DNA of 60,813 nt, from assembly GCA_030535455.1 (NCBI GenBank), contig JAUNJY010000025.1:1-60813 (forward strand), read 5' to 3'. A model generated the notes under the pieces. The model did not search any database. It was not told where the DNA came from and saw nothing but the letters and a program-made list of their open reading frames with translations. A program made the position numbers and the translations under genes. This DNA is from a bacterium. GTDB lineage: Bacteria > Bacillota > Clostridia > Lachnospirales > Lachnospiraceae. Below are positions 1 to 60,813 of this stretch, one piece after another. The first letter of the stretch is position 1; every line of letters begins with the position of its first letter.

Positions 1-422
1 CAATCTGGACATTCTCTTTGTGGTGGACAATCTGGGCATTCTCTCTGTGCTGGGCACTCCCTTTGTGGTGGACAATCTGGGCATTCTCTCTGCTCTGGGC
101 AACTTGGGCACTCTGGGCAAGTATAATCTGCGTAGTAATCGTTCTTCTTGCTTGCAACGCCTGCATTGTTGCTCATTTGCCTACGTCCTGCTGTATTATT
201 TGTTCTGTTTGTATTTGTGTTCTGTACAGGAATACAAACTCTTTGACCAACTTGCATATTATATACATTAACATTTGGATTTGCATTCATTAATGCTGAC
301 AATGGAACATTATATCTCCTGCTGAGTTTATATAATGTATCCCCTTTCTTAATCGTATATAGCATGCCATTACAACTCATTGTTGTAGATTGGCCTTGGT
401 TATCATAATTATTAAACTCCAT
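1..422 (-). CDS. LysM-domain protein with Cys-Pro repeat tail, 3' end outside window
   Basis: The frame opens at an ATG at 422 behind a GGAGGT ribosome binding site and stays open to the window edge, so about 140 residues are visible and the C terminus is missing. Residues 20-65 form a LysM module (start GMLYTIKKGDTLYKLSRRYN, then NANPNVNVYNMQVGQRVCIP), which in this family binds peptidoglycan or related N-acetylglucosamine polymers. After an Asn/Thr-rich linker the protein turns into short tandem repeats of the type CPDCPPQRE, with Cys-Pro every 3-9 residues. No signal peptide is visible. The LysM plus Cys-rich pattern is reminiscent of spore coat or exosporium proteins, but that is inference. 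Plus-strand frames across this stretch are shadows of the repeats. Confidence 0.85.
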   Translation of the reverse strand, partial: MEFNNYDNQGQSTTMSCNGMLYTIKKGDTLYKLSRRYNVPLSALMNANPNVNVYNMQVGQRVCIPVQNTNTNRTNNTAGRRQMSNNAGVASKKNDYYADYTCPECPSCPEQRECPDCPPQRECPAQRECPDCPPQRECPD

Positions 423-545
423 AACTTACCTCCAGCTATTTGTATAACCCCTTTAGGTGCTTATACAATGTAATCATTTCGGTAATTTCTTACCTCAAAA
501 CCATTATATTCAGCTTGTAAATATTAGTGATAACTCAGGCACGAC

Positions 546-592
546 AAAAAGGAATAGCCGCCTTGAACCAGTTGTTCAAAGCTTCTATTCCT
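546..592 (-). terminator. Intrinsic terminator of the galactoside operon
   Basis: On the minus strand the arms AGGAATAG and CTATTCCT enclose a further GAAC/GTTC stem and are followed directly by TTTTT. The site lies 35 nt after the stop codon of the alpha-galactosidase gene. Confidence 0.8.
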
Positions 593-626
593 AGTATTTT
601 AAGGGACTGTACTTACGCAACCCTTA

Positions 627-2981
627 CTATTTCTTATTCATAAAATAAATTCTGGAGCTGTAATCTTGGAAAAACCTTACCTGATCACTGTATCCAGTTG
701 CCGCAAATCCTTGTTTCAAACGGATTCCAGCGTTATTTAAGAGGCTTCCTTTTACCGTATAACATTCCTGCTCTCCATCCATTTTAATAAACTTGGCAAG
801 CATATTATGTCCAAGGGAGTCCTTTTTGATATGGATTGGAGCAACAGTGTTTACCAGATCTCCAAATTCCTTGATGTTATACTTTAATGTACGGTTTGTA
901 AACACATACGTATACTCTGGGTCAAGCCCCTTTGCTTTAAATCGGGCATAGCTATAGTTTGGTGTAACACGGTTTTGCATATAAAGTCCTACTGCTGTTT
1001 CCTTATCTTCAGATACAGTAATCCATTGGTATACTCCGTTACGGTAATCTGTATCATCTCCATTTGCAATACGATAATAATCTCCAAACTGTAATACGCC
1101 TCGATACTCTTTATACAAGGCTACTTGGGCTTTGATTGCATCCAGTTCTTCTTTTGTTGCTTCTAACAGATTGCACTCATAACCTAATACGCCAAATGCC
1201 GCCACATTAAATCTGGTTTCCAATGGAACCGTTCTTAAAGTCTGATGGTTTGGACATCCTGATACATGGGCAGTTACAACGCTCATTGGATAACCATAGC
1301 TATATCCGGTCTGAATTGTTGCACGCTCATATCCGTCAGTATCATCACTTGCCCAGATCTGTGGGAAGTAACAAAGCATGCCAAGGTCAAAACGATTTCC
1401 ACCGGACGCACATCCTTCAAAGAGAATATGAGGGAATTTTGACATTAATGCCTCTAATACTTTATATAGTCCCATATTATATCGGTAACCAAATTCTCCC
1501 TGTCTGTGAGCAGAAAGTGTGTCCGAATACAGGTCTGTAAAAATTCGGTTCATATCCCATTTCACATAAGAAATGTTAGCACTTTCAAAGATACGGCTCA
1601 TGACTTTGATTACATAATTACAAACGTCATCTTTGGTCAGATCAAGGAACATCTGATTACGCCCCTCGCTATGGGACTGGCCTTCAATTCTGACTGCCCA
1701 GTCTGGGTGAAGTCGGAATAAGTCACTATCTGCGCAAATCATTTCTGGTTCAACCCAAATACCAAAGTCCAGTCCTAGTCCATTGATTTTGTCTGCAATT
1801 CCTTTTAGTCCACCAGGAAGTTTCTTCTCATTTACAAACCAGTCACCTAAGGAAGACGTATCATCATTACGATTTCCAAACCAGCCATCGTCCATTACAA
1901 ATAGTTCGATGCCTGCATCTTTTGCAGCCTTTGCCATTTTCACAAGCTTTGACTCATTAATCTTAAAGTAAGCAGCTTCCCAGCTATTTAATAGGATTGG
2001 GCGCTCCTTCTTCTTCCATTCTCCGCGGACAATATGCTCTTTTACGAAATGATGCATATTCTGGCTCATGCCATTCATTCCTAGGCTGGAATAAGTCATA
2101 ACCGCTTCCGGTGCTTGAAATACAGCTTCCGGCTGAAGTTCATAAGTAAATCCTTCCGGATTAATTCCACTTACCAGGCGTACTTGGCCAAGTTCTGATA
2201 CTTCAGCTGCCTCATAGTGATTTCCACTGTAAATTAAGTTCATGCCGTAGCAAGAACCAAAATCCTCTGTCGTACCAAGTTCAGACAGCATGACGAATGG
2301 ATTATTACGATTGCTGGATACCCCTGCTCTTGAGGCATTTACTACTTTTCCTTGATGAAGTTCATGATTATAACGTTTCATCTCTCTTCCCCAGGAACCA
2401 CAGAAGTTGGTAAAGACATACTCATTTGTCTCAAAGTCCAGCTGAGCACTTAACAATCTGCTCACTGTAATTACTTCATTACCTTCATTGATCAGTCTGG
2501 CACTTCTTGTAATTACATTGGTCTGATAGAATACGCCATAACATAGTTCTAAGCGAACATGATGGTTTCGGTCCTTTAGAGAAATCACCAGTTCTTCTGT
2601 TTCACCGGATTCATCATAGGAAGAAGGAAGGACAGTTAATGCTTCCTTCTTTCGAACTTCTGCCTTTTCAAATAGAAAATCAGTCGTTCTGGATCCATTT
2701 GCAAATATCAGTTCAACAAAAGGTTCTCTGATGTCCCCTTTTCCTAAGCCTGAAGCTTCTAAACATAATTGGGACAAACTATACTGCTTATCCTCTTGTT
2801 CATAGGCAATCAAATTACCCATAATAAAGCAATCTTTCGATTGTAATGCCATTGCATCACCTTCGATGGCGATCTTTTCACCATAGTAAAGATGCTCTAA
2901 ATGATTTTTCTCATTTACTCGAAATACATAAGATGTGCTCTCTGTCTGTAAATGAAAGAGATTATTATTATTCTGAATCAT
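627..2981 (-). CDS. Alpha-galactosidase, GH36 family
   Basis: Predicted cytoplasmic enzyme of 784 residues that releases terminal alpha-galactose from melibiose or raffinose-type sugars. GH36 landmarks are clear: FVMDDGWFGNRNDD (about 362-375), the nucleophile aspartate in YVKWDMNR (about D476), FEGCASGGNRFD (about 520-532), and the acid/base region WASDDTDGYER (about D546). Length fits the 700-750 residue family core. The reading frame extends 21 nt further upstream only to a TTG. The ATG at 2981 has an AGAAGGG site before it and is preferred; it overlaps the end of the symporter gene by 14 nt, so translation is probably coupled. It is the last gene of the tetR-GH2-symporter-GH36 operon and no signal peptide is present, which fits import of intact oligosaccharide. 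Confidence 0.93.
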   Translation of the reverse strand: MIQNNNNLFHLQTESTSYVFRVNEKNHLEHLYYGEKIAIEGDAMALQSKDCFIMGNLIAYEQEDKQYSLSQLCLEASGLGKGDIREPFVELIFANGSRTTDFLFEKAEVRKKEALTVLPSSYDESGETEELVISLKDRNHHVRLELCYGVFYQTNVITRSARLINEGNEVITVSRLLSAQLDFETNEYVFTNFCGSWGREMKRYNHELHQGKVVNASRAGVSSNRNNPFVMLSELGTTEDFGSCYGMNLIYSGNHYEAAEVSELGQVRLVSGINPEGFTYELQPEAVFQAPEAVMTYSSLGMNGMSQNMHHFVKEHIVRGEWKKKERPILLNSWEAAYFKINESKLVKMAKAAKDAGIELFVMDDGWFGNRNDDTSSLGDWFVNEKKLPGGLKGIADKINGLGLDFGIWVEPEMICADSDLFRLHPDWAVRIEGQSHSEGRNQMFLDLTKDDVCNYVIKVMSRIFESANISYVKWDMNRIFTDLYSDTLSAHRQGEFGYRYNMGLYKVLEALMSKFPHILFEGCASGGNRFDLGMLCYFPQIWASDDTDGYERATIQTGYSYGYPMSVVTAHVSGCPNHQTLRTVPLETRFNVAAFGVLGYECNLLEATKEELDAIKAQVALYKEYRGVLQFGDYYRIANGDDTDYRNGVYQWITVSEDKETAVGLYMQNRVTPNYSYARFKAKGLDPEYTYVFTNRTLKYNIKEFGDLVNTVAPIHIKKDSLGHNMLAKFIKMDGEQECYTVKGSLLNNAGIRLKQGFAATGYSDQVRFFQDYSSRIYFMNKK

Positions 2982-4329
2982 TGGCAGCCCTTCTTTCTGC
3001 AAGGTCCTTTGTGATAACTTCTAATTTATTCTGATCTAACTTATATTTTTTAATAAAGTACATAATTGATACGACTAATCCAATCATTGGAATAATACAC
3101 ATGATAAAACGTAATCCAAAGATTGTCTGTGCACTTTGTTCAATCACATCTTCATTTAAGCCGATAACGTCAATGCCCACACCTGCGATCAATACGCTGA
3201 CAGCACTTGCAAGTTTAACGACAAATGTCTGTAATGAGAAGATTACACTGTCATTACGTTGTCCATCTTTCCATTCGCCATAATCTACTGTATCTGCAAG
3301 GAAGATTGTTGTGAGTACTGTTGCAAGGCCAAAACCAAAGAAGATGATCATCGCAGCGATGCAAAGTAATACCATGTTCTTGCAATTAATCGTTCCAAGG
3401 ATGAATAAGCTTGTGTATCCTACTAAGGTAACGCCGATGGCACCTACTAAGATATTCTTACTTTCAAATTTCTTACGTAATGCTGGGAGGAACATCATTG
3501 CAATAATCTGTGTTGCACCACCTACAACGCCGAATACACTGTAAAGCGCCTTATTTCCAATATCATATTTAAAGAAATAGATGGCTAACTGTTGTGTAAT
3601 GTAAAGAGAAGCATTAAACATAATGATACTGATTACAATTACTAGGGCTTGGTCATTGCGGATCAAGGAGGTAAACATTTCCTTTACAGTAACAACTTTC
3701 TTTTTCTCAACTCTATGCTCTTTTACATTGGTAACACAGATGACAATTGCAGCGATAAAGAAGATTGCAACAGCGATTGAAAAATATTTAAATCCAAGCA
3801 ATTCATTTTTTCCACCAAGAAGACTTACTGCCTTTAATGTAAGCGCGGTAGCAATTGCAGCACCAACACCTGCACAGCTTCTTGCAATTACACTGATGTT
3901 TTCACGATCTGTTCCTGCCTCTGTGATTGCCGGTATCATAGACCAATATGGGATATCCATTATGGTATACGTAACCCCCCATGCAATATATGCAACCGAT
4001 ACATAAGCTAGTAATCCAACCCCTTCTAAATGAGAAGGGACACTAAACATGACTACTAAAATCACTGCATTTAGAATGGTTCCAATCAATAACCAAGGTC
4101 GAAACTTACCAAATCTACTATTTGTTTTTTCAACAACAACGCCCATAAACGGATCATTTAGTGCATCAAATACTCTGGCAACCATAAATAGGACACCTAC
4201 AAATGTTCCACTAATCTTTAATACCTCTGTACAATAATACATAAAAAAGCTTGCAACTAAGATATAAACTAAATCCTTACCAACGGCACCCATACCATAG
4301 GATGCCTTTTCTCTCGTTGTTAATTTCAT
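2968..4329 (-). CDS. GPH-family sugar:cation symporter (MelB-like)
   Basis: Polytopic membrane protein of 453 residues with about 12 hydrophobic segments. The N terminus (YGMGAVGKDLVYILVASFF) and the segment DALNDPFMGVVVEKTNSRFG followed by KFRPW are the diagnostic signature of glycoside-pentoside-hexuronide transporters, which couple sugar uptake to Na+ or H+. The GGAGGAG ribosome binding site is well placed before the ATG. It lies 49 nt after the GH2 gene and overlaps the GH36 gene, so the substrate is very probably a galactoside. The exact sugar and coupling ion cannot be read from the sequence. Confidence 0.92.
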   Translation of the reverse strand: MKLTTREKASYGMGAVGKDLVYILVASFFMYYCTEVLKISGTFVGVLFMVARVFDALNDPFMGVVVEKTNSRFGKFRPWLLIGTILNAVILVVMFSVPSHLEGVGLLAYVSVAYIAWGVTYTIMDIPYWSMIPAITEAGTDRENISVIARSCAGVGAAIATALTLKAVSLLGGKNELLGFKYFSIAVAIFFIAAIVICVTNVKEHRVEKKKVVTVKEMFTSLIRNDQALVIVISIIMFNASLYITQQLAIYFFKYDIGNKALYSVFGVVGGATQIIAMMFLPALRKKFESKNILVGAIGVTLVGYTSLFILGTINCKNMVLLCIAAMIIFFGFGLATVLTTIFLADTVDYGEWKDGQRNDSVIFSLQTFVVKLASAVSVLIAGVGIDVIGLNEDVIEQSAQTIFGLRFIMCIIPMIGLVVSIMYFIKKYKLDQNKLEVITKDLAERRAANDSE

Positions 4330-4378
4330 GCGATCTCCTCCATTAAAAGAAAACTTATTTTTTCTTAATTTGTAAGCA

Positions 4379-6787
4379 TTATCTTAATTCGTTTGCACCG
4401 CTAATTGTAAATGGAACCCTTACTTCGTCTAAGTTAGCTGTCTTAATTGTTAAGAAGCCAAGTCCATTTGTTTTCTTTGTCTTAACGTATGCACCACCCA
4501 TACCGCCTTTAAGTGATATCACATTTGGTCCAATTAACTCAAGTTCTCCCTCTACCTGGAAGGATACTGGTTCCTGGAAATATGGTAATAAGTTTTCATG
4601 CTCATCTCTGACTTCAATACGAATGCTTGCAACATCATACGTAGACTCTTCTACTAAGTCGGTATGGTCTACTGTCACATGAAGATGTGCTTTTGTCATC
4701 GGTTGTTTTTCTACGACCTTAACGACTTTTCCATTCTTAATTGCTTCAAAACGATAAGTTGTAACAGTACTTCCCCAATTTCCAATATATTTTCCATATA
4801 AGTCTACAGCATCCTGCATCTTCATGCCATAGACTGTCATAAGTTTTACTGCTGTTAACATGGTCTTAAGTGGAAGACCACTTTGTCCTGTTTTTGCAAC
4901 CTGCATCAGTAATTTTTTCACATTATCAGATTTCTTAACAGAAAATCCCTCATTTTCAACTAATTGATTTCCAATATAGTCATCCAATAAGATTGGCCCA
5001 TGTGCCATGTGCTTAAATGGTGAGTCTTCTTTTCTAAACTCTTTAATGAACACCCCATTTTTGTATGCTCTTACCTTATCTGCATTGGTAAAGAAGTATA
5101 CCTCGCCCATACTGCTGGCTGGGTGCTCACCGATATCCATTGCACTGCTGACATATAACACGTCTCGTTCTTCCTGCTGACTCTCATAAACATAGGATGC
5201 CATCTTAGGATTACGGAACATATCCAGTACGCCATGGTAGCAAATGCGATCACCACTACCAAAGTCTTTATGCGTATTATAGTCAAACATGCACCATCCA
5301 AATCCACCACTGATGCTGTCATCTGCACGAAGTCCATCGACTACTCTTGCATGACGAAGGGCATGTTCTAAACGATGCTCCTCACAGTCAAAGGCTTTTG
5401 TTGGATACATGTGTCCATTATACTCTGTTACTAAGTAAGGCTTATTCATATCAGAAGTTACCTTTTTCTTCTTATCAACGCCATTGTTCTTTCCATTGTG
5501 TAAGAAATCATTGTAGGTATATACATCTTCTAACAGATTACTCTTCTTAATATAACGAACACCGCCGGTCTGTCTTGTTGGATCAAGCTCATGTGCAACC
5601 GCATTGGTTCTTGTATAGAATGCGTCATCATCCATGGACTCATTGATACGGACACCCCAGATAATGATGGACGTATGGTTGCGGTATTGCATTACCATTT
5701 CGCGTACATTATTTACTGCTTCTTCTTTCCATTCCTCATCCCCAATATGCTGCCATCCTGGAAGTTCTGTAAATACAAGTAGTCCAAGTTCGTCACAAGC
5801 ATCTAAGAAATAATGGGATTGTGGGTAGTGGGATGTACGCACTGCATTTAATCCAAGCTCTTCTTTTAAAATCTTTGCATCATGTACTTGTGCGTTTTTC
5901 GGCATTGCATAGCCCACATAAGGATAACTCTGATGACGGTTAAGTCCTTGGATCTTCACTTTTCTGTTATTAAGATAAAATCCGTCAAGTCTGAATTCGC
6001 ATTCCCTAAAGCCAAAGCGGACCCACTTTACATCTACCAGCTTTTCCTCAATAAATAATTCAAGCTTTGTATAATAAAGATTTGGATTTTTTGTATCCCA
6101 TAAAGCAACATCAATTGCAGCTGTCTTGATTTCTACTGCTTTTCCATTCACTGCAATGGTTGATTTTGAAACTTCTCTTGTTTGATCTTTTGAATAGATT
6201 GTCTGTACAAGTGTTCCATTTTTCAGTTCTTTATTTAATGTTACCTTTGCACTAACTTGTTTTTCTTTTTCTAATACTTGTTCTGTTGTAACAAAGGCAT
6301 CTTCCATATAATATTCTTCTTTAATTTCAAGATACACTTCACGGTACATGCCGCCGTATGTCATATAGTCAATTACATTACCAAATGGAGGAATGTTTAA
6401 TGTCTCATTGCTGTCTAGTTTTACAACGATTTGATTTTCTTTCTCTAATACAAGATAAGGAGCAATGTCCACTGTAAATGCTGTGTAACCGGATTTATGG
6501 GTTGCAACCAATGTTCCATTCACATAAACCTCAGCTAAATGTGCTGCACCTTCAAAGGTAATCAGTACATGCTTTCCTCTCCACTCTTTTTTCCCAAACA
6601 ATACTCTTTTGTATCCACAGACCATCTGGTATGCATGTTCGTCAAAATAGTGGTATGGTGTCTCCACATTGGTATGAGGCAAACGAACTTCCTCAAGTGA
6701 CTCATCCTTATAATCCTCATTTAACAGATCTTTTGTGAATTCTTTGGTAAACATCCACTCTTCATTTAAATAAATTCTTTCAATCAT
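4379..6787 (-). CDS. Beta-galactosidase-type glycoside hydrolase, GH2
   Basis: Enzyme of 802 residues with the GH2 order: N-terminal jelly-roll sugar-binding domain (about 5-160), immunoglobulin-like domain (about 165-265), then a TIM barrel. The acid/base glutamate is in IIIWGVRINES (about E383) and the nucleophile in YLVTEYNGHMYP (about E455). The C-terminal region (about 560-802) holds additional beta domains. There is no signal peptide, so it should act in the cytosol on imported sugar. The start codon overlaps the tetR stop codon as ATGA. Operon context with GH36 and a GPH symporter supports beta-galactosidase; beta-glucuronidase or another GH2 activity is not strictly excluded. Confidence 0.9.
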   Translation of the reverse strand: MIERIYLNEEWMFTKEFTKDLLNEDYKDESLEEVRLPHTNVETPYHYFDEHAYQMVCGYKRVLFGKKEWRGKHVLITFEGAAHLAEVYVNGTLVATHKSGYTAFTVDIAPYLVLEKENQIVVKLDSNETLNIPPFGNVIDYMTYGGMYREVYLEIKEEYYMEDAFVTTEQVLEKEKQVSAKVTLNKELKNGTLVQTIYSKDQTREVSKSTIAVNGKAVEIKTAAIDVALWDTKNPNLYYTKLELFIEEKLVDVKWVRFGFRECEFRLDGFYLNNRKVKIQGLNRHQSYPYVGYAMPKNAQVHDAKILKEELGLNAVRTSHYPQSHYFLDACDELGLLVFTELPGWQHIGDEEWKEEAVNNVREMVMQYRNHTSIIIWGVRINESMDDDAFYTRTNAVAHELDPTRQTGGVRYIKKSNLLEDVYTYNDFLHNGKNNGVDKKKKVTSDMNKPYLVTEYNGHMYPTKAFDCEEHRLEHALRHARVVDGLRADDSISGGFGWCMFDYNTHKDFGSGDRICYHGVLDMFRNPKMASYVYESQQEERDVLYVSSAMDIGEHPASSMGEVYFFTNADKVRAYKNGVFIKEFRKEDSPFKHMAHGPILLDDYIGNQLVENEGFSVKKSDNVKKLLMQVAKTGQSGLPLKTMLTAVKLMTVYGMKMQDAVDLYGKYIGNWGSTVTTYRFEAIKNGKVVKVVEKQPMTKAHLHVTVDHTDLVEESTYDVASIRIEVRDEHENLLPYFQEPVSFQVEGELELIGPNVISLKGGMGGAYVKTKKTNGLGFLTIKTANLDEVRVPFTISGANELR

Positions 6788-7356
6788 ACTTTACTCTCCT
6801 TGCTGCTTATACCGTCTATTACAATATCAATCATTTCGCCTAACGATTCCTGATAAGTTATATTCTGCTCGATCAACATAGAATTTCCAATAAAATGCTC
6901 AATGGAAGATTCCACAATTGCCTTTACTACCACGAAATGCAGATTTCTTACTTTGCCTTCTGACCTGGCCTGATTGTAAAGTTCTTCAATTGGCTCCCAT
7001 CCATTTTCCAGCTTCTGTTCAATCACTTTATAAATACCGGGATACTTCTCCCTTAATAGATAGATCTGACGCCAATCTAATCCCTGAAGTTTTTCAGGCA
7101 ATGCAATCATGACTTGCTTTAACTTAGTCAGTGCATCTAAGTCATCGTCCATCAATAGCTGATCTTTATACTGTTTGATTTCATCAAAACAATAATCTAC
7201 CATCTCTAAAAATAATGTTTCTTTATCTTTGAACACTGTATACAGTGTCTTTTTACTAATTCCGAGCCGTTTTGCAATATCATCCATTGTAAACTTCATG
7301 CCTTTCTCATTGAACTCTTCAATGGTTGCATCTAGTATTCTCTGGCTTAATTCCAT
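6784..7356 (-). CDS. TetR/AcrR-family regulator of the galactoside operon
   Basis: Protein of 190 residues, the usual length for TetR regulators. The N-terminal helix-turn-helix spans about residues 8-50 (MDDIAKRLGISKKTLYTVFK), and the remainder is a helical ligand-binding and dimerisation domain. It is the first gene of the operon and overlaps the GH2 start by 4 nt, so it probably regulates its own operon. Inverted GGAAACT/AGTTTCC motifs just downstream of the predicted promoter are candidate operators. TetR proteins are usually repressors released by a small ligand; the ligand here could be a galactoside, but this is inference. Confidence 0.9.
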   Translation of the reverse strand: MELSQRILDATIEEFNEKGMKFTMDDIAKRLGISKKTLYTVFKDKETLFLEMVDYCFDEIKQYKDQLLMDDDLDALTKLKQVMIALPEKLQGLDWRQIYLLREKYPGIYKVIEQKLENGWEPIEELYNQARSEGKVRNLHFVVVKAIVESSIEHFIGNSMLIEQNITYQESLGEMIDIVIDGISSKESKV

Positions 7357-7386
7357 AATTGCCTCCTACAACAATAGTTATGTAAA

Positions 7387-7422
7387 GGAAACTCGAAAAC
7401 TCATTTTAGTTTCCTGGTTTCC
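7387..7422. promoter_or_regulatory. Candidate TetR operator repeats
   Basis: GGAAACT (7387-7393) and AGTTTCC (7408-7414) form an inverted repeat, with an inner GAAAACT/AGTTTC pair and one more GGTTTCC at 7416-7422. The repeats lie between the predicted -10 box and the tetR start, where a bound repressor would block transcription. Confidence 0.5.
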
Positions 7423-7425
7423 TAT

Positions 7426-7454
7426 AGTTTATCATACCAAGATTTGTATTTCAA
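7426..7454 (-). promoter_or_regulatory. Sigma-A type promoter of the tetR-galactoside operon
   Basis: On the minus strand TTGAAA is followed after 17 nt by TAAACT with an upstream TG dinucleotide (extended -10). It is about 70 nt upstream of the tetR start. Confidence 0.5.
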
Positions 7455-7491
7455 CATAAAATTACATTTTTATATTGCATATCTACCAAAA

Positions 7492-7537
7492 AAGGTGTTG
7501 TGAAAAATGCTATTTATCACATTTTTCACAACACCTT
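7492..7537. terminator. Bidirectional intrinsic terminator
   Basis: A perfect 18-bp inverted repeat (AAGGTGTTGTGAAAAATG with its complement) has A/T runs on both sides. On the minus strand it ends the DUF2207 transcript; TTTTTT follows the hairpin in that direction. Confidence 0.85.
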
Positions 7538-7591
7538 GATTTTTTTCACCTATATTTAGTTGTAAGCATCTCTTAAATCAGCTTAACTTGG

Positions 7592-9550
7592 TTACCAGCT
7601 TCCGCCGCCTCCGCCGCCAAAGCCTCCTCCTGAAAAACCACCTGAACTGCCACCGCCAAATCCACCGGCACCTGTCTGTGAACTGGTATCAATGCTGGTA
7701 AAGGTCGTTGTTGCAGTCCTCATTCGGTCATTCAGTAGTAAAAAGACTAACATCATATCAAAGTTATGATATGCTGTGTGCCCTGTCCTTGCATCATAAA
7801 TCCAATCTGGACGTTCCATCTCTATGCCATTTAGACTATTGAGCCAGGCATCACTTAACCCAAACACATACGCATAAGGCAGGACATCATAAAACAAATC
7901 CGGATTTGCTTCGATGATTTGTTTTCTCTCCGTCAGCTTCTGACCCTCAATATATTCACGAAATCCAATTAACTCATTCATACTCATGGCTGTCTTCTTT
8001 GTACGTTTTCTCAGGAACACAATACATGCTGTTTCGATCAAGGTAACTGCTGCCATAATAAGAAACGGAAGCCTAAAATCCATCACCTGATGTTTTGCTG
8101 CATCGTTTATAAACAAGATACCATAACTGATAAATCCAAATAAGACAGCGAATACTCCCAGCCTTACCAGGGTCAGACTTTTCTCTCGCTCCATGGCGTA
8201 CCATTTATCTGCGGCATAGCATAATAAAATAAGTCCGGTAACATAATAAATGACCATGCCGATCGTTGTAGCAATTAAGAAACCGCTCATGGTGCTTGTA
8301 ACTGCGGTACTGACTGCATAAATTATTACTCCAGCAATTGCAAGCACCGCACCTATAATTCGAAATGCTATGGAACTATGGGTATATACGCCACCCCATT
8401 CTCCTTTTTTCACATAGTCCTTTAATTGTACTTTCGCCTTTTCCATTTTCTCTGCAAACTTATACTGCAGGGAAGATACTTCAACCTCTTCTCCTATTGC
8501 TGCTTTATCAAATATGCCGTCAAATATTGTCTTGCAGTACTCGGGTAAATATTGATCCAGTTCTCTGACCTTGATAAAGGAAGTCGTTTTGTCCTCAATC
8601 TTAATGTTCAGATATCCTTTGGATGCCAGGTACAACACTAAGGACATGATATCCTTTGTATCAATATCTCCATCTACCAGATATCCGGCCAATGCACTGT
8701 CAATTCCGTCTGGTGCCCGGTAAAGCGTGACAGGCTTTATCTTCTTATCTATTCCAAAGCCAAAGAACAGCACGATAATTACAACTCCAAAGGCAATGCT
8801 TAAAATCATGACTAGCTGCTTTAAGCCGGCTGTCGTTTTAGTATTCACGAAATACCCTTCCGGCATTGTGGCAAAAAAGCTTATTCCCTCAAATGCTTTA
8901 AGAGGCTCTTTTAACGTTCCTGATAAAACATTTCCTTCCCAGCTTAACTCTAAGATATTGCTGGCATCCTTGGTTTCGCCATATGCGCCATAATACAATT
9001 GTAACTGGGAGTGGTCAAATGACTTTGGAAAAGTTATCTGAAAGCTGCTTCCTTCTGGTATCTCAGTTTTCCATCCAGTTGGAAACAAGTTATACATTGC
9101 GGTATTAAACTGTTCGTCTAACTTAGGTGTGTACTGATAGGAAAAGTTATAATCAAATCCTGTCTTTGTCGTATCCTCATCACCAAACTGATAGATTACA
9201 TTGCCATTCTCTTTGTCTGTTTCATAAGGTTCATTGGAATGAAGCATCTTTATGGATGCATAGACTGGCTTATGATCATTTGTATATCCGCGATAGGGAA
9301 TATAACGATAAATTCCATGGCGTTGTTCATTAAATGATACGCTGATTTTTTCCGTTACAAGATAGGTATTGTCCATTCCCACTTCAATCTCTGTCCGATA
9401 ATTTCTCGTGGTCATGGCAGAATCCTTTTCTAACTCTTCTTTTTTTTCTGCTTGTTTGACGAATAGTCCTCCTAGTACGATTGCACATGATATGAGGACG
9501 AATACTGCCAACGTAATATAATAGCCTTTATAACTTTTCTTTTTTTCCAA
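7592..9550 (-). CDS. DUF2207-family predicted membrane protein
   Basis: About 652 residues with the usual DUF2207 layout: an N-terminal membrane anchor (YYITLAVFVLISCAIVLGGL), an extracytoplasmic beta-rich domain containing HGIYRYIPYRGY, a central membrane segment near residue 250, a cytoplasmic part with further membrane segments (about 400-510), and a glycine-rich tail ending GGGGGGSW. The biochemical role of the family is unknown. The frame can be extended to a GTG at 9592 inside the upstream gene, but a TTG at 9550 has an AAAGGAGA site 8 nt before it and is preferred. It is probably co-transcribed with the MBL hydrolase gene, 13 nt upstream. Confidence 0.85.
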   Translation of the reverse strand: MEKKKSYKGYYITLAVFVLISCAIVLGGLFVKQAEKKEELEKDSAMTTRNYRTEIEVGMDNTYLVTEKISVSFNEQRHGIYRYIPYRGYTNDHKPVYASIKMLHSNEPYETDKENGNVIYQFGDEDTTKTGFDYNFSYQYTPKLDEQFNTAMYNLFPTGWKTEIPEGSSFQITFPKSFDHSQLQLYYGAYGETKDASNILELSWEGNVLSGTLKEPLKAFEGISFFATMPEGYFVNTKTTAGLKQLVMILSIAFGVVIIVLFFGFGIDKKIKPVTLYRAPDGIDSALAGYLVDGDIDTKDIMSLVLYLASKGYLNIKIEDKTTSFIKVRELDQYLPEYCKTIFDGIFDKAAIGEEVEVSSLQYKFAEKMEKAKVQLKDYVKKGEWGGVYTHSSIAFRIIGAVLAIAGVIIYAVSTAVTSTMSGFLIATTIGMVIYYVTGLILLCYAADKWYAMEREKSLTLVRLGVFAVLFGFISYGILFINDAAKHQVMDFRLPFLIMAAVTLIETACIVFLRKRTKKTAMSMNELIGFREYIEGQKLTERKQIIEANPDLFYDVLPYAYVFGLSDAWLNSLNGIEMERPDWIYDARTGHTAYHNFDMMLVFLLLNDRMRTATTTFTSIDTSSQTGAGGFGGGSSGGFSGGGFGGGGGGSW

Positions 9551-9563
9551 ACAAAACTCTCCT

Positions 9564-10304
9564 TTACTTTTCTGCTTTTTGTTTATAGACACTTAAGCTT
9601 TCCCATAACAATCTTCGTTTTACTTCTCGTCCATGGGCAGGACAATAGAGCTTACACTTCATATTCAATAATTTTCTCCAAGAAGCAAGGATTTCACTAT
9701 CCTCTTCTCCAAACGGCGGATAAATGCTCCCTACCAGACTATGTACCATGGCATCTCCCACAATTGCAACTTCATGGTCCACGACAATGCTTACACTGCC
9801 TTCCGTATGGCCTTTTGTCTCTAATACGATTACATCCAGATTTTTAGCCTTCCCTATTTTTGTTACTGTTGTATAGGCCATATTTTCTCTCTGTTCCATT
9901 GGATAGGCGACACAATTACTTACCGGCATAAAAGAGGAATACAGCTTTGTCTTGTGAAGCATGATGCTGATCATCTTGGTCCAGATGTTTTTCCCGCCTG
10001 GCATAATGCATTTTCCACTAGTTAGCTGTTCTTGCTCCAATGCATGGACAAACACCTTTGCCTTATACTTTTTACTAAAATATTCTGCGTTCTCTACATG
10101 ATCTGTATGTACATGCGTGATAAAGATTGCATCTAATTTATGTATCCCCAGTTTATCTAACTTCTTTACCAGCTTCTTTCGATCTTGTATAACACCGGTA
10201 TCTACCAGGATATGGCTTCCTTCTTTTGTTATTAGGTAACAATTGCATCTCGATAACTCTAATCGATAAATCCTTGACATTTTTGTCGTAATCCATAATT
10301 TCAT
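9564..10304 (-). CDS. MBL-fold metallo-hydrolase
   Basis: Protein of 246 residues of the metallo-beta-lactamase superfamily. The metal-binding signature HxHxDH is visible in FITHVHTDHVENAEYF (about residues 80-95), followed by the downstream ligands in ETKGHTEGS, VGDAMV and CPAHGRE. There is no signal peptide, so it is likely a cytoplasmic hydrolase of unknown substrate. The ATG at 10304 has a GAGGT site 7 nt upstream and is better supported than a GTG at 10313. It forms a likely two-gene operon with the DUF2207 gene. Confidence 0.85.
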   Translation of the reverse strand: MKLWITTKMSRIYRLELSRCNCYLITKEGSHILVDTGVIQDRKKLVKKLDKLGIHKLDAIFITHVHTDHVENAEYFSKKYKAKVFVHALEQEQLTSGKCIMPGGKNIWTKMISIMLHKTKLYSSFMPVSNCVAYPMEQRENMAYTTVTKIGKAKNLDVIVLETKGHTEGSVSIVVDHEVAIVGDAMVHSLVGSIYPPFGEEDSEILASWRKLLNMKCKLYCPAHGREVKRRLLWESLSVYKQKAEK

Positions 10305-10364
10305 ATGCCGCACCTCTTATATACTATTATACCATTTATTATAGTTTTCACTGCAGTAAGTGTC

Positions 10365-10412
10365 AAATGGCACCCGATACGTTACTCAATTCTCATACCG
10401 GATGCCACTTCT
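10365..10412 (-). repeat. Imperfect hairpin after the DUF1540 gene
   Basis: GGCATCCGGTA and TATCGGGTGCC pair fully on the minus-strand RNA if two G-U pairs are allowed, with an outer AAGTG/CACTT stem. No U-run follows, so terminator function is uncertain. Confidence 0.4.
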
Positions 10413-10489
10413 ACTTATATTATCTTATTTTTTCTTTCGTATACTGAATGGACGGTCCAACATCCAGAATTCTCGTCGTATTTGTCTGC

Positions 10490-10684
10490 TTAGTTACAGC
10501 TACATCCGCTGCCACAGCCACAGTCTGATTTTAAATCAAAAGAATTACAATCTGTACATTCTTTTTGTGTTGGATTTTGTTCATGTGTACCTACTTGAAT
10601 TTTATCAAGTGTACAATAGTTATCAGCTTGTGCGTGATGGGAACAATTGTTAACTGTACATGCAATACTTGAGTTTTTTTCCAT
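10490..10684 (-). CDS. DUF1540 domain protein, Cys-rich
   Basis: Small protein of 64 residues with nine cysteines. The N-terminal part (IACTVNNCSHHAQADNYCTL, then DKIQVGTHE) matches the DUF1540 pattern, a short putative metal-binding module common in Clostridia; the tail CGCGSGCSCN adds five more Cys. The function is unknown. The ATG at 10684 has an AAAGGTG site 8 nt upstream; a GTG three codons earlier is less likely. Confidence 0.8.
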   Translation of the reverse strand: MEKNSSIACTVNNCSHHAQADNYCTLDKIQVGTHEQNPTQKECTDCNSFDLKSDCGCGSGCSCN

Positions 10685-10839
10685 TGTAATCACCTTTCCT
10701 TTTGGAATGGAATATCTATCTTTCGATAGTAGTTACCTTGAATATTCATGGTTCTTTTTTTACAAAAACAACTATAAATACTCACATAACTAGTATTACA
10801 AAATCAACTTTTATTATGCTAACAGCACTAGATTTTTCA

Positions 10840-11181
10840 CTATTCCCAGCTTTTCCAGATTTCTGGCTGATATCCAATGGTTGCCTTTTTTCCATTTCGA
10901 ACAATTGGCGTCTTCATTAACTTTGGATTTTCAAGAAGCTTTTCTTCCTTGTCTTCTTCTGCCAGATACGTAATTAGTGCAACTAAATCTTTGTCTTTGC
11001 AATTAGGGTCAATCAATTCTTCGTAACCGCCAACTGCCTGCTTTATGCTATTATATTCGCCTTTGCTAAGTCCTTTATCCATTAGGTCAATTCGTTGGAC
11101 TTTGACTCCTCTTTCTTTAAAATAACGTTCTGCCTTTTTTGTATCAAAACATTTGCTTTTTCCAAAAATCTGTATATTCAT
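10840..11181 (-). CDS. ArsC/Spx-like thioredoxin-fold protein
   Basis: Protein of 113 residues of the ArsC/Spx/YffB superfamily. It starts MNIQIFGKSKCFDTKKAERY, with a single cysteine (C11) where Spx has CxxC, and carries the family tail KLMKTPIVRNGKKATIGYQP. The fold is glutaredoxin-like. Neither arsenate reduction nor RNA-polymerase binding can be claimed: the cysteine context is CFDT, not the CxxC of Spx, and no ars genes are nearby. GGAGAATGAT precedes the ATG. Confidence 0.8.
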   Translation of the reverse strand: MNIQIFGKSKCFDTKKAERYFKERGVKVQRIDLMDKGLSKGEYNSIKQAVGGYEELIDPNCKDKDLVALITYLAEEDKEEKLLENPKLMKTPIVRNGKKATIGYQPEIWKSWE

Positions 11182-11241
11182 ATCATTCTCCTAGTCTGAT
11201 GTCATCTCTTTTTTTCATTTTACAAGCCATACTCTAAAGTT

Positions 11242-11592
11242 TCAACAAAAATCTGGCTTCTTAATCTGCTCTAATACATTTTCAAACTGAGCAATCAATA
11301 TGGACGTTTTCTTATGGAGCACCTTATACTCCCCACTCTTTCCTGCATACTCTAATTCCTTTGCCTGACTTGCAATACCTACTGCTCCAATCAGTGCAGC
11401 ATTACTCTTTAATGTATGGGCTTCAATTATGTACTCTTTGTATTCTTTTTGCTCCAGGCAAGCTAGTAGATGGTCTAACCGTTGTGGAACATATAACACT
11501 ATGCTTTCTAGTACTGTCTTGTATAACTCCTCGCTTCCACCACAATTAGCTATTCCTTCTTGTATATTAATGTCTATTATTTCCTGTTTCAT
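11242..11592 (-). CDS. Stand-alone HPt phosphotransfer protein
   Basis: Protein of 116 residues made of a single HPt four-helix bundle. The phospho-accepting histidine is in EAHTLKSNAALIGA (about H65). HPt proteins relay phosphoryl groups between receiver domains in phosphorelays. No histidine kinase or receiver gene is in the window. The gene is divergent from the FIST/coiled-coil pair and shares its intergenic region, which hints at a joint signalling role (inference). The ATG at 11592 has an AAAGGGAG site; the longer frame only reaches a TTG. Confidence 0.88.
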   Translation of the reverse strand: MKQEIIDINIQEGIANCGGSEELYKTVLESIVLYVPQRLDHLLACLEQKEYKEYIIEAHTLKSNAALIGAVGIASQAKELEYAGKSGEYKVLHKKTSILIAQFENVLEQIKKPDFC

Positions 11593-11693
11593 TGGTTCTC
11601 CCTTTATCGATTTCAAAATGATAGTATTATTATACTACTTTATTATCAAAAAAAGCCATAAACATAACAAAAAACAACTAAATAATTCCATTA

Positions 11694-11724
11694 TTGACTT
11701 TCTATTTCTCTTATTTTGTAGTAT
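11694..11724 (+). promoter_or_regulatory. Possible promoter of the FIST gene
   Basis: TTGACT followed after 19 nt by TAGTAT. The spacer is long, so the call is tentative. AAGGAGG at 11766-11772 is the ribosome binding site for the GTG start at 11782. Confidence 0.4.
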
Positions 11725-11781
11725 TATATAGAAGGCGATATGTTACATAACGTCTTATAACAACCAAGGAGGAAATTAGTA

Positions 11782-12921
11782 GTGAAACAAGAAGTAGCAT
11801 ATACACAAAACACATCAATACATGAAGCCATTACCGATTTGTGTGCTCAGCTTAAAAATCCACCTAGCACCTATCAGTTAGTTATTTTCTTTGCTAGTTC
11901 ATTGTACGATTTCCAAGCACTTTCCGATGAATTGACAAAGATCTTTTCCGACTCCAAAGTTGTCGGAGTAAGTTCAGGTGGCGAAATAACTAAACATGGA
12001 TTTACAAAACGCGGACTATTACTCACGACCATGTCAGATCCAACGACTCAAATTAGTGGAGTACTCGTTGATAATATAAATGCATTTCCAATCATACATA
12101 GACAAAAAATTCAATCCGCTCTTCGCGAAGCAAATATCGACCCCAAAGAACCTGGTTTTGAACAACATAGTTTTTCATTAGCCTTTATTAACGGCCTGGC
12201 CAACCTAGAAGAAGTCTTTCTTTCCATGGTCTACGCAGTAGTCGGCAGCAACGACTTTAAGTTGCTTGGTGCTTCCGCAGCGGATGATTACCGTTTCTTT
12301 AAAACCTCTGTCAGTCTAAATGGCAGGTGTTCTAACAATGGCGCCGTTCTCTTATTTATCAATACGAAGAAAAAATTCAAGTTCTACAAGCAGAATATTT
12401 ATAAGCCAACCGGTAAGACTTTGCAGATTACAAAGTCCGACATACAAAATAGAACGGTTTTAGAAATCAATAACAAACCGCCTCTTACTGCTTATGCAGA
12501 AGAACTTGGAGTCTCTTCCACAACGCTGATCAATACCATGTTAGACCATCCATTAGGCCGAACCTTTGGACATGAAACTTTTATAACTTCTTTAGCTGGT
12601 TTCAATCAGGATAAGACATTAAATATGCGTACCAGGGTATTTCCAAATTCTACTTTGGATATTCTGGAAACCGACGATATTGTGGCTGTCTGTAAGGATA
12701 CCTGTACACGCATGAAGAATGACTTTCCTAATCCTGGCTTTGTATTCTTCATTGTCTGCATTTGCAATTTTGTAGGCTATGACAAACGAAACTTATATGG
12801 TCCCATTAGTTCTCTGTATTCTGATACCTTTTCCACATTCTGCGGCTTTGCCAGCTGTGGCGAACAATTTAATCAGATGCATATGAGCCAGACTACGGTT
12901 GCACTAGTAATGGAGGAATAA
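11782..12921 (+). CDS. FIST sensory domain protein
   Basis: Protein of 379 residues with the two halves of the FIST module: FIST_N (about 30-210, including KVVGVSSGGEITKHGF) and FIST_C (about 225-360, ending near TFCGFASCGEQFNQMHMSQTT). FIST domains are thought to sense small ligands and usually sit on kinases, cyclases or chemoreceptors. Here the protein ends after FIST_C, so any output must come from a partner. The start is a GTG with a very good AAGGAGG site 9 nt upstream. One nucleotide separates it from the next gene, whose ribosome binding site lies in its last codons. Confidence 0.88.
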   Translation: MKQEVAYTQNTSIHEAITDLCAQLKNPPSTYQLVIFFASSLYDFQALSDELTKIFSDSKVVGVSSGGEITKHGFTKRGLLLTTMSDPTTQISGVLVDNINAFPIIHRQKIQSALREANIDPKEPGFEQHSFSLAFINGLANLEEVFLSMVYAVVGSNDFKLLGASAADDYRFFKTSVSLNGRCSNNGAVLLFINTKKKFKFYKQNIYKPTGKTLQITKSDIQNRTVLEINNKPPLTAYAEELGVSSTTLINTMLDHPLGRTFGHETFITSLAGFNQDKTLNMRTRVFPNSTLDILETDDIVAVCKDTCTRMKNDFPNPGFVFFIVCICNFVGYDKRNLYGPISSLYSDTFSTFCGFASCGEQFNQMHMSQTTVALVMEE

Positions 12922-12922
12922 T

Positions 12923-13795
12923 ATGATTTCAATTAAATCCAAAAGAAAAGAGACTACAATTTCATATGAAGAGACAAAACCACAGCTGCCCACGGAAACA
13001 AGGGAGCAGATCATTAATGGTGGCATCGACCTTGTAAATATCATCTATGACTATGTTGAACATGATTGTGTGGGCTTAAGCCATCTTACTTCCTCTATTG
13101 ATTGCTGTCTCACACAACAAGATATTAATGACAATATTCACTCCCTTCTTGGGAACCTTAGCGAAGCAAGTGCCTCTCTTTCAGAGATGATTGAGTTTCT
13201 TAAGACTGTTGTATTACAAAAAGCAGATACGATTCAAAACATACATATTACCTTAAATGGTATTAGTAAGCTTTCTGACGTACTCCGCGAGAATTGTAAT
13301 GAGTTTAAATCCAGCCATCTTGCAACGCTAGATTCCATTTATAAGCTGAAAGGACAAATTAAGCAGTGCAAAGAGTTTGTCACTGCAGATAATCTGCCAA
13401 TGCAGGCGTTGCTTACACAAATGGAAGAAGAACTTAAGCATCTAGAGTCCACTTTCTCCTCAGGATATGTTAAAAATGATCTTACCTTGTCAAAGCTTCC
13501 AGAGGTCAAACAGAATTCTATCATGTATTACAACGAAAGTATTTCACTTAAGGAAAAACTGAACATTTCCATTAATAGAATACACGAAATGATTGAACAG
13601 CTAAACAATATCAATATCAAGCTTGCAAAGACTGCCGAGATCACTCCATATTTAGATCAGTCCATTAAACTTACGTCCAATCTACAGGAACGGCTGACAA
13701 AACGAAAACAGGACAATTCCATTCTGTTAAGTGACTTAATCTCATTTTTAGTGCAGCTTAAAAGTATCTTAAACTTTTTAAAAGAGGAGTCCTAA
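12923..13795 (+). CDS. Predicted coiled-coil partner of the FIST protein
   Basis: Protein of 290 residues that I do not recognise. It is soluble and almost entirely helical, with long heptad-like stretches (about 70-180 and 200-285) and no membrane segment. It resembles the coiled-coil architecture of signalling proteins but lacks a recognisable methyl-accepting hairpin tip, HAMP, kinase or GGDEF motif. The tight spacing (1 nt) and shared ribosome binding region with the FIST gene indicate translational coupling and a common function. A direct output or scaffold role is inference. Confidence 0.75.
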   Translation: MISIKSKRKETTISYEETKPQLPTETREQIINGGIDLVNIIYDYVEHDCVGLSHLTSSIDCCLTQQDINDNIHSLLGNLSEASASLSEMIEFLKTVVLQKADTIQNIHITLNGISKLSDVLRENCNEFKSSHLATLDSIYKLKGQIKQCKEFVTADNLPMQALLTQMEEELKHLESTFSSGYVKNDLTLSKLPEVKQNSIMYYNESISLKEKLNISINRIHEMIEQLNNINIKLAKTAEITPYLDQSIKLTSNLQERLTKRKQDNSILLSDLISFLVQLKSILNFLKEES

Positions 13796-13826
13796 AACGC
13801 TAAGCGTTTTAAGACTCCTCTTTTTT
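13782..13826. terminator. Bidirectional terminator between convergent genes
   Basis: AAGAGGAGTC and GACTCCTCTT arms, with an inner AAAACGC/GCGTTTT stem, are followed by TTTTTT on the plus strand and a T-rich stretch on the minus strand. It serves the FIST operon and possibly the GNAT gene. Confidence 0.85.
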
Positions 13827-14325
13827 AGTTTTCTACTGCCATTTCGTAATAGCTCCAAATTTCATCTTTGTAGGGCACACAATGATCATGGAATGCAACA
13901 TCTTTAAATCCAGCTGATTTGTAACAATTACGTGCTATCTGATTATTGGCAAACACACATAACGTTACTTTCTTCATATTCATAGTATCAAACGCGTACT
14001 TTACTGCTAAAGATACGAGCTCTGTTCCAATCCCCTGTTTTCTTTGATTGGAGTCTACTAAAATATAAGATAAATGTACACAATCTGAACCTTTTTTGTT
14101 CTTCTTTATGGTGAGATGTCCAACCGGAATGTCATCTTCATTCACAGCTGTTAAGATAAGTCCATCTTTTCCGTCTGCAAAAGCCGCCTCATAAGCATCC
14201 ATTACTTCTGTCGTGAGTGGGTATACCATATGGTTCGTGCACCATTTAAAATGGCATCTTTCGTCAGCAATCCAGTTAATAACATAGTTACTATCACTTG
14301 ACTTATATGGTCGCAATCTAATCAT
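13825..14325 (-). CDS. GNAT-family N-acetyltransferase
   Basis: Protein of 166 residues covering one GNAT fold. The acetyl-CoA binding motif A is NQRKQGIGTELVSLAVKYAF (about 105-125), followed by the typical beta4-alpha4 region CVFANNQIARNCYKSAGF. The acceptor substrate cannot be predicted. It is a single gene, convergent with the FIST operon. Confidence 0.88.
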   Translation of the reverse strand: MIRLRPYKSSDSNYVINWIADERCHFKWCTNHMVYPLTTEVMDAYEAAFADGKDGLILTAVNEDDIPVGHLTIKKNKKGSDCVHLSYILVDSNQRKQGIGTELVSLAVKYAFDTMNMKKVTLCVFANNQIARNCYKSAGFKDVAFHDHCVPYKDEIWSYYEMAVEN

Positions 14326-14446
14326 ATTTTCTTATCTCCCTTTAAATTTGTTTCCATTTTCCAATTATTCTAGTTATATCCTTATATTATGCTATTCTTT
14401 CATTATAAGTTTTTGCCGAAAGCTTGTCTACAGTAATATAGCATAA

Positions 14447-14477
14447 AGAGGTTGCTCTTTTTTCCTAAACAACCTCT
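14447..14477. terminator. Hairpin, possible terminator
   Basis: AGAGGTTG and CAACCTCT arms with a 15-nt loop. On the plus strand ATTTTT follows; on the minus strand TTTATG follows, which is weak. It lies just after the CDF gene stop on the minus strand. Confidence 0.5.
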
Positions 14478-14502
14478 ATTTTTCATAAAAAACACATATT
14501 AC

Positions 14503-15408
14503 TTACTCAATTTTCATATTACAATCGGGATTTACATGAACCATACAATGTTTTACCATAAGAAATTCCTGTTCCACTTCATCATGAACCTTCTCGGCAA
14601 TCTGGTGGGATTCACGAAGGCTTAAGTTTCCATCTACAACGATTTCCACGTCCACATAGACCTTATCTCCAAACTTCCTGGTCTTTAAGATATCAATTCG
14701 AATAACCCCTTCTTGGTTTGTAATCTGATTTCTCATCTCTTCTTCTAAGTCTTTGTCACAAGACTCATCGATCATTTTACGTATTGCATCCGCAAATATG
14801 GATAACGCCGCCTTTACAATAAAAAAACAAATTCCAAGGCTGGCAACCTTATCTAAAATAGGAAACCCCATTCTTGCTCCGGCGATACCAATCAAACTTC
14901 CAATACTAGAAAGTGCATCCGAACGATGATGCCAGGCATCGGCCATCAATGCAGTGGAGTTCAGTTTTTTTGCAGCACTTCTTGTATACCAGTACATGAA
15001 TTCTTTCACTAGTATGGAGATTACTGCTGCAACCAGTGCTAGTCTCCCCGGAATGACCAGGTTCTGATATTTTCCTTCTATAATCTTTAGGATTGCCTCA
15101 TATCCAATAGCCCCGCCTGTTACAAATAAGATCACTGCCAGTATGATTGCCGCTACACATTCATATCGCTCATGTCCATATTGGTGCTCCTGGTCTGCCT
15201 CTTTTCCACTGATTTTCACACCTATAATTACTATTACGGTACTCATTACATCAGAAGCGGAGTGAATTGCGTCACTTACCATTGCTCCTGATTTTGCTAG
15301 TATTCCTGCAATAAATTTAAATACACTTAAAAGCAAATTGATGACAATGCTATCGACAGAAACTCTCATCGCCAGGTTCTTAGTAGAATGCCGACTTAAC
15401 CTTATTTT
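14503..15408 (-). CDS. Cation diffusion facilitator (CDF) transporter
   Basis: Protein of 301 residues with six predicted membrane helices and a C-terminal cytoplasmic dimerisation domain (about 205-300). Metal-site residues lie in the second helix (SDAIHSASDV) and fifth helix (ADAWHHRSDA) as HxxxD pairs, as in zinc-type CDF proteins, although the metal is not proven. It exports divalent cations using the proton gradient. The frame extends to an ATG at 15471 without a ribosome binding site. A TTG at 15408 has TGGAGGG 6 nt upstream and starts at the expected N terminus. Confidence 0.88.
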   Translation of the reverse strand, partial: KIRLSRHSTKNLAMRVSVDSIVINLLLSVFKFIAGILAKSGAMVSDAIHSASDVMSTVIVIIGVKISGKEADQEHQYGHERYECVAAIILAVILFVTGGAIGYEAILKIIEGKYQNLVIPGRLALVAAVISILVKEFMYWYTRSAAKKLNSTALMADAWHHRSDALSSIGSLIGIAGARMGFPILDKVASLGICFFIVKAALSIFADAIRKMIDESCDKDLEEEMRNQITNQEGVIRIDILKTRKFGDKVYVDVEIVVDGNLSLRESHQIAEKVHDEVEQEFLMVKHCMVHVNPDCNMKIE

Positions 15409-15584
15409 CAAATAAATCCCTCCAACTTCAAATTCATGAAACCAATTCGGCTTATGTAATGGAAGGAACATACTATTATTCTATTGTGTTACTAAGGATT
15501 TTGTTACAGTCGGATTTTCTTTGAAAGAAAAAAATAGCCAGATAAATCGCCAAGTACTACTGCCTAACTACTGATATAACGCAG

Positions 15585-15636
15585 ATATCCCATCTAATCA
15601 GCGGATAGCGTTCTGCATGCTGATCAGATGGGATAT
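15585..15636 (-). repeat. Long inverted repeat after the exchanger gene
   Basis: Two 18-nt arms (ATATCCCATCTGATCAGC on the minus strand) surround a 16-nt loop. The single mismatch becomes a G-U pair only in minus-strand RNA, which suggests selection in that direction. There is no clear U-run, so it may be an RNA stabiliser or a factor-dependent terminator. Confidence 0.55.
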
Positions 15637-15640
15637 GGTA

Positions 15641-16573
15641 TTATCTTAATAAATAAACTAAGTATCCTGCATAGCCAAGTAACATAACGACTCCTGCCGG
15701 ACGTCTAAGTGATTTTGTACGAATTACAGATACTAATAAAAGTACTGCTGCAGCAACTGCAATAATTCCATCAACGATGAATTTTGTCTGGAATTCTACC
15801 GGTGTGATCAATGCAGTTGTACCTACTACAAATAGGATATTGAACATGTTGCTTCCTACGATATTTCCAATTGCAATATCGGCTTTGCCTTTACGTGCTG
15901 CTGCAACCGAGGTACAAAGTTCAGGAAGGCTTGTTCCTAATGCAACGATTGTTAATCCGATAAAACGTTCTGTAAGACCTGCTTCTCTTGCTAATTCTTT
16001 TGCTGCATTTACAGAAACATTACTTCCGAAGATAATTAGGGCTACACCTAATATACTCATGAAAACTAGCTTTAACATGGAAGATTCATGATCTTCTTCC
16101 ACCACTTCCTCTTTTCCTTTTTTGGCCATATCTAAAAGGTATACGAGGTAGATAATAAAACCAATCCATAAAATAACGCCATCTAATCTTGAGATGCCGC
16201 CACCAGCCACTCCAAGTACTACAAGCAAGCCTGTAATAATGATCATATATGGAATTTCAAATTTTAATGTAGACATCTGAACTGCTACTGGAACGATCAC
16301 TGCAGTCACTCCAAGGATGACTAATATGTTCATAATATTACTGCCCACAACATTACCGATTGTGATACTTGCGCTTCCTTCTAATGCGGCTGTGATACTT
16401 ACTGCAGCTTCTGGAGCACTTGTCCCCATTGCAACAATGGTTAAACCAATTACAAGCTGTGGAATTCCATAACGTTCAGCAATCGCGGAAACACCATCCA
16501 CGAAGAAATCTGCACCTTTAATCAACATATAGAATCCAGCAGCAAGCAAAATAACTTGTACTAAAATATTCAT
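15641..16573 (-). CDS. CaCA-family calcium/sodium-type cation antiporter
   Basis: Membrane protein of 310 residues with about ten helices and the duplicated alpha repeats of the cation exchanger superfamily: GLTIVAMGTSAPEAAVS (about 43-60) and GLTIVALGTSLPELCTS (about 203-220), each followed by a GNxVGSN motif. Homologues are annotated as YrbG-type Ca2+/Na+ antiporters. The putative Mn2+ riboswitch upstream suggests that this copy exports manganese or responds to manganese stress. The riboswitch and start codon are separated by about 285 nt of repeat DNA. Confidence 0.9.
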   Translation of the reverse strand: MNILVQVILLAAGFYMLIKGADFFVDGVSAIAERYGIPQLVIGLTIVAMGTSAPEAAVSITAALEGSASITIGNVVGSNIMNILVILGVTAVIVPVAVQMSTLKFEIPYMIIITGLLVVLGVAGGGISRLDGVILWIGFIIYLVYLLDMAKKGKEEVVEEDHESSMLKLVFMSILGVALIIFGSNVSVNAAKELAREAGLTERFIGLTIVALGTSLPELCTSVAAARKGKADIAIGNIVGSNMFNILFVVGTTALITPVEFQTKFIVDGIIAVAAAVLLLVSVIRTKSLRRPAGVVMLLGYAGYLVYLLR

Positions 16574-16632
16574 TTGTTTCCTCCATTTATTATACTTCTT
16601 ATGTTTCCCCGGCTTTTTGAGGGCGATTTTTA

Positions 16633-16667
16633 ATACATAGGAGGCTTCTCGAAGAAAAGTTTCCTAT
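16633..16667 (+). repeat. Truncated copy of the ATACATAGG hairpin repeat
   Basis: ATACATAGGAGGCTTCTC then GAAGAAAAGTTTCCTAT, nearly identical to the hairpins at 16821-16859 and 60693-60731 but missing the last bases of the right arm. The preceding 20 nt look like a decayed version of the terminator stem that precedes the other two copies. Confidence 0.7.
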
Positions 16668-16725
16668 CAATTAAAAAGTGTCTTTGACGCTCTCAACTTC
16701 CCTTCCCTCAATCCCCCGGGAGAAG

Positions 16726-16859
16726 ACACTTTGCCGGCGCCGAACCTGGTCGCGCTAGCGACATTCTCCTGTCAGGTGAGTGTGCATCTTGGCTTTCTGT
16801 TTTTTAGCAAGCCTTTTTTTATACATAGGAGGCTTCTCGAAGAGAAGTTTCCTATGTAT
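16726..16859 (+). repeat. Dispersed structured intergenic element, copy A
   Basis: About 134 nt that align closely with 60600-60731. Shared blocks are ACACTTTGCC, GCGCCGAAC, GGTCGCG, GCGACAT, GTGAGTG, GGCTTTCTG and the 39-nt hairpin ATACATAGGAGGCTTCTC..CCTATGTAT. The element contains a GTCGC/GCGAC mini-hairpin, a GGCTT/AAGCC terminator-like stem followed by TTTTTTT, and the final hairpin. An upstream arm at 16678-16685 (AGTGTCT) pairs with AGACACT at 16724-16730, as in the other copy where the arm sequence differs. Confidence 0.8.
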
Positions 16860-16900
16860 AAAAAAAAAGACTTTTAGCACCAATTAGTGCTAAAAGTCTT
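16859..16900 (-). terminator. Riboswitch-linked intrinsic terminator
   Basis: Perfect 14-bp hairpin (AAGACTTTTAGCAC and its complement) followed by nine T on the minus strand. Its first arm overlaps the 3' strand of the putative riboswitch P1 helix, so ligand binding would compete with termination. Confidence 0.85.
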
Positions 16901-16986
16901 GTTCTCGATCACAATAGAAGATGAGTGTGTAACCACGATTTGCATCGGGGTATGTTGATTACACATTAAAACTACTCCCTCTTAAC
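16891..16986 (-). promoter_or_regulatory. Putative yybP-ykoY manganese riboswitch aptamer
   Basis: On the minus strand the RNA starts TTAAGAGGGAGTAG, matching the conserved GGGGAGUAG box. It continues through a GTGTAA/TTACAC stem enclosing CAACATAC and a CGAT/ATCG hairpin, and ends with the GATCGAGAACAAGAC box followed by CTTTTA, which pairs with TAAGAG as P1. These are the hallmark boxes of the yybP-ykoY class. The overlapping terminator fits an ON switch in which Mn2+ prevents termination. The downstream gene is the CaCA exchanger. The call rests on recalled consensus and needs a covariance-model search. Confidence 0.72.
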
Positions 16987-16993
16987 AAACTTA

Positions 16994-17021
16994 ATTATAC
17001 AGATATTTTATGACTTTTCAA
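16994..17021 (-). promoter_or_regulatory. Promoter of the riboswitch/exchanger transcript
   Basis: TTGAAA, 16-nt spacer, TATAAT on the minus strand. The predicted start lies a few nucleotides before the riboswitch 5' box. Confidence 0.65.
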
Positions 17022-17147
17022 TACTTTTATGTCTATAAAATAGAATAATTCGTCATTTCTAATTTAGGCACCACTACTATAATTTACTCATTTATTTCTT
17101 ATTATACAGTATCGGTCAAAATTTGCGCTCCATATAAAGAGACAAAA

Positions 17148-17204
17148 CAAAAAGCTACAAGTAACTGGATGAGATATGAGAGATCTACCAGCTACTGTAG
17201 CTTT
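17148..17204 (-). terminator. Terminator after the aminotransferase gene
   Basis: AAAGCTAC/GTAGCTTT with a further GTA/TAC and CTGG/CCAG stem. On the minus strand TTGTTTTG follows. It lies about 135 nt downstream of the stop codon. Confidence 0.6.
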
Positions 17205-17222
17205 ATTAAAAGGGGAGAGTTT

Positions 17223-17279
17223 ATGAAAAACTTAAGCAATTTGCTTTGCTTCGTTGCTTCGTTTCTATGTTTATTATGA
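17223..17279 (+). CDS. Possible 18-residue hydrophobic micropeptide
   Basis: An ATG with an excellent AAGGGGAG site opens a short frame encoding MKNLSNLLCFVASFLCLL and then stops. The peptide is hydrophobic like a small membrane peptide. It follows a hairpin, and no promoter was identified. It could be chance; evidence is limited to the ribosome binding site and composition. Confidence 0.25.
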   Translation: MKNLSNLLCFVASFLCLL

Positions 17280-17338
17280 TAACAAGGTTTTGTGTACAGA
17301 TTAAGTCTGAAATGTTAACGTTTTGTGAACCTTATTTC

Positions 17339-18502
17339 CTATTTCTTCATGATTCTATTCATATTTTCCAGACGACTTAAGGCTTCTTCCAATGTAGAAT
17401 CCTGTTTTGCAAAATGGAAACGAATATAATTATTCACATTTTCCTTAAAGAAGCTTGATCCTGGAACTGCTCCAACTTTTACTTTTCTAGCCAAGTCTTC
17501 GCAAAATTCCACATCACTTTTATATCCATATTCACTGATATCTACCAGTACAAAGTAAGCCCCCTGGGGATCAGAATACTGTAATCCGATTTGGTCCATT
17601 CCCGATATAAATAAGTTTTTCATATGGGTATAATGGGCTTGTAGTTTCTTATAATACTCATCACCAAAGGAAAGGCCCACGCAAGCTGCTTCCATTAGAG
17701 GCGCCGCTGCTCCTACCGTTAAGAAATCATGGACTTTCTTAACCCGTTCAATTACCTGTTCATTCGCTATTACATAGCCAAGTCTCCAACCAGTGATTGA
17801 ATAGGTCTTTGACAGCGAACTACAAATGATCGTGCGATCCTTCATTCCTTTTATGGAGGACATATAGACATGCTTATATGGTTCGTAAATTATATGCTCA
17901 TATACTTCATCTGTTATAACAAAGGCATCATATCTAATGGCAAGTTCTGCAATGATCGTCAGCTCCTCCTTGGTAAATACTTTTCCACAAGGGTTGCTTG
18001 GATTGCATAGGATCAAAGCTTTTACTCCCTGTTTAAATGCATCCTCTAATACATTCGCATCGAAAGTGAATGCAGGTGGCATTAATGGTACATAAATTGG
18101 CACAGCTCCTGTCAAGATCGTATCTGCCCCATAGTTTTCATAAAATGGACTAAAGATAATTACCTTATCTTTAGGATTGGTTACTGCCATCATGGCTGCC
18201 ATCATCGCTTCAGTACTTCCGCATGTCACAACAATCTCTTTTTCTGGATCAACCTTTACTCCGGAAAAATGTTCTTGCTTTCTTGCCAAGGCCTCTCTAA
18301 AATTCTTTGCACCGTACGTAATTGCATATTGATGAGGACCTTCTGTTGCTGCCCTCTGTAATTCGTTCATAATTTCCTTTGGCGGATCAAAATCAGGAAA
18401 TCCCTGTGATAAGTTCACCGCTCCATATGCGTCACTAATTCTTGTCATCCTTCTAATTACTGAGTCTGTAAAACTTTCTGTTCTTTTACTTAATTCTGGC
18501 AT
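17339..18502 (-). CDS. PLP-dependent aminotransferase, class I/II
   Basis: Protein of 387 residues of the aspartate-aminotransferase fold type I. The N-terminal NLSQGFPDFDPP, the cofactor-contact NPSNPCGKVF, the TDEVYEHI segment and the PLP lysine in SSLSKTYSITGWRLGY (about K232) are all present. Length is typical. The amino donor cannot be assigned; similar enzymes are annotated as aspartate, aromatic or kynurenine/glutamine transaminases. It lies downstream of cysK but has its own promoter, so it may be only loosely linked to sulfur metabolism. Confidence 0.9.
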   Translation of the reverse strand: MPELSKRTESFTDSVIRRMTRISDAYGAVNLSQGFPDFDPPKEIMNELQRAATEGPHQYAITYGAKNFREALARKQEHFSGVKVDPEKEIVVTCGSTEAMMAAMMAVTNPKDKVIIFSPFYENYGADTILTGAVPIYVPLMPPAFTFDANVLEDAFKQGVKALILCNPSNPCGKVFTKEELTIIAELAIRYDAFVITDEVYEHIIYEPYKHVYMSSIKGMKDRTIICSSLSKTYSITGWRLGYVIANEQVIERVKKVHDFLTVGAAAPLMEAACVGLSFGDEYYKKLQAHYTHMKNLFISGMDQIGLQYSDPQGAYFVLVDISEYGYKSDVEFCEDLARKVKVGAVPGSSFFKENVNNYIRFHFAKQDSTLEEALSRLENMNRIMKK

Positions 18503-18554
18503 ATTATGTACTAATTCCTTTCTGTCATTTCCTTTATAGTCAGTTCATCGCTTT

Positions 18555-18583
18555 ATTGTAGCAAAGTGTCCGCCATAATTCAA
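18555..18583 (-). promoter_or_regulatory. Promoter of the aminotransferase gene
   Basis: TTGAAT, 17-nt spacer, TACAAT on the minus strand. The -35 box directly abuts the U-run of the cysK terminator. Confidence 0.55.
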
Positions 18584-18619
18584 GAAAAATCGCAACTCAG
18601 AAACTGGATTGCGATTTTT
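18581..18619 (-). terminator. Terminator of cysK
   Basis: AAAAATCGCAA and TTGCGATTTTT arms with a 13-nt loop, ending in a U-rich tail on the minus strand, 36 nt after the cysK stop. Confidence 0.85.
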
Positions 18620-18655
18620 CTCTCTATCAAATAACAGTTCTATTCTCTTTAAAAG

Positions 18656-19597
18656 TTACTCACCATCTGCAAATAATGGAGTAGATAAGTAACGGTCACC
18701 TGAGTCTGGAAGAAGGACAACGATTGTCTTCCCTTTGTTTTCAGGTCTCTTTGCAACTAAAGATGCTGCATATAATGCTGCACCAGAGCTAATGCCAACA
18801 AGAATTCCTTCTTTATGTGCAATTTCTCTTCCTGTGGCAAATGCATCTTCGTTGGAAACTTTAATTACTTCATCATAAACAGTCGTATTCAATACTTCTG
18901 GAACAAATCCTGCACCAATACCTTGGATTTTATGTGGACCTGGCGCTCCGCCTGATAATACTGGACTTGTTTCTGGCTCTACTGCAATGATTTGGATATT
19001 TTCGTTTTTAGATTTTAAATATTCACCAACGCCTGTTACTGTTCCGCCAGTACCAACGCCTGCAATAAAGATATCCACTTCACCATCAGTATCATTATAG
19101 ATTTCTGGTCCAGTTGTCTGTCTATGAACCTCAGGATTTGCTTCATTTACAAACTGTCCTAGAAGGATGGCACCTTCAATTTCCTCTTTTAATTCCTCTG
19201 CTTTGGCAATTGCGCCCTTCATGCCTTTTGCACCTTCTGTAAGTACAAGTTCTGCGCCATATGCCTTTAATAATTTTCTACGTTCCACACTCATTGTGTC
19301 CGGTAATGTTAAAATTGCTTTATATCCAAGAGAGGCAGCTACTGCAGCAAGACCAATACCTGTATTTCCGCTAGTTGGCTCAATAATCGTTGCGCCCGCT
19401 TTTAGAATACCTTTTTCCTCTGCATCTTTGATCATTGCATATGCAATACGATCTTTTACCGAGCCTGCTGGGTTAAGGTATTCAAGCTTTGCTAAAATAG
19501 TAACATCTTTAATATCATGTGCCTTTTCAAAATTAGTTACCTCAAGTAATGGTGTTCCTCCGATTAACTCGGTTGCACTTCTTTTAATATTTTTCAT
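18656..19597 (-). CDS. cysK: Cysteine synthase (O-acetylserine sulfhydrylase)
   Basis: Protein of 313 residues, standard for CysK. It begins with IGGTPLLEV and has the PLP lysine in [11 protein letters not shown] (about K46), the substrate loop [12 protein letters not shown] (about 73-84) and the phosphate-binding [10 protein letters not shown] (about 182-191). It converts O-acetylserine and sulfide to cysteine and acetate in the cytosol. A consensus promoter lies upstream and a clear terminator follows, so it is a monocistronic unit. GAGGAGG precedes the ATG. Confidence 0.96.
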
Positions 19598-19663
19598 AGC
19601 TAATTCCTCCTCTATTTTCTTATCTATTTTTTATTTCCTAGTTACTTTATAGGTATAGTACGT

Positions 19664-19692
19664 ATTATATTCCTGTATATCCTATATGTCAA
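19664..19692 (-). promoter_or_regulatory. Consensus promoter of cysK
   Basis: Perfect TTGACA, 17-nt spacer, perfect TATAAT on the minus strand, about 65 nt upstream of the cysK ATG. Such a strong core promoter suggests that a repressor controls it, but no operator was confidently identified. Confidence 0.85.
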
Positions 19693-19818
19693 CTAAGTAT
19701 TCTAGGTTTTATAATTGTTTTTGCCTATATTTAAAAAATAAGATCAATTCATACTCTTTCTATTTTAGCCAATTGGCATGCGTTAAATTCCAGTTCAAAG
19801 TGTCTTCTATTCTTCAAG

Positions 19819-19869
19819 CAAAATAGGAGTTTTGGAAGCACTGATATATCTCACTTCCAAAACTCCTAT
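19819..19869 (-). terminator. Terminator of the LysR gene
   Basis: A perfect 16-bp inverted repeat (ATAGGAGTTTTGGAAG and its complement) with a 15-nt loop, followed by TTTTG on the minus strand. Confidence 0.75.
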
Positions 19870-19889
19870 GATTTAAAAAGACGTTTCTC

Positions 19890-20798
19890 TTATAACACGC
19901 TGTCTTTAAATTTTTCAAGCTCTTCTATATATATTTTTGCAAGCTCGCTAAGCATAACATTCTTACGTTTGATATAGCCAATGCGCATGGTATCTTTATT
20001 TTCTAATGGCACCGCCATATAGTCATCGCCATTTAAATCCTCGCAGATAATTCCTGAACAAAGGGTATAACCATTTAACCCAACCATCAGATTTAATACG
20101 GTAGCCCTGTCATTGGCCTTGATGATCTGCTTATAATCCAGCGTACTGAAGACTTCCTCTGCAAAATAAAATGCGTTGTTATTTCCTTGCTCAAAGGACA
20201 GACATGGGTATTCCATCAAATCATCGAAGCTGACGCTTTCCTTTCCTGCAAGGGGATGTTTCTTCCAGATGTAGGCGTAAATCCTGCAGTTCATCAACTC
20301 AATGAACTCCAGCTCATTTTCATGGAAGATTTTCGTAAGTGCCTTCTCATTAAACTCATTTAGATATAGGATGCCAAGCTCGCTTTTTAAATGCTTTACA
20401 TCTTGAATGATTTCATATGTCTTTGTCTCACGAACGGCAAACTCATATTCATTCATGCCAAAATGCTTTACCATTTGAATAAATGCCTGAACCGCAAATG
20501 TGTAATGCTGCATGGAAACGGCAAACTTCTTCTTTCCTGAGGCCTTATTGACAAATCGATCTTCGAGTAACTCGTAGTTACCTAAGATCTGTCTTGCATA
20601 TCCTAAAAATTCCTCACCTTCCACCGTCGTCTTGATGCCTCGATTGGAGCGGGTAAAAATAGTAAGGTTGATTTCTTCTTCTAGTTCCTTTATTGCTCCA
20701 GACAGACTTGGCTGAGATATAAAAAGTTCTCCCGCCGCCTTGTTCATAGAATGATTGTCTGCTATCGCAATCGCGTATCGTAATTGTTGTAATGTCAC
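19890..20798 (-). CDS. LysR-family transcriptional regulator
   Basis: Protein of 302 residues with an N-terminal winged helix-turn-helix (MTLQQLRYAIAIADNHSMNK, then AAGELFISQPSLSGAIKELE) and a periplasmic-binding-like effector domain (about 90-295). The frame extends 75 nt into the upstream gene, but a GTG at 20798 with AAGGAGGG 6 nt upstream gives the canonical N terminus. Only 1 nt separates it from the HPP-like gene, whose stop codon lies inside the spacing of this ribosome binding site, so the two are translationally coupled. It probably controls that operon; its effector is unknown. Confidence 0.9.
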   Translation of the reverse strand: MTLQQLRYAIAIADNHSMNKAAGELFISQPSLSGAIKELEEEINLTIFTRSNRGIKTTVEGEEFLGYARQILGNYELLEDRFVNKASGKKKFAVSMQHYTFAVQAFIQMVKHFGMNEYEFAVRETKTYEIIQDVKHLKSELGILYLNEFNEKALTKIFHENELEFIELMNCRIYAYIWKKHPLAGKESVSFDDLMEYPCLSFEQGNNNAFYFAEEVFSTLDYKQIIKANDRATVLNLMVGLNGYTLCSGIICEDLNGDDYMAVPLENKDTMRIGYIKRKNVMLSELAKIYIEELEKFKDSVL

Positions 20799-20799
20799 A

Positions 20800-21780
20800 T
20801 TAGCCCTCCTTGACGAACAAGTCTTTGGATTTTTCATCCTCCTGTTCTCTAAATATGTATAACGCCATAGCAATCAATATACTGGTGCCTGCACAAACCT
20901 GAAATGGATATGCAAGCAGATTGCTTTCCGGTATGATAAATGGCAAAAAGGTTATTGCTCCTGCCGGTGGAAATGGCTTCTTCGTAATTGCAAACATAAT
21001 ATTGATAAGTATTGCTGCTACCAAGGCTGCAACAGTTAAATGCATTCCAAACCTAACACAAATTATATAACGGCAGAGGACTCCTGTAAATGCACCTAGT
21101 CCAGTTACCAAAAAAATCATAAATGGGGCTTTTCTTGGTGCCGCATCCACATTGGCGAATTCCGTAAACAATACAAGCAATGGAGGAGCCACAAAGAACA
21201 GGTATCCTGTATAGACCGGGAGTATGGAACTGGCTGCTACCAATACCAAAAGAACACTCCAATGAAGAAACTGCTGTCTATATGGTATTGTTGGCTTTTC
21301 ATAAGGTCTGTATTCTCGCATTCCTGCCCGTTCTAACAAAAACTGTAATACTACAATGATGATACAAAGTATTGATACTGCAATGGGATAGACAATGCTG
21401 GTTGTTCCCATAAACAAGGGTAGGATGCAGGCAGAAATCATTGGTGCCAGCGAACACCCTGTAACTATCAGGCTTGTCCCCACTACTGCGTATGCCAGGA
21501 TGATCTTTCCAAACAAAGGGATCGGAAGCATTCGATTCATGGCAATTCCCAAGATTGCCGAAATGGTCATTAGACAAACTAACTGCCACTTGCTGACTAT
21601 CCATGGCTGTCTTTTACATGCTATGGCACCTGTCGTCAGTGCTACAATCTCAGGAAACAGAATTTCTTTTTCTCCACTTACCTCTGCTACCAGCACCATA
21701 AGTACTGATACCATTATGCTAACCGCAATACATATCAGATGATTTTTCTTTTCGTTTTTCACAGAACTTCTCCTTTTCAT
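20800..21780 (-). CDS. HPP-like polytopic membrane protein
   Basis: Protein of 326 residues with about ten hydrophobic segments and a short basic N terminus. The segment KPFPPAGAITFLPFIIP near residue 265 resembles the conserved HPPAGA motif of HPP-family membrane proteins, with Phe in place of His, and FPEIVALTTGAIACKRQPW may be the corresponding part of the first half. Some HPP proteins have been linked to nitrite or other ion transport, but substrate assignment is not possible here. It is transcribed together with the LysR gene. A TATAAT-like extended -10 box (21796-21801) precedes it. Confidence 0.65.
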   Translation of the reverse strand: MKRRSSVKNEKKNHLICIAVSIMVSVLMVLVAEVSGEKEILFPEIVALTTGAIACKRQPWIVSKWQLVCLMTISAILGIAMNRMLPIPLFGKIILAYAVVGTSLIVTGCSLAPMISACILPLFMGTTSIVYPIAVSILCIIIVVLQFLLERAGMREYRPYEKPTIPYRQQFLHWSVLLVLVAASSILPVYTGYLFFVAPPLLVLFTEFANVDAAPRKAPFMIFLVTGLGAFTGVLCRYIICVRFGMHLTVAALVAAILINIMFAITKKPFPPAGAITFLPFIIPESNLLAYPFQVCAGTSILIAMALYIFREQEDEKSKDLFVKEG

Positions 21781-21815
21781 TACATATTTTTAACTATTAT
21801 ACCATAATAGCACAG

Positions 21816-21859
21816 AAAAAGTGCATGCCCGCTTATCAAAACTCAAAGCTGGCATGCAC
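21816..21859 (-). terminator. Terminator of wall-polymer locus 1
   Basis: GTGCATGCC and GGCATGCAC arms followed by TTTTT on the minus strand, just after the stop codon of the TagF-HAD fusion gene. Confidence 0.8.
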
Positions 21860-21892
21860 CTAATGGATAGCAGACCTATTATCTTGTCCTCT

Positions 21893-24800
21893 TTATTTTT
21901 CTAATAACTGTAATAAACGTTCCGATGCTTTACCATCACAGTTTGTCAGGTAACGGTCTTTAAACTCTTCTTGTAAATCATAATCATAGTCTTCTAAATT
22001 GCTCATATTGAGGATCAATTCTTCCGTACTATATACAATTGGTCCCATTGCAATATCTTCATACTCATAATTTACCTGTTTCTTTTCAGTAAACTCAATA
22101 TGGTCACTTGCCGTCATAAAGATTGGCTTATGAAGGAGCGGTGCTTCAAAGAAGGCATTACGGTAATCCCCTACAAATACATCTGCCATTACGAATAACT
22201 GGCGAAGAGGCATCTGTCCTGTGATATCATAGGCAAAGTCAGAGAAGCAGTTTGCAATATGATAGCTTTCTTGTCCTTTTGGAGGCTTACAATGGATTAA
22301 CATAACATAATCCTCTTTAAACTTTGAATACATCTGAGGAACATCTAAGAATTCTAATCTTCTGTATGGCTCCTGATGGTAACGGTAGTAAGGCATATAC
22401 ATGATAATCTTCTTGCCTTTTGCCTGTGGATATAATTTATAAAGCTGCTCGTAAGACTCTTTCTTATAGTCTTCATCAAAATAAATATCGGTTCCACAGT
22501 TTCCGATTGGAGTGACTACACCTGGATCTTTAATACCATACGCAGCTTCAAAGCTCTTGGCAATCTCTTTACTTGCAATTGGAAGATAATCATAGTTTCC
22601 ACGCTGAGTTAACTGATTAAACTCCAGTTCAGCGTCTACTGCATTTGGGTTTTCTTTGGCTAAGCCAAAACGGGTATACATAAATGCACTTTCATGTAAT
22701 TGAACGAATTTAGTTCCTTTTCGAAGACTTAATCGGTTTAAGCCAATACAGTTCTTTGAAACGATGATTGCTTTTGCAGTTGCAATGCTCTTTAGCTCTT
22801 CATCAGTGTATTTTCTTCTAGATGGAAGTTCTTGTACCACAATGTCATCACGCTTTTCTAACAGCTTTTTGATCTCATAAAACTCAGTCTTTTGAACTGG
22901 TCCATTGGAAGCAATTAATATGATCAGCTTATCGTTAATTGGAGTTTTGGCATACGTGTCATATGCTTCTTGGCACGATTTTGATTCTTTATTCAGGTGA
23001 TTGATCTTTGATCTAAACATGCTGTCTTCTTCTAAGCTCTTAGTATGTTTCAGCTGTTCTTTTTCTGCTAGTGCTGCTTGTCTTCTCTCTTCTGGCACAA
23101 CTACTGTCAGATAATTGTACTGTTCAACCATTGCTTCTGAAGATCTGGCAAGGGTCATATCAATGGATTTTGTCATCTTCGTAATCTTTTCTCCATTTTC
23201 AAGCGCTTTTAACATTTCATCTGTCAATGCAGGAGCATACTCATTTTTCTCTCCATATGTTCCAACGGAATCAATCAATGGTGCAAGACATTCTGAAAAT
23301 GCTTCATCCTCTTGATTTTCAGTAAAGTAATTTAAGGCAAAGTTAAATAATGCACGATCGAAGTCTTCCTCATGATCCACATTGAGACGTAAGTAATCTT
23401 TTACAAACTGGGATAAGTAGCGTTTCATAGCCGTAAACAAATGCATATCACAATCCACATCCTGTAACACAGGAACAACCTTGCCGTCTTCCCTTGTGTA
23501 GCTTGTAATGCTCTTATATGGAATATTGGCAAAAATAGATTCTACGAACAGTAATGGGGTTCTGTTTCCATTGAAATTGTAGCGTACATTATGTCCTTGG
23601 GTAGGATAAATACTTCGTACATAGTAATATGGTACGTCTAGCTCTTTTCCTGTTGCTGCATGCACTAAACGTGTAAAGCAGTCCTGAGTATAGCCTCTTC
23701 CCCAGTATTCAACAAATGCAAACTTTTCTTCAAAATTGATTTCCTGATTCAAGTATTCTAAGACAATCTTACGGTCATTTGCTGCAACTTCCAATAAGTA
23801 CTTATGATATTTTTCGGAATGGGCAAATACCTGAACTGCCCCACTCATTGTTTGTTTATCAATTGCTTCCATTTCCTTAATATACATTAGTTGTGGGAAG
23901 TACTCATCAAATAATTCTTGCGTCATACAAAGCGCCTTTAGCAACTTGTTAAATGTCTCAATATCGGTAAAGTTACCAAACCCTGAGAAGAATTCGTCAT
24001 CGATTTCTTCAACAAAGGATGGCACACGCCAAGCCTTTCTTGATCCATAAATATATTTTGTCTTGATGTCAAGCTTCTTTTCTTTAATGATGGTATCTGC
24101 AATTCTCTTTAATTGGTAACCATCCCTAGAGATAAAGTACAAGCAGTCAATTCCACGTTCCATCGCATCACGGATTGCCCAGTTTACATAAGGGACAAAA
24201 TATAAGGAGATATACGCATATGCGAAATTATCTTTTTTGTTATAGTGCGCTTCTCTAAATCGAGCCATCTTAGCAGCTAATAAGAAGGAATTATAAGTCC
24301 CAATCTTATTTGTAATGGCTGTCTCATAATTGCTAAATTTCAGTGTCTTATGTATTTTTGCAGTGATGCCTAATTTTCTTGCCATTTTTCCATCTGCGAA
24401 ATTATTGTCACCATAGTGAATCCATTCTTTAAAATTATAATATGGTTTAAAACTGCGATAAACCTCCATATATAATTTAGCAGTTGTCTTCTGCACCCCA
24501 TATTCACTGGATAAGAACAGAGGTAATTGTGCCAATACAGGATTAGCCTTATATAGCATTTTCTTAATCATTTCTTGTGGAAGATACATATCGCTGACTA
24601 ATACTACCGTATTCCCATCTGCAATCAGCTCTTCGATGATTGCAATCCGTTCGTACATAGGTATAACGTTATCAAGTTCGCATTGCAGTTCCTTTTCCTT
24701 TAAGAACGTAACCTGCTCTTTTGTCAGCTTGTATAGCGTCATCATGTTTACATATATTTCATCAAACGTAATTTCTCTTCGATCGCTTTTACGAACAGTA

Positions 24801-26203
24801 AGTGTCTTTTGATAAAACTCTCTAACATTTGCTTCACAGTCTTTTCGAATGGAAACAAAGTTTTCTAAGAAGAAGGACGAGAAACCTAAGCCAGATTTTT
24901 CTGCTGCCTCTTTTACAAAGTAAAATATACCTTGTGGTTCTAGAACCTTTCTTGCAAAGACTGTATCAAAAATATCAAAGGAATACAGAGATTTCATTTC
25001 TGTATCCTGATCTGGCTTAAACTCGATCGCACGTTCTATAATTGTTTCGAATGTATTGTTATCCGCATAAGACCAGAATAAATCATAAATACGTTTTCTA
25101 TCTTCTTCATTTTCATCTTCATAGTGATCAATGGCAGCTAATAACTCTTCAAAATTATTTGCATCTTTACCACAAGTCATCTCTTTTAGATCATAAACGA
25201 AGTCCTCAAAATTAATATCATTATAATCAAACATATAACGGATATAGTTTTTTACCCCTGCTGCTAACAAGTCATAGAACATTGAGGAATAATCAATGAT
25301 GGCAAGATCGATCTTATCCATAATTTCATAGATATCATTATTGTTGTCCCAAAAAAGCAGGTTTTTACATTCACTATAATATTCTTTATATTGTAAATAC
25401 TGATAGTCGTTTTCCATTAGAGGATGTACTTTAAAGATTAAAAGCATGTTATTGGCTTCTAGCTTCTTAATCAGCTGTTTCATATCTGGAATTGCTGTTC
25501 CAAAGAAATTCGTTGGGGATGCATCTCTAAATGTCGGGCAATATACCGCAAGTTTTGCATCTTCTGACAATCCTTTAAGCTTCTTAATCTGATGATCAAA
25601 CGTTGTTATTCTCTCGAACTGGCGGTTATATTCGCATCTTGGGTATCCTGCTCGTATTACCTTGTCATCATCAAGGCCACAGTAATATTTAAAATGCTTT
25701 TCCATCAATTCTGATGTAACCAGAAAAAGCTGGTTGTTCTTGTAAAACTCATTATATCGAACATATTTTGCAGTTATTCTGTCTGATAAAAAGCAAGGTC
25801 TGCAAAATCTTTCGATGGATTTGCAGCCAACTCCATGGAACAGATTTAAATATGTTACATGCTTTAAATCATCCGGTATGTTTTCCTTTACCTGCTCAAC
25901 AACATATACGTTTGCCTTTTTCTTTATTAATTTGCCTTCATCACTATTGAATGTGTATGCTTTATATCCTAGCTTTCTAACATACTCCACCGTTTCTTCA
26001 CTGTCACACATCCAAATTGGGTCAATATCCTTTCGATATTTATTTATGTAGATAAACAACCATTTTGGATTACCTGAAAAAATATTTGCTGTGTTAAAGA
26101 TCCAAACATATTTACAACTTTTATCAAATATCTGAATCTGTTCATTTTTTGTTTTTAGAGCACTTTTAAAATAATTCATATTAGACACTATTCGTTTAAA
26201 CAT
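21893..26203 (-). CDS. TagF-like / HAD / degenerate TagF-like three-domain fusion protein
   Basis: Protein of 1436 residues. Domain 1 (about 40-395) is a CDP-polyol phosphotransferase with LNLFHGVGCKS (His about 123), YCPTFRDA, IFKVHPL (His about 260) and AIIDYSSMFYD. Domain 2 (about 405-700) is HAD-like, with SFDIFDT (about 408) and VVLVSDMYLP, followed by a region with YFISRDGYQLKRIA often attached to such HADs in polysaccharide clusters. Domain 3 (about 1095-1436) has the same fold outline as TagF, but the catalytic-looking positions are changed: QLHESAF, MYMPYYRY, LIHCKPP and VGDYRNAFFE. Domain 3 matches the second half of the neighbouring tandem protein. A GTG at 26221 is possible, but the ATG at 26203 has GGGAGAG upstream. 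Confidence 0.85.
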   Translation of the reverse strand: MFKRIVSNMNYFKSALKTKNEQIQIFDKSCKYVWIFNTANIFSGNPKWLFIYINKYRKDIDPIWMCDSEETVEYVRKLGYKAYTFNSDEGKLIKKKANVYVVEQVKENIPDDLKHVTYLNLFHGVGCKSIERFCRPCFLSDRITAKYVRYNEFYKNNQLFLVTSELMEKHFKYYCGLDDDKVIRAGYPRCEYNRQFERITTFDHQIKKLKGLSEDAKLAVYCPTFRDASPTNFFGTAIPDMKQLIKKLEANNMLLIFKVHPLMENDYQYLQYKEYYSECKNLLFWDNNNDIYEIMDKIDLAIIDYSSMFYDLLAAGVKNYIRYMFDYNDINFEDFVYDLKEMTCGKDANNFEELLAAIDHYEDENEEDRKRIYDLFWSYADNNTFETIIERAIEFKPDQDTEMKSLYSFDIFDTVFARKVLEPQGIFYFVKEAAEKSGLGFSSFFLENFVSIRKDCEANVREFYQKTLTVRKSDRREITFDEIYVNMMTLYKLTKEQVTFLKEKELQCELDNVIPMYERIAIIEELIADGNTVVLVSDMYLPQEMIKKMLYKANPVLAQLPLFLSSEYGVQKTTAKLYMEVYRSFKPYYNFKEWIHYGDNNFADGKMARKLGITAKIHKTLKFSNYETAITNKIGTYNSFLLAAKMARFREAHYNKKDNFAYAYISLYFVPYVNWAIRDAMERGIDCLYFISRDGYQLKRIADTIIKEKKLDIKTKYIYGSRKAWRVPSFVEEIDDEFFSGFGNFTDIETFNKLLKALCMTQELFDEYFPQLMYIKEMEAIDKQTMSGAVQVFAHSEKYHKYLLEVAANDRKIVLEYLNQEINFEEKFAFVEYWGRGYTQDCFTRLVHAATGKELDVPYYYVRSIYPTQGHNVRYNFNGNRTPLLFVESIFANIPYKSITSYTREDGKVVPVLQDVDCDMHLFTAMKRYLSQFVKDYLRLNVDHEEDFDRALFNFALNYFTENQEDEAFSECLAPLIDSVGTYGEKNEYAPALTDEMLKALENGEKITKMTKSIDMTLARSSEAMVEQYNYLTVVVPEERRQAALAEKEQLKHTKSLEEDSMFRSKINHLNKESKSCQEAYDTYAKTPINDKLIILIASNGPVQKTEFYEIKKLLEKRDDIVVQELPSRRKYTDEELKSIATAKAIIVSKNCIGLNRLSLRKGTKFVQLHESAFMYTRFGLAKENPNAVDAELEFNQLTQRGNYDYLPIASKEIAKSFEAAYGIKDPGVVTPIGNCGTDIYFDEDYKKESYEQLYKLYPQAKGKKIIMYMPYYRYHQEPYRRLEFLDVPQMYSKFKEDYVMLIHCKPPKGQESYHIANCFSDFAYDITGQMPLRQLFVMADVFVGDYRNAFFEAPLLHKPIFMTASDHIEFTEKKQVNYEYEDIAMGPIVYSTEELILNMSNLEDYDYDLQEEFKDRYLTNCDGKASERLLQLLEK

Positions 26204-26239
26204 AAATTTTTTCTCTCCCACATTTATATAATATAAAAC

Positions 26240-26274
26240 GTGTTCCCACAGTAAAAAATCTACTGCAGAAACAC
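26240..26274 (-). terminator. Weak terminator or attenuator inside locus 1
   Basis: GTGTT/AACAC and CAGTA/TACTG stems, then GTTTTAT on the minus strand, between the tandem TagF gene and the fusion gene. It could reduce expression of the last gene of the operon. Confidence 0.45.
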
Positions 26275-26281
26275 ATCCCTT

Positions 26282-28726
26282 TTATTTATTCTCTACCATA
26301 TAGTCTACAAGACGTTTGGAAGCCTTGCCATCACATTCTGCTAGATATTTCTGACGGAATGCTTCTAGCTTAGTATAGTCATATGCTGCCACATTTTTAA
26401 TTACATCCACAAGTCCATACGTATCTGTTACTACTGGTCCTACCATTAAATCTTTATAATCGAAATAAGATTCAGTCTGATAGAAGTAAGTCTCATAATC
26501 CGGTGCGTACAGAACAATTGGTTTCTTTGTTGCTGCAAATAAGAATGTCTCAGGGCGATAATCGCCGACTACAATATCTGCAATGCTTAACAGCTCTATC
26601 ATTGACATGGTTTCAGTCATATCTTTTAAGAACTCATCGTAATATTTTAAGAATTTAAGCTTTTCTTTTGGCGTAGGCGCATTGTAATGACATAATACTA
26701 CGTATTCATCACTTAAGTATTCGTTCATAATGCCTGGATCCGCCAACACTTTACGTTTTGGTAATGTTAATGCATAACGATATTGTGGCATATAGAAAAT
26801 AATCTTTTTATCCTTTGCATTTGGATAAACTTTATATAATTTTTCAAGTGCCTTTTTCTTGAATTCCTGATCAAACAAACTATCTGTCTGACTTGCTCCT
26901 AATGGTCTTACAACCATTTTGTCTGTAATGTTAAATGCCTTTTCAAATGTATCTACAAGGCCTTTGCTTGCTACAGGAACCAAGCCATAGTTATTATGAA
27001 GAGGTGCCGCTTCTAAACGTTTTTTATTATATCCGCTGATCACTTCTTTCGTACTATATCCAAATTTCAAGCTTGGGAATGCACTCTCCCATAACTGGAT
27101 TACAACCGTATCCTTGCGCATATTCAATACATTGATTAATTCACAAGGATTTGCCAATATGATATACTTAGCAGTTGCAATATCTTCTATCAGCTTCTCA
27201 TTTGGAATTTCATAGCCAAGGTATTTAAATGTACTAACCTTAAATTCTTTATGTTTTGCAAGCTCCTGTTTTAGCGGTACAAATGCCTTTTCATTTTTTA
27301 CCTGCTCAATAAATACAACTTTTTCAGGATCTGCTACACGGTTTAAGCAAGCGCTATACATCTTGTTTGCCTTGTCTTTTAACTTCCATAAGCCTTTTAT
27401 TTCTTCCTGGTTGGCGCTAAATAGCTTAGTTGCATCAGGTACTTTGTGATATTCTCCAACTAAAGGAGTCTTACGTTTGTAAGGTTTAATTCGATCTTCA
27501 AATACCATGTCAATAATACGTTCTGTTGCATGTCCATCACAGGAGCTCATAAACTTATTCTTAAAGTCAATGATACGCTGTTTGTCAAAACGAGTTTCAA
27601 TATTCTTGATATAATCAATCATTTCTAAGTTCTTTGTAAATACAGGACCTGGTGCTAATTCATAATAATCATAGTAAAATCCGCGCCAGTCAAAGTATTC
27701 ATTTAAATCATAAGAGAAGAAGATTAAAGGTCGTTCCAATAAGGAATATTCAAATACTAAGGATGAATAGTCGGAAATACAGATATCCGCTACACAAAGT
27801 AATTCTTCAATGCTCATAGTATTGGTAAAGTCCTGCGCAAACTCCTCGTATAAAGGTGAAATCTTTGGTGGACGTTTTACAAGTGGATGATGTTTGAAGA
27901 TCAATACATATTCCTCTGATAATTCCTTGGAAAACATCTCGACATTCAGCATATCAGGAGACTGTCCGTTTGCTACTCTTCCTCGGAAGGTTGGTGCAAA
28001 TAAGATCACTTTTTTCCCATTGGAAGAAGGCATGATGGCATGCAGTTTCTCATAAGCCTTTTTTTTAAAGTCTTCATCAAAAAATACATCTGTTCGGCTT
28101 GTTCCAACTGGCTTTAACACTTCCTTATTATCCTGAAGGTTCATTGCCTCTTCATAAGCCCAGGCAACCTCAGGACTGCTTAATGTAACATTGGTATAAT
28201 TTTTATAGTATGGGAATTTCAACATTTCCTTTCGATTATCGCCAAAGATCAGCTCTGCCGTACTAAATCCAAATTTCTTAAAAGCACCACATCCGTGCCA
28301 TGTCTGTGTTACGATGGTCTCTGGTCTCATCTTTACACTGCTGATTACATTGGATGCTTCATTTACAAACACATATTTCGCTGTTGCAATATCTTGAATC
28401 ATCTCCGTACAACGCTTATTATATTCTTTTTTAGAAACGAAGCTATTACGTAGGAAATGACAATGTACATCAACTTCATAGTTTCTTACCAATTCATCAT
28501 AAAGAAGCTTGAAGCTGTTTGTCACTTCAGGAAGTCGTACTTCTACAAATACCACCTTATCCTCTTGTACGGGAAGTTTTTTATATTTGTTATATTCTTT
28601 TGGAAAATGGTAACGTAACAGATAATATTTACTACATCTGTTCTTTATCCTTTTAATGTTCTTTTTACACCAAAGATATACATCTAATACAAATGTCTTC
28701 TTTAGCATTTCTTTTAATGCACTCAT
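26282..28726 (-). CDS. Tandem CDP-polyol phosphotransferase, second half degenerate
   Basis: Protein of 814 residues with two TagF-like halves. The first (about 55-440) has all family landmarks: TWHGCGAFKKFG (His about 144), VGTSRTD, LFAPTFRG, IFKHHPLV and CISDYSSLVFEYSLLERPL. The second (about 465-810) keeps the outline but not the key residues: QLWESAFPSLKFG instead of WHG, FYMPQYRY instead of PTFRG, LCHYNAP instead of KHHP and VGDYRPETF instead of SDYSS. The N terminus has basic amphipathic segments, fitting peripheral membrane attachment as in TagF. The first half probably transfers polyol phosphate units; the second may bind substrate or partner proteins (inference). GGAGG site; starts 1 nt after the previous stop. 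Confidence 0.88.
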   Translation of the reverse strand: MSALKEMLKKTFVLDVYLWCKKNIKRIKNRCSKYYLLRYHFPKEYNKYKKLPVQEDKVVFVEVRLPEVTNSFKLLYDELVRNYEVDVHCHFLRNSFVSKKEYNKRCTEMIQDIATAKYVFVNEASNVISSVKMRPETIVTQTWHGCGAFKKFGFSTAELIFGDNRKEMLKFPYYKNYTNVTLSSPEVAWAYEEAMNLQDNKEVLKPVGTSRTDVFFDEDFKKKAYEKLHAIMPSSNGKKVILFAPTFRGRVANGQSPDMLNVEMFSKELSEEYVLIFKHHPLVKRPPKISPLYEEFAQDFTNTMSIEELLCVADICISDYSSLVFEYSLLERPLIFFSYDLNEYFDWRGFYYDYYELAPGPVFTKNLEMIDYIKNIETRFDKQRIIDFKNKFMSSCDGHATERIIDMVFEDRIKPYKRKTPLVGEYHKVPDATKLFSANQEEIKGLWKLKDKANKMYSACLNRVADPEKVVFIEQVKNEKAFVPLKQELAKHKEFKVSTFKYLGYEIPNEKLIEDIATAKYIILANPCELINVLNMRKDTVVIQLWESAFPSLKFGYSTKEVISGYNKKRLEAAPLHNNYGLVPVASKGLVDTFEKAFNITDKMVVRPLGASQTDSLFDQEFKKKALEKLYKVYPNAKDKKIIFYMPQYRYALTLPKRKVLADPGIMNEYLSDEYVVLCHYNAPTPKEKLKFLKYYDEFLKDMTETMSMIELLSIADIVVGDYRPETFLFAATKKPIVLYAPDYETYFYQTESYFDYKDLMVGPVVTDTYGLVDVIKNVAAYDYTKLEAFRQKYLAECDGKASKRLVDYMVENK

Positions 28727-28727
28727 T

Positions 28728-29858
28728 TTAGTCCTCCTGCATTATATACTCTACAATACGTTTTGTCGCATTGCCGTCACAACTTGACATAAATTTATCT
28801 TTAAATGCTTTTACACATGAAACATCATAGTTATCCGCATCTATGATTGCCTTTGCCAGCTCTTCTTTTGTCTTAACTACCGGACCCGGTGTAAACTGTT
28901 CATATTCATAATAAAATCCACGTTGGTCCATATAATCTTGTTCATCATGGGCATAAAAAATCATAGGCCGTTCTAATAGCGCATATTCAAATATTAAAGA
29001 TGAATAATCCGAGATACATATGTCACTGGCACATAATAACTCCTCTATGCTAAACTGATTGTCGTTATTTATTATAAAGGACTGATATTCTTCTGGAACC
29101 TTTATGTGATCCTGTACCACCGGATGATACTTTAAGACAATTACAAACTTATCTGCAAGCAGCTCATATAGATACTTATACTCTAGCACCGATGCCTCGC
29201 TTGCCCGATGCGCTTCCCCTCTAAAAGTCGGAGCATATAAAATCATTTTCTTTGTTCCGATCTGGAACTTCTCATTAACCTTCTTTGCTGCATTTTGAAT
29301 AAAATCCTGGTCAAAATATAAATCCGTACGGCTTACACCGATTGGCTTCACAATCTCGTCCGTCAGCTGCATAGCTTCTTTGTATGCCCAGACGACTTCC
29401 TGACTGCTTACTGTCACTAACGAGTAGTTACGATAGAATGGCTCCTTTAATTCCTTGTTCAGGCTATGGCCAAACTTTTTAAATGCGCCGCATCCATGCC
29501 ATGTCTGAACCAATTTTGTCTCTTTTCTAAGGTTCACAGCACTTACTACGTTACTTCCTTCATTTAAGAAAACATACTTGCTTGTTGCAAGGTCTTTGAT
29601 CATTTTTTTACAGCGAGAAAGGTAAGCCATTTCGCTTACCTTCCCATTGTATAAGTAATGCGTCTTGATCTGGAATTCATCTTCCTGATTAAAATACTGA
29701 TAAAGCAATGTGAAATTATTCGATAAGACCTCTAACCTGACTTCAATAAACAGGACACTTTTCTCATTTACTCTTCGCATTGCACATATCCGATAGTACA
29801 ACGGAAAAAAGCAGTGCATAATCAATTGTTTTATTAGTTTTTTTAGCATATTAACCAT
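28728..29858 (-). CDS. CDP-glycerol/ribitol phosphotransferase, TagF-like
   Basis: Protein of 376 residues, a single catalytic domain. Motifs in order: TWHGCGAFKKFGHS (about 119-132), IGVSRTDLYFDQDF, LYAPTFRGEAH, VLKYHPVV and CISDYSSLIFEYALLERPM. The two histidines and the SDYSS serines correspond to the residues shown to matter in TagF. It should transfer glycerol- or ribitol-phosphate units from the CDP-activated donor to a wall-polymer chain at the inner membrane face. The close tarIJ genes favour ribitol. It is very similar to the first half of the tandem protein, suggesting local duplication. Confidence 0.9.
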   Translation of the reverse strand: MVNMLKKLIKQLIMHCFFPLYYRICAMRRVNEKSVLFIEVRLEVLSNNFTLLYQYFNQEDEFQIKTHYLYNGKVSEMAYLSRCKKMIKDLATSKYVFLNEGSNVVSAVNLRKETKLVQTWHGCGAFKKFGHSLNKELKEPFYRNYSLVTVSSQEVVWAYKEAMQLTDEIVKPIGVSRTDLYFDQDFIQNAAKKVNEKFQIGTKKMILYAPTFRGEAHRASEASVLEYKYLYELLADKFVIVLKYHPVVQDHIKVPEEYQSFIINNDNQFSIEELLCASDICISDYSSLIFEYALLERPMIFYAHDEQDYMDQRGFYYEYEQFTPGPVVKTKEELAKAIIDADNYDVSCVKAFKDKFMSSCDGNATKRIVEYIMQED

Positions 29859-29860
29859 TG

Positions 29861-30886
29861 CTATTCATCCCAGACCATCACAGTCTTACCAATTAATTTA
29901 TGTATATCTGTTTCAAATGCTTCTTTGATATTTTTCACGTCACGGACATGAGTCTCTGTACCTACGATATTTTCAAGATAGGATACGATATCTGGATTTT
30001 CTTTGTAAAGTTCGATTAAACCTACAAAATCTGCTCTTCCGCTTCGACTGCTTCCAAAGATACGTAAGCCTTTTTCAAGGACCATACGTGTGTTGATTGG
30101 CACTAAGTCTTCACTAACTCCAAGGATTGAAATAGTTCCTTCCGGATTGATATAATCAATGATCTGGTTGATTGCCTTACTAGAACCATTACCCCCAACG
30201 CATTCAAAAGCATGGTCAAAACGTAAGTCATCAGGTATCTCAGAGACATGATACGTTGCATCTACAAAGGTAAAGTCAGAAAGCTTGTTTTGATTGACGC
30301 CAAATACATATACGTTAGTCTCAGGCATCATCTTCTTAATCAAAAGAGACGTTATATAACCTAAGTTTCCATCTCCCCAGATACCGATTGCATTACGTCT
30401 CTTGTGAGCAATCTTTTTAAAACGAGAAATCGCATGGTAGCTTACACTTACGATTTCTGTAAATGCCGCAACCGTCTTATTGATATCAGATGGCAAGGAA
30501 ACCACACGGTCCGGATCAAGCTGAACATATTCCTGTAACAGGCCATCGAAACCGCTTCCTCTGAACTTACTAGAACGTAAATAGTTTTCTTCGATGATAT
30601 CATCTTTTTCTGTCGGAGTATTAGGAATCATAACCACATCTTCTCCAACTTCAAACGTACCGGTAGGGTCATAGACAACCTGGCCAACTCCTTCATGGAT
30701 AAGTGCCATCGGAAGTTTTTGCTTTAAGATCTTTTCATCTCTTTTTCCTTGATAATAACGCTGATCTGCATTACAAATGGAAAGATAGGTTGGTCGTACC
30801 AACACTTTTGTGTCATCAAGTTCAATATCTTCAAAACAGATTTCGAATTGTCTTGGTGCTTTTAATCGATAAACTGTATTTAACAT
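29861..30886 (-). CDS. tarJ: Ribulose-5-phosphate reductase (ribitol-5-P dehydrogenase) TarJ
   Basis: Protein of 341 residues of the medium-chain alcohol dehydrogenase fold. The N-terminal part with SICNADQRYYQGKRD and LPMALIHEGVGQVV closely matches TarJ proteins of teichoic-acid clusters, and GIWGDGNLGYI is the nucleotide-binding loop. TarJ reduces ribulose 5-phosphate to ribitol 5-phosphate with NADPH, the first step to CDP-ribitol. It follows tarI with a 4-nt gap, the usual TarI-TarJ pair. A generic zinc alcohol dehydrogenase is unlikely in this context. Confidence 0.93.
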   Translation of the reverse strand: MLNTVYRLKAPRQFEICFEDIELDDTKVLVRPTYLSICNADQRYYQGKRDEKILKQKLPMALIHEGVGQVVYDPTGTFEVGEDVVMIPNTPTEKDDIIEENYLRSSKFRGSGFDGLLQEYVQLDPDRVVSLPSDINKTVAAFTEIVSVSYHAISRFKKIAHKRRNAIGIWGDGNLGYITSLLIKKMMPETNVYVFGVNQNKLSDFTFVDATYHVSEIPDDLRFDHAFECVGGNGSSKAINQIIDYINPEGTISILGVSEDLVPINTRMVLEKGLRIFGSSRSGRADFVGLIELYKENPDIVSYLENIVGTETHVRDVKNIKEAFETDIHKLIGKTVMVWDE

Positions 30887-30890
30887 CTTA

Positions 30891-31607
30891 TTACTCTCCT
30901 CCTAATAACGCTTCTGCTACACGTAAGTCATATGGATAAGTGATCTTGATATTAAATACTTCGCCATCTACTAAATGTACATTCTGGCCTTTCATTGCAA
31001 AGATTTTACATGCATCTGTCAGAATATCCTTTTCTTCTTCAGAAAGAGAGTAGTATAACTCTTTTAATTTCTTAGCATTGAAGGACTGTGGAGTCTGTCC
31101 CTGATACATTTTAGAACGATCTGGAATATTAGTAATCAGCTGGTTGTCCATACTTTCCACAATTGTATCTGTTGCAGGGATTACTGTATCACAGGAACCA
31201 AATTGCTTTGCAAACTTGATGTTTTCTTCTAAGATTCTATGTGTTACAAATGGACGCACACTATCATGGGTTACAATGATTGTCTCCTCATTTAATTCAT
31301 GATTTTCTTCGATGTATTTGATGGAATTCATAATCGTTTCGTTACGAGTACTTCCACCTTCAATTACAACGATGCGGTCATTTTGTTTAATATATTTATG
31401 TATTAGGTCTTGCGTATGTTTTATCCATGCTTTAGGAGATAAAACAATGACCTTTGTGAAATGTGGATTTACCACAAATTTTTCAATCGTATGTATAATG
31501 ATAGGCTTTTCACCGACATTCATAAACTGCTTTGGCTTGTCTACATTGCCCATTCTGGTGCCTTTACCACCTGCTAAAACCACTCCAAAAATATTTGTTT
31601 CCTTCAT
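30891..31607 (-). CDS. tarI: Ribitol-5-phosphate cytidylyltransferase TarI
   Basis: Protein of 238 residues of the IspD/TarI nucleotidyltransferase family. The CTP-binding loop is VVLAGGKGTRMG, followed by KPKQF; THDSVRPFVT and YQGQTPQSFN are typical of TarI. It makes CDP-ribitol from CTP and ribitol 5-phosphate. IspD of the isoprenoid pathway has the same fold, but the neighbouring tarJ and TagF-like genes decide for TarI. GGAGG site; starts 3 nt after the upstream gene. Confidence 0.94.
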   Translation of the reverse strand: MKETNIFGVVLAGGKGTRMGNVDKPKQFMNVGEKPIIIHTIEKFVVNPHFTKVIVLSPKAWIKHTQDLIHKYIKQNDRIVVIEGGSTRNETIMNSIKYIEENHELNEETIIVTHDSVRPFVTHRILEENIKFAKQFGSCDTVIPATDTIVESMDNQLITNIPDRSKMYQGQTPQSFNAKKLKELYYSLSEEEKDILTDACKIFAMKGQNVHLVDGEVFNIKITYPYDLRVAEALLGGE

Positions 31608-31610
31608 TTT

Positions 31611-32732
31611 TTAAAGTTCCTCCTTGACTAATAAGCTAATGATGCGGTCTGTTGCGCTGCCATCGCATGCATTCATATATTTATCATAAAATTTATTAGC
31701 TTTCTCTAGATTATAATTTGTAAACTGATCGATTACCACATTTTTCAACTCACTGCTTGTCATTACCCGTTCCCCTGGAAGCTCCGATGAATCAAGGTAA
31801 AAGCCACGTTTGCTTGTATATTCCACATAATCCGGTACGAAAAATACAATCGGTTTATGTAGGATTGTAAATTCAAAGATGATCGAAGAATAATCTGTGA
31901 TCAGCATATCAGCAACTGGCAGCAGTTCTTCTGTTGGCATACTGCAGTTGGACAACTTAAACTTTTCTTCCATATGAGGATGCAATTTGGTGATGACATA
32001 GTACTCGTCCCCTAATTCTCTAGATAGCTTCTCAATCTCTTTGTCACCTACAAGAATTGGCATTCCTGCATTCCCGCGAAATGTTGGTGCCCATAAAATG
32101 ATCTTCTTATTACCCGCCTGAGGATATTGTGTATAGAACTTCTCTTTACATCGCTCTTTATACTCCTCTTTAAAGAATTGATCCGTCCTGCTGACTCCAA
32201 TCGGCCAAAATGTCTCTTTTGGCAAATGCATGGCACTAGAAAAGAACGGTATACAGTATTCTGAACTTACGGTTACAAGATCTATATTCTTAAGAACATT
32301 TCCCCGATAATAATAAGGAACATCATCCATTGCGTCACGCCCAAATTTCTTATATGCTCCACAGGCATGCCACAACTGTATTACCTTAGTCTGACTTCTT
32401 TTATTGCATGAAGCAACAGGTAGATAATTGTCACACACAATCACATATTTCGCCCTGGCATATCGTTTCATAAAGAAAAGCATTCCTTTTACTGTATGAA
32501 AAAATGACGCAGTTGCATAATTCTGTATGTGCGTTTCAATTGTATATTGCTGTTTGCTCAATTCATTATACAAATATTCCATGCTGTAAGGCATGGAGCT
32601 ATTGTGTGCATCTGCAAATATAACAAGGTTCTCTTCAATTGGCTTATACTTATGTAATGAATAAACAATGGGAAGAACGACAGACTGGACAAACATTTTC
32701 ACATACTGCTTTAATACAAACTTAATATTCAT
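31611..32732 (-). CDS. TagF/TarL-like polyol-phosphate transferase, first gene of locus 1
   Basis: Protein of 373 residues with the complete motif set: QLWHACGAYKKFGRDA (His about 112), IGVSRTDQFF, LWAPTFRGNAG, ITKLHPHM and LITDYSSIIFEFTILHKP. The frame can be extended 60 nt, but the ATG at 32732 behind GGGAG gives the typical short hydrophobic/basic N terminus. It is directly upstream of tarI and tarJ, as tarL or tarF often is, so a ribitol-phosphate primase or polymerase role is likely. A promoter with extended -10 box lies 50 nt upstream. Confidence 0.9.
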   Translation of the reverse strand: MNIKFVLKQYVKMFVQSVVLPIVYSLHKYKPIEENLVIFADAHNSSMPYSMEYLYNELSKQQYTIETHIQNYATASFFHTVKGMLFFMKRYARAKYVIVCDNYLPVASCNKRSQTKVIQLWHACGAYKKFGRDAMDDVPYYYRGNVLKNIDLVTVSSEYCIPFFSSAMHLPKETFWPIGVSRTDQFFKEEYKERCKEKFYTQYPQAGNKKIILWAPTFRGNAGMPILVGDKEIEKLSRELGDEYYVITKLHPHMEEKFKLSNCSMPTEELLPVADMLITDYSSIIFEFTILHKPIVFFVPDYVEYTSKRGFYLDSSELPGERVMTSSELKNVVIDQFTNYNLEKANKFYDKYMNACDGSATDRIISLLVKEEL

Positions 32733-32780
32733 AGCCAGCTCCCATACATTTTTCTTTTTATATCCACATAATACCACAAT

Positions 32781-32809
32781 ATGATACCACACGCCATTTT
32801 TTTATACAA
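32781..32809 (-). promoter_or_regulatory. Promoter of wall-polymer locus 1
   Basis: TTGTAT, 17-nt spacer, TATCAT with an upstream TG (extended -10) on the minus strand. Confidence 0.6.
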
Positions 32810-32986
32810 GTCCCCTTAAAATGTTCTTATACATTCCTTGTTTTATTCCGTTCTTTACTTTTACTGTTACTTTTCCTTTTCCATAGATGGGCAAATGAAT
32901 TTCTAAGACAAATCTCTTAAGGTCTTCGCCAATAAAAGCTCCATTCGCCCTCTATTTATCTTTATCAAACTAGAAAGTGACAGTCC

Positions 32987-33484
32987 TTAGCGAAACCTAG
33001 GATAACATCTTCTTGCTACTTCATTGGAAAGCTTATCAACCTTGCAGTTACATTCCTTTGCTTTTTCTACGTCACAACTTGCAGCAGTCGTATGACGTTT
33101 TGCATCAGATACTAGTTGTTCTACTTCTTCTTTTGCTTCCTTCAGTCCGCAGCGAAGGCTTTGACAGCAATTCGATCTGGAAGAATAGTTTTCATCCAGC
33201 CATTCCTCGATCTGATTGGATAGGCAGTCAGACTTACTCAGATTATTCTCAATACTCTTTAATGTCTTTAATGCACATGCCAGATACTCTTGAGCTTCTA
33301 CAAGTTCTTCCTGAACCTCTTCCGTCACTTCGTTATATGCCGTTACCAGTTCACAAAACGCTTCTAAATTCTCGCTATTGGAAGAATTATTATTTGAGCA
33401 TCCGTTATTGCAGCATCCATTATTTGAACATCCATTGTTATTATTAGAACAATTATTGTATCTATTGTTATATCTATATCCCAT
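32987..33484 (-). CDS. Asn/Cys-rich low-complexity protein with helical C-terminal part
   Basis: Protein of 165 residues that I do not recognise. Residues 1-38 are a low-complexity Asn/Cys/Gly stretch (NNCSNNNNGCSNNGCCNNG type). The rest is predicted to be helical (two or three long helices between about 40 and 145) with scattered Cys, including a CCQSLRC and a CDVEKAKECNCK segment. There is no signal peptide or membrane segment. The composition recalls spore coat proteins cross-linked through Cys, but that is inference. AAGGAG precedes the ATG at 33484; the longer frame is less likely. Confidence 0.7.
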   Translation of the reverse strand: MGYRYNNRYNNCSNNNNGCSNNGCCNNGCSNNNSSNSENLEAFCELVTAYNEVTEEVQEELVEAQEYLACALKTLKSIENNLSKSDCLSNQIEEWLDENYSSRSNCCQSLRCGLKEAKEEVEQLVSDAKRHTTAASCDVEKAKECNCKVDKLSNEVARRCYPRFR

Positions 33485-33785
33485 TCTTATTTTTCTCCTT
33501 AACAATTTTCTAGGCATTGCCTATATCATAATATTCGAAACTTTTCAAATGGTCACTGTATCTGAAATATAAGATAATATACCACAAAGTTACGCAAAAA
33601 CCAGGTTACAATCCTGTTATAATATAAAATTTGATTTTTATACCCGGAATTGTCTATATAATTCAAAGGAAACTTACTAAGAATTTTGTTAACTTTTACT
33701 CTTGAAATAAATTTGAAAAAGACTAAACTACATAAGTATAAAAAATAAAACAATTTGGGTTTTAGAAATGAAAGGATGATTGATT
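33485..33785. other. 301-nt AT-rich divergent intergenic region
   Basis: Very AT-rich spacer between the Asn/Cys-rich gene (minus) and the small plus-strand ORF. It contains a good plus promoter (33713-33742) and, further left, TGTTATAAT with no clear -35 box. No other gene was seen. Confidence 0.6.
33713..33742 (+). promoter_or_regulatory. Promoter of the small plus-strand ORF
   Basis: TTGAAA, 18-nt spacer, TATAAA, about 45 nt upstream of the ATG at 33786. Confidence 0.5.
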
Positions 33786-33917
33786 ATGAAAAATAAAAGT
33801 AGTAAATCAAATGCAACTAACAAAGTGTCAGATGCTGTCTCAAGTAGCTCGGATTCCACATCAACTGTTGTCCCTAACAAGAAACATCACAAAAAACCTA
33901 AGAAACAATACCTATAA
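33786..33917 (+). CDS. Small basic Ser/Lys-rich protein, 43 residues
   Basis: Short frame starting MKNKSSKSNATNKVSDAVSS and ending in a His/Lys-rich tail (NKKHHKKPKKQYL). It has a plausible GAAAGGATG site, a promoter upstream and a perfect 20-bp terminator 28 nt downstream, so it looks like a complete transcription unit. Function unknown; the composition resembles small acid-soluble-like or nucleic-acid-binding peptides, but no family can be named. Confidence 0.65.
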   Translation: MKNKSSKSNATNKVSDAVSSSSDSTSTVVPNKKHHKKPKKQYL

Positions 33918-33945
33918 GATGAAACGAATACTTACGATAAACAGC

Positions 33946-33997
33946 AAAAAAGCGATTGCGGTACCTAATTATTAACTGGTACCGCAATCGCTTTTTT
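33946..33997. terminator. Strong bidirectional terminator
   Basis: Perfect 20-nt arms (AAAAAAGCGATTGCGGTACC and complement) with a 12-nt loop and T6 on each strand, just downstream of the 43-residue ORF. Confidence 0.92.
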
Positions 33998-34138
33998 ATT
34001 CTATCCTATTATGAAACGTATCTATTTGTCTTCAAGTAATAAATACATATTTCCGGTTCATGTTTCCACTGGACATGTGCTATGCATTCCTTTACAATGA
34101 CGTAAGAGAAATTTCATTATATTAAAATGGAGAAGCAA

Positions 34139-34792
34139 ATGCAAATACAAATAAATGATCAACTTATTACTTTCCAAGTGCAGTATGCCAAGCGAAAGAA
34201 GATATCCATGGAACTTAGTGCAGAAGGCCATATCTTTGTAAAAGCTCCAACAAAGACAAGCGAAGAGTCTATTTTAGAATTTATGCGTTCTAATTCCAAG
34301 ATACTCCTTGATTATCAAAAACGCTTAGACAACCGCAAATATATTTCCAGTGAAAAATCGTATGATGACGCTGAAAACTTCTTATATTTAGGACGAGCAT
34401 GCAAGCTAACGGATTTATTAGAAGAAATTCCTGAAGATGATGCTTTAATTCAGGCAGGTCTTAAGAAATTCTATACAAAGAGAACAAAAGAAATCGTAAA
34501 AAAGAGAGTAAAGCATTTTGAAAAAGTGATTGGTGTCAAATCCAAAAGCATCACGATTGTGGACTCCAAATCAGCCTGGGGCACATGTAATTCCTTAAAG
34601 GAACTGACCTTTAACTATCGCCTTTCCATGGCACCCGAAAGCGTCATTGATTATGTAGTGATTCATGAGCTGTGCCATATCCTCCATATGAACCACGATC
34701 GTTCTTTCTGGAGAAAGGTAGGCATGTACGATGCCGAATTTAAGCAAAAGCAAGACTATCTAGCACATTTTGGCGGAGTTATGACAATCTAA
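34139..34792 (+). CDS. YgjP/DUF45-type zinc metallohydrolase (M48-like)
   Basis: Protein of 217 residues with the zincin signature HELCHILHMNH (about 176-186) followed by DRSFWRKV, and the family motif SAWGTCNSLKELTFNYRLS. Members are small cytoplasmic metalloproteins; E. coli YgjP has been reported as a UTP pyrophosphatase, and others are annotated as M48 peptidases, so the substrate is uncertain. The ATG at 34139 has GGAG 6 nt upstream; an ATG four codons earlier has none. Confidence 0.88.
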   Translation: MQIQINDQLITFQVQYAKRKKISMELSAEGHIFVKAPTKTSEESILEFMRSNSKILLDYQKRLDNRKYISSEKSYDDAENFLYLGRACKLTDLLEEIPEDDALIQAGLKKFYTKRTKEIVKKRVKHFEKVIGVKSKSITIVDSKSAWGTCNSLKELTFNYRLSMAPESVIDYVVIHELCHILHMNHDRSFWRKVGMYDAEFKQKQDYLAHFGGVMTI

Positions 34793-34857
34793 GCCTAACG
34801 CGACATTCGCGACGGCCTTAGTCACCATTACAAGATCTTCCCTATTAAGGAGTGTGC
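34793..34857 (+). repeat. Diverged fragment related to the dispersed element
   Basis: GCGACATTC, ATCTTCC and GAGTGTGCA followed by a GGCTT terminator stem recur in the same order as in copies A and B, but with changed spacing. It is downstream of a plus-strand gene, as is copy B. Confidence 0.4.
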
Positions 34858-34888
34858 AAAAGGGCTTCCTATTTTGGAAGCCCTTTTT
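34858..34888. terminator. Terminator shared by convergent genes
   Basis: AAGGGCTTCC and GGAAGCCCTT arms with TTTTT on the plus strand and TTTT on the minus strand. On the minus side it is directly preceded by the conserved 3'-UTR tag. Confidence 0.9.
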
Positions 34889-34907
34889 AGACTGTAGACA
34901 AATGAAA
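34889..34907 (-). repeat. Conserved 3'-UTR tag before a terminator, copy 1
   Basis: On the minus strand TTTCATTTGTCTACAGTCT, starting about 12 nt after the HAD gene stop and ending at the terminator hairpin. The same sequence is found at 39121, 48470, 48732 and 60762. Confidence 0.75.
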
Positions 34908-34918
34908 AGCGCTGTTTC

Positions 34919-35713
34919 TTATTTTAAAACAAACCTATCTATTCCGGTAGCAACTCCGTCTTCACGTACATCATCTGTTATCACATCTGCATAGGACTTT
35001 ACATAATCACTTGCATTTCCCATAGCAATTCCACATCCTACAGCCTGAAGCATATCCGTATCATTAATTCCATCTCCAAATGCAAAGCTGTCCGCAAGTG
35101 GAAGGCCTAAATAGTCAAGGACCCTGATAATTGCAGATGCCTTAGTATATCTTTTCTGATATAATTCGTAGACCTTTCCTGCCACACTGCTAAAGCAGTC
35201 AAACTCAGGGTTGCTTTTAAGCAGTGTTTCGCAGTGGATGGCTGCCTCTTCGTTAGGGCAAATGGTCTCCACTTTTAATACATGTAATTGGTCTAAGTCA
35301 TAACTTCCTTTAATCCATCTTGGTGAGATGTTAATCTCCTCAAAGAACTGATAAAACTCTTTATATTCCTGTTTCGCATAGGAATAGTCTTCGCACTCTA
35401 ATACATATTGGATGTCATGGGCTTCAAACTCTTCTGTCAGTTTCTTTATAAATTCCTTGTCCATATCTGCAGTAAAGATGGTGCGGTCCTTAAGGATAAT
35501 CTGCGCCCCATTGGCAATGATCATGCCATCAAATCCAAAGTTTTTAATTGCCTCGCTTAAATATGCATAAGGTCTTCCTGTGGCTATAAACACATAATGT
35601 CCTTCTCGCTGCAATCTGCGAATCGCTTCCTTTACCCGGTCCGACATGTCGAACTTACCATCCATGGCATCAATTAATGTTCCATCTATATCAAAAAATA
35701 CTATCTTTTGCAC
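34919..35713 (-). CDS. Cof-type HAD-IIB phosphatase
   Basis: Protein of about 264 residues. Motif I is FFDIDGTLID with both catalytic aspartates (about D8 and D10), motif II is IATGRP, and motif IV is FGDGINDTDML. The cap domain lies at about 85-185, as in Cof/YbiV-type sugar-phosphate or flavin-phosphate phosphatases; the natural substrate is not known. The ATG at 35719 is only 1 nt from the AAAGGAG site; a GTG at 35713 gives correct spacing and is preferred. It is downstream of the MATE and Dus genes in one probable operon. Confidence 0.9.
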   Translation of the reverse strand: MQKIVFFDIDGTLIDAMDGKFDMSDRVKEAIRRLQREGHYVFIATGRPYAYLSEAIKNFGFDGMIIANGAQIILKDRTIFTADMDKEFIKKLTEEFEAHDIQYVLECEDYSYAKQEYKEFYQFFEEINISPRWIKGSYDLDQLHVLKVETICPNEEAAIHCETLLKSNPEFDCFSSVAGKVYELYQKRYTKASAIIRVLDYLGLPLADSFAFGDGINDTDMLQAVGCGIAMGNASDYVKSYADVITDDVREDGVATGIDRFVLK

Positions 35714-35734
35714 ACCCATTCTCCTTTATAGCTC

Positions 35735-36709
35735 TTATTTATGAAAGATTTGATTTACCGTACACTCATTTCCACTTCGTAATTCTTTGGCTGCAAATAT
35801 GTTTGCTACTGCTGCCTCATAGTCTGCCATCTTTTCTGTCTTACGAATTTTCTTGGCAAGCTTTTCAGAATCCTCAAAGATATGGCTTAAGTAGAACCAC
35901 ACTTCCTTCATCTTAAATAACACATTTCGGTCTCCCGAAAGCAATTGTTTATATTCACGTAATAATTCACTATGAAATGCCTTTAAGCACTCCTTATCCA
36001 TAGTCTTTCCAGTTTTTATCTCATTGATTAATCCTGGATTGGCTATAATGCCTCTTCCAAGCATTACTCTGTCCACACTAGGGAATTCCTTGATAAATCT
36101 CTGGTAATCCTGTGGTGTAAATATATCACCATTATAACATACCGGATTCTTACTCATCTCTAGTGCCTGACGAAAGACTGTAAGGTTTGGTGTGTTCTTG
36201 TAAAAATCCTTTTGGACCCTTGGGTGGATGATCAGCTCGCTTATTTTATACTTATTGTAGACTTCCATTATTTTATAAAACTCTTCCGGATCTTCAATGC
36301 CAAGCCTTGTCTTAATGGAAATCTTCGTAACCTCTGCTGCAAAGATATGATCTAGGAAACGGTCTAACTCCTCCACATCGATAAGCATCCCAGAACCTTT
36401 TCGTTTAGCTACTACTGTTCCGGAAGGACATCCTAAGTTCAGATTGATTTCATCATACCCTAACTCCTTAATGACTTTGCTTGTATTCACAAAATCATTG
36501 GCATTTCCACTTAAAATCTGAGGAATTAACGTAATCCCTTGATTATTTTCAGGAAGGATATCCTGTAATTCTCTATGTTTTAGCTTTCCACTCTGATTTG
36601 TTACGACAAATGGTGCAAAATACTTATCGATACCATCAAAATGTGCATGCAGTGCATTTCTATATACAAACTTTGTTACGCCCTCCATTGGCGCAAAATA
36701 AAATTTCAT
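35735..36709 (-). CDS. tRNA-dihydrouridine synthase-like protein (copy 1)
   Basis: FMN-dependent TIM-barrel protein of 324 residues. The active-site cysteine is in LNLGCPSGTVVAKRKGSG (about C95), and YFAPMEGVT, RLGIEDPEEFY, IHPRVQKDFY and YNGDI line the FMN and tRNA site. Dus enzymes reduce uridine in the D-loop of tRNA. It belongs to a Dus subgroup common in Clostridia that differs from DusB of B. subtilis. A second homologue lies at 39578-40504. Probably co-transcribed with the MATE and HAD genes. Confidence 0.88.
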   Translation of the reverse strand: MKFYFAPMEGVTKFVYRNALHAHFDGIDKYFAPFVVTNQSGKLKHRELQDILPENNQGITLIPQILSGNANDFVNTSKVIKELGYDEINLNLGCPSGTVVAKRKGSGMLIDVEELDRFLDHIFAAEVTKISIKTRLGIEDPEEFYKIMEVYNKYKISELIIHPRVQKDFYKNTPNLTVFRQALEMSKNPVCYNGDIFTPQDYQRFIKEFPSVDRVMLGRGIIANPGLINEIKTGKTMDKECLKAFHSELLREYKQLLSGDRNVLFKMKEVWFYLSHIFEDSEKLAKKIRKTEKMADYEAAVANIFAAKELRSGNECTVNQIFHK

Positions 36710-36737
36710 AACTATATACTTTCCTTTCTCTTATCGG

Positions 36738-38084
36738 TTATTCTATTACTTCTTCTAAGCGTCTCAGCCTTTTTATTTCAAACAGGATACAAACGACAGC
36801 TACTATGGATGCAACGCCATCAGAAATTGCATTGCTTAAATAAATGCCTCTTGTCCCAAGTACTGGTGACAGTAAAAAGATAGCAGGTACTACGATTACT
36901 CCATATCGTAAAAATGATAATACACTGGAACGTTTTGCTTTTCCAACAGCCTGGAAATATTGAGAGCTAACCGTCTGCAGTCCTACAATCGGAAGCATAC
37001 TTAAATAAAGCTTAATCCCTCCAGATGTAATCTGACCTAATTCTTGATCCGATGTAAAGATGCCAATCAGCACATATGGGAATACTTGAATAATGATAAA
37101 TAATAAGGTCGACAATGCAAAGGCACTTATCAATGCCAAGGATAAGGACTTACGAACCCTTCCATATTCTTTTGCTCCCCAGTTGAAGCCACAGATCGCA
37201 TTATTTCCTTGCACGATGCCATTGACCACCATATGATAAAATGTAAACACGCTGGACATAATTGTCAATGCCGCAATGTCCAAATCAGTTCCTACTTTCA
37301 GCATGCTGCTATTGATAAAGACATTTACCACTGTCGCAAGCAGCTGTACTAAGAAGGATGGCATTCCCATGCTTAATGTTGCCTTAACAAGCCTTGCTTC
37401 TCCTTTTACCTTGCTTCTGGACAAATGGATCATAAAATCTTTACGTTTTCGAAATGCATAAATCACGTATACCGTTAACGTAAACTGTGAAATTACAGTT
37501 GCAATTGCTGCTCCCGCAATTCCAAGATTTAATCCAAATATAAAAATCGGATCTAAGATTATATTAAGGATTGAAGTGGCAACGACTATTTTCATGGATG
37601 TCTTTGCCTGTCCAATGGAACGCAGGGAATTATTCAGACAATATCCCGGTATTCCTATAATCGAACCTATAATGATAATCGTAATATATACCTTTGCATA
37701 GGGCATGACTTGTCCAGATATGGACAACAGCCTTAGGATGGGCTCCATAAATACTAAAAAGATTGCTGCAAACCCGGTTAAAAAGATTACGATATATTTT
37801 AACGCAAGATATAAAATATCTTCGGCTTCTTCTTTATGGCCTTCGCCTAACTTTATAGAAATTAACGCAGAGGAACCTATGCCTATTAATAATACAAATG
37901 CCATCTGTAAAATCTGTATCGGCATGGTAATTCCCACCGCCGTAAGTCCAAATGAACTGACTTTACCGACAAAAGCACGGTCCACAATATTAAAGATCGC
38001 ACTGCTTAACATTCCTAATATGGCCGGAATGCTTAGTTCCCATAACAGACGTCCCACTTTCTCTTTTCCAAGATTGTGATTCAT
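36738..38084 (-). CDS. MATE-family efflux transporter
   Basis: Polytopic protein of 448 residues with twelve predicted helices in two homologous halves. Typical MATE features: LLWELSIPAILGMLSSAIFN at the start, NIVDRAFVGK, and the pattern NIILDPIFIFGLNLGIAGAA in helix 5-6. These proteins export cationic drugs or metabolites using Na+ or H+ gradients; the substrate is not predictable. GGGAGGAAAG precedes the ATG. First gene of the MATE-Dus-HAD operon (28-nt and 15-nt gaps). Confidence 0.92.
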   Translation of the reverse strand: MNHNLGKEKVGRLLWELSIPAILGMLSSAIFNIVDRAFVGKVSSFGLTAVGITMPIQILQMAFVLLIGIGSSALISIKLGEGHKEEAEDILYLALKYIVIFLTGFAAIFLVFMEPILRLLSISGQVMPYAKVYITIIIIGSIIGIPGYCLNNSLRSIGQAKTSMKIVVATSILNIILDPIFIFGLNLGIAGAAIATVISQFTLTVYVIYAFRKRKDFMIHLSRSKVKGEARLVKATLSMGMPSFLVQLLATVVNVFINSSMLKVGTDLDIAALTIMSSVFTFYHMVVNGIVQGNNAICGFNWGAKEYGRVRKSLSLALISAFALSTLLFIIIQVFPYVLIGIFTSDQELGQITSGGIKLYLSMLPIVGLQTVSSQYFQAVGKAKRSSVLSFLRYGVIVVPAIFLLSPVLGTRGIYLSNAISDGVASIVAVVCILFEIKRLRRLEEVIE

Positions 38085-38192
38085 TTCTTTCCTCCCAAAA
38101 TTTTTGTTTTCACACTATAATACAAGTTTTTTCTCAAAATAGCTACATACTATTTATGTAAATGATGAGAGCTTTCAGAAAGCTCCCATTGT

Positions 38193-38942
38193 TTATTCGA
38201 CTTCTTTTACAAATACAAATGTTGTATCATCGGATCTCTCTTCATTAAATACAAAGCCAAATCGATCAAATGTCTTTACCTGCTCCAGGTCAGTAATCTG
38301 GTTTTCTGCCAGAAAACGAACCATTTCACCACGTGCCATCTTTACTTGTGTGCTCTTCTCTCTTACTTTATCATTTACCAATTCCCCGAAGACACATGTA
38401 ATAAAGCGCTGTTTCTCCGTTACATACTTACTAATGCATTTGCTGTATTCTTTAGATGCCAGATTAAGGATCACGTCCGTTTCGCTCCATATCTTATCTG
38501 CAAGCTTACTGCCCCAGTACTCGTATAAGTTCTTACTCTCATGTCCTGCCAGTTTTGCCTGCATCTCTAATCGATACGGAACAATACCATCTAGTGGACA
38601 AAGCACACCATAAAAACCTGAAATCACACGCAAATGCTCTTCAATATAGTCAAGGGCATCTTGGTCTAAAACATTTGGTGCCATATACTGATATTGGATG
38701 CCCTCATAAGAAAAAATGGCCGGTGTAAGATTACGAGTCAGATCCATCGTCTGAAAACGGTCATAATTAAGTTCGGCAATCTTGTCATTACAATTCCATA
38801 ATTCTTTTGCCTCCGTATAGCTTAAGCCTTTCATATAGGCTAACAGGGCAGATGCCTCTTTCATAAAGGAAGGCATATCTCTATATTCTAGAAGATCGGT
38901 CTGATCTATCATCTTCTTTGCAGGTGATATTATTATTCTCAT
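38193..38942 (-). CDS. yaaA: Peroxide-stress protein YaaA (DUF328)
   Basis: Protein of 249 residues matching YaaA over its whole length: MRIIISPAKKM at the start, AIFSYEGIQYQYM, ISGFYGVLCPLDGIVPYRLE in the middle, NLASKEYSK and ARGEMVRFL. In E. coli YaaA protects DNA and iron homeostasis under hydrogen peroxide. It is a single gene; a short GC hairpin at 38167-38187 without U-run follows it. Confidence 0.93.
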   Translation of the reverse strand: MRIIISPAKKMIDQTDLLEYRDMPSFMKEASALLAYMKGLSYTEAKELWNCNDKIAELNYDRFQTMDLTRNLTPAIFSYEGIQYQYMAPNVLDQDALDYIEEHLRVISGFYGVLCPLDGIVPYRLEMQAKLAGHESKNLYEYWGSKLADKIWSETDVILNLASKEYSKCISKYVTEKQRFITCVFGELVNDKVREKSTQVKMARGEMVRFLAENQITDLEQVKTFDRFGFVFNEERSDDTTFVFVKEVE

Positions 38943-39086
38943 TGTTCATTTTCTCCGTAATATGTTTTCATTGCCTATTCTATCATTATTCACGCTATGT
39001 TTCTATTCTCCAACTTTATTTACCAATTCTTTTCAGCTAAGTGCATATCCTATGTCCTGCTTCTTTTATCACGCTGTTTCCCCATA

Positions 39087-39118
39087 ATAAAAAATACACT
39101 GCCGACTGACAGTGTATT
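39087..39118 (-). terminator. Distal terminator copy of the 39246 gene
   Basis: AATACACTG and CAGTGTATT arms followed by TTTTTT on the minus strand. A nearly identical hairpin lies at 39212-39237. Confidence 0.8.
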
Positions 39119-39241
39119 CCAGACTGTAGATAATTAGATGCTTTCATTTCCTTCAGCACTGGATGAAATCCTGATTTCATCCAAAGCTTGTCGACTTAGT
39201 CGACAAGCTAAAATACACTGCCAACTGACAGTGTATTTTTT
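39093..39241 (-). repeat. Hairpin-array 3'-UTR element flanked by duplicated terminator hairpins
   Basis: The two hairpins (39093-39118 and 39212-39237) differ by one base and flank a core of about 90 nt. The core contains a perfect AGCTTGTCGAC/GTCGACAAGCT stem, a GGATGAAAT/ATTTCATCC stem, a spacer CAGTGCTGAAGGAAATGAAA and the 3'-UTR tag (ending in TCTACAGTCT). The same modules in the same order recur at 48442-48780. Confidence 0.8.
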
Positions 39242-39245
39242 AGTT

Positions 39246-39524
39246 CTATTTTATCTTATTCTTAATTGAATGATACGTTTTCTTAGTTCCTTCTTCTACT
39301 TGATTGGTAAAGCTTTCAACTTTATTCTTTACCTCTTCACTTCCATAGTACATCTGATTTCCTAAGCGTCCAGCGGTATTTTCCACTTTCTCGCATTTGT
39401 AGTCTGACATACCCATGCTTTTTCCAAGATCACCTATCTTTTCGCCACCTTTTGAAGTGACAATTCCAGTTGCCTTTGCAGCAGACTCAGCTACTTCGCC
39501 AAGCACTTTTCCTACTTTTGACAT
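39246..39524 (-). CDS. Small hydrophilic protein of unknown function
   Basis: Protein of 92 residues that I do not recognise. It is rich in Lys, Glu, Gly and Ser, begins MSKVGKVLGEVAESAAKATG and ends in an amphipathic helix (SFTNQVEEGTKKTYHSIKNK). It has no membrane segment. The pattern is somewhat like YtxH or LEA-like stress proteins. GGAGG lies 10 nt before the ATG at 39524. It is the last gene before the hairpin-array element, 53 nt downstream of the second Dus gene. Confidence 0.7.
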   Translation of the reverse strand: MSKVGKVLGEVAESAAKATGIVTSKGGEKIGDLGKSMGMSDYKCEKVENTAGRLGNQMYYGSEEVKNKVESFTNQVEEGTKKTYHSIKNKIK

Positions 39525-39577
39525 AGCCACACTACCTCCTATCAATTCTTGTATTCGTTAGTGTCTCCAACTCTGAG

Positions 39578-40504
39578 TTATTCCATGCAAAAAATACGTT
39601 CTGCAATTTTCTTATAAGAAGAAAGGTCTTCACAATCTTTTACAAGACTCCAGATTTCATCTGAATTTTTAAATATTGGATGTACATAAAACCAAAACTG
39701 TTTCATTTTTGATAATACAAAACTGTCTCCTGTCAGAACTTGTCCATAGTCGGTAAAGATACGGTCGTGAAGTCTAAAAAGGCTCTCCTTCGTTGCTTGC
39801 TCTCCAGTACAGATTTGATGAACCAGGCCTGGATTGTGAAGCAATCCTCGCCCCATCATAACCCGCTCAACCGAAGGGCATTGGGCATGAAAACTTTCAT
39901 AATCTTCTTTTGTATAAATATCTCCATTATAGCAGATTGGATTTTTGCTTAACCTGGCCGCTTCTTTAAACATTTCACGGTTTGGTGTGTTTTTATAAAA
40001 ATCCTGCTGAATTCTTGCATGTATGATCAGCTCATCTAATGGATATTTATTAAACAGCTCCATCAATCCATAGATTTCCTCCGGATTGTCTTTTCCAAGA
40101 CGGGCCTTAATCGAAATCTTCATATCGACTGCTGCAAACACCTCTTCTAAAAATTGATCTAATTCATCTTTTCTTGCAAGAAATCCGCTGCCTCTTCCTC
40201 TTGCAACCACAGGGGCAGAGGGGCATCCTAAGTTCAAGTTTATCTCATCATAGCCAAATGCCTTCATCTGCTTTGCAGTTGCAATAAAGTTTTCTGACTC
40301 ATTGGTCAGTACTTGAGGAACAAGGGGCATGCCCTTATTGTTTTCCGGCAGTAAATCAATCAGTTCCTTCTGCTTCACAATTCCCTCTTTGGCCGGAGAT
40401 ACAAATGGGGCAAAATATTTATCCACTCCCGGAAACAATGCATAATGGGCATTTCGATATACATACCCGGTCACATTGACAAGCGGTGCAAAATAAAACT
40501 TCAT
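39578..40504 (-). CDS. tRNA-dihydrouridine synthase-like protein (copy 2)
   Basis: Protein of 308 residues, clearly paralogous to the 35735-36709 product: YFAPLVNVT, LNLGCPSAPVVARGRGSG with the active-site Cys (about C95), RLGKDNPEEIYG, IHARIQQDFY and YNGDI. The first motif reads VNVT where copy 1 has MEGVT, so substrate contacts may differ. The two Dus proteins may modify different tRNA positions, or one may act on another RNA (inference). It is 13 nt downstream of the YkgJ gene in a likely operon. Confidence 0.87.
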   Translation of the reverse strand: MKFYFAPLVNVTGYVYRNAHYALFPGVDKYFAPFVSPAKEGIVKQKELIDLLPENNKGMPLVPQVLTNESENFIATAKQMKAFGYDEINLNLGCPSAPVVARGRGSGFLARKDELDQFLEEVFAAVDMKISIKARLGKDNPEEIYGLMELFNKYPLDELIIHARIQQDFYKNTPNREMFKEAARLSKNPICYNGDIYTKEDYESFHAQCPSVERVMMGRGLLHNPGLVHQICTGEQATKESLFRLHDRIFTDYGQVLTGDSFVLSKMKQFWFYVHPIFKNSDEIWSLVKDCEDLSSYKKIAERIFCME

Positions 40505-40517
40505 ACTCTATGGTCTC

Positions 40518-41186
40518 CTATCCTAACAAGATGCCCTTGATCTTTGTATAGCGATGATTGAACTGCTCATAGAAATCCCCATTTGCATCAAATGGTGTCA
40601 TATAGAACTGATTAAGAATATACATGCTTAATTGTTTGATCTGTGCTTCATCATCTGCTGTCTTCATTAATTCCTGAATATCCTTTACAAAATAATGCCA
40701 GTCAATGATAAACTGTTCATTTTTCTTAATGTCCGGAGTATCAATCCATTTGTTAACCTTTACTTTGGTACGGTTTTCTTTCCTGCATTCATGCACCTGT
40801 AAAATATACTGAAAACTTCTGTCTTCATAGACTCTTCCTAATGGAAAGATTCTGCAAATGCCAGGACGGTGTGCATGGATGCTGCATCTGCCTTCCTCAT
40901 TTAGGAACGCACACTTTTCTGTCTCTTCCTGCATTTTTAAGTTTGGTAAAATCATGCCATCTACCACATTTAGCTCAATTTTTCCGGCTGCTAACAGCTG
41001 TTCAAAACTAAGACCTAAATTGCTTGTCATTCTGAAAATATCAAAAGGATCTAGGATAATGGAACTTCCCATTCCTTCACAGCAGGAAGAACATCCTTTA
41101 CAGTCATTACAGCTTGCCTTTACCATGTCATTTAATCCATATAATTTACCGTCTGATATTTCTTCCAGACTAATATTTCTTTCCAT
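40518..41186 (-). CDS. YkgJ-family Cys-cluster protein
   Basis: Protein of 222 residues with the YkgJ pattern: CNDCKGCSSCCEG (about 26-38), CAFLNEEGRCSIHAHRPGICRIFPLG (C and H ligands about 91-116) and a final conserved Cys in HECRKE. The cysteines are predicted to bind iron or zinc. Function unknown. AAGGAG precedes the ATG. Lies between an unrecognised membrane protein gene and the second Dus gene. Confidence 0.88.
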   Translation of the reverse strand: MERNISLEEISDGKLYGLNDMVKASCNDCKGCSSCCEGMGSSIILDPFDIFRMTSNLGLSFEQLLAAGKIELNVVDGMILPNLKMQEETEKCAFLNEEGRCSIHAHRPGICRIFPLGRVYEDRSFQYILQVHECRKENRTKVKVNKWIDTPDIKKNEQFIIDWHYFVKDIQELMKTADDEAQIKQLSMYILNQFYMTPFDANGDFYEQFNHRYTKIKGILLG

Positions 41187-41213
41187 CTGTCAATACTCCT
41201 TTATTGCCAACTA

Positions 41214-42830
41214 CTATTTTAATTCTACTTCGGTTGCAGCAATTACCTCTGCTTCCACTTTGATATATTTAATGCTGATTTTATCTCCTGCCTTGGCAAA
41301 TACAATCTGTGGCTCTAACTTGCTATAGAACGAATAGATCTGATTGCTTCCTTGCAGTTTAACATAATATAGGGTCGTTCCTTCTACTACTTCATTAGAA
41401 ATCTGTTCAATTATTCCGTCTTTAGTCTCATATACTGAGTCGTCAAATACATCTGAGGTCTGTCCACTTGCAAGGGACTTAATGTATAAGTTCTGGGCAT
41501 CTTTTAAATTATCTCCCACCGCTACTTTTGTATAATCTTTGTAAGAAACAAATGCATATCCAACCAGGTTTTGATTTTGATCTCTCATAATGGAGAAATA
41601 AGTCTCTTCCCCTGCCACTTTTAATAAAAGGGGATAGCTGGCACTATATTTTTTCTCCTGTACCTTGCCCTCTGCAACTCCTTGTGCTTTGGACTCTGCG
41701 ATACCATATGTCTGATAAAGCTTAATTTCACCGGTTCTAGAGTTCATCATAATGATACCGTTACTAGACTCATGTTTTCCTGTAGATGTCCAGCCTGTAT
41801 AATAATAGCAGACGCCATCGATATAGACTACATCAAAAGAATCCGTTGCTTCTTGTACTTCTTTTTGTCCAATTTTTGAATTCCAAAATCCGTGTTTGTA
41901 CTTACCATAATAAGAAATATAATCAGTAAAGAATTCTTCTGGATATACACGGTCTACATAGGCTGGAATTTCGTCCACACCGTATTTTGTTATCTCACCT
42001 GTTTCCGCATTCATATCCAGAATACCTGTAACCTTTTTAAAGGAGCCAGCGGCATTTTGATCATATGTAGTTGCTACATAATGAAATACGCCGTTATCGT
42101 CCACTTCCGGACTGACATCTGTAATTCCTGAATGAGCATCAAAGGCTCTTAACTTTCTCATAGCCTTAGAACCATATGGTGCCTCAGTCGTATATTTCAG
42201 ACTATGTTCTACAAACTTGGTTTCTCCTGTATTACGGTCAATTACAAAATATCCGTTATTTCCTTTGTCTTTATCCCATTTCGTAATGCTCTTAGGCTGT
42301 AATGGAATTACATAGTTTAAGCTGCCATTAATGCTCTGGCTAGTCAGATCTTCCTCTAATAACTCAAACTGACTTCCTAATGCCGGATATTTTCCCATTT
42401 CAGTCTCAGCTCTTTTAATTGCTTCCGGATTTCCATAAAGGGGAAGGTTGGAGGTATCTCCATCACTTCCGATTAAGTTTGGAAATGCACTTTGTTCGTC
42501 TGTATCGGAAATCACTGTTACTCTTTCCGCCACATAATTATAGTATTTCTTTGCTGAAAATAAAGGACTGTTAATCAGGCTGATCATACCACCTATTACA
42601 AAAATACCAATTGGAATAATCAGACCAAATCCCAGCCATTTTGGCAAGAATTGATCTTCCTTATACATAAAAATACCAGTCGCCACTAATACCACAACGG
42701 AAATGATCCCGATATTTACCCAGGTAATCCCAAAGTGCAGATTCCAGGATAATGATAGTAACCATGTTAAAAACCAATAAAGCCCTGCTGTTACAACTAA
42801 AAGCAGTGTCCCACCTATTTTTTTACCCAT
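41214..42830 (-). CDS. Membrane-anchored protein of unknown function
   Basis: Protein of 538 residues that I do not recognise. Three hydrophobic segments occupy about residues 7-90 (with VVTAGLYWFLTWLLSL near the start); the rest is a large soluble domain rich in beta strands with repeated motifs such as NGYFVIDRNTGETKF, TGILDMNAETGEI and GIIMMNSRTGEIKLY. These resemble short PepSY or beta-propeller-like repeats that present a conserved TGE turn. The location of the big domain is most likely outside the membrane. AGGAAA lies before the ATG. Confidence 0.65.
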   Translation of the reverse strand: MGKKIGGTLLLVVTAGLYWFLTWLLSLSWNLHFGITWVNIGIISVVVLVATGIFMYKEDQFLPKWLGFGLIIPIGIFVIGGMISLINSPLFSAKKYYNYVAERVTVISDTDEQSAFPNLIGSDGDTSNLPLYGNPEAIKRAETEMGKYPALGSQFELLEEDLTSQSINGSLNYVIPLQPKSITKWDKDKGNNGYFVIDRNTGETKFVEHSLKYTTEAPYGSKAMRKLRAFDAHSGITDVSPEVDDNGVFHYVATTYDQNAAGSFKKVTGILDMNAETGEITKYGVDEIPAYVDRVYPEEFFTDYISYYGKYKHGFWNSKIGQKEVQEATDSFDVVYIDGVCYYYTGWTSTGKHESSNGIIMMNSRTGEIKLYQTYGIAESKAQGVAEGKVQEKKYSASYPLLLKVAGEETYFSIMRDQNQNLVGYAFVSYKDYTKVAVGDNLKDAQNLYIKSLASGQTSDVFDDSVYETKDGIIEQISNEVVEGTTLYYVKLQGSNQIYSFYSKLEPQIVFAKAGDKISIKYIKVEAEVIAATEVELK

Positions 42831-42863
42831 TTTCCTACCTATCCTTCCTTATAGAACTTTCAT

Positions 42864-43316
42864 CTAATGATTAATTAGGAGTTTCTCTATGTCAAACTTC
42901 CCATCTTCAATTGTCATGACCGCCATGGTGATTTCCAAATCAAATCTGCGTTTTCCACAGCTGCCTGGATTTAACATAAAGACTCCCTCTTCCTCTTTTT
43001 CTTCGTATTTATGAGAATGTCCATACACGATCACATCCACCTCGGATAAGTCCTTCGGTATGTGCTTTTTGTTATGGACCATAAAGAAGCGTACCCCTTC
43101 AATTGTAACTCTGATGCTTTCCGGAATAGAAGCTGCCCATTCTTTATCGTTGTTTCCCCTTACGATATAAAGTGGTGCATAGCTTTTCATCTCGTCTACA
43201 ATTGCCTGCGTATTAATATCTCCTGCATGTAAAATGATATCGGCTTTTTTTAGTTCTTCCCTTACCTCTTCACGAAGTAATCCATGGGTATCCGATAGGA
43301 TTGCTACTCGTTTCAT
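42864..43316 (-). CDS. YfcE/MJ0936-type metallophosphoesterase
   Basis: Protein of 150 residues with all metallophosphoesterase motifs: ILSDTHG (about 6-12), LHAGDI (about 29-34), RGNND (about 53-57), MVHNKKH and YGHSHKYE (about 97-104), plus LNPGS. Family members hydrolyse phosphodiesters with Mn2+ or similar metals; the natural substrate is not known. It is 9 nt downstream of sfsA, with GGAGAG before the ATG. Confidence 0.92.
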   Translation of the reverse strand: MKRVAILSDTHGLLREEVREELKKADIILHAGDINTQAIVDEMKSYAPLYIVRGNNDKEWAASIPESIRVTIEGVRFFMVHNKKHIPKDLSEVDVIVYGHSHKYEEKEEEGVFMLNPGSCGKRRFDLEITMAVMTIEDGKFDIEKLLINH

Positions 43317-43325
43317 AGTCTCTCC

Positions 43326-44018
43326 TTACTTGATTTGTAATGTATCTTTTGTCACAATACATGGCTGTACTAACACTTTTACGCCATGCATGCTGGCATT
43401 TTTCAGTGCTTCGGCAAACGCTGGATCAGTGTCTGCATTCGCTTCAAAGGACGTAAAGTGCTCTAACTGTACCACAAATAGGATATAAGCATCGTAGCCT
43501 GCCTGTCTTGCCTTTACTAGTCCTTCAATATGCTTTACTCCACGGCTCGTTGGAGCATCCGGAAATTTGACCGCGCCTTCATTTTCCAAAGTCACGCCTT
43601 TCACTTCCATATATGCCTTTACCGTTTCCCCATTCTCTTCCTCATACTCAAAATAAAGGTCAAATCTGGAGTCACCGTATGTCTTTTCTGGCTTGATAAA
43701 TGTGATTTTCTTCTTTAATCCGCCTGCTTCAAGCCATTCCTTTGCCACCTTATTTGGTGCCTGAGAGTCCATATTGATTAGCATCGCACCACTGCTTGTC
43801 TCTTTTACGACTGTAATCAAAGAGTATCTTGTCTTACGGGTCGTATTGGTTCCGTGATCCTCTACATAGACTTTTGTCTTACCAGGGATTAATAATTCCC
43901 TGCATCGTCCTGTATTCTTTACATGGCAGACCACTTCTTCTCCGTCAATCTCCACATGAGCGATAAATCGGTTTGGCCTGCTTATAAAAATACCTTCTAC
44001 TATATTGTTATATTTCAT
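43326..44018 (-). CDS. sfsA: SfsA DNA/RNA nuclease-like protein
   Basis: Protein of 230 residues matching SfsA in length and motifs: FISRPNRFIAHVEIDGEEV, CHVKNTGRC(R)ELL, GDSRFDLYFE and MEVKGVTL with the nuclease-like D..E.K core, then FPDAPTSRGVKHIEGL. It was first described as a sugar fermentation stimulation protein and has an OB fold plus a PD-D/ExK nuclease domain. First gene of a likely operon with the phosphoesterase and following genes. Confidence 0.94.
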   Translation of the reverse strand: MKYNNIVEGIFISRPNRFIAHVEIDGEEVVCHVKNTGRCRELLIPGKTKVYVEDHGTNTTRKTRYSLITVVKETSSGAMLINMDSQAPNKVAKEWLEAGGLKKKITFIKPEKTYGDSRFDLYFEYEEENGETVKAYMEVKGVTLENEGAVKFPDAPTSRGVKHIEGLVKARQAGYDAYILFVVQLEHFTSFEANADTDPAFAEALKNASMHGVKVLVQPCIVTKDTLQIK

Positions 44019-44124
44019 TATTTACCTCTTTTTTTGTCAAATGACAGCATGCATATAGTGTATCAAATTATCGTTTTCTGTTCAAGGTTCAGAACAAAGT
44101 GTCTTCTGGGGCCTCCATAAATTT

Positions 44125-44153
44125 AAAAAACCAGAGCTGTTAAACCCTGGTTT
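44125..44153 (-). terminator. Terminator of the DEAD-box gene
   Basis: AAACCAG and CTGGTTT arms with TTTTTT following on the minus strand. The adjoining segment 44088-44102 (TTCAGAACAAAGTGT) is shared with the start of repeat copy B at 60542-60556. Confidence 0.8.
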
Positions 44154-44173
44154 CGTTTTTGCTGCTATATGAC

Positions 44174-45454
44174 TTATTTACGCTTTTTATTAAACTTACG
44201 ATTTCGGTCGCGATCGCGAAGCTTCTTTTCACGTTCTCTCTGTACAAATACATGCTCTGTCTTTGTCATCGCGTCGTCTTTCTTGACTTTCTTTGCTCTT
44301 GGCTCACGAACCTGCTTTTCTGTCTTCTCTAAGATTACCATTGGCCATTTGGATTCCATTTCTTCAATTGGCTTTCCAATATGGCGCTCGATATCTCTTA
44401 AGTTTTGTAAATCATCGAAGTTACAGAAGTTAATTGCATTTCCTGTAAGGCCTGCACGTCCTGTTCTTCCGATACGGTGAATATATGTTTCCGGTACATC
44501 AGGAAGATCGTAATTGATAACGTGGGAAAGTTCTGCAACATCAATTCCACGAGCTGCAATATCCGTTGCTACAAGGACATTTACACTACCTTCCTTAAAG
44601 CTTTTAAGAGCCGTCTGTCTTGCAGTCTGTCCCTTCCCTCCATGGATGGCAAGTGCTGTAATTCCTTCTCTTGAAAGAAGCTTTACAACCTTGTCTGCGC
44701 CATGCTTTGTATTGGTAAATACGATTACGTTCTTAATGTCTTCTTTCTTAAGTAAGGAAGTCAATAAACAAATCTTATTTTTCTTATCTACATAATAGAC
44801 ACATTGGCTGACTTTGTCTGCTGTACAGGTAACAGGAGCTACCTTTACTTTGGCAGGATTTCTTAACATGCCGGATGCTAATTTTTCGATTTCCTTTGGC
44901 ATTGTTGCACTAAAGAGCAATGTCTGACGTTTTGCAGGTAATTGTTTTAAAATTCGTTTAATATCTGCAATAAATCCCATGTCAAGCATACGATCCGCTT
45001 CGTCTAAGACAAAGATTTCTATCTTATTTAACTTAATAACCCCTTGGGAAACAAGGTCATTCAGACGGCCTGGTGTTGCTACTAGAATATCTACCCCTTT
45101 GCGTAACATATCTACTTGAGGCTTTTGCCCAACTCCACCGAAAATAACGCCTGATCGTACGGAAGTATACTTACTGTACTTCTCAATATTTTCTTGGATC
45201 TGGATTGCCAGCTCTCTTGTCGGTGTTACGATTAGTGCTCGGATATTCTTACTCTTGCTCTTGGATAGGTGTTGTAAGATTGGCAATGCAAATGCAGCCG
45301 TCTTTCCTGTTCCTGTCTGCGCACATCCTAACATGTCACGTCCTTCTAATAATTGTGGGATGGACTGTTCCTGGATTGGAGAAGGAGCTGTAAATCCTTG
45401 CTCTTCCACCGCACGTAAAATCGGTTTTATTAAGTTCATTTCATTAAAATTCAT
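44174..45454 (-). CDS. DEAD-box ATP-dependent RNA helicase (RhlE/CshA-like)
   Basis: Protein of 426 residues with the helicase motifs in order: Q motif region FTAPSPIQEQSIP, motif I AQTGTGKT (about 44-51), PTRELA, motif II VLDEADRMLD (about 147-156), motif III FSATMP, and motif VI HRIGRTGRAG (about 318-327). The C-terminal tail (about 375-426) is Lys/Arg-rich (RDRNRKFNKKRK) and likely helps RNA binding. Acts in RNA remodelling, probably in cold adaptation or ribosome assembly. Single-gene unit with its own terminator. Confidence 0.94.
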   Translation of the reverse strand: MNFNEMNLIKPILRAVEEQGFTAPSPIQEQSIPQLLEGRDMLGCAQTGTGKTAAFALPILQHLSKSKSKNIRALIVTPTRELAIQIQENIEKYSKYTSVRSGVIFGGVGQKPQVDMLRKGVDILVATPGRLNDLVSQGVIKLNKIEIFVLDEADRMLDMGFIADIKRILKQLPAKRQTLLFSATMPKEIEKLASGMLRNPAKVKVAPVTCTADKVSQCVYYVDKKNKICLLTSLLKKEDIKNVIVFTNTKHGADKVVKLLSREGITALAIHGGKGQTARQTALKSFKEGSVNVLVATDIAARGIDVAELSHVINYDLPDVPETYIHRIGRTGRAGLTGNAINFCNFDDLQNLRDIERHIGKPIEEMESKWPMVILEKTEKQVREPRAKKVKKDDAMTKTEHVFVQREREKKLRDRDRNRKFNKKRK

Positions 45455-45582
45455 TTATTTTTCCATTCTATTCTACCAGTATGCAATCTGCACACTGAAG
45501 GATTATGTTATTTTTAGTCGAGAGACTAGTATAACACAAATTTCATCAAAACAAATACTTATTTTTTTACAAATTTAGATTT

Positions 45583-48276
45583 TTAATGTTCTGACTGGTT
45601 TAAATGCTGTTCAATTGCCTGTTTTCCTTCTTCTGACAAAGCATCATACAAATGATTTCGTTTTATTTCTTTTTTCTCTTCAAATGCCTGAATTGCTTCT
45701 TTACGAGTACGTTCTATTTCATTCTTTAAGTCTCTTGCCGACAATAAGGCACTTCCAGCTCCTCGAATGATGATCTGCTCCAATCCATCGGAAGTGGCAA
45801 CCGTCACCTGATATCTAGATGCATTCTGATGCACAAACTTTTCAATGTACTGATCAGCAGTCTCTGCTTCCTTTGTATAGACAACATGGATATTGTGATA
45901 ATCATAAATTTCGGTTGGATGACCTTCTATGCGATATGCATCAAAGACTACGATTAAATTGCATTTCTTTACGCCCTGATAATCACAAAGATAATCCATC
46001 AGTCGTCCTCTTGCACCATCAATACTTACCTTGGCAAGCTCATTTAATTCCTCCCAGGTAAAGATCACATTATAGCCATCTACAAGCAGATATTGTTCTT
46101 GTGGCGGTCTTGCCTTTACGGAAGTTTTCACTGGTGCTGCATAGCTGCGTCTGATTACATCAGATTTCTTCCAGGCAGACTTGCTTCCACTGTTTGCATT
46201 GGTTGCACGGTTTAAGATCTGATCAATCTCCTCAATGTCAATCCATTCCTCATGGCTTGCTGAGGCCCCTTTGACAGACATGTTCTCAAAAGAGTCTTGT
46301 TTATTCTGATTAAGACTTAATTCAAGATGCATATGCTTATATACATCATCCCAAGGAACAAGGAAGCCCGAACCATGGGCACAAAACACTGAACCGGTAG
46401 GATTTTCAATATCACGCTCTGAATCGTATCCAAATGCTTCTATAACTTCCTCTTGGTTATGGCATGGCTCATACCCTTTTAAGGAACAGAATAGCCTTCC
46501 GTGCCCTTTTGTATAAGCAAGTACCTCTTGATGATAATTTTTCATGGTCACAACCGGTGCACTTCCGGTTAAGATAGAGAACTCTCCTTCCGACTGGGTA
46601 AGCTCACAAGTCCCATGCATCTTTTCAATGTCGGTCATGGCACGTCCTACCATCTTTTCCGGAAGCTCCAGCGAGAATTCATAATAAGGCTCAAGAAGAA
46701 TAGATTCTGCCTGTTTCAATCCCTGTCGAACGGCACGATACGTTGCTTCTCTAAAGTCGCCGCCTTCCGTATGCTTGTTATGGGCACGTCCCGACACAAG
46801 CGTAATCTTCATATCTGTGATATAAGAGCCAGTAAGCACCCCACGATGCTCCTTTTCTTCCAGATGGGTTAACACTAGGCGCTGCCAGTTACGGCCAAGC
46901 ACATCCTCGCTGCAGTCTGTCCCAAAGGTAAGTCCGCTTCCCCTTTCTCCAGGTTCCATTAACAGATGAACTTCTGCATAATGCCTAAGTGGCTCAAAAT
47001 GACCTACGCCTTCTACTGTATTTACGATAGTCTCCTTATACACTATGTTTCCTGCACCAAAGTCTACTTCGATACCAAAGCGTTCTAGGATCATGCTCTT
47101 TAGTATTTCAATCTGCACTTCACCCATAATCTGTACTTGGATTTCCTGAAGGGTTTCATCCCATACGATATGAAGCTCTGGTCCTTCTTCCTCTAACTGA
47201 CGTAGTTTAGGAAGCATTGCCCTTGCATCACACCCTTCCGGTAAAAGGATCTGATAGGATAAGACAGGTTCAAGTAATGGCAATGAAGACTGTGCTTCGC
47301 TGCCTAATCCTTCACCAGGATATGTCTTGGTAAGCCCGCTGACTGCACAGACTGATCCTGCCTCAATCTCATTTACAGCTTCAAACTTCTCTCCCGAATA
47401 AATGCGAATTTGATTTACTTTTTCTTCCCAGATTTCCTCTTTTCTTTGCTCTAAGCTGCCTAATATAGCTGCATGCTTATTGGTCAATGGGCTTTTCACC
47501 TTAAGGGTTCCCCCTGTAATCTTCATATAGGTTAAGCGGGCTCCTGTTTCATCTCTTGCAATCTTAAATACCTTTGCACCAAAATCCTGATGATAGACAG
47601 GTGTCACCGTATTTTCTACCATGCCTTTCATAAACTCCTCGACTCCGGTAAGCTTTAATGCAGAACCAAAATAGCACGGAAATACCTTTCTTTGCTGAAT
47701 GGCCATTTTAATCTTATCTTTTCCTACCTCTCCGGACTCTAAAAACTCCTCTAATAGGTCTTCATCGCTCATTGCAATCTGATCATAAAACTCTTCAGAA
47801 CCAGCCTTGTCAAAATCGATACATCCATCATCTAGCTGTTGCTTTAATTCCTCTATGATAAGTTCCTTGTCCGTTCCATTTTGATCCATCTTATTTATAA
47901 ATAAAAATACAGGAATGTCATACATCTTTAGCAGGCGCCATAATGTCTTTGTATGACCTTGCACACCATCGGCTCCACTAACTACTAAGATTGCATAATC
48001 CAGTACTTGTAAGGTTCTCTCCATCTCCGCAGAAAAATCTACATGTCCAGGAGTATCTAATAAAGTAATCAATGTATCCTCAACCTGAAACATTGCCTGC
48101 TTAGAAAAAATGGTTATACCTCGAGCTCGTTCTAACTCATTGGTATCTAGGAATGCATCTTTATTATCTACTCTTCCTAGCTTGCGGATGGCACCACTTA
48201 AATAAAGCATACTTTCTGATAATGTAGTTTTTCCTGCATCAACATGCGCTAATATTCCAATCACTAATTTTTTCAT
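45583..48276 (-). CDS. TetM-like ribosomal GTPase fused to a Rae1/YacP-type NYN RNase domain
   Basis: Protein of about 897 residues. The first 650 are an EF-G/TetM-like factor: G1 AHVDAGKTT (about 9-17), RGITI, G3 DTPGHVDF, G4 INKMD, domain II, and domains III-V with SYITDMKITLVSGRAHNKHT. The tetracycline-protection loop YSPVST of TetM is not present. From about residue 727 follows a NYN domain (QYLLVDGYNVIF, VVFDAYRIEG, EAETADQYIEKF, VATSDGLEQ) that matches B. subtilis Rae1, an A-site ribosome-dependent endonuclease. The frame extends to an ATG at 48312, but this is about 10 nt from the predicted transcription start with no ribosome binding site; the ATG at 48276 has GAAGGAC upstream. Confidence 0.9.
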   Translation of the reverse strand: MKKLVIGILAHVDAGKTTLSESMLYLSGAIRKLGRVDNKDAFLDTNELERARGITIFSKQAMFQVEDTLITLLDTPGHVDFSAEMERTLQVLDYAILVVSGADGVQGHTKTLWRLLKMYDIPVFLFINKMDQNGTDKELIIEELKQQLDDGCIDFDKAGSEEFYDQIAMSDEDLLEEFLESGEVGKDKIKMAIQQRKVFPCYFGSALKLTGVEEFMKGMVENTVTPVYHQDFGAKVFKIARDETGARLTYMKITGGTLKVKSPLTNKHAAILGSLEQRKEEIWEEKVNQIRIYSGEKFEAVNEIEAGSVCAVSGLTKTYPGEGLGSEAQSSLPLLEPVLSYQILLPEGCDARAMLPKLRQLEEEGPELHIVWDETLQEIQVQIMGEVQIEILKSMILERFGIEVDFGAGNIVYKETIVNTVEGVGHFEPLRHYAEVHLLMEPGERGSGLTFGTDCSEDVLGRNWQRLVLTHLEEKEHRGVLTGSYITDMKITLVSGRAHNKHTEGGDFREATYRAVRQGLKQAESILLEPYYEFSLELPEKMVGRAMTDIEKMHGTCELTQSEGEFSILTGSAPVVTMKNYHQEVLAYTKGHGRLFCSLKGYEPCHNQEEVIEAFGYDSERDIENPTGSVFCAHGSGFLVPWDDVYKHMHLELSLNQNKQDSFENMSVKGASASHEEWIDIEEIDQILNRATNANSGSKSAWKKSDVIRRSYAAPVKTSVKARPPQEQYLLVDGYNVIFTWEELNELAKVSIDGARGRLMDYLCDYQGVKKCNLIVVFDAYRIEGHPTEIYDYHNIHVVYTKEAETADQYIEKFVHQNASRYQVTVATSDGLEQIIIRGAGSALLSARDLKNEIERTRKEAIQAFEEKKEIKRNHLYDALSEEGKQAIEQHLNQSEH

Positions 48277-48327
48277 TCTTTTTCGATGTCCTTCGCTTTT
48301 GTTCTTCTCCATTTACTTATTATCTCT

Positions 48328-48356
48328 ATCATATCAATTAAAATCCTAGTTGACAA
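48328..48356 (-). promoter_or_regulatory. Promoter of the GTPase-NYN gene
   Basis: TTGTCA, 17-nt spacer, TATGAT on the minus strand, about 52 nt before the preferred ATG at 48276. Confidence 0.65.
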
Positions 48357-48402
48357 CTTCCTTTCTTCTAAGTATGTACCTTGCACCCGCTTTTCAGGGT
48401 AC

Positions 48403-48442
48403 TTTTTAATTGCTAGGAAAGTCCTTTCCTAGCAATTAAAAA
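48403..48442. repeat. Near-perfect 40-bp palindrome
   Basis: TTTTTAATTGCTAGGAAAG is followed after only 2 nt by its exact complement. The T-run lies before and the A-run after the stem on either strand, so it is not an ordinary terminator. Confidence 0.8.
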
Positions 48443-48780
48443 AGCTCCCTTCCAACCGGAAGAGAGCTCAGACTGTAGACAAATGAAATCTTACATTCAC
48501 TACAGCGCACTGCTTAGAGGAAAGTTTGAAAACCGTAGGTTTTCATTAAAATCAATATCCGGAAACCGCGCTTTTCGGATATTGGATTAGTGCGAATAGG
48601 TCCTGTTTCATAAGGACTTGCACGAGTGAGCACTAATCATTTCCTTCGGCACTGGATGAAAGCCTGATTTCATCCAAAGCTTGGCGACTTTGTCGACAAG
48701 CTGAAGCTCCCTTCCAATAGGAAGAGAGCTCAGACTTTAGACAAATGAAATCTTAATTTCATCCAAACCTTGTCGACAAT
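48442..48780 (-). repeat. Large hairpin-array 3'-UTR element with two terminator copies
   Basis: Read on the minus strand from the beta-helix stop codon: short core (TTGTCGACAA, GGATGAAAT/ATTTCAT, tag TTTCATTTGTCTAAAGTCT), terminator hairpin 2 (48705-48730), long core, tag TTTCATTTGTCTACAGTCT, then terminator hairpin 1 (48443-48469) with TTTTTT. The long core strings together stems AGCTTGTCGAC/GGCGACAAGCT-like, GGATGAAA/TTTCATCC, GATTAGTGC/GCACTAATC enclosing AGTCCT/AGGACC, AATATCCG/CGGATATT and GAAAACC/GGTTTTC. It is the expanded form of the element at 39093-39241. Confidence 0.8.
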
Positions 48781-51035
48781 TATGCAATTGCCTTTGCATT
48801 TTTTACAGAGGAATACTCTGAATATACTGTCACATTTCCAACTTTTTTAACACTTCTTACTTTATAGTAATAATTCTTACCTGCTGCAAGCTTTGTGTTT
48901 TTATAGGTAGTTGTTTTTACTGTTGCAATCTTTTTAAATCCCTTTGTCTTATTGGTGCTTCGATACACTTCGTAAGACGTAGCATCTGCTTGTTTTTTAA
49001 TGCTTACGTTAATAACTTTTCCTTTTGCTGCCTTTGTGCTGCCTAAGGAAGGAGCATTGTGGTTCAGCTTCTTCGTATCAATCTTGATTGTAGAATTACT
49101 ATTTTGTGAAAATACATTGGAAGTTAACGTTCCACTGACTTTCTTTGAAGAATCAAGGCAGATTGGGTACGTAGAGCGGCTAATCTTATTCCCGGAGATT
49201 GTAACCTTTCCGTTAAGAACACGGATTCCATAATTCTTCTTTGTTCCAGTAAGGGTATTATTCTTAATCGTTACCATATGGGAAGCAGAACCATTTAACT
49301 GAAGTGGCTGTCCAGTTCCCGTTATGGTTACGGTATTATTGGAAATTAATAAGTTCTTAGCTGTTGCCAGCACACGAATTCCGTATGTTCCACAACTGTT
49401 AAACTTATTCTGGCTGATTTCTTCTGTATAACAACCCGCAGAAATCTGCACACCTGCAAGTTTTGGACTTTTCACTGTATTCTTTGTGATTTTCTTGATC
49501 CATGACTTATTTCCTACATAAATGCCGCTTTCCTTTGTGTTTGTAATCACATTACCGGATACATTAGAAATCGAACTGTTATTTGCCACATAAATTCCAT
49601 GGATTCCTGAATTAGAAATCGTATTGTTATAGACATTTCCATGTACCTTAGATGAGTATTCTACTGCGATACCTTTTGTCTTTGCATTGGATACTTTATT
49701 GTTATAGATATGCTTCTTTACAATACCTTTGTAAAGCTCGATACCTACTTCATCTGTATTGGAAACCGTATTGTTATAGATGCTTCCATCTACTTGGCCC
49801 CATTCATGGATATAAATTCCGTGTTCGCTCATGTTATTAATTACATTGTTATTGATATTTCCTTTTACAATGCCATACTGATCCACATAGATCCCGGACT
49901 GACATCCCTTTTTTTCTTCGTCTTTCCAGTTGGTACTGTGTTTATAAGTTCCACATTGCTCAACCACGTTATTACTGATGTTGCCAGTTACATAACAAGT
50001 TCCAAAACTTTGCTTATTTCCTGCATATACGGCAATGCCAGCATAGGTTACCTTGCTGATCTTATTACCGATTACTTCAGATACATAGGTTGGTCCATAA
50101 CCGTTACGTACGCTGTCGATATTGATACCATAGTCACCATCTCCACCATTACGGTTTCCGCCAATTTCACGAATGGTATTGTAATTTAATGGTCCGCAGA
50201 TTGCTCCATTATAAATTCCAATTCCATCTCCGGTACATTTTTCCACCGTATTATATGTGATTTGGTTTACACTGGCATTGTACGTCAACATGATACCGGA
50301 TGACTTTCCATTTCTCACCTGGTTATAACACACATTATTTACTTTTGTATTCTTGCCTGAAATAAGTATTCCATAGGTAGTCATACTATTTCCAAAGGTA
50401 TCAATCTGGTTATAGGTTAAATCCGTTACCTTACTTGCTTCATTTAAGTAAATACCAAATGTCTTTACTTGTCTAATCTTGTTCTTTGAAAGCTTTTCGA
50501 TTGTAACCCCTTTGCCGTAAATACCCACATTGGAGTTGTTGACCACGCAGTTTTCAATTGCTGTAAAGCTGGCAGCATCTTTTGCATAAATTGCATTTTC
50601 AGGAGCCTTTGCTATCTCGATACTATCTAAAGTAACCGATTTTGCACCCTTTACATAGATCCCTCCGTTTACAAGCTTACCGCCTCGTACTGTAACATTT
50701 TCAGCTTCCGGTGCAATATAGATTGCATAACCGTCTGTTCCCTGATAAAGAATCGTGGCACCCTTTAATTCCACGATCGTGTTGCTTGGTATGGTCAGAT
50801 TATTGGTAATCTCATATGTAGCTGCACTTAAAACAACTTTATATGGTTTCGTCTGTGTTGCATATTTCTTTGCCTGAAGCAACGCTTCCTTTAATTCTTC
50901 TGTGTCTTCTGCTTCTACTTCACGGTAAATAACCGTTGTTGCCTTTGCCTGCGCTGCTTGGGCATGATCCCCTTGCAGCACAGGTGCAGCCATAAATAAA
51001 AATACAAGCATCAGACTATACAGTACCTTTTTCAT
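48780..51035 (-). CDS. Secreted right-handed beta-helix protein with C-terminal fibronectin-like domain
   Basis: Protein of 751 residues. A signal peptide is clear (MKKVLYSLMLVFLFMAAPVL, cleavage near AQA about residue 28). Residues about 100-650 hold some 20 PbH1-type coils rich in the pattern NxIxN..GIxV (for example GIYVKGAKSVTLDSIEIAKA), the solenoid of pectate-lyase-like proteins. Residues about 665-750 look like a fibronectin type III domain (SYEVYRSTNKTKGFKKIATV, then YYYKVRSV). It is probably attached to or released at the cell surface and may bind or modify polysaccharide. It is the last gene of wall-polymer locus 2, 30 nt after a TagF-like gene. Confidence 0.85.
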   Translation of the reverse strand: MKKVLYSLMLVFLFMAAPVLQGDHAQAAQAKATTVIYREVEAEDTEELKEALLQAKKYATQTKPYKVVLSAATYEITNNLTIPSNTIVELKGATILYQGTDGYAIYIAPEAENVTVRGGKLVNGGIYVKGAKSVTLDSIEIAKAPENAIYAKDAASFTAIENCVVNNSNVGIYGKGVTIEKLSKNKIRQVKTFGIYLNEASKVTDLTYNQIDTFGNSMTTYGILISGKNTKVNNVCYNQVRNGKSSGIMLTYNASVNQITYNTVEKCTGDGIGIYNGAICGPLNYNTIREIGGNRNGGDGDYGINIDSVRNGYGPTYVSEVIGNKISKVTYAGIAVYAGNKQSFGTCYVTGNISNNVVEQCGTYKHSTNWKDEEKKGCQSGIYVDQYGIVKGNINNNVINNMSEHGIYIHEWGQVDGSIYNNTVSNTDEVGIELYKGIVKKHIYNNKVSNAKTKGIAVEYSSKVHGNVYNNTISNSGIHGIYVANNSSISNVSGNVITNTKESGIYVGNKSWIKKITKNTVKSPKLAGVQISAGCYTEEISQNKFNSCGTYGIRVLATAKNLLISNNTVTITGTGQPLQLNGSASHMVTIKNNTLTGTKKNYGIRVLNGKVTISGNKISRSTYPICLDSSKKVSGTLTSNVFSQNSNSTIKIDTKKLNHNAPSLGSTKAAKGKVINVSIKKQADATSYEVYRSTNKTKGFKKIATVKTTTYKNTKLAAGKNYYYKVRSVKKVGNVTVYSEYSSVKNAKAIA

Positions 51036-51065
51036 ATAGTCCCTCTTTCGTATTCGTTTCTTTGT

Positions 51066-52997
51066 TTAAACTAATTGTAATCGCTTTAATTCATCATAGA
51101 TACGATCGATGTTCTTGCCATCGTTAAAGCTATTGATGCTGTGATAATTCTTTTCATGTTCTTCTGTACGGCAACGGTCTAGTATTACATGACCGTCTTC
51201 TGTCACATCGCTCATGATCTGGTCAAACTCTTCTAAGTTAAATGCACGCTTCCCTATATATTCATCGGCATTTGGAATAAGTTCACCACATATTTCTTGA
51301 TATTCTTCAATATCTTCTTGGTAAAATACTACGCCAGCACCTTGGTAGAAGCTGTTGTATCCAACTGAAGAATAATCTGTAATCATCAATTTGGTAATTC
51401 CAAGCACATCACTTACTGACTTCTGCCACATACGGTCCTTTAAGGATGTAGTCGCAAGTAGATACTCAATTCTTGGATGAGCAACAATTAAGATCTTGTC
51501 TTCTGGTACATATTTCTTTGCAATTGCAAATAAGTCTAAGATTGCATGATAATATCTGGAATTTTCAAAATCATCTAAACGTTCTTCATATGGCTTAAAT
51601 GTAAGCATGATTGTTACATAATCCTCTGAAGACTGGTTGATATGCTTAAAGTCAATATTTGCAAAGATTGGAAGCCCTGTCACAAGTACACGTTCTTCCG
51701 GCAAATGCATCATATCCACAACGATATCGCGCTCCTTCTTGCTTCCAACAAAAATGTAGGAAGGCTCTGCTTCTCTGCCCGCAACAAACGCAGACATCGG
51801 TCCATGGCATTTCATATACGTAACACCATGTTGTAAGAATACAAATTTGTATTGGATCATTCTTAAACGAATGTATTTATTCGCACTACGTAAAATATTT
51901 AAATGTGCCGGAGCTTCTGTGGTAATTACATTGTTTGCACGATATGCAAGCCAGTAATATTTTGGAGTGTACTTTACAATCACGTTCTTAGTGGATTTGA
52001 TACGGTCATAATCTTCAGAACGTTTGTCAATGATATAGTAGTTTTCAGACGTCGTATCCTTTAGAGTACGTTCAAACACATCAAATGCGCCTTCTTCTGC
52101 TTTCATTGTCTCTTTTTCAAAATATAAGTTTACTTGCTTTTTACTTAACTTGCGTGCTACTTTTGCAGCGCCATACATTATGGCAGAAACAAAGGTACTT
52201 TCCCAGAAACGGTAACTTCCTGTTCTTTCATACTCATCTAATGGACGAGTTACAAGAGTTATATTACCGCGGGCATTTCTACGTATAAATAACATAAGGT
52301 CGCCAACCACAGCTTTTGCGATTGGGGCATAGTATGTCTTTGATACCTTCAGTTTTCTCTTTCTCTTAGGAAGACCGTAACGAACCTGGAAGCCATTGAT
52401 CGTAATTTCCGCAGAAATATTACTGCTGATTGTCTCAACATCCTCTACGATTGATTTTACAGGTACGCTTACCTTTCTGAGTAATCCCGATGTAATTACT
52501 TTTGCCTTACCCATAGCCTTTGCTTTAACAGGGAACTCAAATGGAGCTGTAATCGTATCTGACACACGAAGACATTGTCCGCTTAGTTCAAGGTCTTTAT
52601 ATTTATTAACATAGTAACCAAGTAATGTAATGGAAAGCTTTCTCTTGTTTAAGCTTACGCCCAATACTTTGACCTTAAGCTGCACTAACTTCTTTAACAA
52701 TTCCTCCGGTTTCCCAACCGCATATTTAATCTTTTTCCCACTGGAAAAGATGATTACATAACGGCTAGGAGCTTCTTCCATTCCTTCTTCCGGCTCTGTT
52801 TTTTCTTCGTCAAGCTCTGTAAACATCAGCAAACGGTTAACATAGTCATCCTTTGTCGTCTTTACATAAGAGGAATATACTTTATGGTTTGCAAGTTCAC
52901 TGATTTCTACTGTTTCTTGATCCATTGGATTTTTTCTTGCACGCACATTGGTGATATATAAAAATCCATCCTCAACTCTTGTTTCTATTTTACTCAT
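51066..52997 (-). CDS. TagF-like protein with long N-terminal domain, altered motif
   Basis: Protein of 643 residues. The N-terminal 240 residues are beta-rich and unrecognised; the TagF-like domain follows (about 260-640) with FVFLQHGVTYMK (His about 392), VTGLPIFANID, VAHPRIEYL and MITDYSSVGYNSFYQ. The usual PTWRP segment reads IMLTFKPYEE, so the conserved Pro and Arg are shifted. The start codon overlaps the previous stop (ATGA). Together with the upstream 405-residue protein it mirrors the layout of the 907-residue GT2-TagF fusion, as if that gene had been duplicated and split. Confidence 0.83.
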   Translation of the reverse strand: MSKIETRVEDGFLYITNVRARKNPMDQETVEISELANHKVYSSYVKTTKDDYVNRLLMFTELDEEKTEPEEGMEEAPSRYVIIFSSGKKIKYAVGKPEELLKKLVQLKVKVLGVSLNKRKLSITLLGYYVNKYKDLELSGQCLRVSDTITAPFEFPVKAKAMGKAKVITSGLLRKVSVPVKSIVEDVETISSNISAEITINGFQVRYGLPKRKRKLKVSKTYYAPIAKAVVGDLMLFIRRNARGNITLVTRPLDEYERTGSYRFWESTFVSAIMYGAAKVARKLSKKQVNLYFEKETMKAEEGAFDVFERTLKDTTSENYYIIDKRSEDYDRIKSTKNVIVKYTPKYYWLAYRANNVITTEAPAHLNILRSANKYIRLRMIQYKFVFLQHGVTYMKCHGPMSAFVAGREAEPSYIFVGSKKERDIVVDMMHLPEERVLVTGLPIFANIDFKHINQSSEDYVTIMLTFKPYEERLDDFENSRYYHAILDLFAIAKKYVPEDKILIVAHPRIEYLLATTSLKDRMWQKSVSDVLGITKLMITDYSSVGYNSFYQGAGVVFYQEDIEEYQEICGELIPNADEYIGKRAFNLEEFDQIMSDVTEDGHVILDRCRTEEHEKNYHSINSFNDGKNIDRIYDELKRLQLV

Positions 52998-54211
52998 ACT
53001 TTCTCCTTCATCTGCATACGGCCGAAATTGTACTTCATAAAACGATATTCATAACCTATCGTATCTAGTATGCTTGTCGGAACTGTAGCCTTATACACAA
53101 CTTCCTTGGTAAGAACTTTACCAAAACACTCTGCCTTTGGTTTCTCCATTACTTCTGTATCTTTTTCTAATGGATAAACTTCACCTGCATCATCAGTTAT
53201 TAGATAGGTAAACTTTTGTTCCAACGGATTATTTATTGTAAGGAATACATCTGTCTGATCCCCATTTTTCTTCTTTTGAATTTTCTTAATAACATAGGCA
53301 TTGTTTAAATTAAATACTAGCAGATTTCTAAACATAATTCTGCCTTTACGGTATTGTAATTCATTCCAGATTTCCTCTCCGTATTTTAGTTCAAACACAT
53401 ACATTCGTAATGCAGCATTTAAACCTCCTTTGGAAATGATCATATCATTCATGACCATAATACGTTCCTTTAAGAATGCAACGAAGTCCTGCTGTTCTTC
53501 TTCTGAAAGCTCTTTGTGCAGCTTATTCTTTAAACAGGAAGAAATCAGGTTCATAATGATATTCTGTACATAGTAAATTTCAGTTCCATAGAGTTGCACA
53601 GACAATTCATTTAATGTTTTTGCAAACTGTCCTAACTTTCCTGTATACCAGTCTTCTTCAACCGTAAGCACAGTTTTCTTATACTTAACAGAACACCTTG
53701 CCAAAGAAAGGTATGTCTTAGCTTGTAAACAAAGGCTTGTAATCCCTAGCAGACGTTCTAAAGGCTCTGCCTGAATAAGAGATAACACTTGCTCTTTGTA
53801 TTTACTCTGAATCATCAATGGCGCTATATCCATCATAGCATTAGAAGCCTCATTTACAATATAATGAATGCCTGCTTCACCGCATGCCGAAATCAGTTCA
53901 GCTTCTCCAGCCTCCATCTGTTCCATTAACATAGGAAGGGAGTTTCCTTCCCAATACTCGCCTGCTTCCAAGACATTCAGATAGCTTCCTTTTACATCGC
54001 AAGAAGAAACCTCAGAAACGATTTCAACCTTATCCGTATATTCGTTAAGAACCTCTTTCAGTTCACTTATCTCTTCCGCCATCTCTACAATGACCTGAAC
54101 CACATCATGGGATAACTTCCCATATATAGACTGAAGTGTCTTTTCAAATTTCTTATCCGTAGTCTCAGGAGAAACCTTTACAATAACAGATAGTACATAG
54201 TTATTTTTCAT
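52994..54211 (-). CDS. Degenerate GT2-like protein, paralogue of the N-terminal half of the next upstream protein
   Basis: Protein of 405 residues. The start LSVIVKVSPETT followed by TLQSIYGKLSHDVVQVI lines up with the GT2 entry of its neighbour (AVIPVYNVEDYLEETLESVI), but the donor-binding motif is gone: where the neighbour has NVFDSDDIW this protein has NVLEAGEYW. The C-terminal part FELKYGEEIWNELQYRKGRI (about 285) matches FLLSLKYGRDIRKELICMND of the neighbour. It is therefore probably a catalytically inactive glycosyltransferase-like protein, perhaps a scaffold. It starts immediately after the neighbour's stop codon and overlaps the next gene. Confidence 0.75.
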   Translation of the reverse strand: MKNNYVLSVIVKVSPETTDKKFEKTLQSIYGKLSHDVVQVIVEMAEEISELKEVLNEYTDKVEIVSEVSSCDVKGSYLNVLEAGEYWEGNSLPMLMEQMEAGEAELISACGEAGIHYIVNEASNAMMDIAPLMIQSKYKEQVLSLIQAEPLERLLGITSLCLQAKTYLSLARCSVKYKKTVLTVEEDWYTGKLGQFAKTLNELSVQLYGTEIYYVQNIIMNLISSCLKNKLHKELSEEEQQDFVAFLKERIMVMNDMIISKGGLNAALRMYVFELKYGEEIWNELQYRKGRIMFRNLLVFNLNNAYVIKKIQKKKNGDQTDVFLTINNPLEQKFTYLITDDAGEVYPLEKDTEVMEKPKAECFGKVLTKEVVYKATVPTSILDTIGYEYRFMKYNFGRMQMKEKV

Positions 54212-56935
54212 TTATTTTTCCTCCTTACTACATTTACCCATATTACAAATCGCATCATAAATACGTTTTGAATTGTTTTGATCAAATGCCAGATAGAACT
54301 TTTCAAGTCGTTCTTCATAAGTACGCTGCATCTTACAATCACGCTCAATTGTTTCGATGATTGTTTCAACTGCTTTCTCGTACTCTTCACATACTGGACC
54401 AAATCCATCACGTTTATAATCCCAGTATCCTTTGTCATAAACTGCATGTTCAAAGAATTCTTCTCTGTCAAACTGAATATAGATTACCGGTTTCTTAAGG
54501 TATGCAAAATCATATGCAACACTGGAATAGTCTGTAATCAGTAAGGAATTATTTAAGAATTCATCGCGATACGTAATCCCCTCTTTCTGAATTCGGATCA
54601 CATCATTTCCATCAAAGTCTCCCACATTAGCAATATTATTTTGATGTAAACAGAATTTTCCGGTATACCCCTTCTTCTTCATTGCTGTAAGAATTCGTTC
54701 GTCATTGATTAAACGGTTATAGAAGTGATAGAATTCAGATTCTGCAAATGCAGGATTATAAGCACGATCACCTGTCTTTGGATCCATTTCACTTGCAAGG
54801 CTTGGTCTCCATGTTGGAAGGAAGATAATCTCTTTCTTAGCAGGATCTTTTTGTACAAGACGGTCATATCTTGCAAACCCGGTAAGAGCAACTTTTTCCT
54901 CTTCATAGTTATATTCATTTTGAACAATGGAGTCATATTCCGGTTTTGCTGCCGTAATAAATAATCCCAGGTTCTTATGAAACTTATTAAGCCAGGACGA
55001 TAAATCATCCTTAGTAATTCCATGTTGTAAGAATACCATGTCAAAATGACATAATGAGCGTACAAATGGTGCTGCCGCTTCAAATGGATTTCCGATATGG
55101 TCTTCCGCATGAGAAGAAATCACTTTATCTGCAAGCAATGTGTATAGTAGATGTTTCGTGGATTTATATTTGATAACATTCCCTAATTTTTTCATTCGTT
55201 TATAATCTTTAGAGGTAGCTGAAATTACATAATATGCTTCGATTGTCTTATCCGGATGATTTTTCATATATTCAAAAAATGCCTCGCCATTATCGCCTGC
55301 ATAATTAACACGGTCAGAAATCAGCCAGATTTTCTTCTTTTGACTCTTCTTTTTACGCCAGTAACGTTTTCTAAGCTTTAGCCCCTGTTTTGCAGCTGCA
55401 ATCTCTGTATCGGACCAATTTCCGCTCTTAATGCCCGCCTTAATATCTTCGGTAAGCAACGCTTCCCATTTCTTACGGTTTTCAATGGTGTTTGAACTTG
55501 CTCTTACTAGATTATTGTCTACTGTAATCAGAAAGTCATCGTTTTCATAATACGTATATTTGGATTTTCCATTTATTTTACCAAACTTTCCAAATGCTAC
55601 TTTTGAAGTAAATCGATGCTGATGAAAGCTACCACATAACTGATAGGTTCTTCCCTCTTTTAATGGCAGGCTGATTGCAAACTTCTGTGGATGTACTACT
55701 GTGATGCCAAGGAATTCTGCTTCACCGCAGAAGGTTGGCTCTTTTTCAATCGGATACTGTCTTCCCTCTTCATCTTCAAACCAGAATTTCATAAATGGTT
55801 CTAGCATTGTAAGCACACGACCTTCTATTATTAAGTCACTTGCCTTTACATCTACAATATCTGCACGAATGGTCATAATAGTATTCAAATTACAAATTGC
55901 AATGTTGTTAAAATACAGCTTGTCATTCATACAGATCAGTTCCTTACGAATATCCCTTCCATATTTCAATGACAGTAAGAAGATTTTTTCATTTGTATAC
56001 ACCCTTGCTTGCGTTGTGATGATATCATCTTCACATTCCTGTAACAGTGTTCGAATAATTCGATGATACTCTAGCTTCTGTTTTTCATCTAGCACATCAT
56101 TCACTGCTTCACGAAGTCTCCATTGTAATTCATATACGAATAAGTTTTGATAATAAGGAATTACTTCACCAAACTTCTGTCTTGAAAGCTCCATTAAAGC
56201 ACCATAGAAGGTAAGAGGAGTTTCTAAGAACCACTCAAATGACTTATGTTTATTCTGTACGGCAGAAGTTCCTGCAAAGCGTTTTCTGTAGTAGTATACT
56301 GGATCAGCAAGTACTCCATACTGTTCCTTTTCAAGAATGATTTTATTGATATATAAGGAATCTTCCCCATAACGCATCTCTTCTAAATACTTAAATTTTC
56401 TTGCAGCCTCTGTTTTAATCAAGCATGGTGCGGCATGGTTTTGTAACTCATCATAGTTATTATGAATGTTTACAATTCGATCCCTATGGTGCTTTGTTCT
56501 TGATAGTACGTGAACATGGCTTGCTGCCTCAAAATGAATGATTTTACAAGAAACCACGTCAATTTCATCGTAATGTGCTTCAAAGAAGTTATATGCCTTT
56601 GAATACGTATCTAAGCTCCAGATATCATCCGAGTCAAACACATTGATATACTTTCCTTCAGCATAGCTGATACCGTTATTTCTAGCACAGCTTACTCCTG
56701 AGTTTTCCTGATAAATATACGTAATGTTGTCTGGATATTTTTTTTGGTATGCACGACAGATTTTCTCACTATCATCCTTACTTCCATCATTCACTAAGAT
56801 AATCTGGATATTCTCTTTAAAGCCAATGTCCTGATTTATTACTGATTCTAGTGTCTCCTCCAGATAATCTTCTACATTATAAACAGGAATTACTGCCGTT
56901 ATCTTATACTTATACTCTTCACTACACGTGCTCAT
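54212..56935 (-). CDS. Bifunctional GT2 glycosyltransferase / TagF-like phosphotransferase
   Basis: Protein of 907 residues. N-terminal GT2 domain (about 8-240) with VIPVYNVEDYLEETLESVIN, LVNDGSKDDS and the DXD-like FDSDDIW; a middle region (about 290-500) of beta-rich sequence; and a C-terminal CDP-polyol phosphotransferase (about 540-900) with VFLQHGITKDD (His about 664), LTGFARYDRL, IFLPTWRPS, FCLHQNN (LHQ rather than LHP) and LITDYSSVAYDFAYLKKP. It probably adds a sugar and polyol phosphate to the same polymer. AAAGGAGAC precedes the ATG, which overlaps the upstream gene by 14 nt. Confidence 0.88.
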   Translation of the reverse strand: MSTCSEEYKYKITAVIPVYNVEDYLEETLESVINQDIGFKENIQIILVNDGSKDDSEKICRAYQKKYPDNITYIYQENSGVSCARNNGISYAEGKYINVFDSDDIWSLDTYSKAYNFFEAHYDEIDVVSCKIIHFEAASHVHVLSRTKHHRDRIVNIHNNYDELQNHAAPCLIKTEAARKFKYLEEMRYGEDSLYINKIILEKEQYGVLADPVYYYRKRFAGTSAVQNKHKSFEWFLETPLTFYGALMELSRQKFGEVIPYYQNLFVYELQWRLREAVNDVLDEKQKLEYHRIIRTLLQECEDDIITTQARVYTNEKIFLLSLKYGRDIRKELICMNDKLYFNNIAICNLNTIMTIRADIVDVKASDLIIEGRVLTMLEPFMKFWFEDEEGRQYPIEKEPTFCGEAEFLGITVVHPQKFAISLPLKEGRTYQLCGSFHQHRFTSKVAFGKFGKINGKSKYTYYENDDFLITVDNNLVRASSNTIENRKKWEALLTEDIKAGIKSGNWSDTEIAAAKQGLKLRKRYWRKKKSQKKKIWLISDRVNYAGDNGEAFFEYMKNHPDKTIEAYYVISATSKDYKRMKKLGNVIKYKSTKHLLYTLLADKVISSHAEDHIGNPFEAAAPFVRSLCHFDMVFLQHGITKDDLSSWLNKFHKNLGLFITAAKPEYDSIVQNEYNYEEEKVALTGFARYDRLVQKDPAKKEIIFLPTWRPSLASEMDPKTGDRAYNPAFAESEFYHFYNRLINDERILTAMKKKGYTGKFCLHQNNIANVGDFDGNDVIRIQKEGITYRDEFLNNSLLITDYSSVAYDFAYLKKPVIYIQFDREEFFEHAVYDKGYWDYKRDGFGPVCEEYEKAVETIIETIERDCKMQRTYEERLEKFYLAFDQNNSKRIYDAICNMGKCSKEEK

Positions 56936-58616
56936 CTTCTGTCTCCTTTTTATTTCCTTTCAATATCTGAGCCTCAATTGCCTTACAAATACGCTCACTG
57001 TTTTTATCATCAACATATTTAAAATATTCCATATGCAATGTTTCCTGTTTGCTCGTCAATGCAAACTGGTTTTTTATACATTCTTCCATATTTTCAATCA
57101 GCTCATCTACGCTGTCTGCAGTTGGCCCAAATAATTCCTTTTTCATATCTATATAACTTCCATGAACCTCTAAATAATCTTCAAGGTCAAACTGATAAAA
57201 TACTACCGGCTTCTTTTGATAGAACATATCCCAAGAAACACTAGAGTAGTCTGTCACCAACATTTTGCACTTCATCATAATTTCATTAAGAGGTGCTGTA
57301 CCAAACGCAATAAATTCTATGCGGTCTGAATCACTTGCAAATTCACCGATGTAGTCCTTGAATTTTGGATGTAGATAGAACTTCACTCTAACATCATTTT
57401 TCTCAAGCATCTGATGAAACATTGGATTTTTAAGTAATGTCATATACTGCTTATAGTAATCACTTTCACGAAAAGCTGCTTCTGTATATTCTTCTAACCA
57501 GCTTCTCCATGTCGGCATGATCAAAATGTCCCTGCTTCCCTCCGACTGATCCTCTAATACATCCCATCTGGCAAATCCGGTAATCGGAATCTGATTCTCC
57601 CTATATCCAAAGTTTGCTTTAACGATTTCTTTTTCAAAGTCCGATGTGGTAATAAATAAATCGCATTCTCCTCGTTTCCCTTTACCGTAGAAGAAATCCA
57701 CCTGCTTCATGGCAGTAACTCCATGTTGAAGAAATACCAGTTTCTTACGTTTGATAAATGGGAATAACACGCTTCCCTTCCTTCTCCAAGCATAGATATG
57801 TGCCTTGGCATCCGTACTCACTAAAAGCCTTGCTCCAAGTGCATACGTAATATGCCTAATGCTCATAAAGTCAATGACATTTTCCTTATATGGCATAAGC
57901 TTTTCTCGGTCCGGAGAATCCTTTGTGATGACATAGTAAATCTTACAATTCATAGCCTTTTCCATGTTATGTTCCATGCAATAGCGGAAGAAATAATAGC
58001 CATTATCCTGCGCCATTTCTGAATATTTTTCATATACTAGAAAAATATTTTTATGTTTTAGAATTGGAAACGTCAAAAGAAATCTGGCAACTGCTAGGCG
58101 TTCCTTCAGTTTGATTCTATAATCATCATAGTCTCCGTATTTTCTATACTGTAGTGCAATATTTCTAGCACTATTTACAAATGGATAGACAAACATACCA
58201 TCTTCGTACTTGTAGGAATTTTGAAAGAATAAAGAACAATATTTGGCATAATTAGTATAATCACGATTTACAAGCTCCATTTCACACTCTTTACCGTCAA
58301 TTTCGATCACTGCAAAAAAGAACCAAATCAGAGGTTTCAGCTTAAGAGCCTCAAAGTCTATGACACTTTCAAACGTAATCTGTCCCTTGTTCTCTTTTAC
58401 TTTCACAAGTTCAAACAGGTACTGTTCTTCGTCTTGTTCTCTCTTTGCTGAATAGGACAGCTTTAACTGCTTATACATTGCCTGTTCCAGCTTAGGAACT
58501 CTTATCCTGTAATAAAGCAGGTTTCTCTTTACTTTTGCCTTTACTACTTTCCCTACGATTTTTTTCTCGCCTATTTTATCTATTAACTCATTTACTTCCA
58601 TTCTCTTTCTATCCAT
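56922..58616 (-). CDS. TagF-like polyol-phosphate transferase, first gene of locus 2
   Basis: Protein of 564 residues. The N-terminal 190 residues are a beta-rich region of the type often attached to TagF-like proteins. The catalytic part (about 195-555) has LVFLQHGVTAMK (His about 311), ITGFARWDVL, IMPTWRSWLEEY, KFYLHPKF (His about 425) and LVTDYSSVSWDMFYQKKP. It is the first gene of the second wall-polymer operon. Initiation at ATG 58616 is uncertain because GGAG lies only 1 nt away; an in-frame ATG five codons later is also possible. Confidence 0.87.
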   Translation of the reverse strand: MDRKRMEVNELIDKIGEKKIVGKVVKAKVKRNLLYYRIRVPKLEQAMYKQLKLSYSAKREQDEEQYLFELVKVKENKGQITFESVIDFEALKLKPLIWFFFAVIEIDGKECEMELVNRDYTNYAKYCSLFFQNSYKYEDGMFVYPFVNSARNIALQYRKYGDYDDYRIKLKERLAVARFLLTFPILKHKNIFLVYEKYSEMAQDNGYYFFRYCMEHNMEKAMNCKIYYVITKDSPDREKLMPYKENVIDFMSIRHITYALGARLLVSTDAKAHIYAWRRKGSVLFPFIKRKKLVFLQHGVTAMKQVDFFYGKGKRGECDLFITTSDFEKEIVKANFGYRENQIPITGFARWDVLEDQSEGSRDILIMPTWRSWLEEYTEAAFRESDYYKQYMTLLKNPMFHQMLEKNDVRVKFYLHPKFKDYIGEFASDSDRIEFIAFGTAPLNEIMMKCKMLVTDYSSVSWDMFYQKKPVVFYQFDLEDYLEVHGSYIDMKKELFGPTADSVDELIENMEECIKNQFALTSKQETLHMEYFKYVDDKNSERICKAIEAQILKGNKKETEDEHV

Positions 58617-58680
58617 GCTCCAGTAATTTCCCTTTATTTTTATCTTTCTTAACGAATAGTATGTTCAAAACACGTTTATT

Positions 58681-58809
58681 TTATATCCAGTCCGTTTTCT
58701 TACCGCCCAAAAAAATCCAAGTTTCTTGTCCACTTAAATCCTTTGGACATCCAAACTTGGATTTTCCTTTCGAAAGCCATCGCTTCCGAACACTGTCGTA
58801 TTTTGTCAC
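58681..58809 (-). other. Possible 42-codon leader ORF overlapping the locus 2 attenuator
   Basis: A GTG about 10 nt after the predicted transcription start opens a 42-codon frame (starting MTKYDSVRKRWLSKGKSKFG) that runs through the terminator hairpin. No ribosome binding site is visible, so translation is doubtful, but the open frame across a structured region is notable. Confidence 0.25.
58709..58765 (-). terminator. Terminator or attenuator in the locus 2 leader
   Basis: AAAATCCAAGTTT and AAACTTGGATTTT arms (13 bp, perfect) with an inner GTCC/GGAC stem, followed by TTTTTTT on the minus strand. It lies between a strong promoter and the first gene of the operon; it could also end the DUF1858 transcript. 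Confidence 0.85.
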
Positions 58810-58825
58810 CTGTATATTTAGTGGA

Positions 58826-58854
58826 ATTATAGCATATTTACTGGATTAGTGCAA
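58826..58854 (-). promoter_or_regulatory. Strong promoter of wall-polymer locus 2 leader
   Basis: TTGCAC, 17-nt spacer, perfect TATAAT with an upstream TG (extended -10) on the minus strand. Transcription would start near 58819, about 200 nt before the first gene. Confidence 0.7.
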
Positions 58855-58878
58855 CAAAAAAGAGCATTTTTTATGGAA

Positions 58879-59076
58879 TTATCCGTTAATATGACTATCT
58901 AATTTTTCGACTAATTCTTCAACCTCACAATTATGGGTCATGCATGCCTGTTCTAATGTCTCTCTTGGTGACATATGGCAGGAAACACAATTCATCCCCA
59001 TCTCTCTAAAGCATTGTTCTGCCGTAGGATAAGATTGCAAGATTGCGCCGATTAATGAATATTTTGTAATAACCAT
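58879..59076 (-). CDS. DUF1858 small redox-type protein
   Basis: Protein of 65 residues with the DUF1858 pattern: an N-terminal MVITKYSLIGAILQSYPTAE, then MGMNCVSCHMSPRETLEQAC. The CVSCH cysteine pair (about 30-33) is the redox or metal-binding site expected in the family, which is often described as hybrid-cluster-protein-associated or disulfide-oxidoreductase-like. The ATG at 59076 has AAAGGAG 7 nt upstream; the longer frame is not needed. Confidence 0.88.
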   Translation of the reverse strand: MVITKYSLIGAILQSYPTAEQCFREMGMNCVSCHMSPRETLEQACMTHNCEVEELVEKLDSHING

Positions 59077-59152
59077 GTTTTTTCTCCTTTTCGCTATGTA
59101 TTGACTATTTATTCTATCATATAAACACAAAAAATAATATTTTTATTTACTC

Positions 59153-59181
59153 TTGACATTCTCTTTTGACAAGACTATTAT
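59153..59181 (+). promoter_or_regulatory. Promoter of the T-box/BASS transcript
   Basis: Perfect TTGACA, 17-nt spacer, TATTAT on the plus strand. The T-box leader starts about 35 nt downstream. Confidence 0.8.
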
Positions 59182-59227
59182 TTAGTTAATTTAAACATCA
59201 TTATACATATTATACCATTTTAAATTC

Positions 59228-59480
59228 ATTGATGAGAAAAAGTAATATAAGATGTATTCCCACAGAGAGTCAGTGCTTGGTGGAAACTGACGAATATCCT
59301 TATATGAAAATCCTCTCTGAGAATTGCAGCTGAACCCATAAAGTAAGCGGCAACGGACGCTCCCCGTTATAGGAGAAACGTATTATTTGTACGTCAAAGA
59401 GTCATCTGAAACACAGATGGAACCAGGGTGGTAACGCGGAAATCAGACTTCGTCCCTTTTAACAGGGGCGGAGTTTTTTT
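59228..59480 (+). promoter_or_regulatory. T-box riboswitch leader, specifier probably AUC (Ile)
   Basis: The T-box sequence AACCAGGGTGGTAACGCGG is at 59421-59439. Stem I begins GATGAGAAAAAGTA, has the ATATAAG/CTTATAT helix above the specifier loop, the AGAGAG bulge and the GGTGG apical loop. By analogy with known leaders (GAA, one base, then the codon), the loop GAAAATCC presents AUC for isoleucine; AAU or AAA cannot be fully excluded. Stems II and III (ACGTA/TACGT) follow. Uncharged tRNA would stabilise the antiterminator and allow transcription of the BASS gene. Confidence 0.93.
59447..59480 (+). terminator. T-box leader terminator
   Basis: ACTTCGTCCC pairs with GGGGCGGAGT (10 bp with G-U pairs) and seven T follow. 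It is mutually exclusive with the antiterminator formed by the T-box sequence. Confidence 0.9.
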
Positions 59481-59555
59481 ACGTTTACGCCAACAATGAG
59501 CCCAAGTCTTATATGACCTATTCGGCTTTCAAACAAATTTTAAGGAGGGTGTATT

Positions 59556-60533
59556 ATGAACACACTAAAAAAAATCAGTAAGTTTTTATCCAGCCACACA
59601 TCACTATTTATCATTGCAGTCGCCGTTGTAACCTTCTTCCTTCCCAACCTTTTCTCCTGGGTAAAAGGAACCAGTCAGACCATCATTATCGGCATCATTA
59701 TGTTTGGCATGGGCCTTACACTGACCACCGACGATTTTAAAATTCTTGCAAAACGTCCTTTCGATATTTTGATTGGCGCCGTTGCACAGTATACCGTTAT
59801 GCCTCTGCTTGCTTTTTCCATTACAAGGCTTCTTAACCTTCCGGATGACATTGCCATTGGACTAATCTTAGTGGGATGCTGTCCTGGCGGTGTTTCCTCC
59901 AACATTATGTCCTTCCTCTGCCATGGTGATGTTCCATTTTCTGTTGGTATGACTACCGTCTCCACAATCTTATCACCAATCCTTACTCCAATCCTTGTAC
60001 TTACCCTTGCCGGAAAATCCATCCAAGTAAATGCAGTGGGAATGTTCATTTCCATCTGTGAATCTGTTTTGCTTCCTATTGCCTTTGGTTTCTTGCTAAA
60101 TCATTTTCTTGGAGAAAAGAAAGGATTTCAGGATGCCCAGGCACTTATGCCTGGAGTATCTGTTACCGGGCTTGCCTTTGTTGTAGGTGGCGTCATCGCT
60201 TTACAAGGTGCTAACTTCTTTAAATCTGGAATTATGATTTTTGTCGCTGTCTTACTACATAACACAATTGGCTACTTACTTGGATATAGTGCTGGTAAGT
60301 TAACAGGAATGCCAGTTGCCAAAAAACGTACGATTTCCATCGAAGTCGGAATGCAAAATGCTGGCCTTGCCACCAATCTGGCAACTGTCCATTTTGCTGC
60401 ATTTCCACAGGCAGCCTTGATCAGCGCTGTTTCCTGTGTATGGCACTCTATCTCAGGAACCCTTTTAGCTGGCTTCTATGCTTATCTTGATACGAAAAAA
60501 GTAGAGGTTGTAAAGGAAGAACTTGTAGCTTAG
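59556..60533 (+). CDS. BASS/SBF-family sodium:organic acid symporter
   Basis: Membrane protein of 325 residues with about ten helices of the bile acid:sodium symporter fold. Family hallmarks are the substrate-site segment LVGCCPGGVSSNIMSFL (about 106-122) and EVGMQNAGLATNLATVHF (about 265-282). BASS members transport bile acids in animals, but in bacteria and plants they carry ketoacids, pantoate or similar organic anions. The T-box leader ties expression to amino-acid starvation, probably isoleucine, so a branched-chain ketoacid or amino-acid precursor is the likely substrate (inference). AAGGAGGG precedes the ATG. Confidence 0.92.
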   Translation: MNTLKKISKFLSSHTSLFIIAVAVVTFFLPNLFSWVKGTSQTIIIGIIMFGMGLTLTTDDFKILAKRPFDILIGAVAQYTVMPLLAFSITRLLNLPDDIAIGLILVGCCPGGVSSNIMSFLCHGDVPFSVGMTTVSTILSPILTPILVLTLAGKSIQVNAVGMFISICESVLLPIAFGFLLNHFLGEKKGFQDAQALMPGVSVTGLAFVVGGVIALQGANFFKSGIMIFVAVLLHNTIGYLLGYSAGKLTGMPVAKKRTISIEVGMQNAGLATNLATVHFAAFPQAALISAVSCVWHSISGTLLAGFYAYLDTKKVEVVKEELVA

Positions 60534-60599
60534 GTCGTTTTTTCAGAACAAAGTGTGTGTTCCACACACTCTCACGCTTAAAATAACTGCAAAGAACAC

Positions 60600-60731
60600 A
60601 CACTTTGCCCGCGCCGAACTCGGTCGCGGAAGCGACATCTTCCTCTCGAGTGAGTGCGCAATCTGGCTTTCTGGTTTTTAGAAAGCCTTTTAATACATAG
60701 GAGGCTTCTCGAAGAGAAGTTTCCTATGTAT
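60600..60731 (+). repeat. Dispersed structured intergenic element, copy B
   Basis: Full-length partner of copy A (16726-16859), directly downstream of the BASS gene. The upstream arm CAAAGTGTGTGTTC (60549-60562) pairs with GAACACACACTTTG (60594-60607); in copy A this stem has a different sequence but is still paired. It includes GTCGC-GGAA-GCGAC, the GGCTTTCT/AGAAAGCC terminator stem followed by TTTT, and the ATACATAGG..CCTATGTAT hairpin. Confidence 0.8.
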
Positions 60732-60732
60732 T

Positions 60733-60761
60733 AAAAAAGAGACTGCTCTTGGAGCAGTCTC
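60733..60761 (-). terminator. Terminator of a minus-strand gene beyond the window
   Basis: GAGACTGCTC and GAGCAGTCTC arms with a 3-nt loop, followed by TTTTTT on the minus strand. Confidence 0.75.
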
Positions 60762-60813
60762 AGACTGTAGACAATTAAACTCTAGCAGTCACTTCAGCGC
60801 ACTGCTTATAGGA
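60762..60813 (-). repeat. 3'-UTR tag and start of another hairpin-array element, cut by window end
   Basis: On the minus strand AATTGTCTACAGTCT precedes the terminator, and further up GCAGTGCGCTG and TCCTATAAGC match the element at 48442-48780 (GCAGTGCGCTG, TCCTCTAAGC). The rest lies outside the window. Confidence 0.7.

Follow-up and report, generated by a model that had tools for sequence, protein, structure and literature searches.

The window, by which we mean the whole stretch of 60,813 nucleotides analyzed here, carries on its minus strand several copies of one family of short repeated elements of the MITE type, each adjoining a terminator hairpin. A full-length copy of 233 nt (48470–48702) has its left inverted repeat (AGCTTGTCGACAAAG..) at 48702 and its right one (..TTTGTCTACAGTCT) at 48470, and contains a structured, covarying core (48525–48677) scoring 162.4 bits with model R1, in whose building set this copy was included. 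It lies between two copies of the same terminator hairpin, the right one (48442–48469) with its T-tract and the left one (48704–48731) without it. Upstream of the left hairpin copy, what remains of a second, smaller member of the family (48732–48778) indicates nested insertions; similar nesting at three other loci of our collection (L035, L056 and L149), as at window positions 48442–48778, gives the impression that the same terminator has been hit more than once. A short derivative of 89 nt (39121–39209) keeps both inverted repeats, matches model R1 partially (39064–39184, 34.7 bits) and is likewise bordered by a left hairpin copy (AAATACACTGTCAGTTGGCAGTGTATTT, 39211–39238), which pairs with a right copy carrying the T-tract (39091–39120). 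A decayed element is represented by a solo right end (34889–34907) directly before a terminator hairpin (34858–34888), with no left end within 420 nt, and the right end of a further copy, cut by the contig end (60762–60813), adjoins the hairpin at 60739–60761. Not far from the latter, on the plus strand, a T-box leader (RF00230, 153.5 bits, 59220–59460) precedes the ORF at 59556–60533.

The right-end sequence had first been noticed in a sequence-only reading as a tag conserved in front of otherwise unrelated intrinsic terminators. All minus-strand copies that it named were present, at 34889–34907 and 48470–48488 (both exact), 48732–48750 (one mismatch), 60762–60780 (three mismatches) and 39121–39139, this last variant being found through a shorter core (39123–39133, one mismatch). 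Every one of them adjoins a hairpin, and the hairpins differ in sequence from site to site, so that the tag is indeed conserved separately from them. Within the window, the 19-mer had 5 matches with up to three mismatches against 0.06 expected, one of them on the plus strand at 55987, and the 11-mer core 8 matches with up to one mismatch against 1.07 expected. The plus-strand matches at 31537, 55515 and 55987 lie inside long minus-strand ORFs and are probably due to chance. A partial match that had been reported at 14424 does exist, but we saw no paired element end there, and it is probably a chance match or a remnant.

The same picture was found across the source assembly (4.35 Mb in 126 contigs, contamination estimate of 7.74%). 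Allowing one mismatch, TTTGTCTACAGTCT occurred at 72 places, compared with 5 for a reversed-pattern control. We examined hairpin adjacency at 72 sites, corresponding to 71 of these 72 places plus one site with two mismatches (L055), the window site at 60762 being left out. A hairpin started at most 2 nt after the tag in 61 of them, against 8.6% of 4000 random positions from the same loci, and a hairpin plus at least three T in the following 8 nt was found in 56 of the 72 sites, against 4.4% of the random positions. For exact tags, the proportion with a hairpin was 24/25, and several of the 11 sites without one appeared to lie in coding sequence. The genomic hits are thus not scattered at random with respect to terminators, nor is the tag confined to the window: besides its 72 places in the source genome, it was clearly enriched over the reversed control in two genomes of the same genus (22 vs 3 and 17 vs 5) and weakly so in a third, incomplete one (5 vs 2). 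Among 37 genomes of other genera, this search revealed no clear enrichment over the control. At the start of one contig (C43), a bidirectional terminator bears the tag on both sides, in inverted orientation.

When read from its flanks, the tag turned out to be the right end of a repeat of ~235 nt, the left end of which (AGCTTGTCGACAAA) agrees with the inverted tag in 11 of 14 bases. The consensus of the right inverted repeat is 5'-TTGTCTACAGTCTG-3' and that of the left end CAGnYTGTnGACAA. A DNA search, in which 40 of 124 candidates were scored, placed the repeat at 41 or more positions, including the window copy. In the source genome, the two flanks shared a hairpin above the 99.9% level of mismatched pairs (1122 pairs made from flanks of other copies) in 30 of 34 MITEs, namely the full-length copies with both flanks inside the fetched loci. 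Owing to similarity between some of the terminators, this null extends up to a value of 49, which 20 of the 34 MITEs still exceed. In the complete genome of a relative (G003), 14 of 16 copies, taken from 17 fetched tag sites of a genome that contains more, passed the same level with 240 mismatched pairs. The repeats are short, multi-copy, too short to encode a transposase, bounded by IS-like inverted repeats and flanked by a target duplication, that is, they have the properties of MITEs. Among the options left open by the sequence-only reading, the end of a mobile repeat is the right one, in agreement with the partner inverted repeat, the repeated body and the duplicated flanks; the duplication of the hairpins, visible at two sites of the window itself, and the fact that the tag is just one end of a longer element had been overlooked. 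The tag owes its fixed position to the insertion of the element at terminators.

The MITE interior is structured. In an alignment of 38 copies (23 from the source genome and 15 from G003, picked by eye from 50), the consensus has 54 base pairs, 19 of them with changes on both sides, and 98.8% of the cells pair, compared with 31–46% when the alignment is slid; the structure was derived from the alignment used in testing it, which favors it. The covariation score and the number of double-change pairs were above those of all 500 shuffles, whereas the number of further pair types was reached by 385 of the 500. Since much of the covariation separates the families of two species, the independent covariation events are few. 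Either RNA or single-stranded DNA could be the form in which the stems act. At gathering scores, Rfam contained no model matching the element in the window, the T-box leader being the sole hit, and at E ≤ 1 six sub-threshold matches appeared in 48350–48850. The best of these, a PyrR binding site (E 0.02, 31.1 bits for a gathering score of 54), extends on the minus strand over 48435–48556, covering the right-hand portion of the MITE together with its terminator. Among 299 genomes of the family, we detected the structured core only in the source genome and G003, although with 10 candidates scored per genome this is a weak test of absence.

Where a neighboring gene lay on one side only, the MITEs were in sense with it at 22 of 29 sites (p = 0.008), whereas IS copies divided 17 to 16, with no bias; in these counts the neighbor classes were sorted by hand from crude ORF calls, convergent and divergent cases were left out, and the loci from the transposase search in family members were not oriented by the transposase gene. 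Together with the fixed position of the tag before terminators and the structured interior, the sense orientation of the MITEs is what would be expected if the tag were a conserved RNA-level signal of 3' UTRs (a protein or sRNA binding site, or an RNase or termination signal), as the sequence-only reading had proposed. We consider this quite unlikely as the primary explanation, since a stand-alone signal would account neither for the partner inverted repeat, repeated body and duplicated flanks that accompany the tag nor for the fact that IS1182 elements of other genera and phyla end in it (see below), and nothing in our analysis showed a signal for processing, binding or termination. The tag is the right inverted repeat both of the MITEs and of insertion sequences of the IS1182 family having the same ends.

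These insertion sequences contain transposase genes that can end inside the tag. In a metagenome-assembled genome of the same genus (G002), an IS1182-family transposase fragment ends in ..LSTV-stop, encoded by TTGTCTACAGTCTGA within the tag. Two further tag classes of the source genome sit at contig ends, and one of them reads as a C terminus, KMVLGFFNPRTILSTV-stop, again with the stop codon within the tag. A full-length relative of the transposase (L165) scored 435 bits for an NCBIfam NF033551 cut-off of 270; a same-genus fragment (L155) reached 171.6 bits over positions 352–488 of 488, which is under the cut-off for the whole protein since the contig includes no more than its C-terminal part. 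No solved structure was related to the transposase by sequence at E ≤ 1. IS1182-family elements carry inverted repeats flanking a transposase gene and measure about 1.3–1.9 kb. The relatives that we delimited measure ~1.3–1.75 kb, with ends matching in 10–14 of 14 nt, and some of their transposase ORFs stop before the repeat and others run on past it. The source assembly had no PF13751 match and no complete IS, only IS ends at contig breaks. All seven IS right ends at contig ends matched one left end by their hairpin, with a shared run of 21–28 nt (next best, 6–8), and one of the eight left ends had no partner; such pairing would follow if each assembly gap contained an IS. In G003, which has MITEs, no relative of the transposase was detected at E 0.001. 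From the shared ends, we infer that the MITEs are moved in trans by an IS1182 transposase. In G003, a different IS1182-type element with a split reading frame (contig C1, ~452579–454700) occupies the place expected for a MITE's right terminator; it may have replaced the hairpin, as IS1272 does.

The hairpin duplication proved widespread among relatives of this transposase. We examined 120 loci: 80 from named genomes (the top-ranking ones among 555, with Anaerovorax sp. IOR16 contributing 42), 30 from family members and 10 from plasmids. A candidate duplication was called in 78, of which 71 passed the length and inverted-repeat cut-offs and 7 did not; the 42 loci without a call include some cut by contig ends and others simply without duplication. 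Leaving out L164 and L200 (not hairpins), L206 (same as L203) and L250, for which the script chose a 169-nt repeat and an earlier script had given a 27-nt hairpin duplication, there remained 67 distinct duplications, 36 from the single Anaerovorax genome, 17 from the remaining named genomes, and 7 each from family members and plasmids. Their hosts include Clostridium, Sporomusa, Desulfosporosinus, Bacillus, Lactococcus, Enterococcus casseliflavus, Staphylococcus arlettae, a Selenomonadales MAG and the fusobacterium Cetobacterium. The hairpin is also duplicated around a Brevibacillus copy with 41.9% identity to the query, whereas six copies from Proteobacteria and Bacteroidota (22–30% identity) had 6-bp candidates in two cases and nothing clear in four. 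No clear duplication was seen for Thermocaproicibacter (L312) and Geobacillus (L304), and a 15-nt candidate in Cytobacillus (L311) overlaps the element's own ends. The 17-nt duplication of a distant IS1182 relative (L184), which seems to span one palindrome arm and the loop, resembles neither whole-hairpin duplication nor hairpin deletion.

The 67 duplications measure 19–61 nt (median 25), the longest (L173) being a palindrome of ~28 pairs that by far exceeds the other targets. They are symmetric about the hairpin dyad, exactly so in 57 and within 1 nt in 62, with an asymmetry of 2 nt or more in the remaining 5. All six outer pairs were present in 54 of the 67, compared with 0.4% of random windows, and shifting the window by 1 nt left at most one duplication with all six. 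Because the cuts are symmetric about the dyad, the duplication length is variable, and this combination speaks for the dyad, rather than a constant spacing, as what positions both cuts. Base pairing runs past the duplication in 60 of the 67 sites, so that the cut usually falls short of the palindrome's end. At most sites the left cut separates two A and the right cut two T, and the flanking 8 nt contain on average 5.1 A on the left side and 5.2 T on the right.

An empty site could be identified in Lactococcus, where the IS of one plasmid is bordered on both sides by a copy of AAAGAACCTCTTGGTTCTTT. A query of 520 nt, joined so as to keep one copy, matched 36 Lactococcus plasmids, 34 of them over at least 80% of its length, and the 15 matches listed all ran end to end at 98.5–98.8% identity. 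The two plasmids that we inspected have one hairpin each, one of them with a single base change in the loop. Similar searches with the E. casseliflavus and S. arlettae copies returned 5 and 3 records, none covering more than 80% of the query and none containing the joined site. Comparison of occupied and empty sites shows that the target has one hairpin copy before insertion, the whole hairpin being present in duplicate afterwards, once on either side of the element. Three of the ten plasmid copies are without hairpin duplication (L275, ISEfa7 of E. faecium; L277, on Peribacillus plasmid pA; and L278). An origin of the two copies by recombination or slippage after insertion could be suspected from two of these, since that of Peribacillus has different hairpins on its two sides, suggestive of recombination between two copies, and in L278 the left side alone has a hairpin. 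Such an origin is nonetheless hardly credible as a general explanation, given that at dozens of separate sites the duplication ends exactly at the inverted repeats and that the empty site has exactly one hairpin copy.

The IS targets avoid genes and lie close to their ends. Only 6 of 65 fell inside an ORF of at least 90 codons, as against 77% of random positions, and 53 of the 65 targets with enough flank had a gene 3' end within 150 nt; in the 60 IS sites having a facing stop, the nearest one was at a median of 25.5 nt. Targets with A- and T-tracts just past genes, with 5.2 T on average among the 8 nt that follow the duplication on its right, might also be expected if the transposase read a paused transcription complex or the nascent RNA hairpin instead of a DNA cruciform. 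We regard this as improbable, because the cuts are symmetric on both strands, the richness in A on the left (mean 5.1 of 8) is as marked as that in T on the right, and IS orientation is unbiased (17 vs 16). The observations suggest an enzyme that would read DNA shape, not sequence.

We thus consider it very probable, from comparative sequence data, that these mobile elements insert at unrelated terminator hairpins and duplicate the whole hairpin, with an IS1182-type transposase acting on its own element and, in trans, on the MITEs. In the mechanism that we propose, a DDE transposase would recognize the cruciform, or hairpins on both strands, and join both 3' ends of the element to the cruciform, one at the 5' foot of each arm, after which gap repair would copy the hairpin. 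A four-way junction able to branch-migrate in the A/T tracts would give both the pairing past the cuts and the cut positions within A/T. After insertion, the right hairpin would keep the T-tract and lose the A-tract, and the left one would keep the A-tract and lose the T-tract; with the tracts split in this way between the copies, each neighboring gene would therefore end at a working terminator beyond the element. Transcripts from either side would run through the element and finish at the far hairpin copy, the element being transcribed within the 3' UTR of the host gene. A broader proposal is possible but in our opinion doubtful as a whole: an IS1182 clade would read shape and resolve a mobile cruciform junction at terminators, the hairpin of the target would fix the length of the duplication, and the elements could dispense with a terminator of their own, one being copied at each insertion; in this genus, a dependent MITE would carry a conserved multi-hairpin RNA, preferentially kept in sense in host 3' UTRs and having gained a function at the RNA level.

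If the main interpretation is true, it would define a class of transposases that recognize a cruciform structure and let the target dictate the length of the duplication, and insertions would become predictable in the neighborhood of terminators. It also points to a way in which a transposon can spread while leaving genes intact and transcription units separate. A practical caution is that what looks like a 3'-UTR motif next to a terminator can in fact be the end of a transposon.

For the IS1182 family, mention has been made of long duplications and of targets that are palindromic. Intrinsic terminators are also the insertion sites of group IIC introns, whose mobility is RNA-mediated and involves neither inverted repeats nor hairpin duplication. 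The short elements resemble prokaryotic MITEs in being short and multi-copy, with IS-matching inverted repeats and a target duplication, and differ from them in that the duplication is a whole terminator hairpin and the interior contains covarying stems. With the IS1182 family in general (ISEfa7, ISPse1, the T. kivui element), the common feature is the transposase family; ISPse1 is listed with a 4-bp duplication in the part of the source available to us (PMC3281130), as opposed to the whole hairpin here. The accessible text of a 2025 paper states that there is little information on IS1182-like elements and describes members with or without target duplication, with deletion, and with targets defined by sequence or structure (PMC12056078). 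In a large survey, again as far as its accessible text goes, IS1182 was among the families over-represented between convergent genes (PMC9208149); three other papers (PMC11702846, PMC3119063, PMC8868234) concern other systems in the parts available.

The closest parallel is IS1272/TnSha1 of staphylococci, for which the available portions of two papers describe a stem-loop target, in several cases a confirmed terminator (PMC5678879; PMC4923244). It shares with our elements the IS1182 family, the inverted repeats and the use of a stem-loop instead of a sequence as target. IS1272, compared here by its description, is reported in the text accessible to us to remove all or part of the stem-loop without target duplication (PMC5678879), whereas the present elements duplicate the stem-loop whole; replacement of the stem-loop in the manner of IS1272 is not what they show, the hairpin being duplicated. 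Both the family and its preference for stem-loops were thus already known. In the excerpts that we could consult, the main IS reviews and ISfinder lying outside this scope, we found no whole-hairpin duplication beyond a hypothetical pathway in PMC5678879, so that, within this literature, the duplication of the whole hairpin is the new part. As far as the accessible text of Wan et al. 2017 (PMC5678879) shows, pathway a, with loss of the stem-loop, was proposed for IS1272, and duplication was the hypothetical pathway b. Our mechanism, in which joining takes place at the 5' feet of the two arms and repair comes afterwards, corresponds to pathway b and, if true, the elements described here would provide natural, large-sample evidence for stem-loop-duplicating transposition, the alternative that the consulted part of that paper treats as hypothetical.
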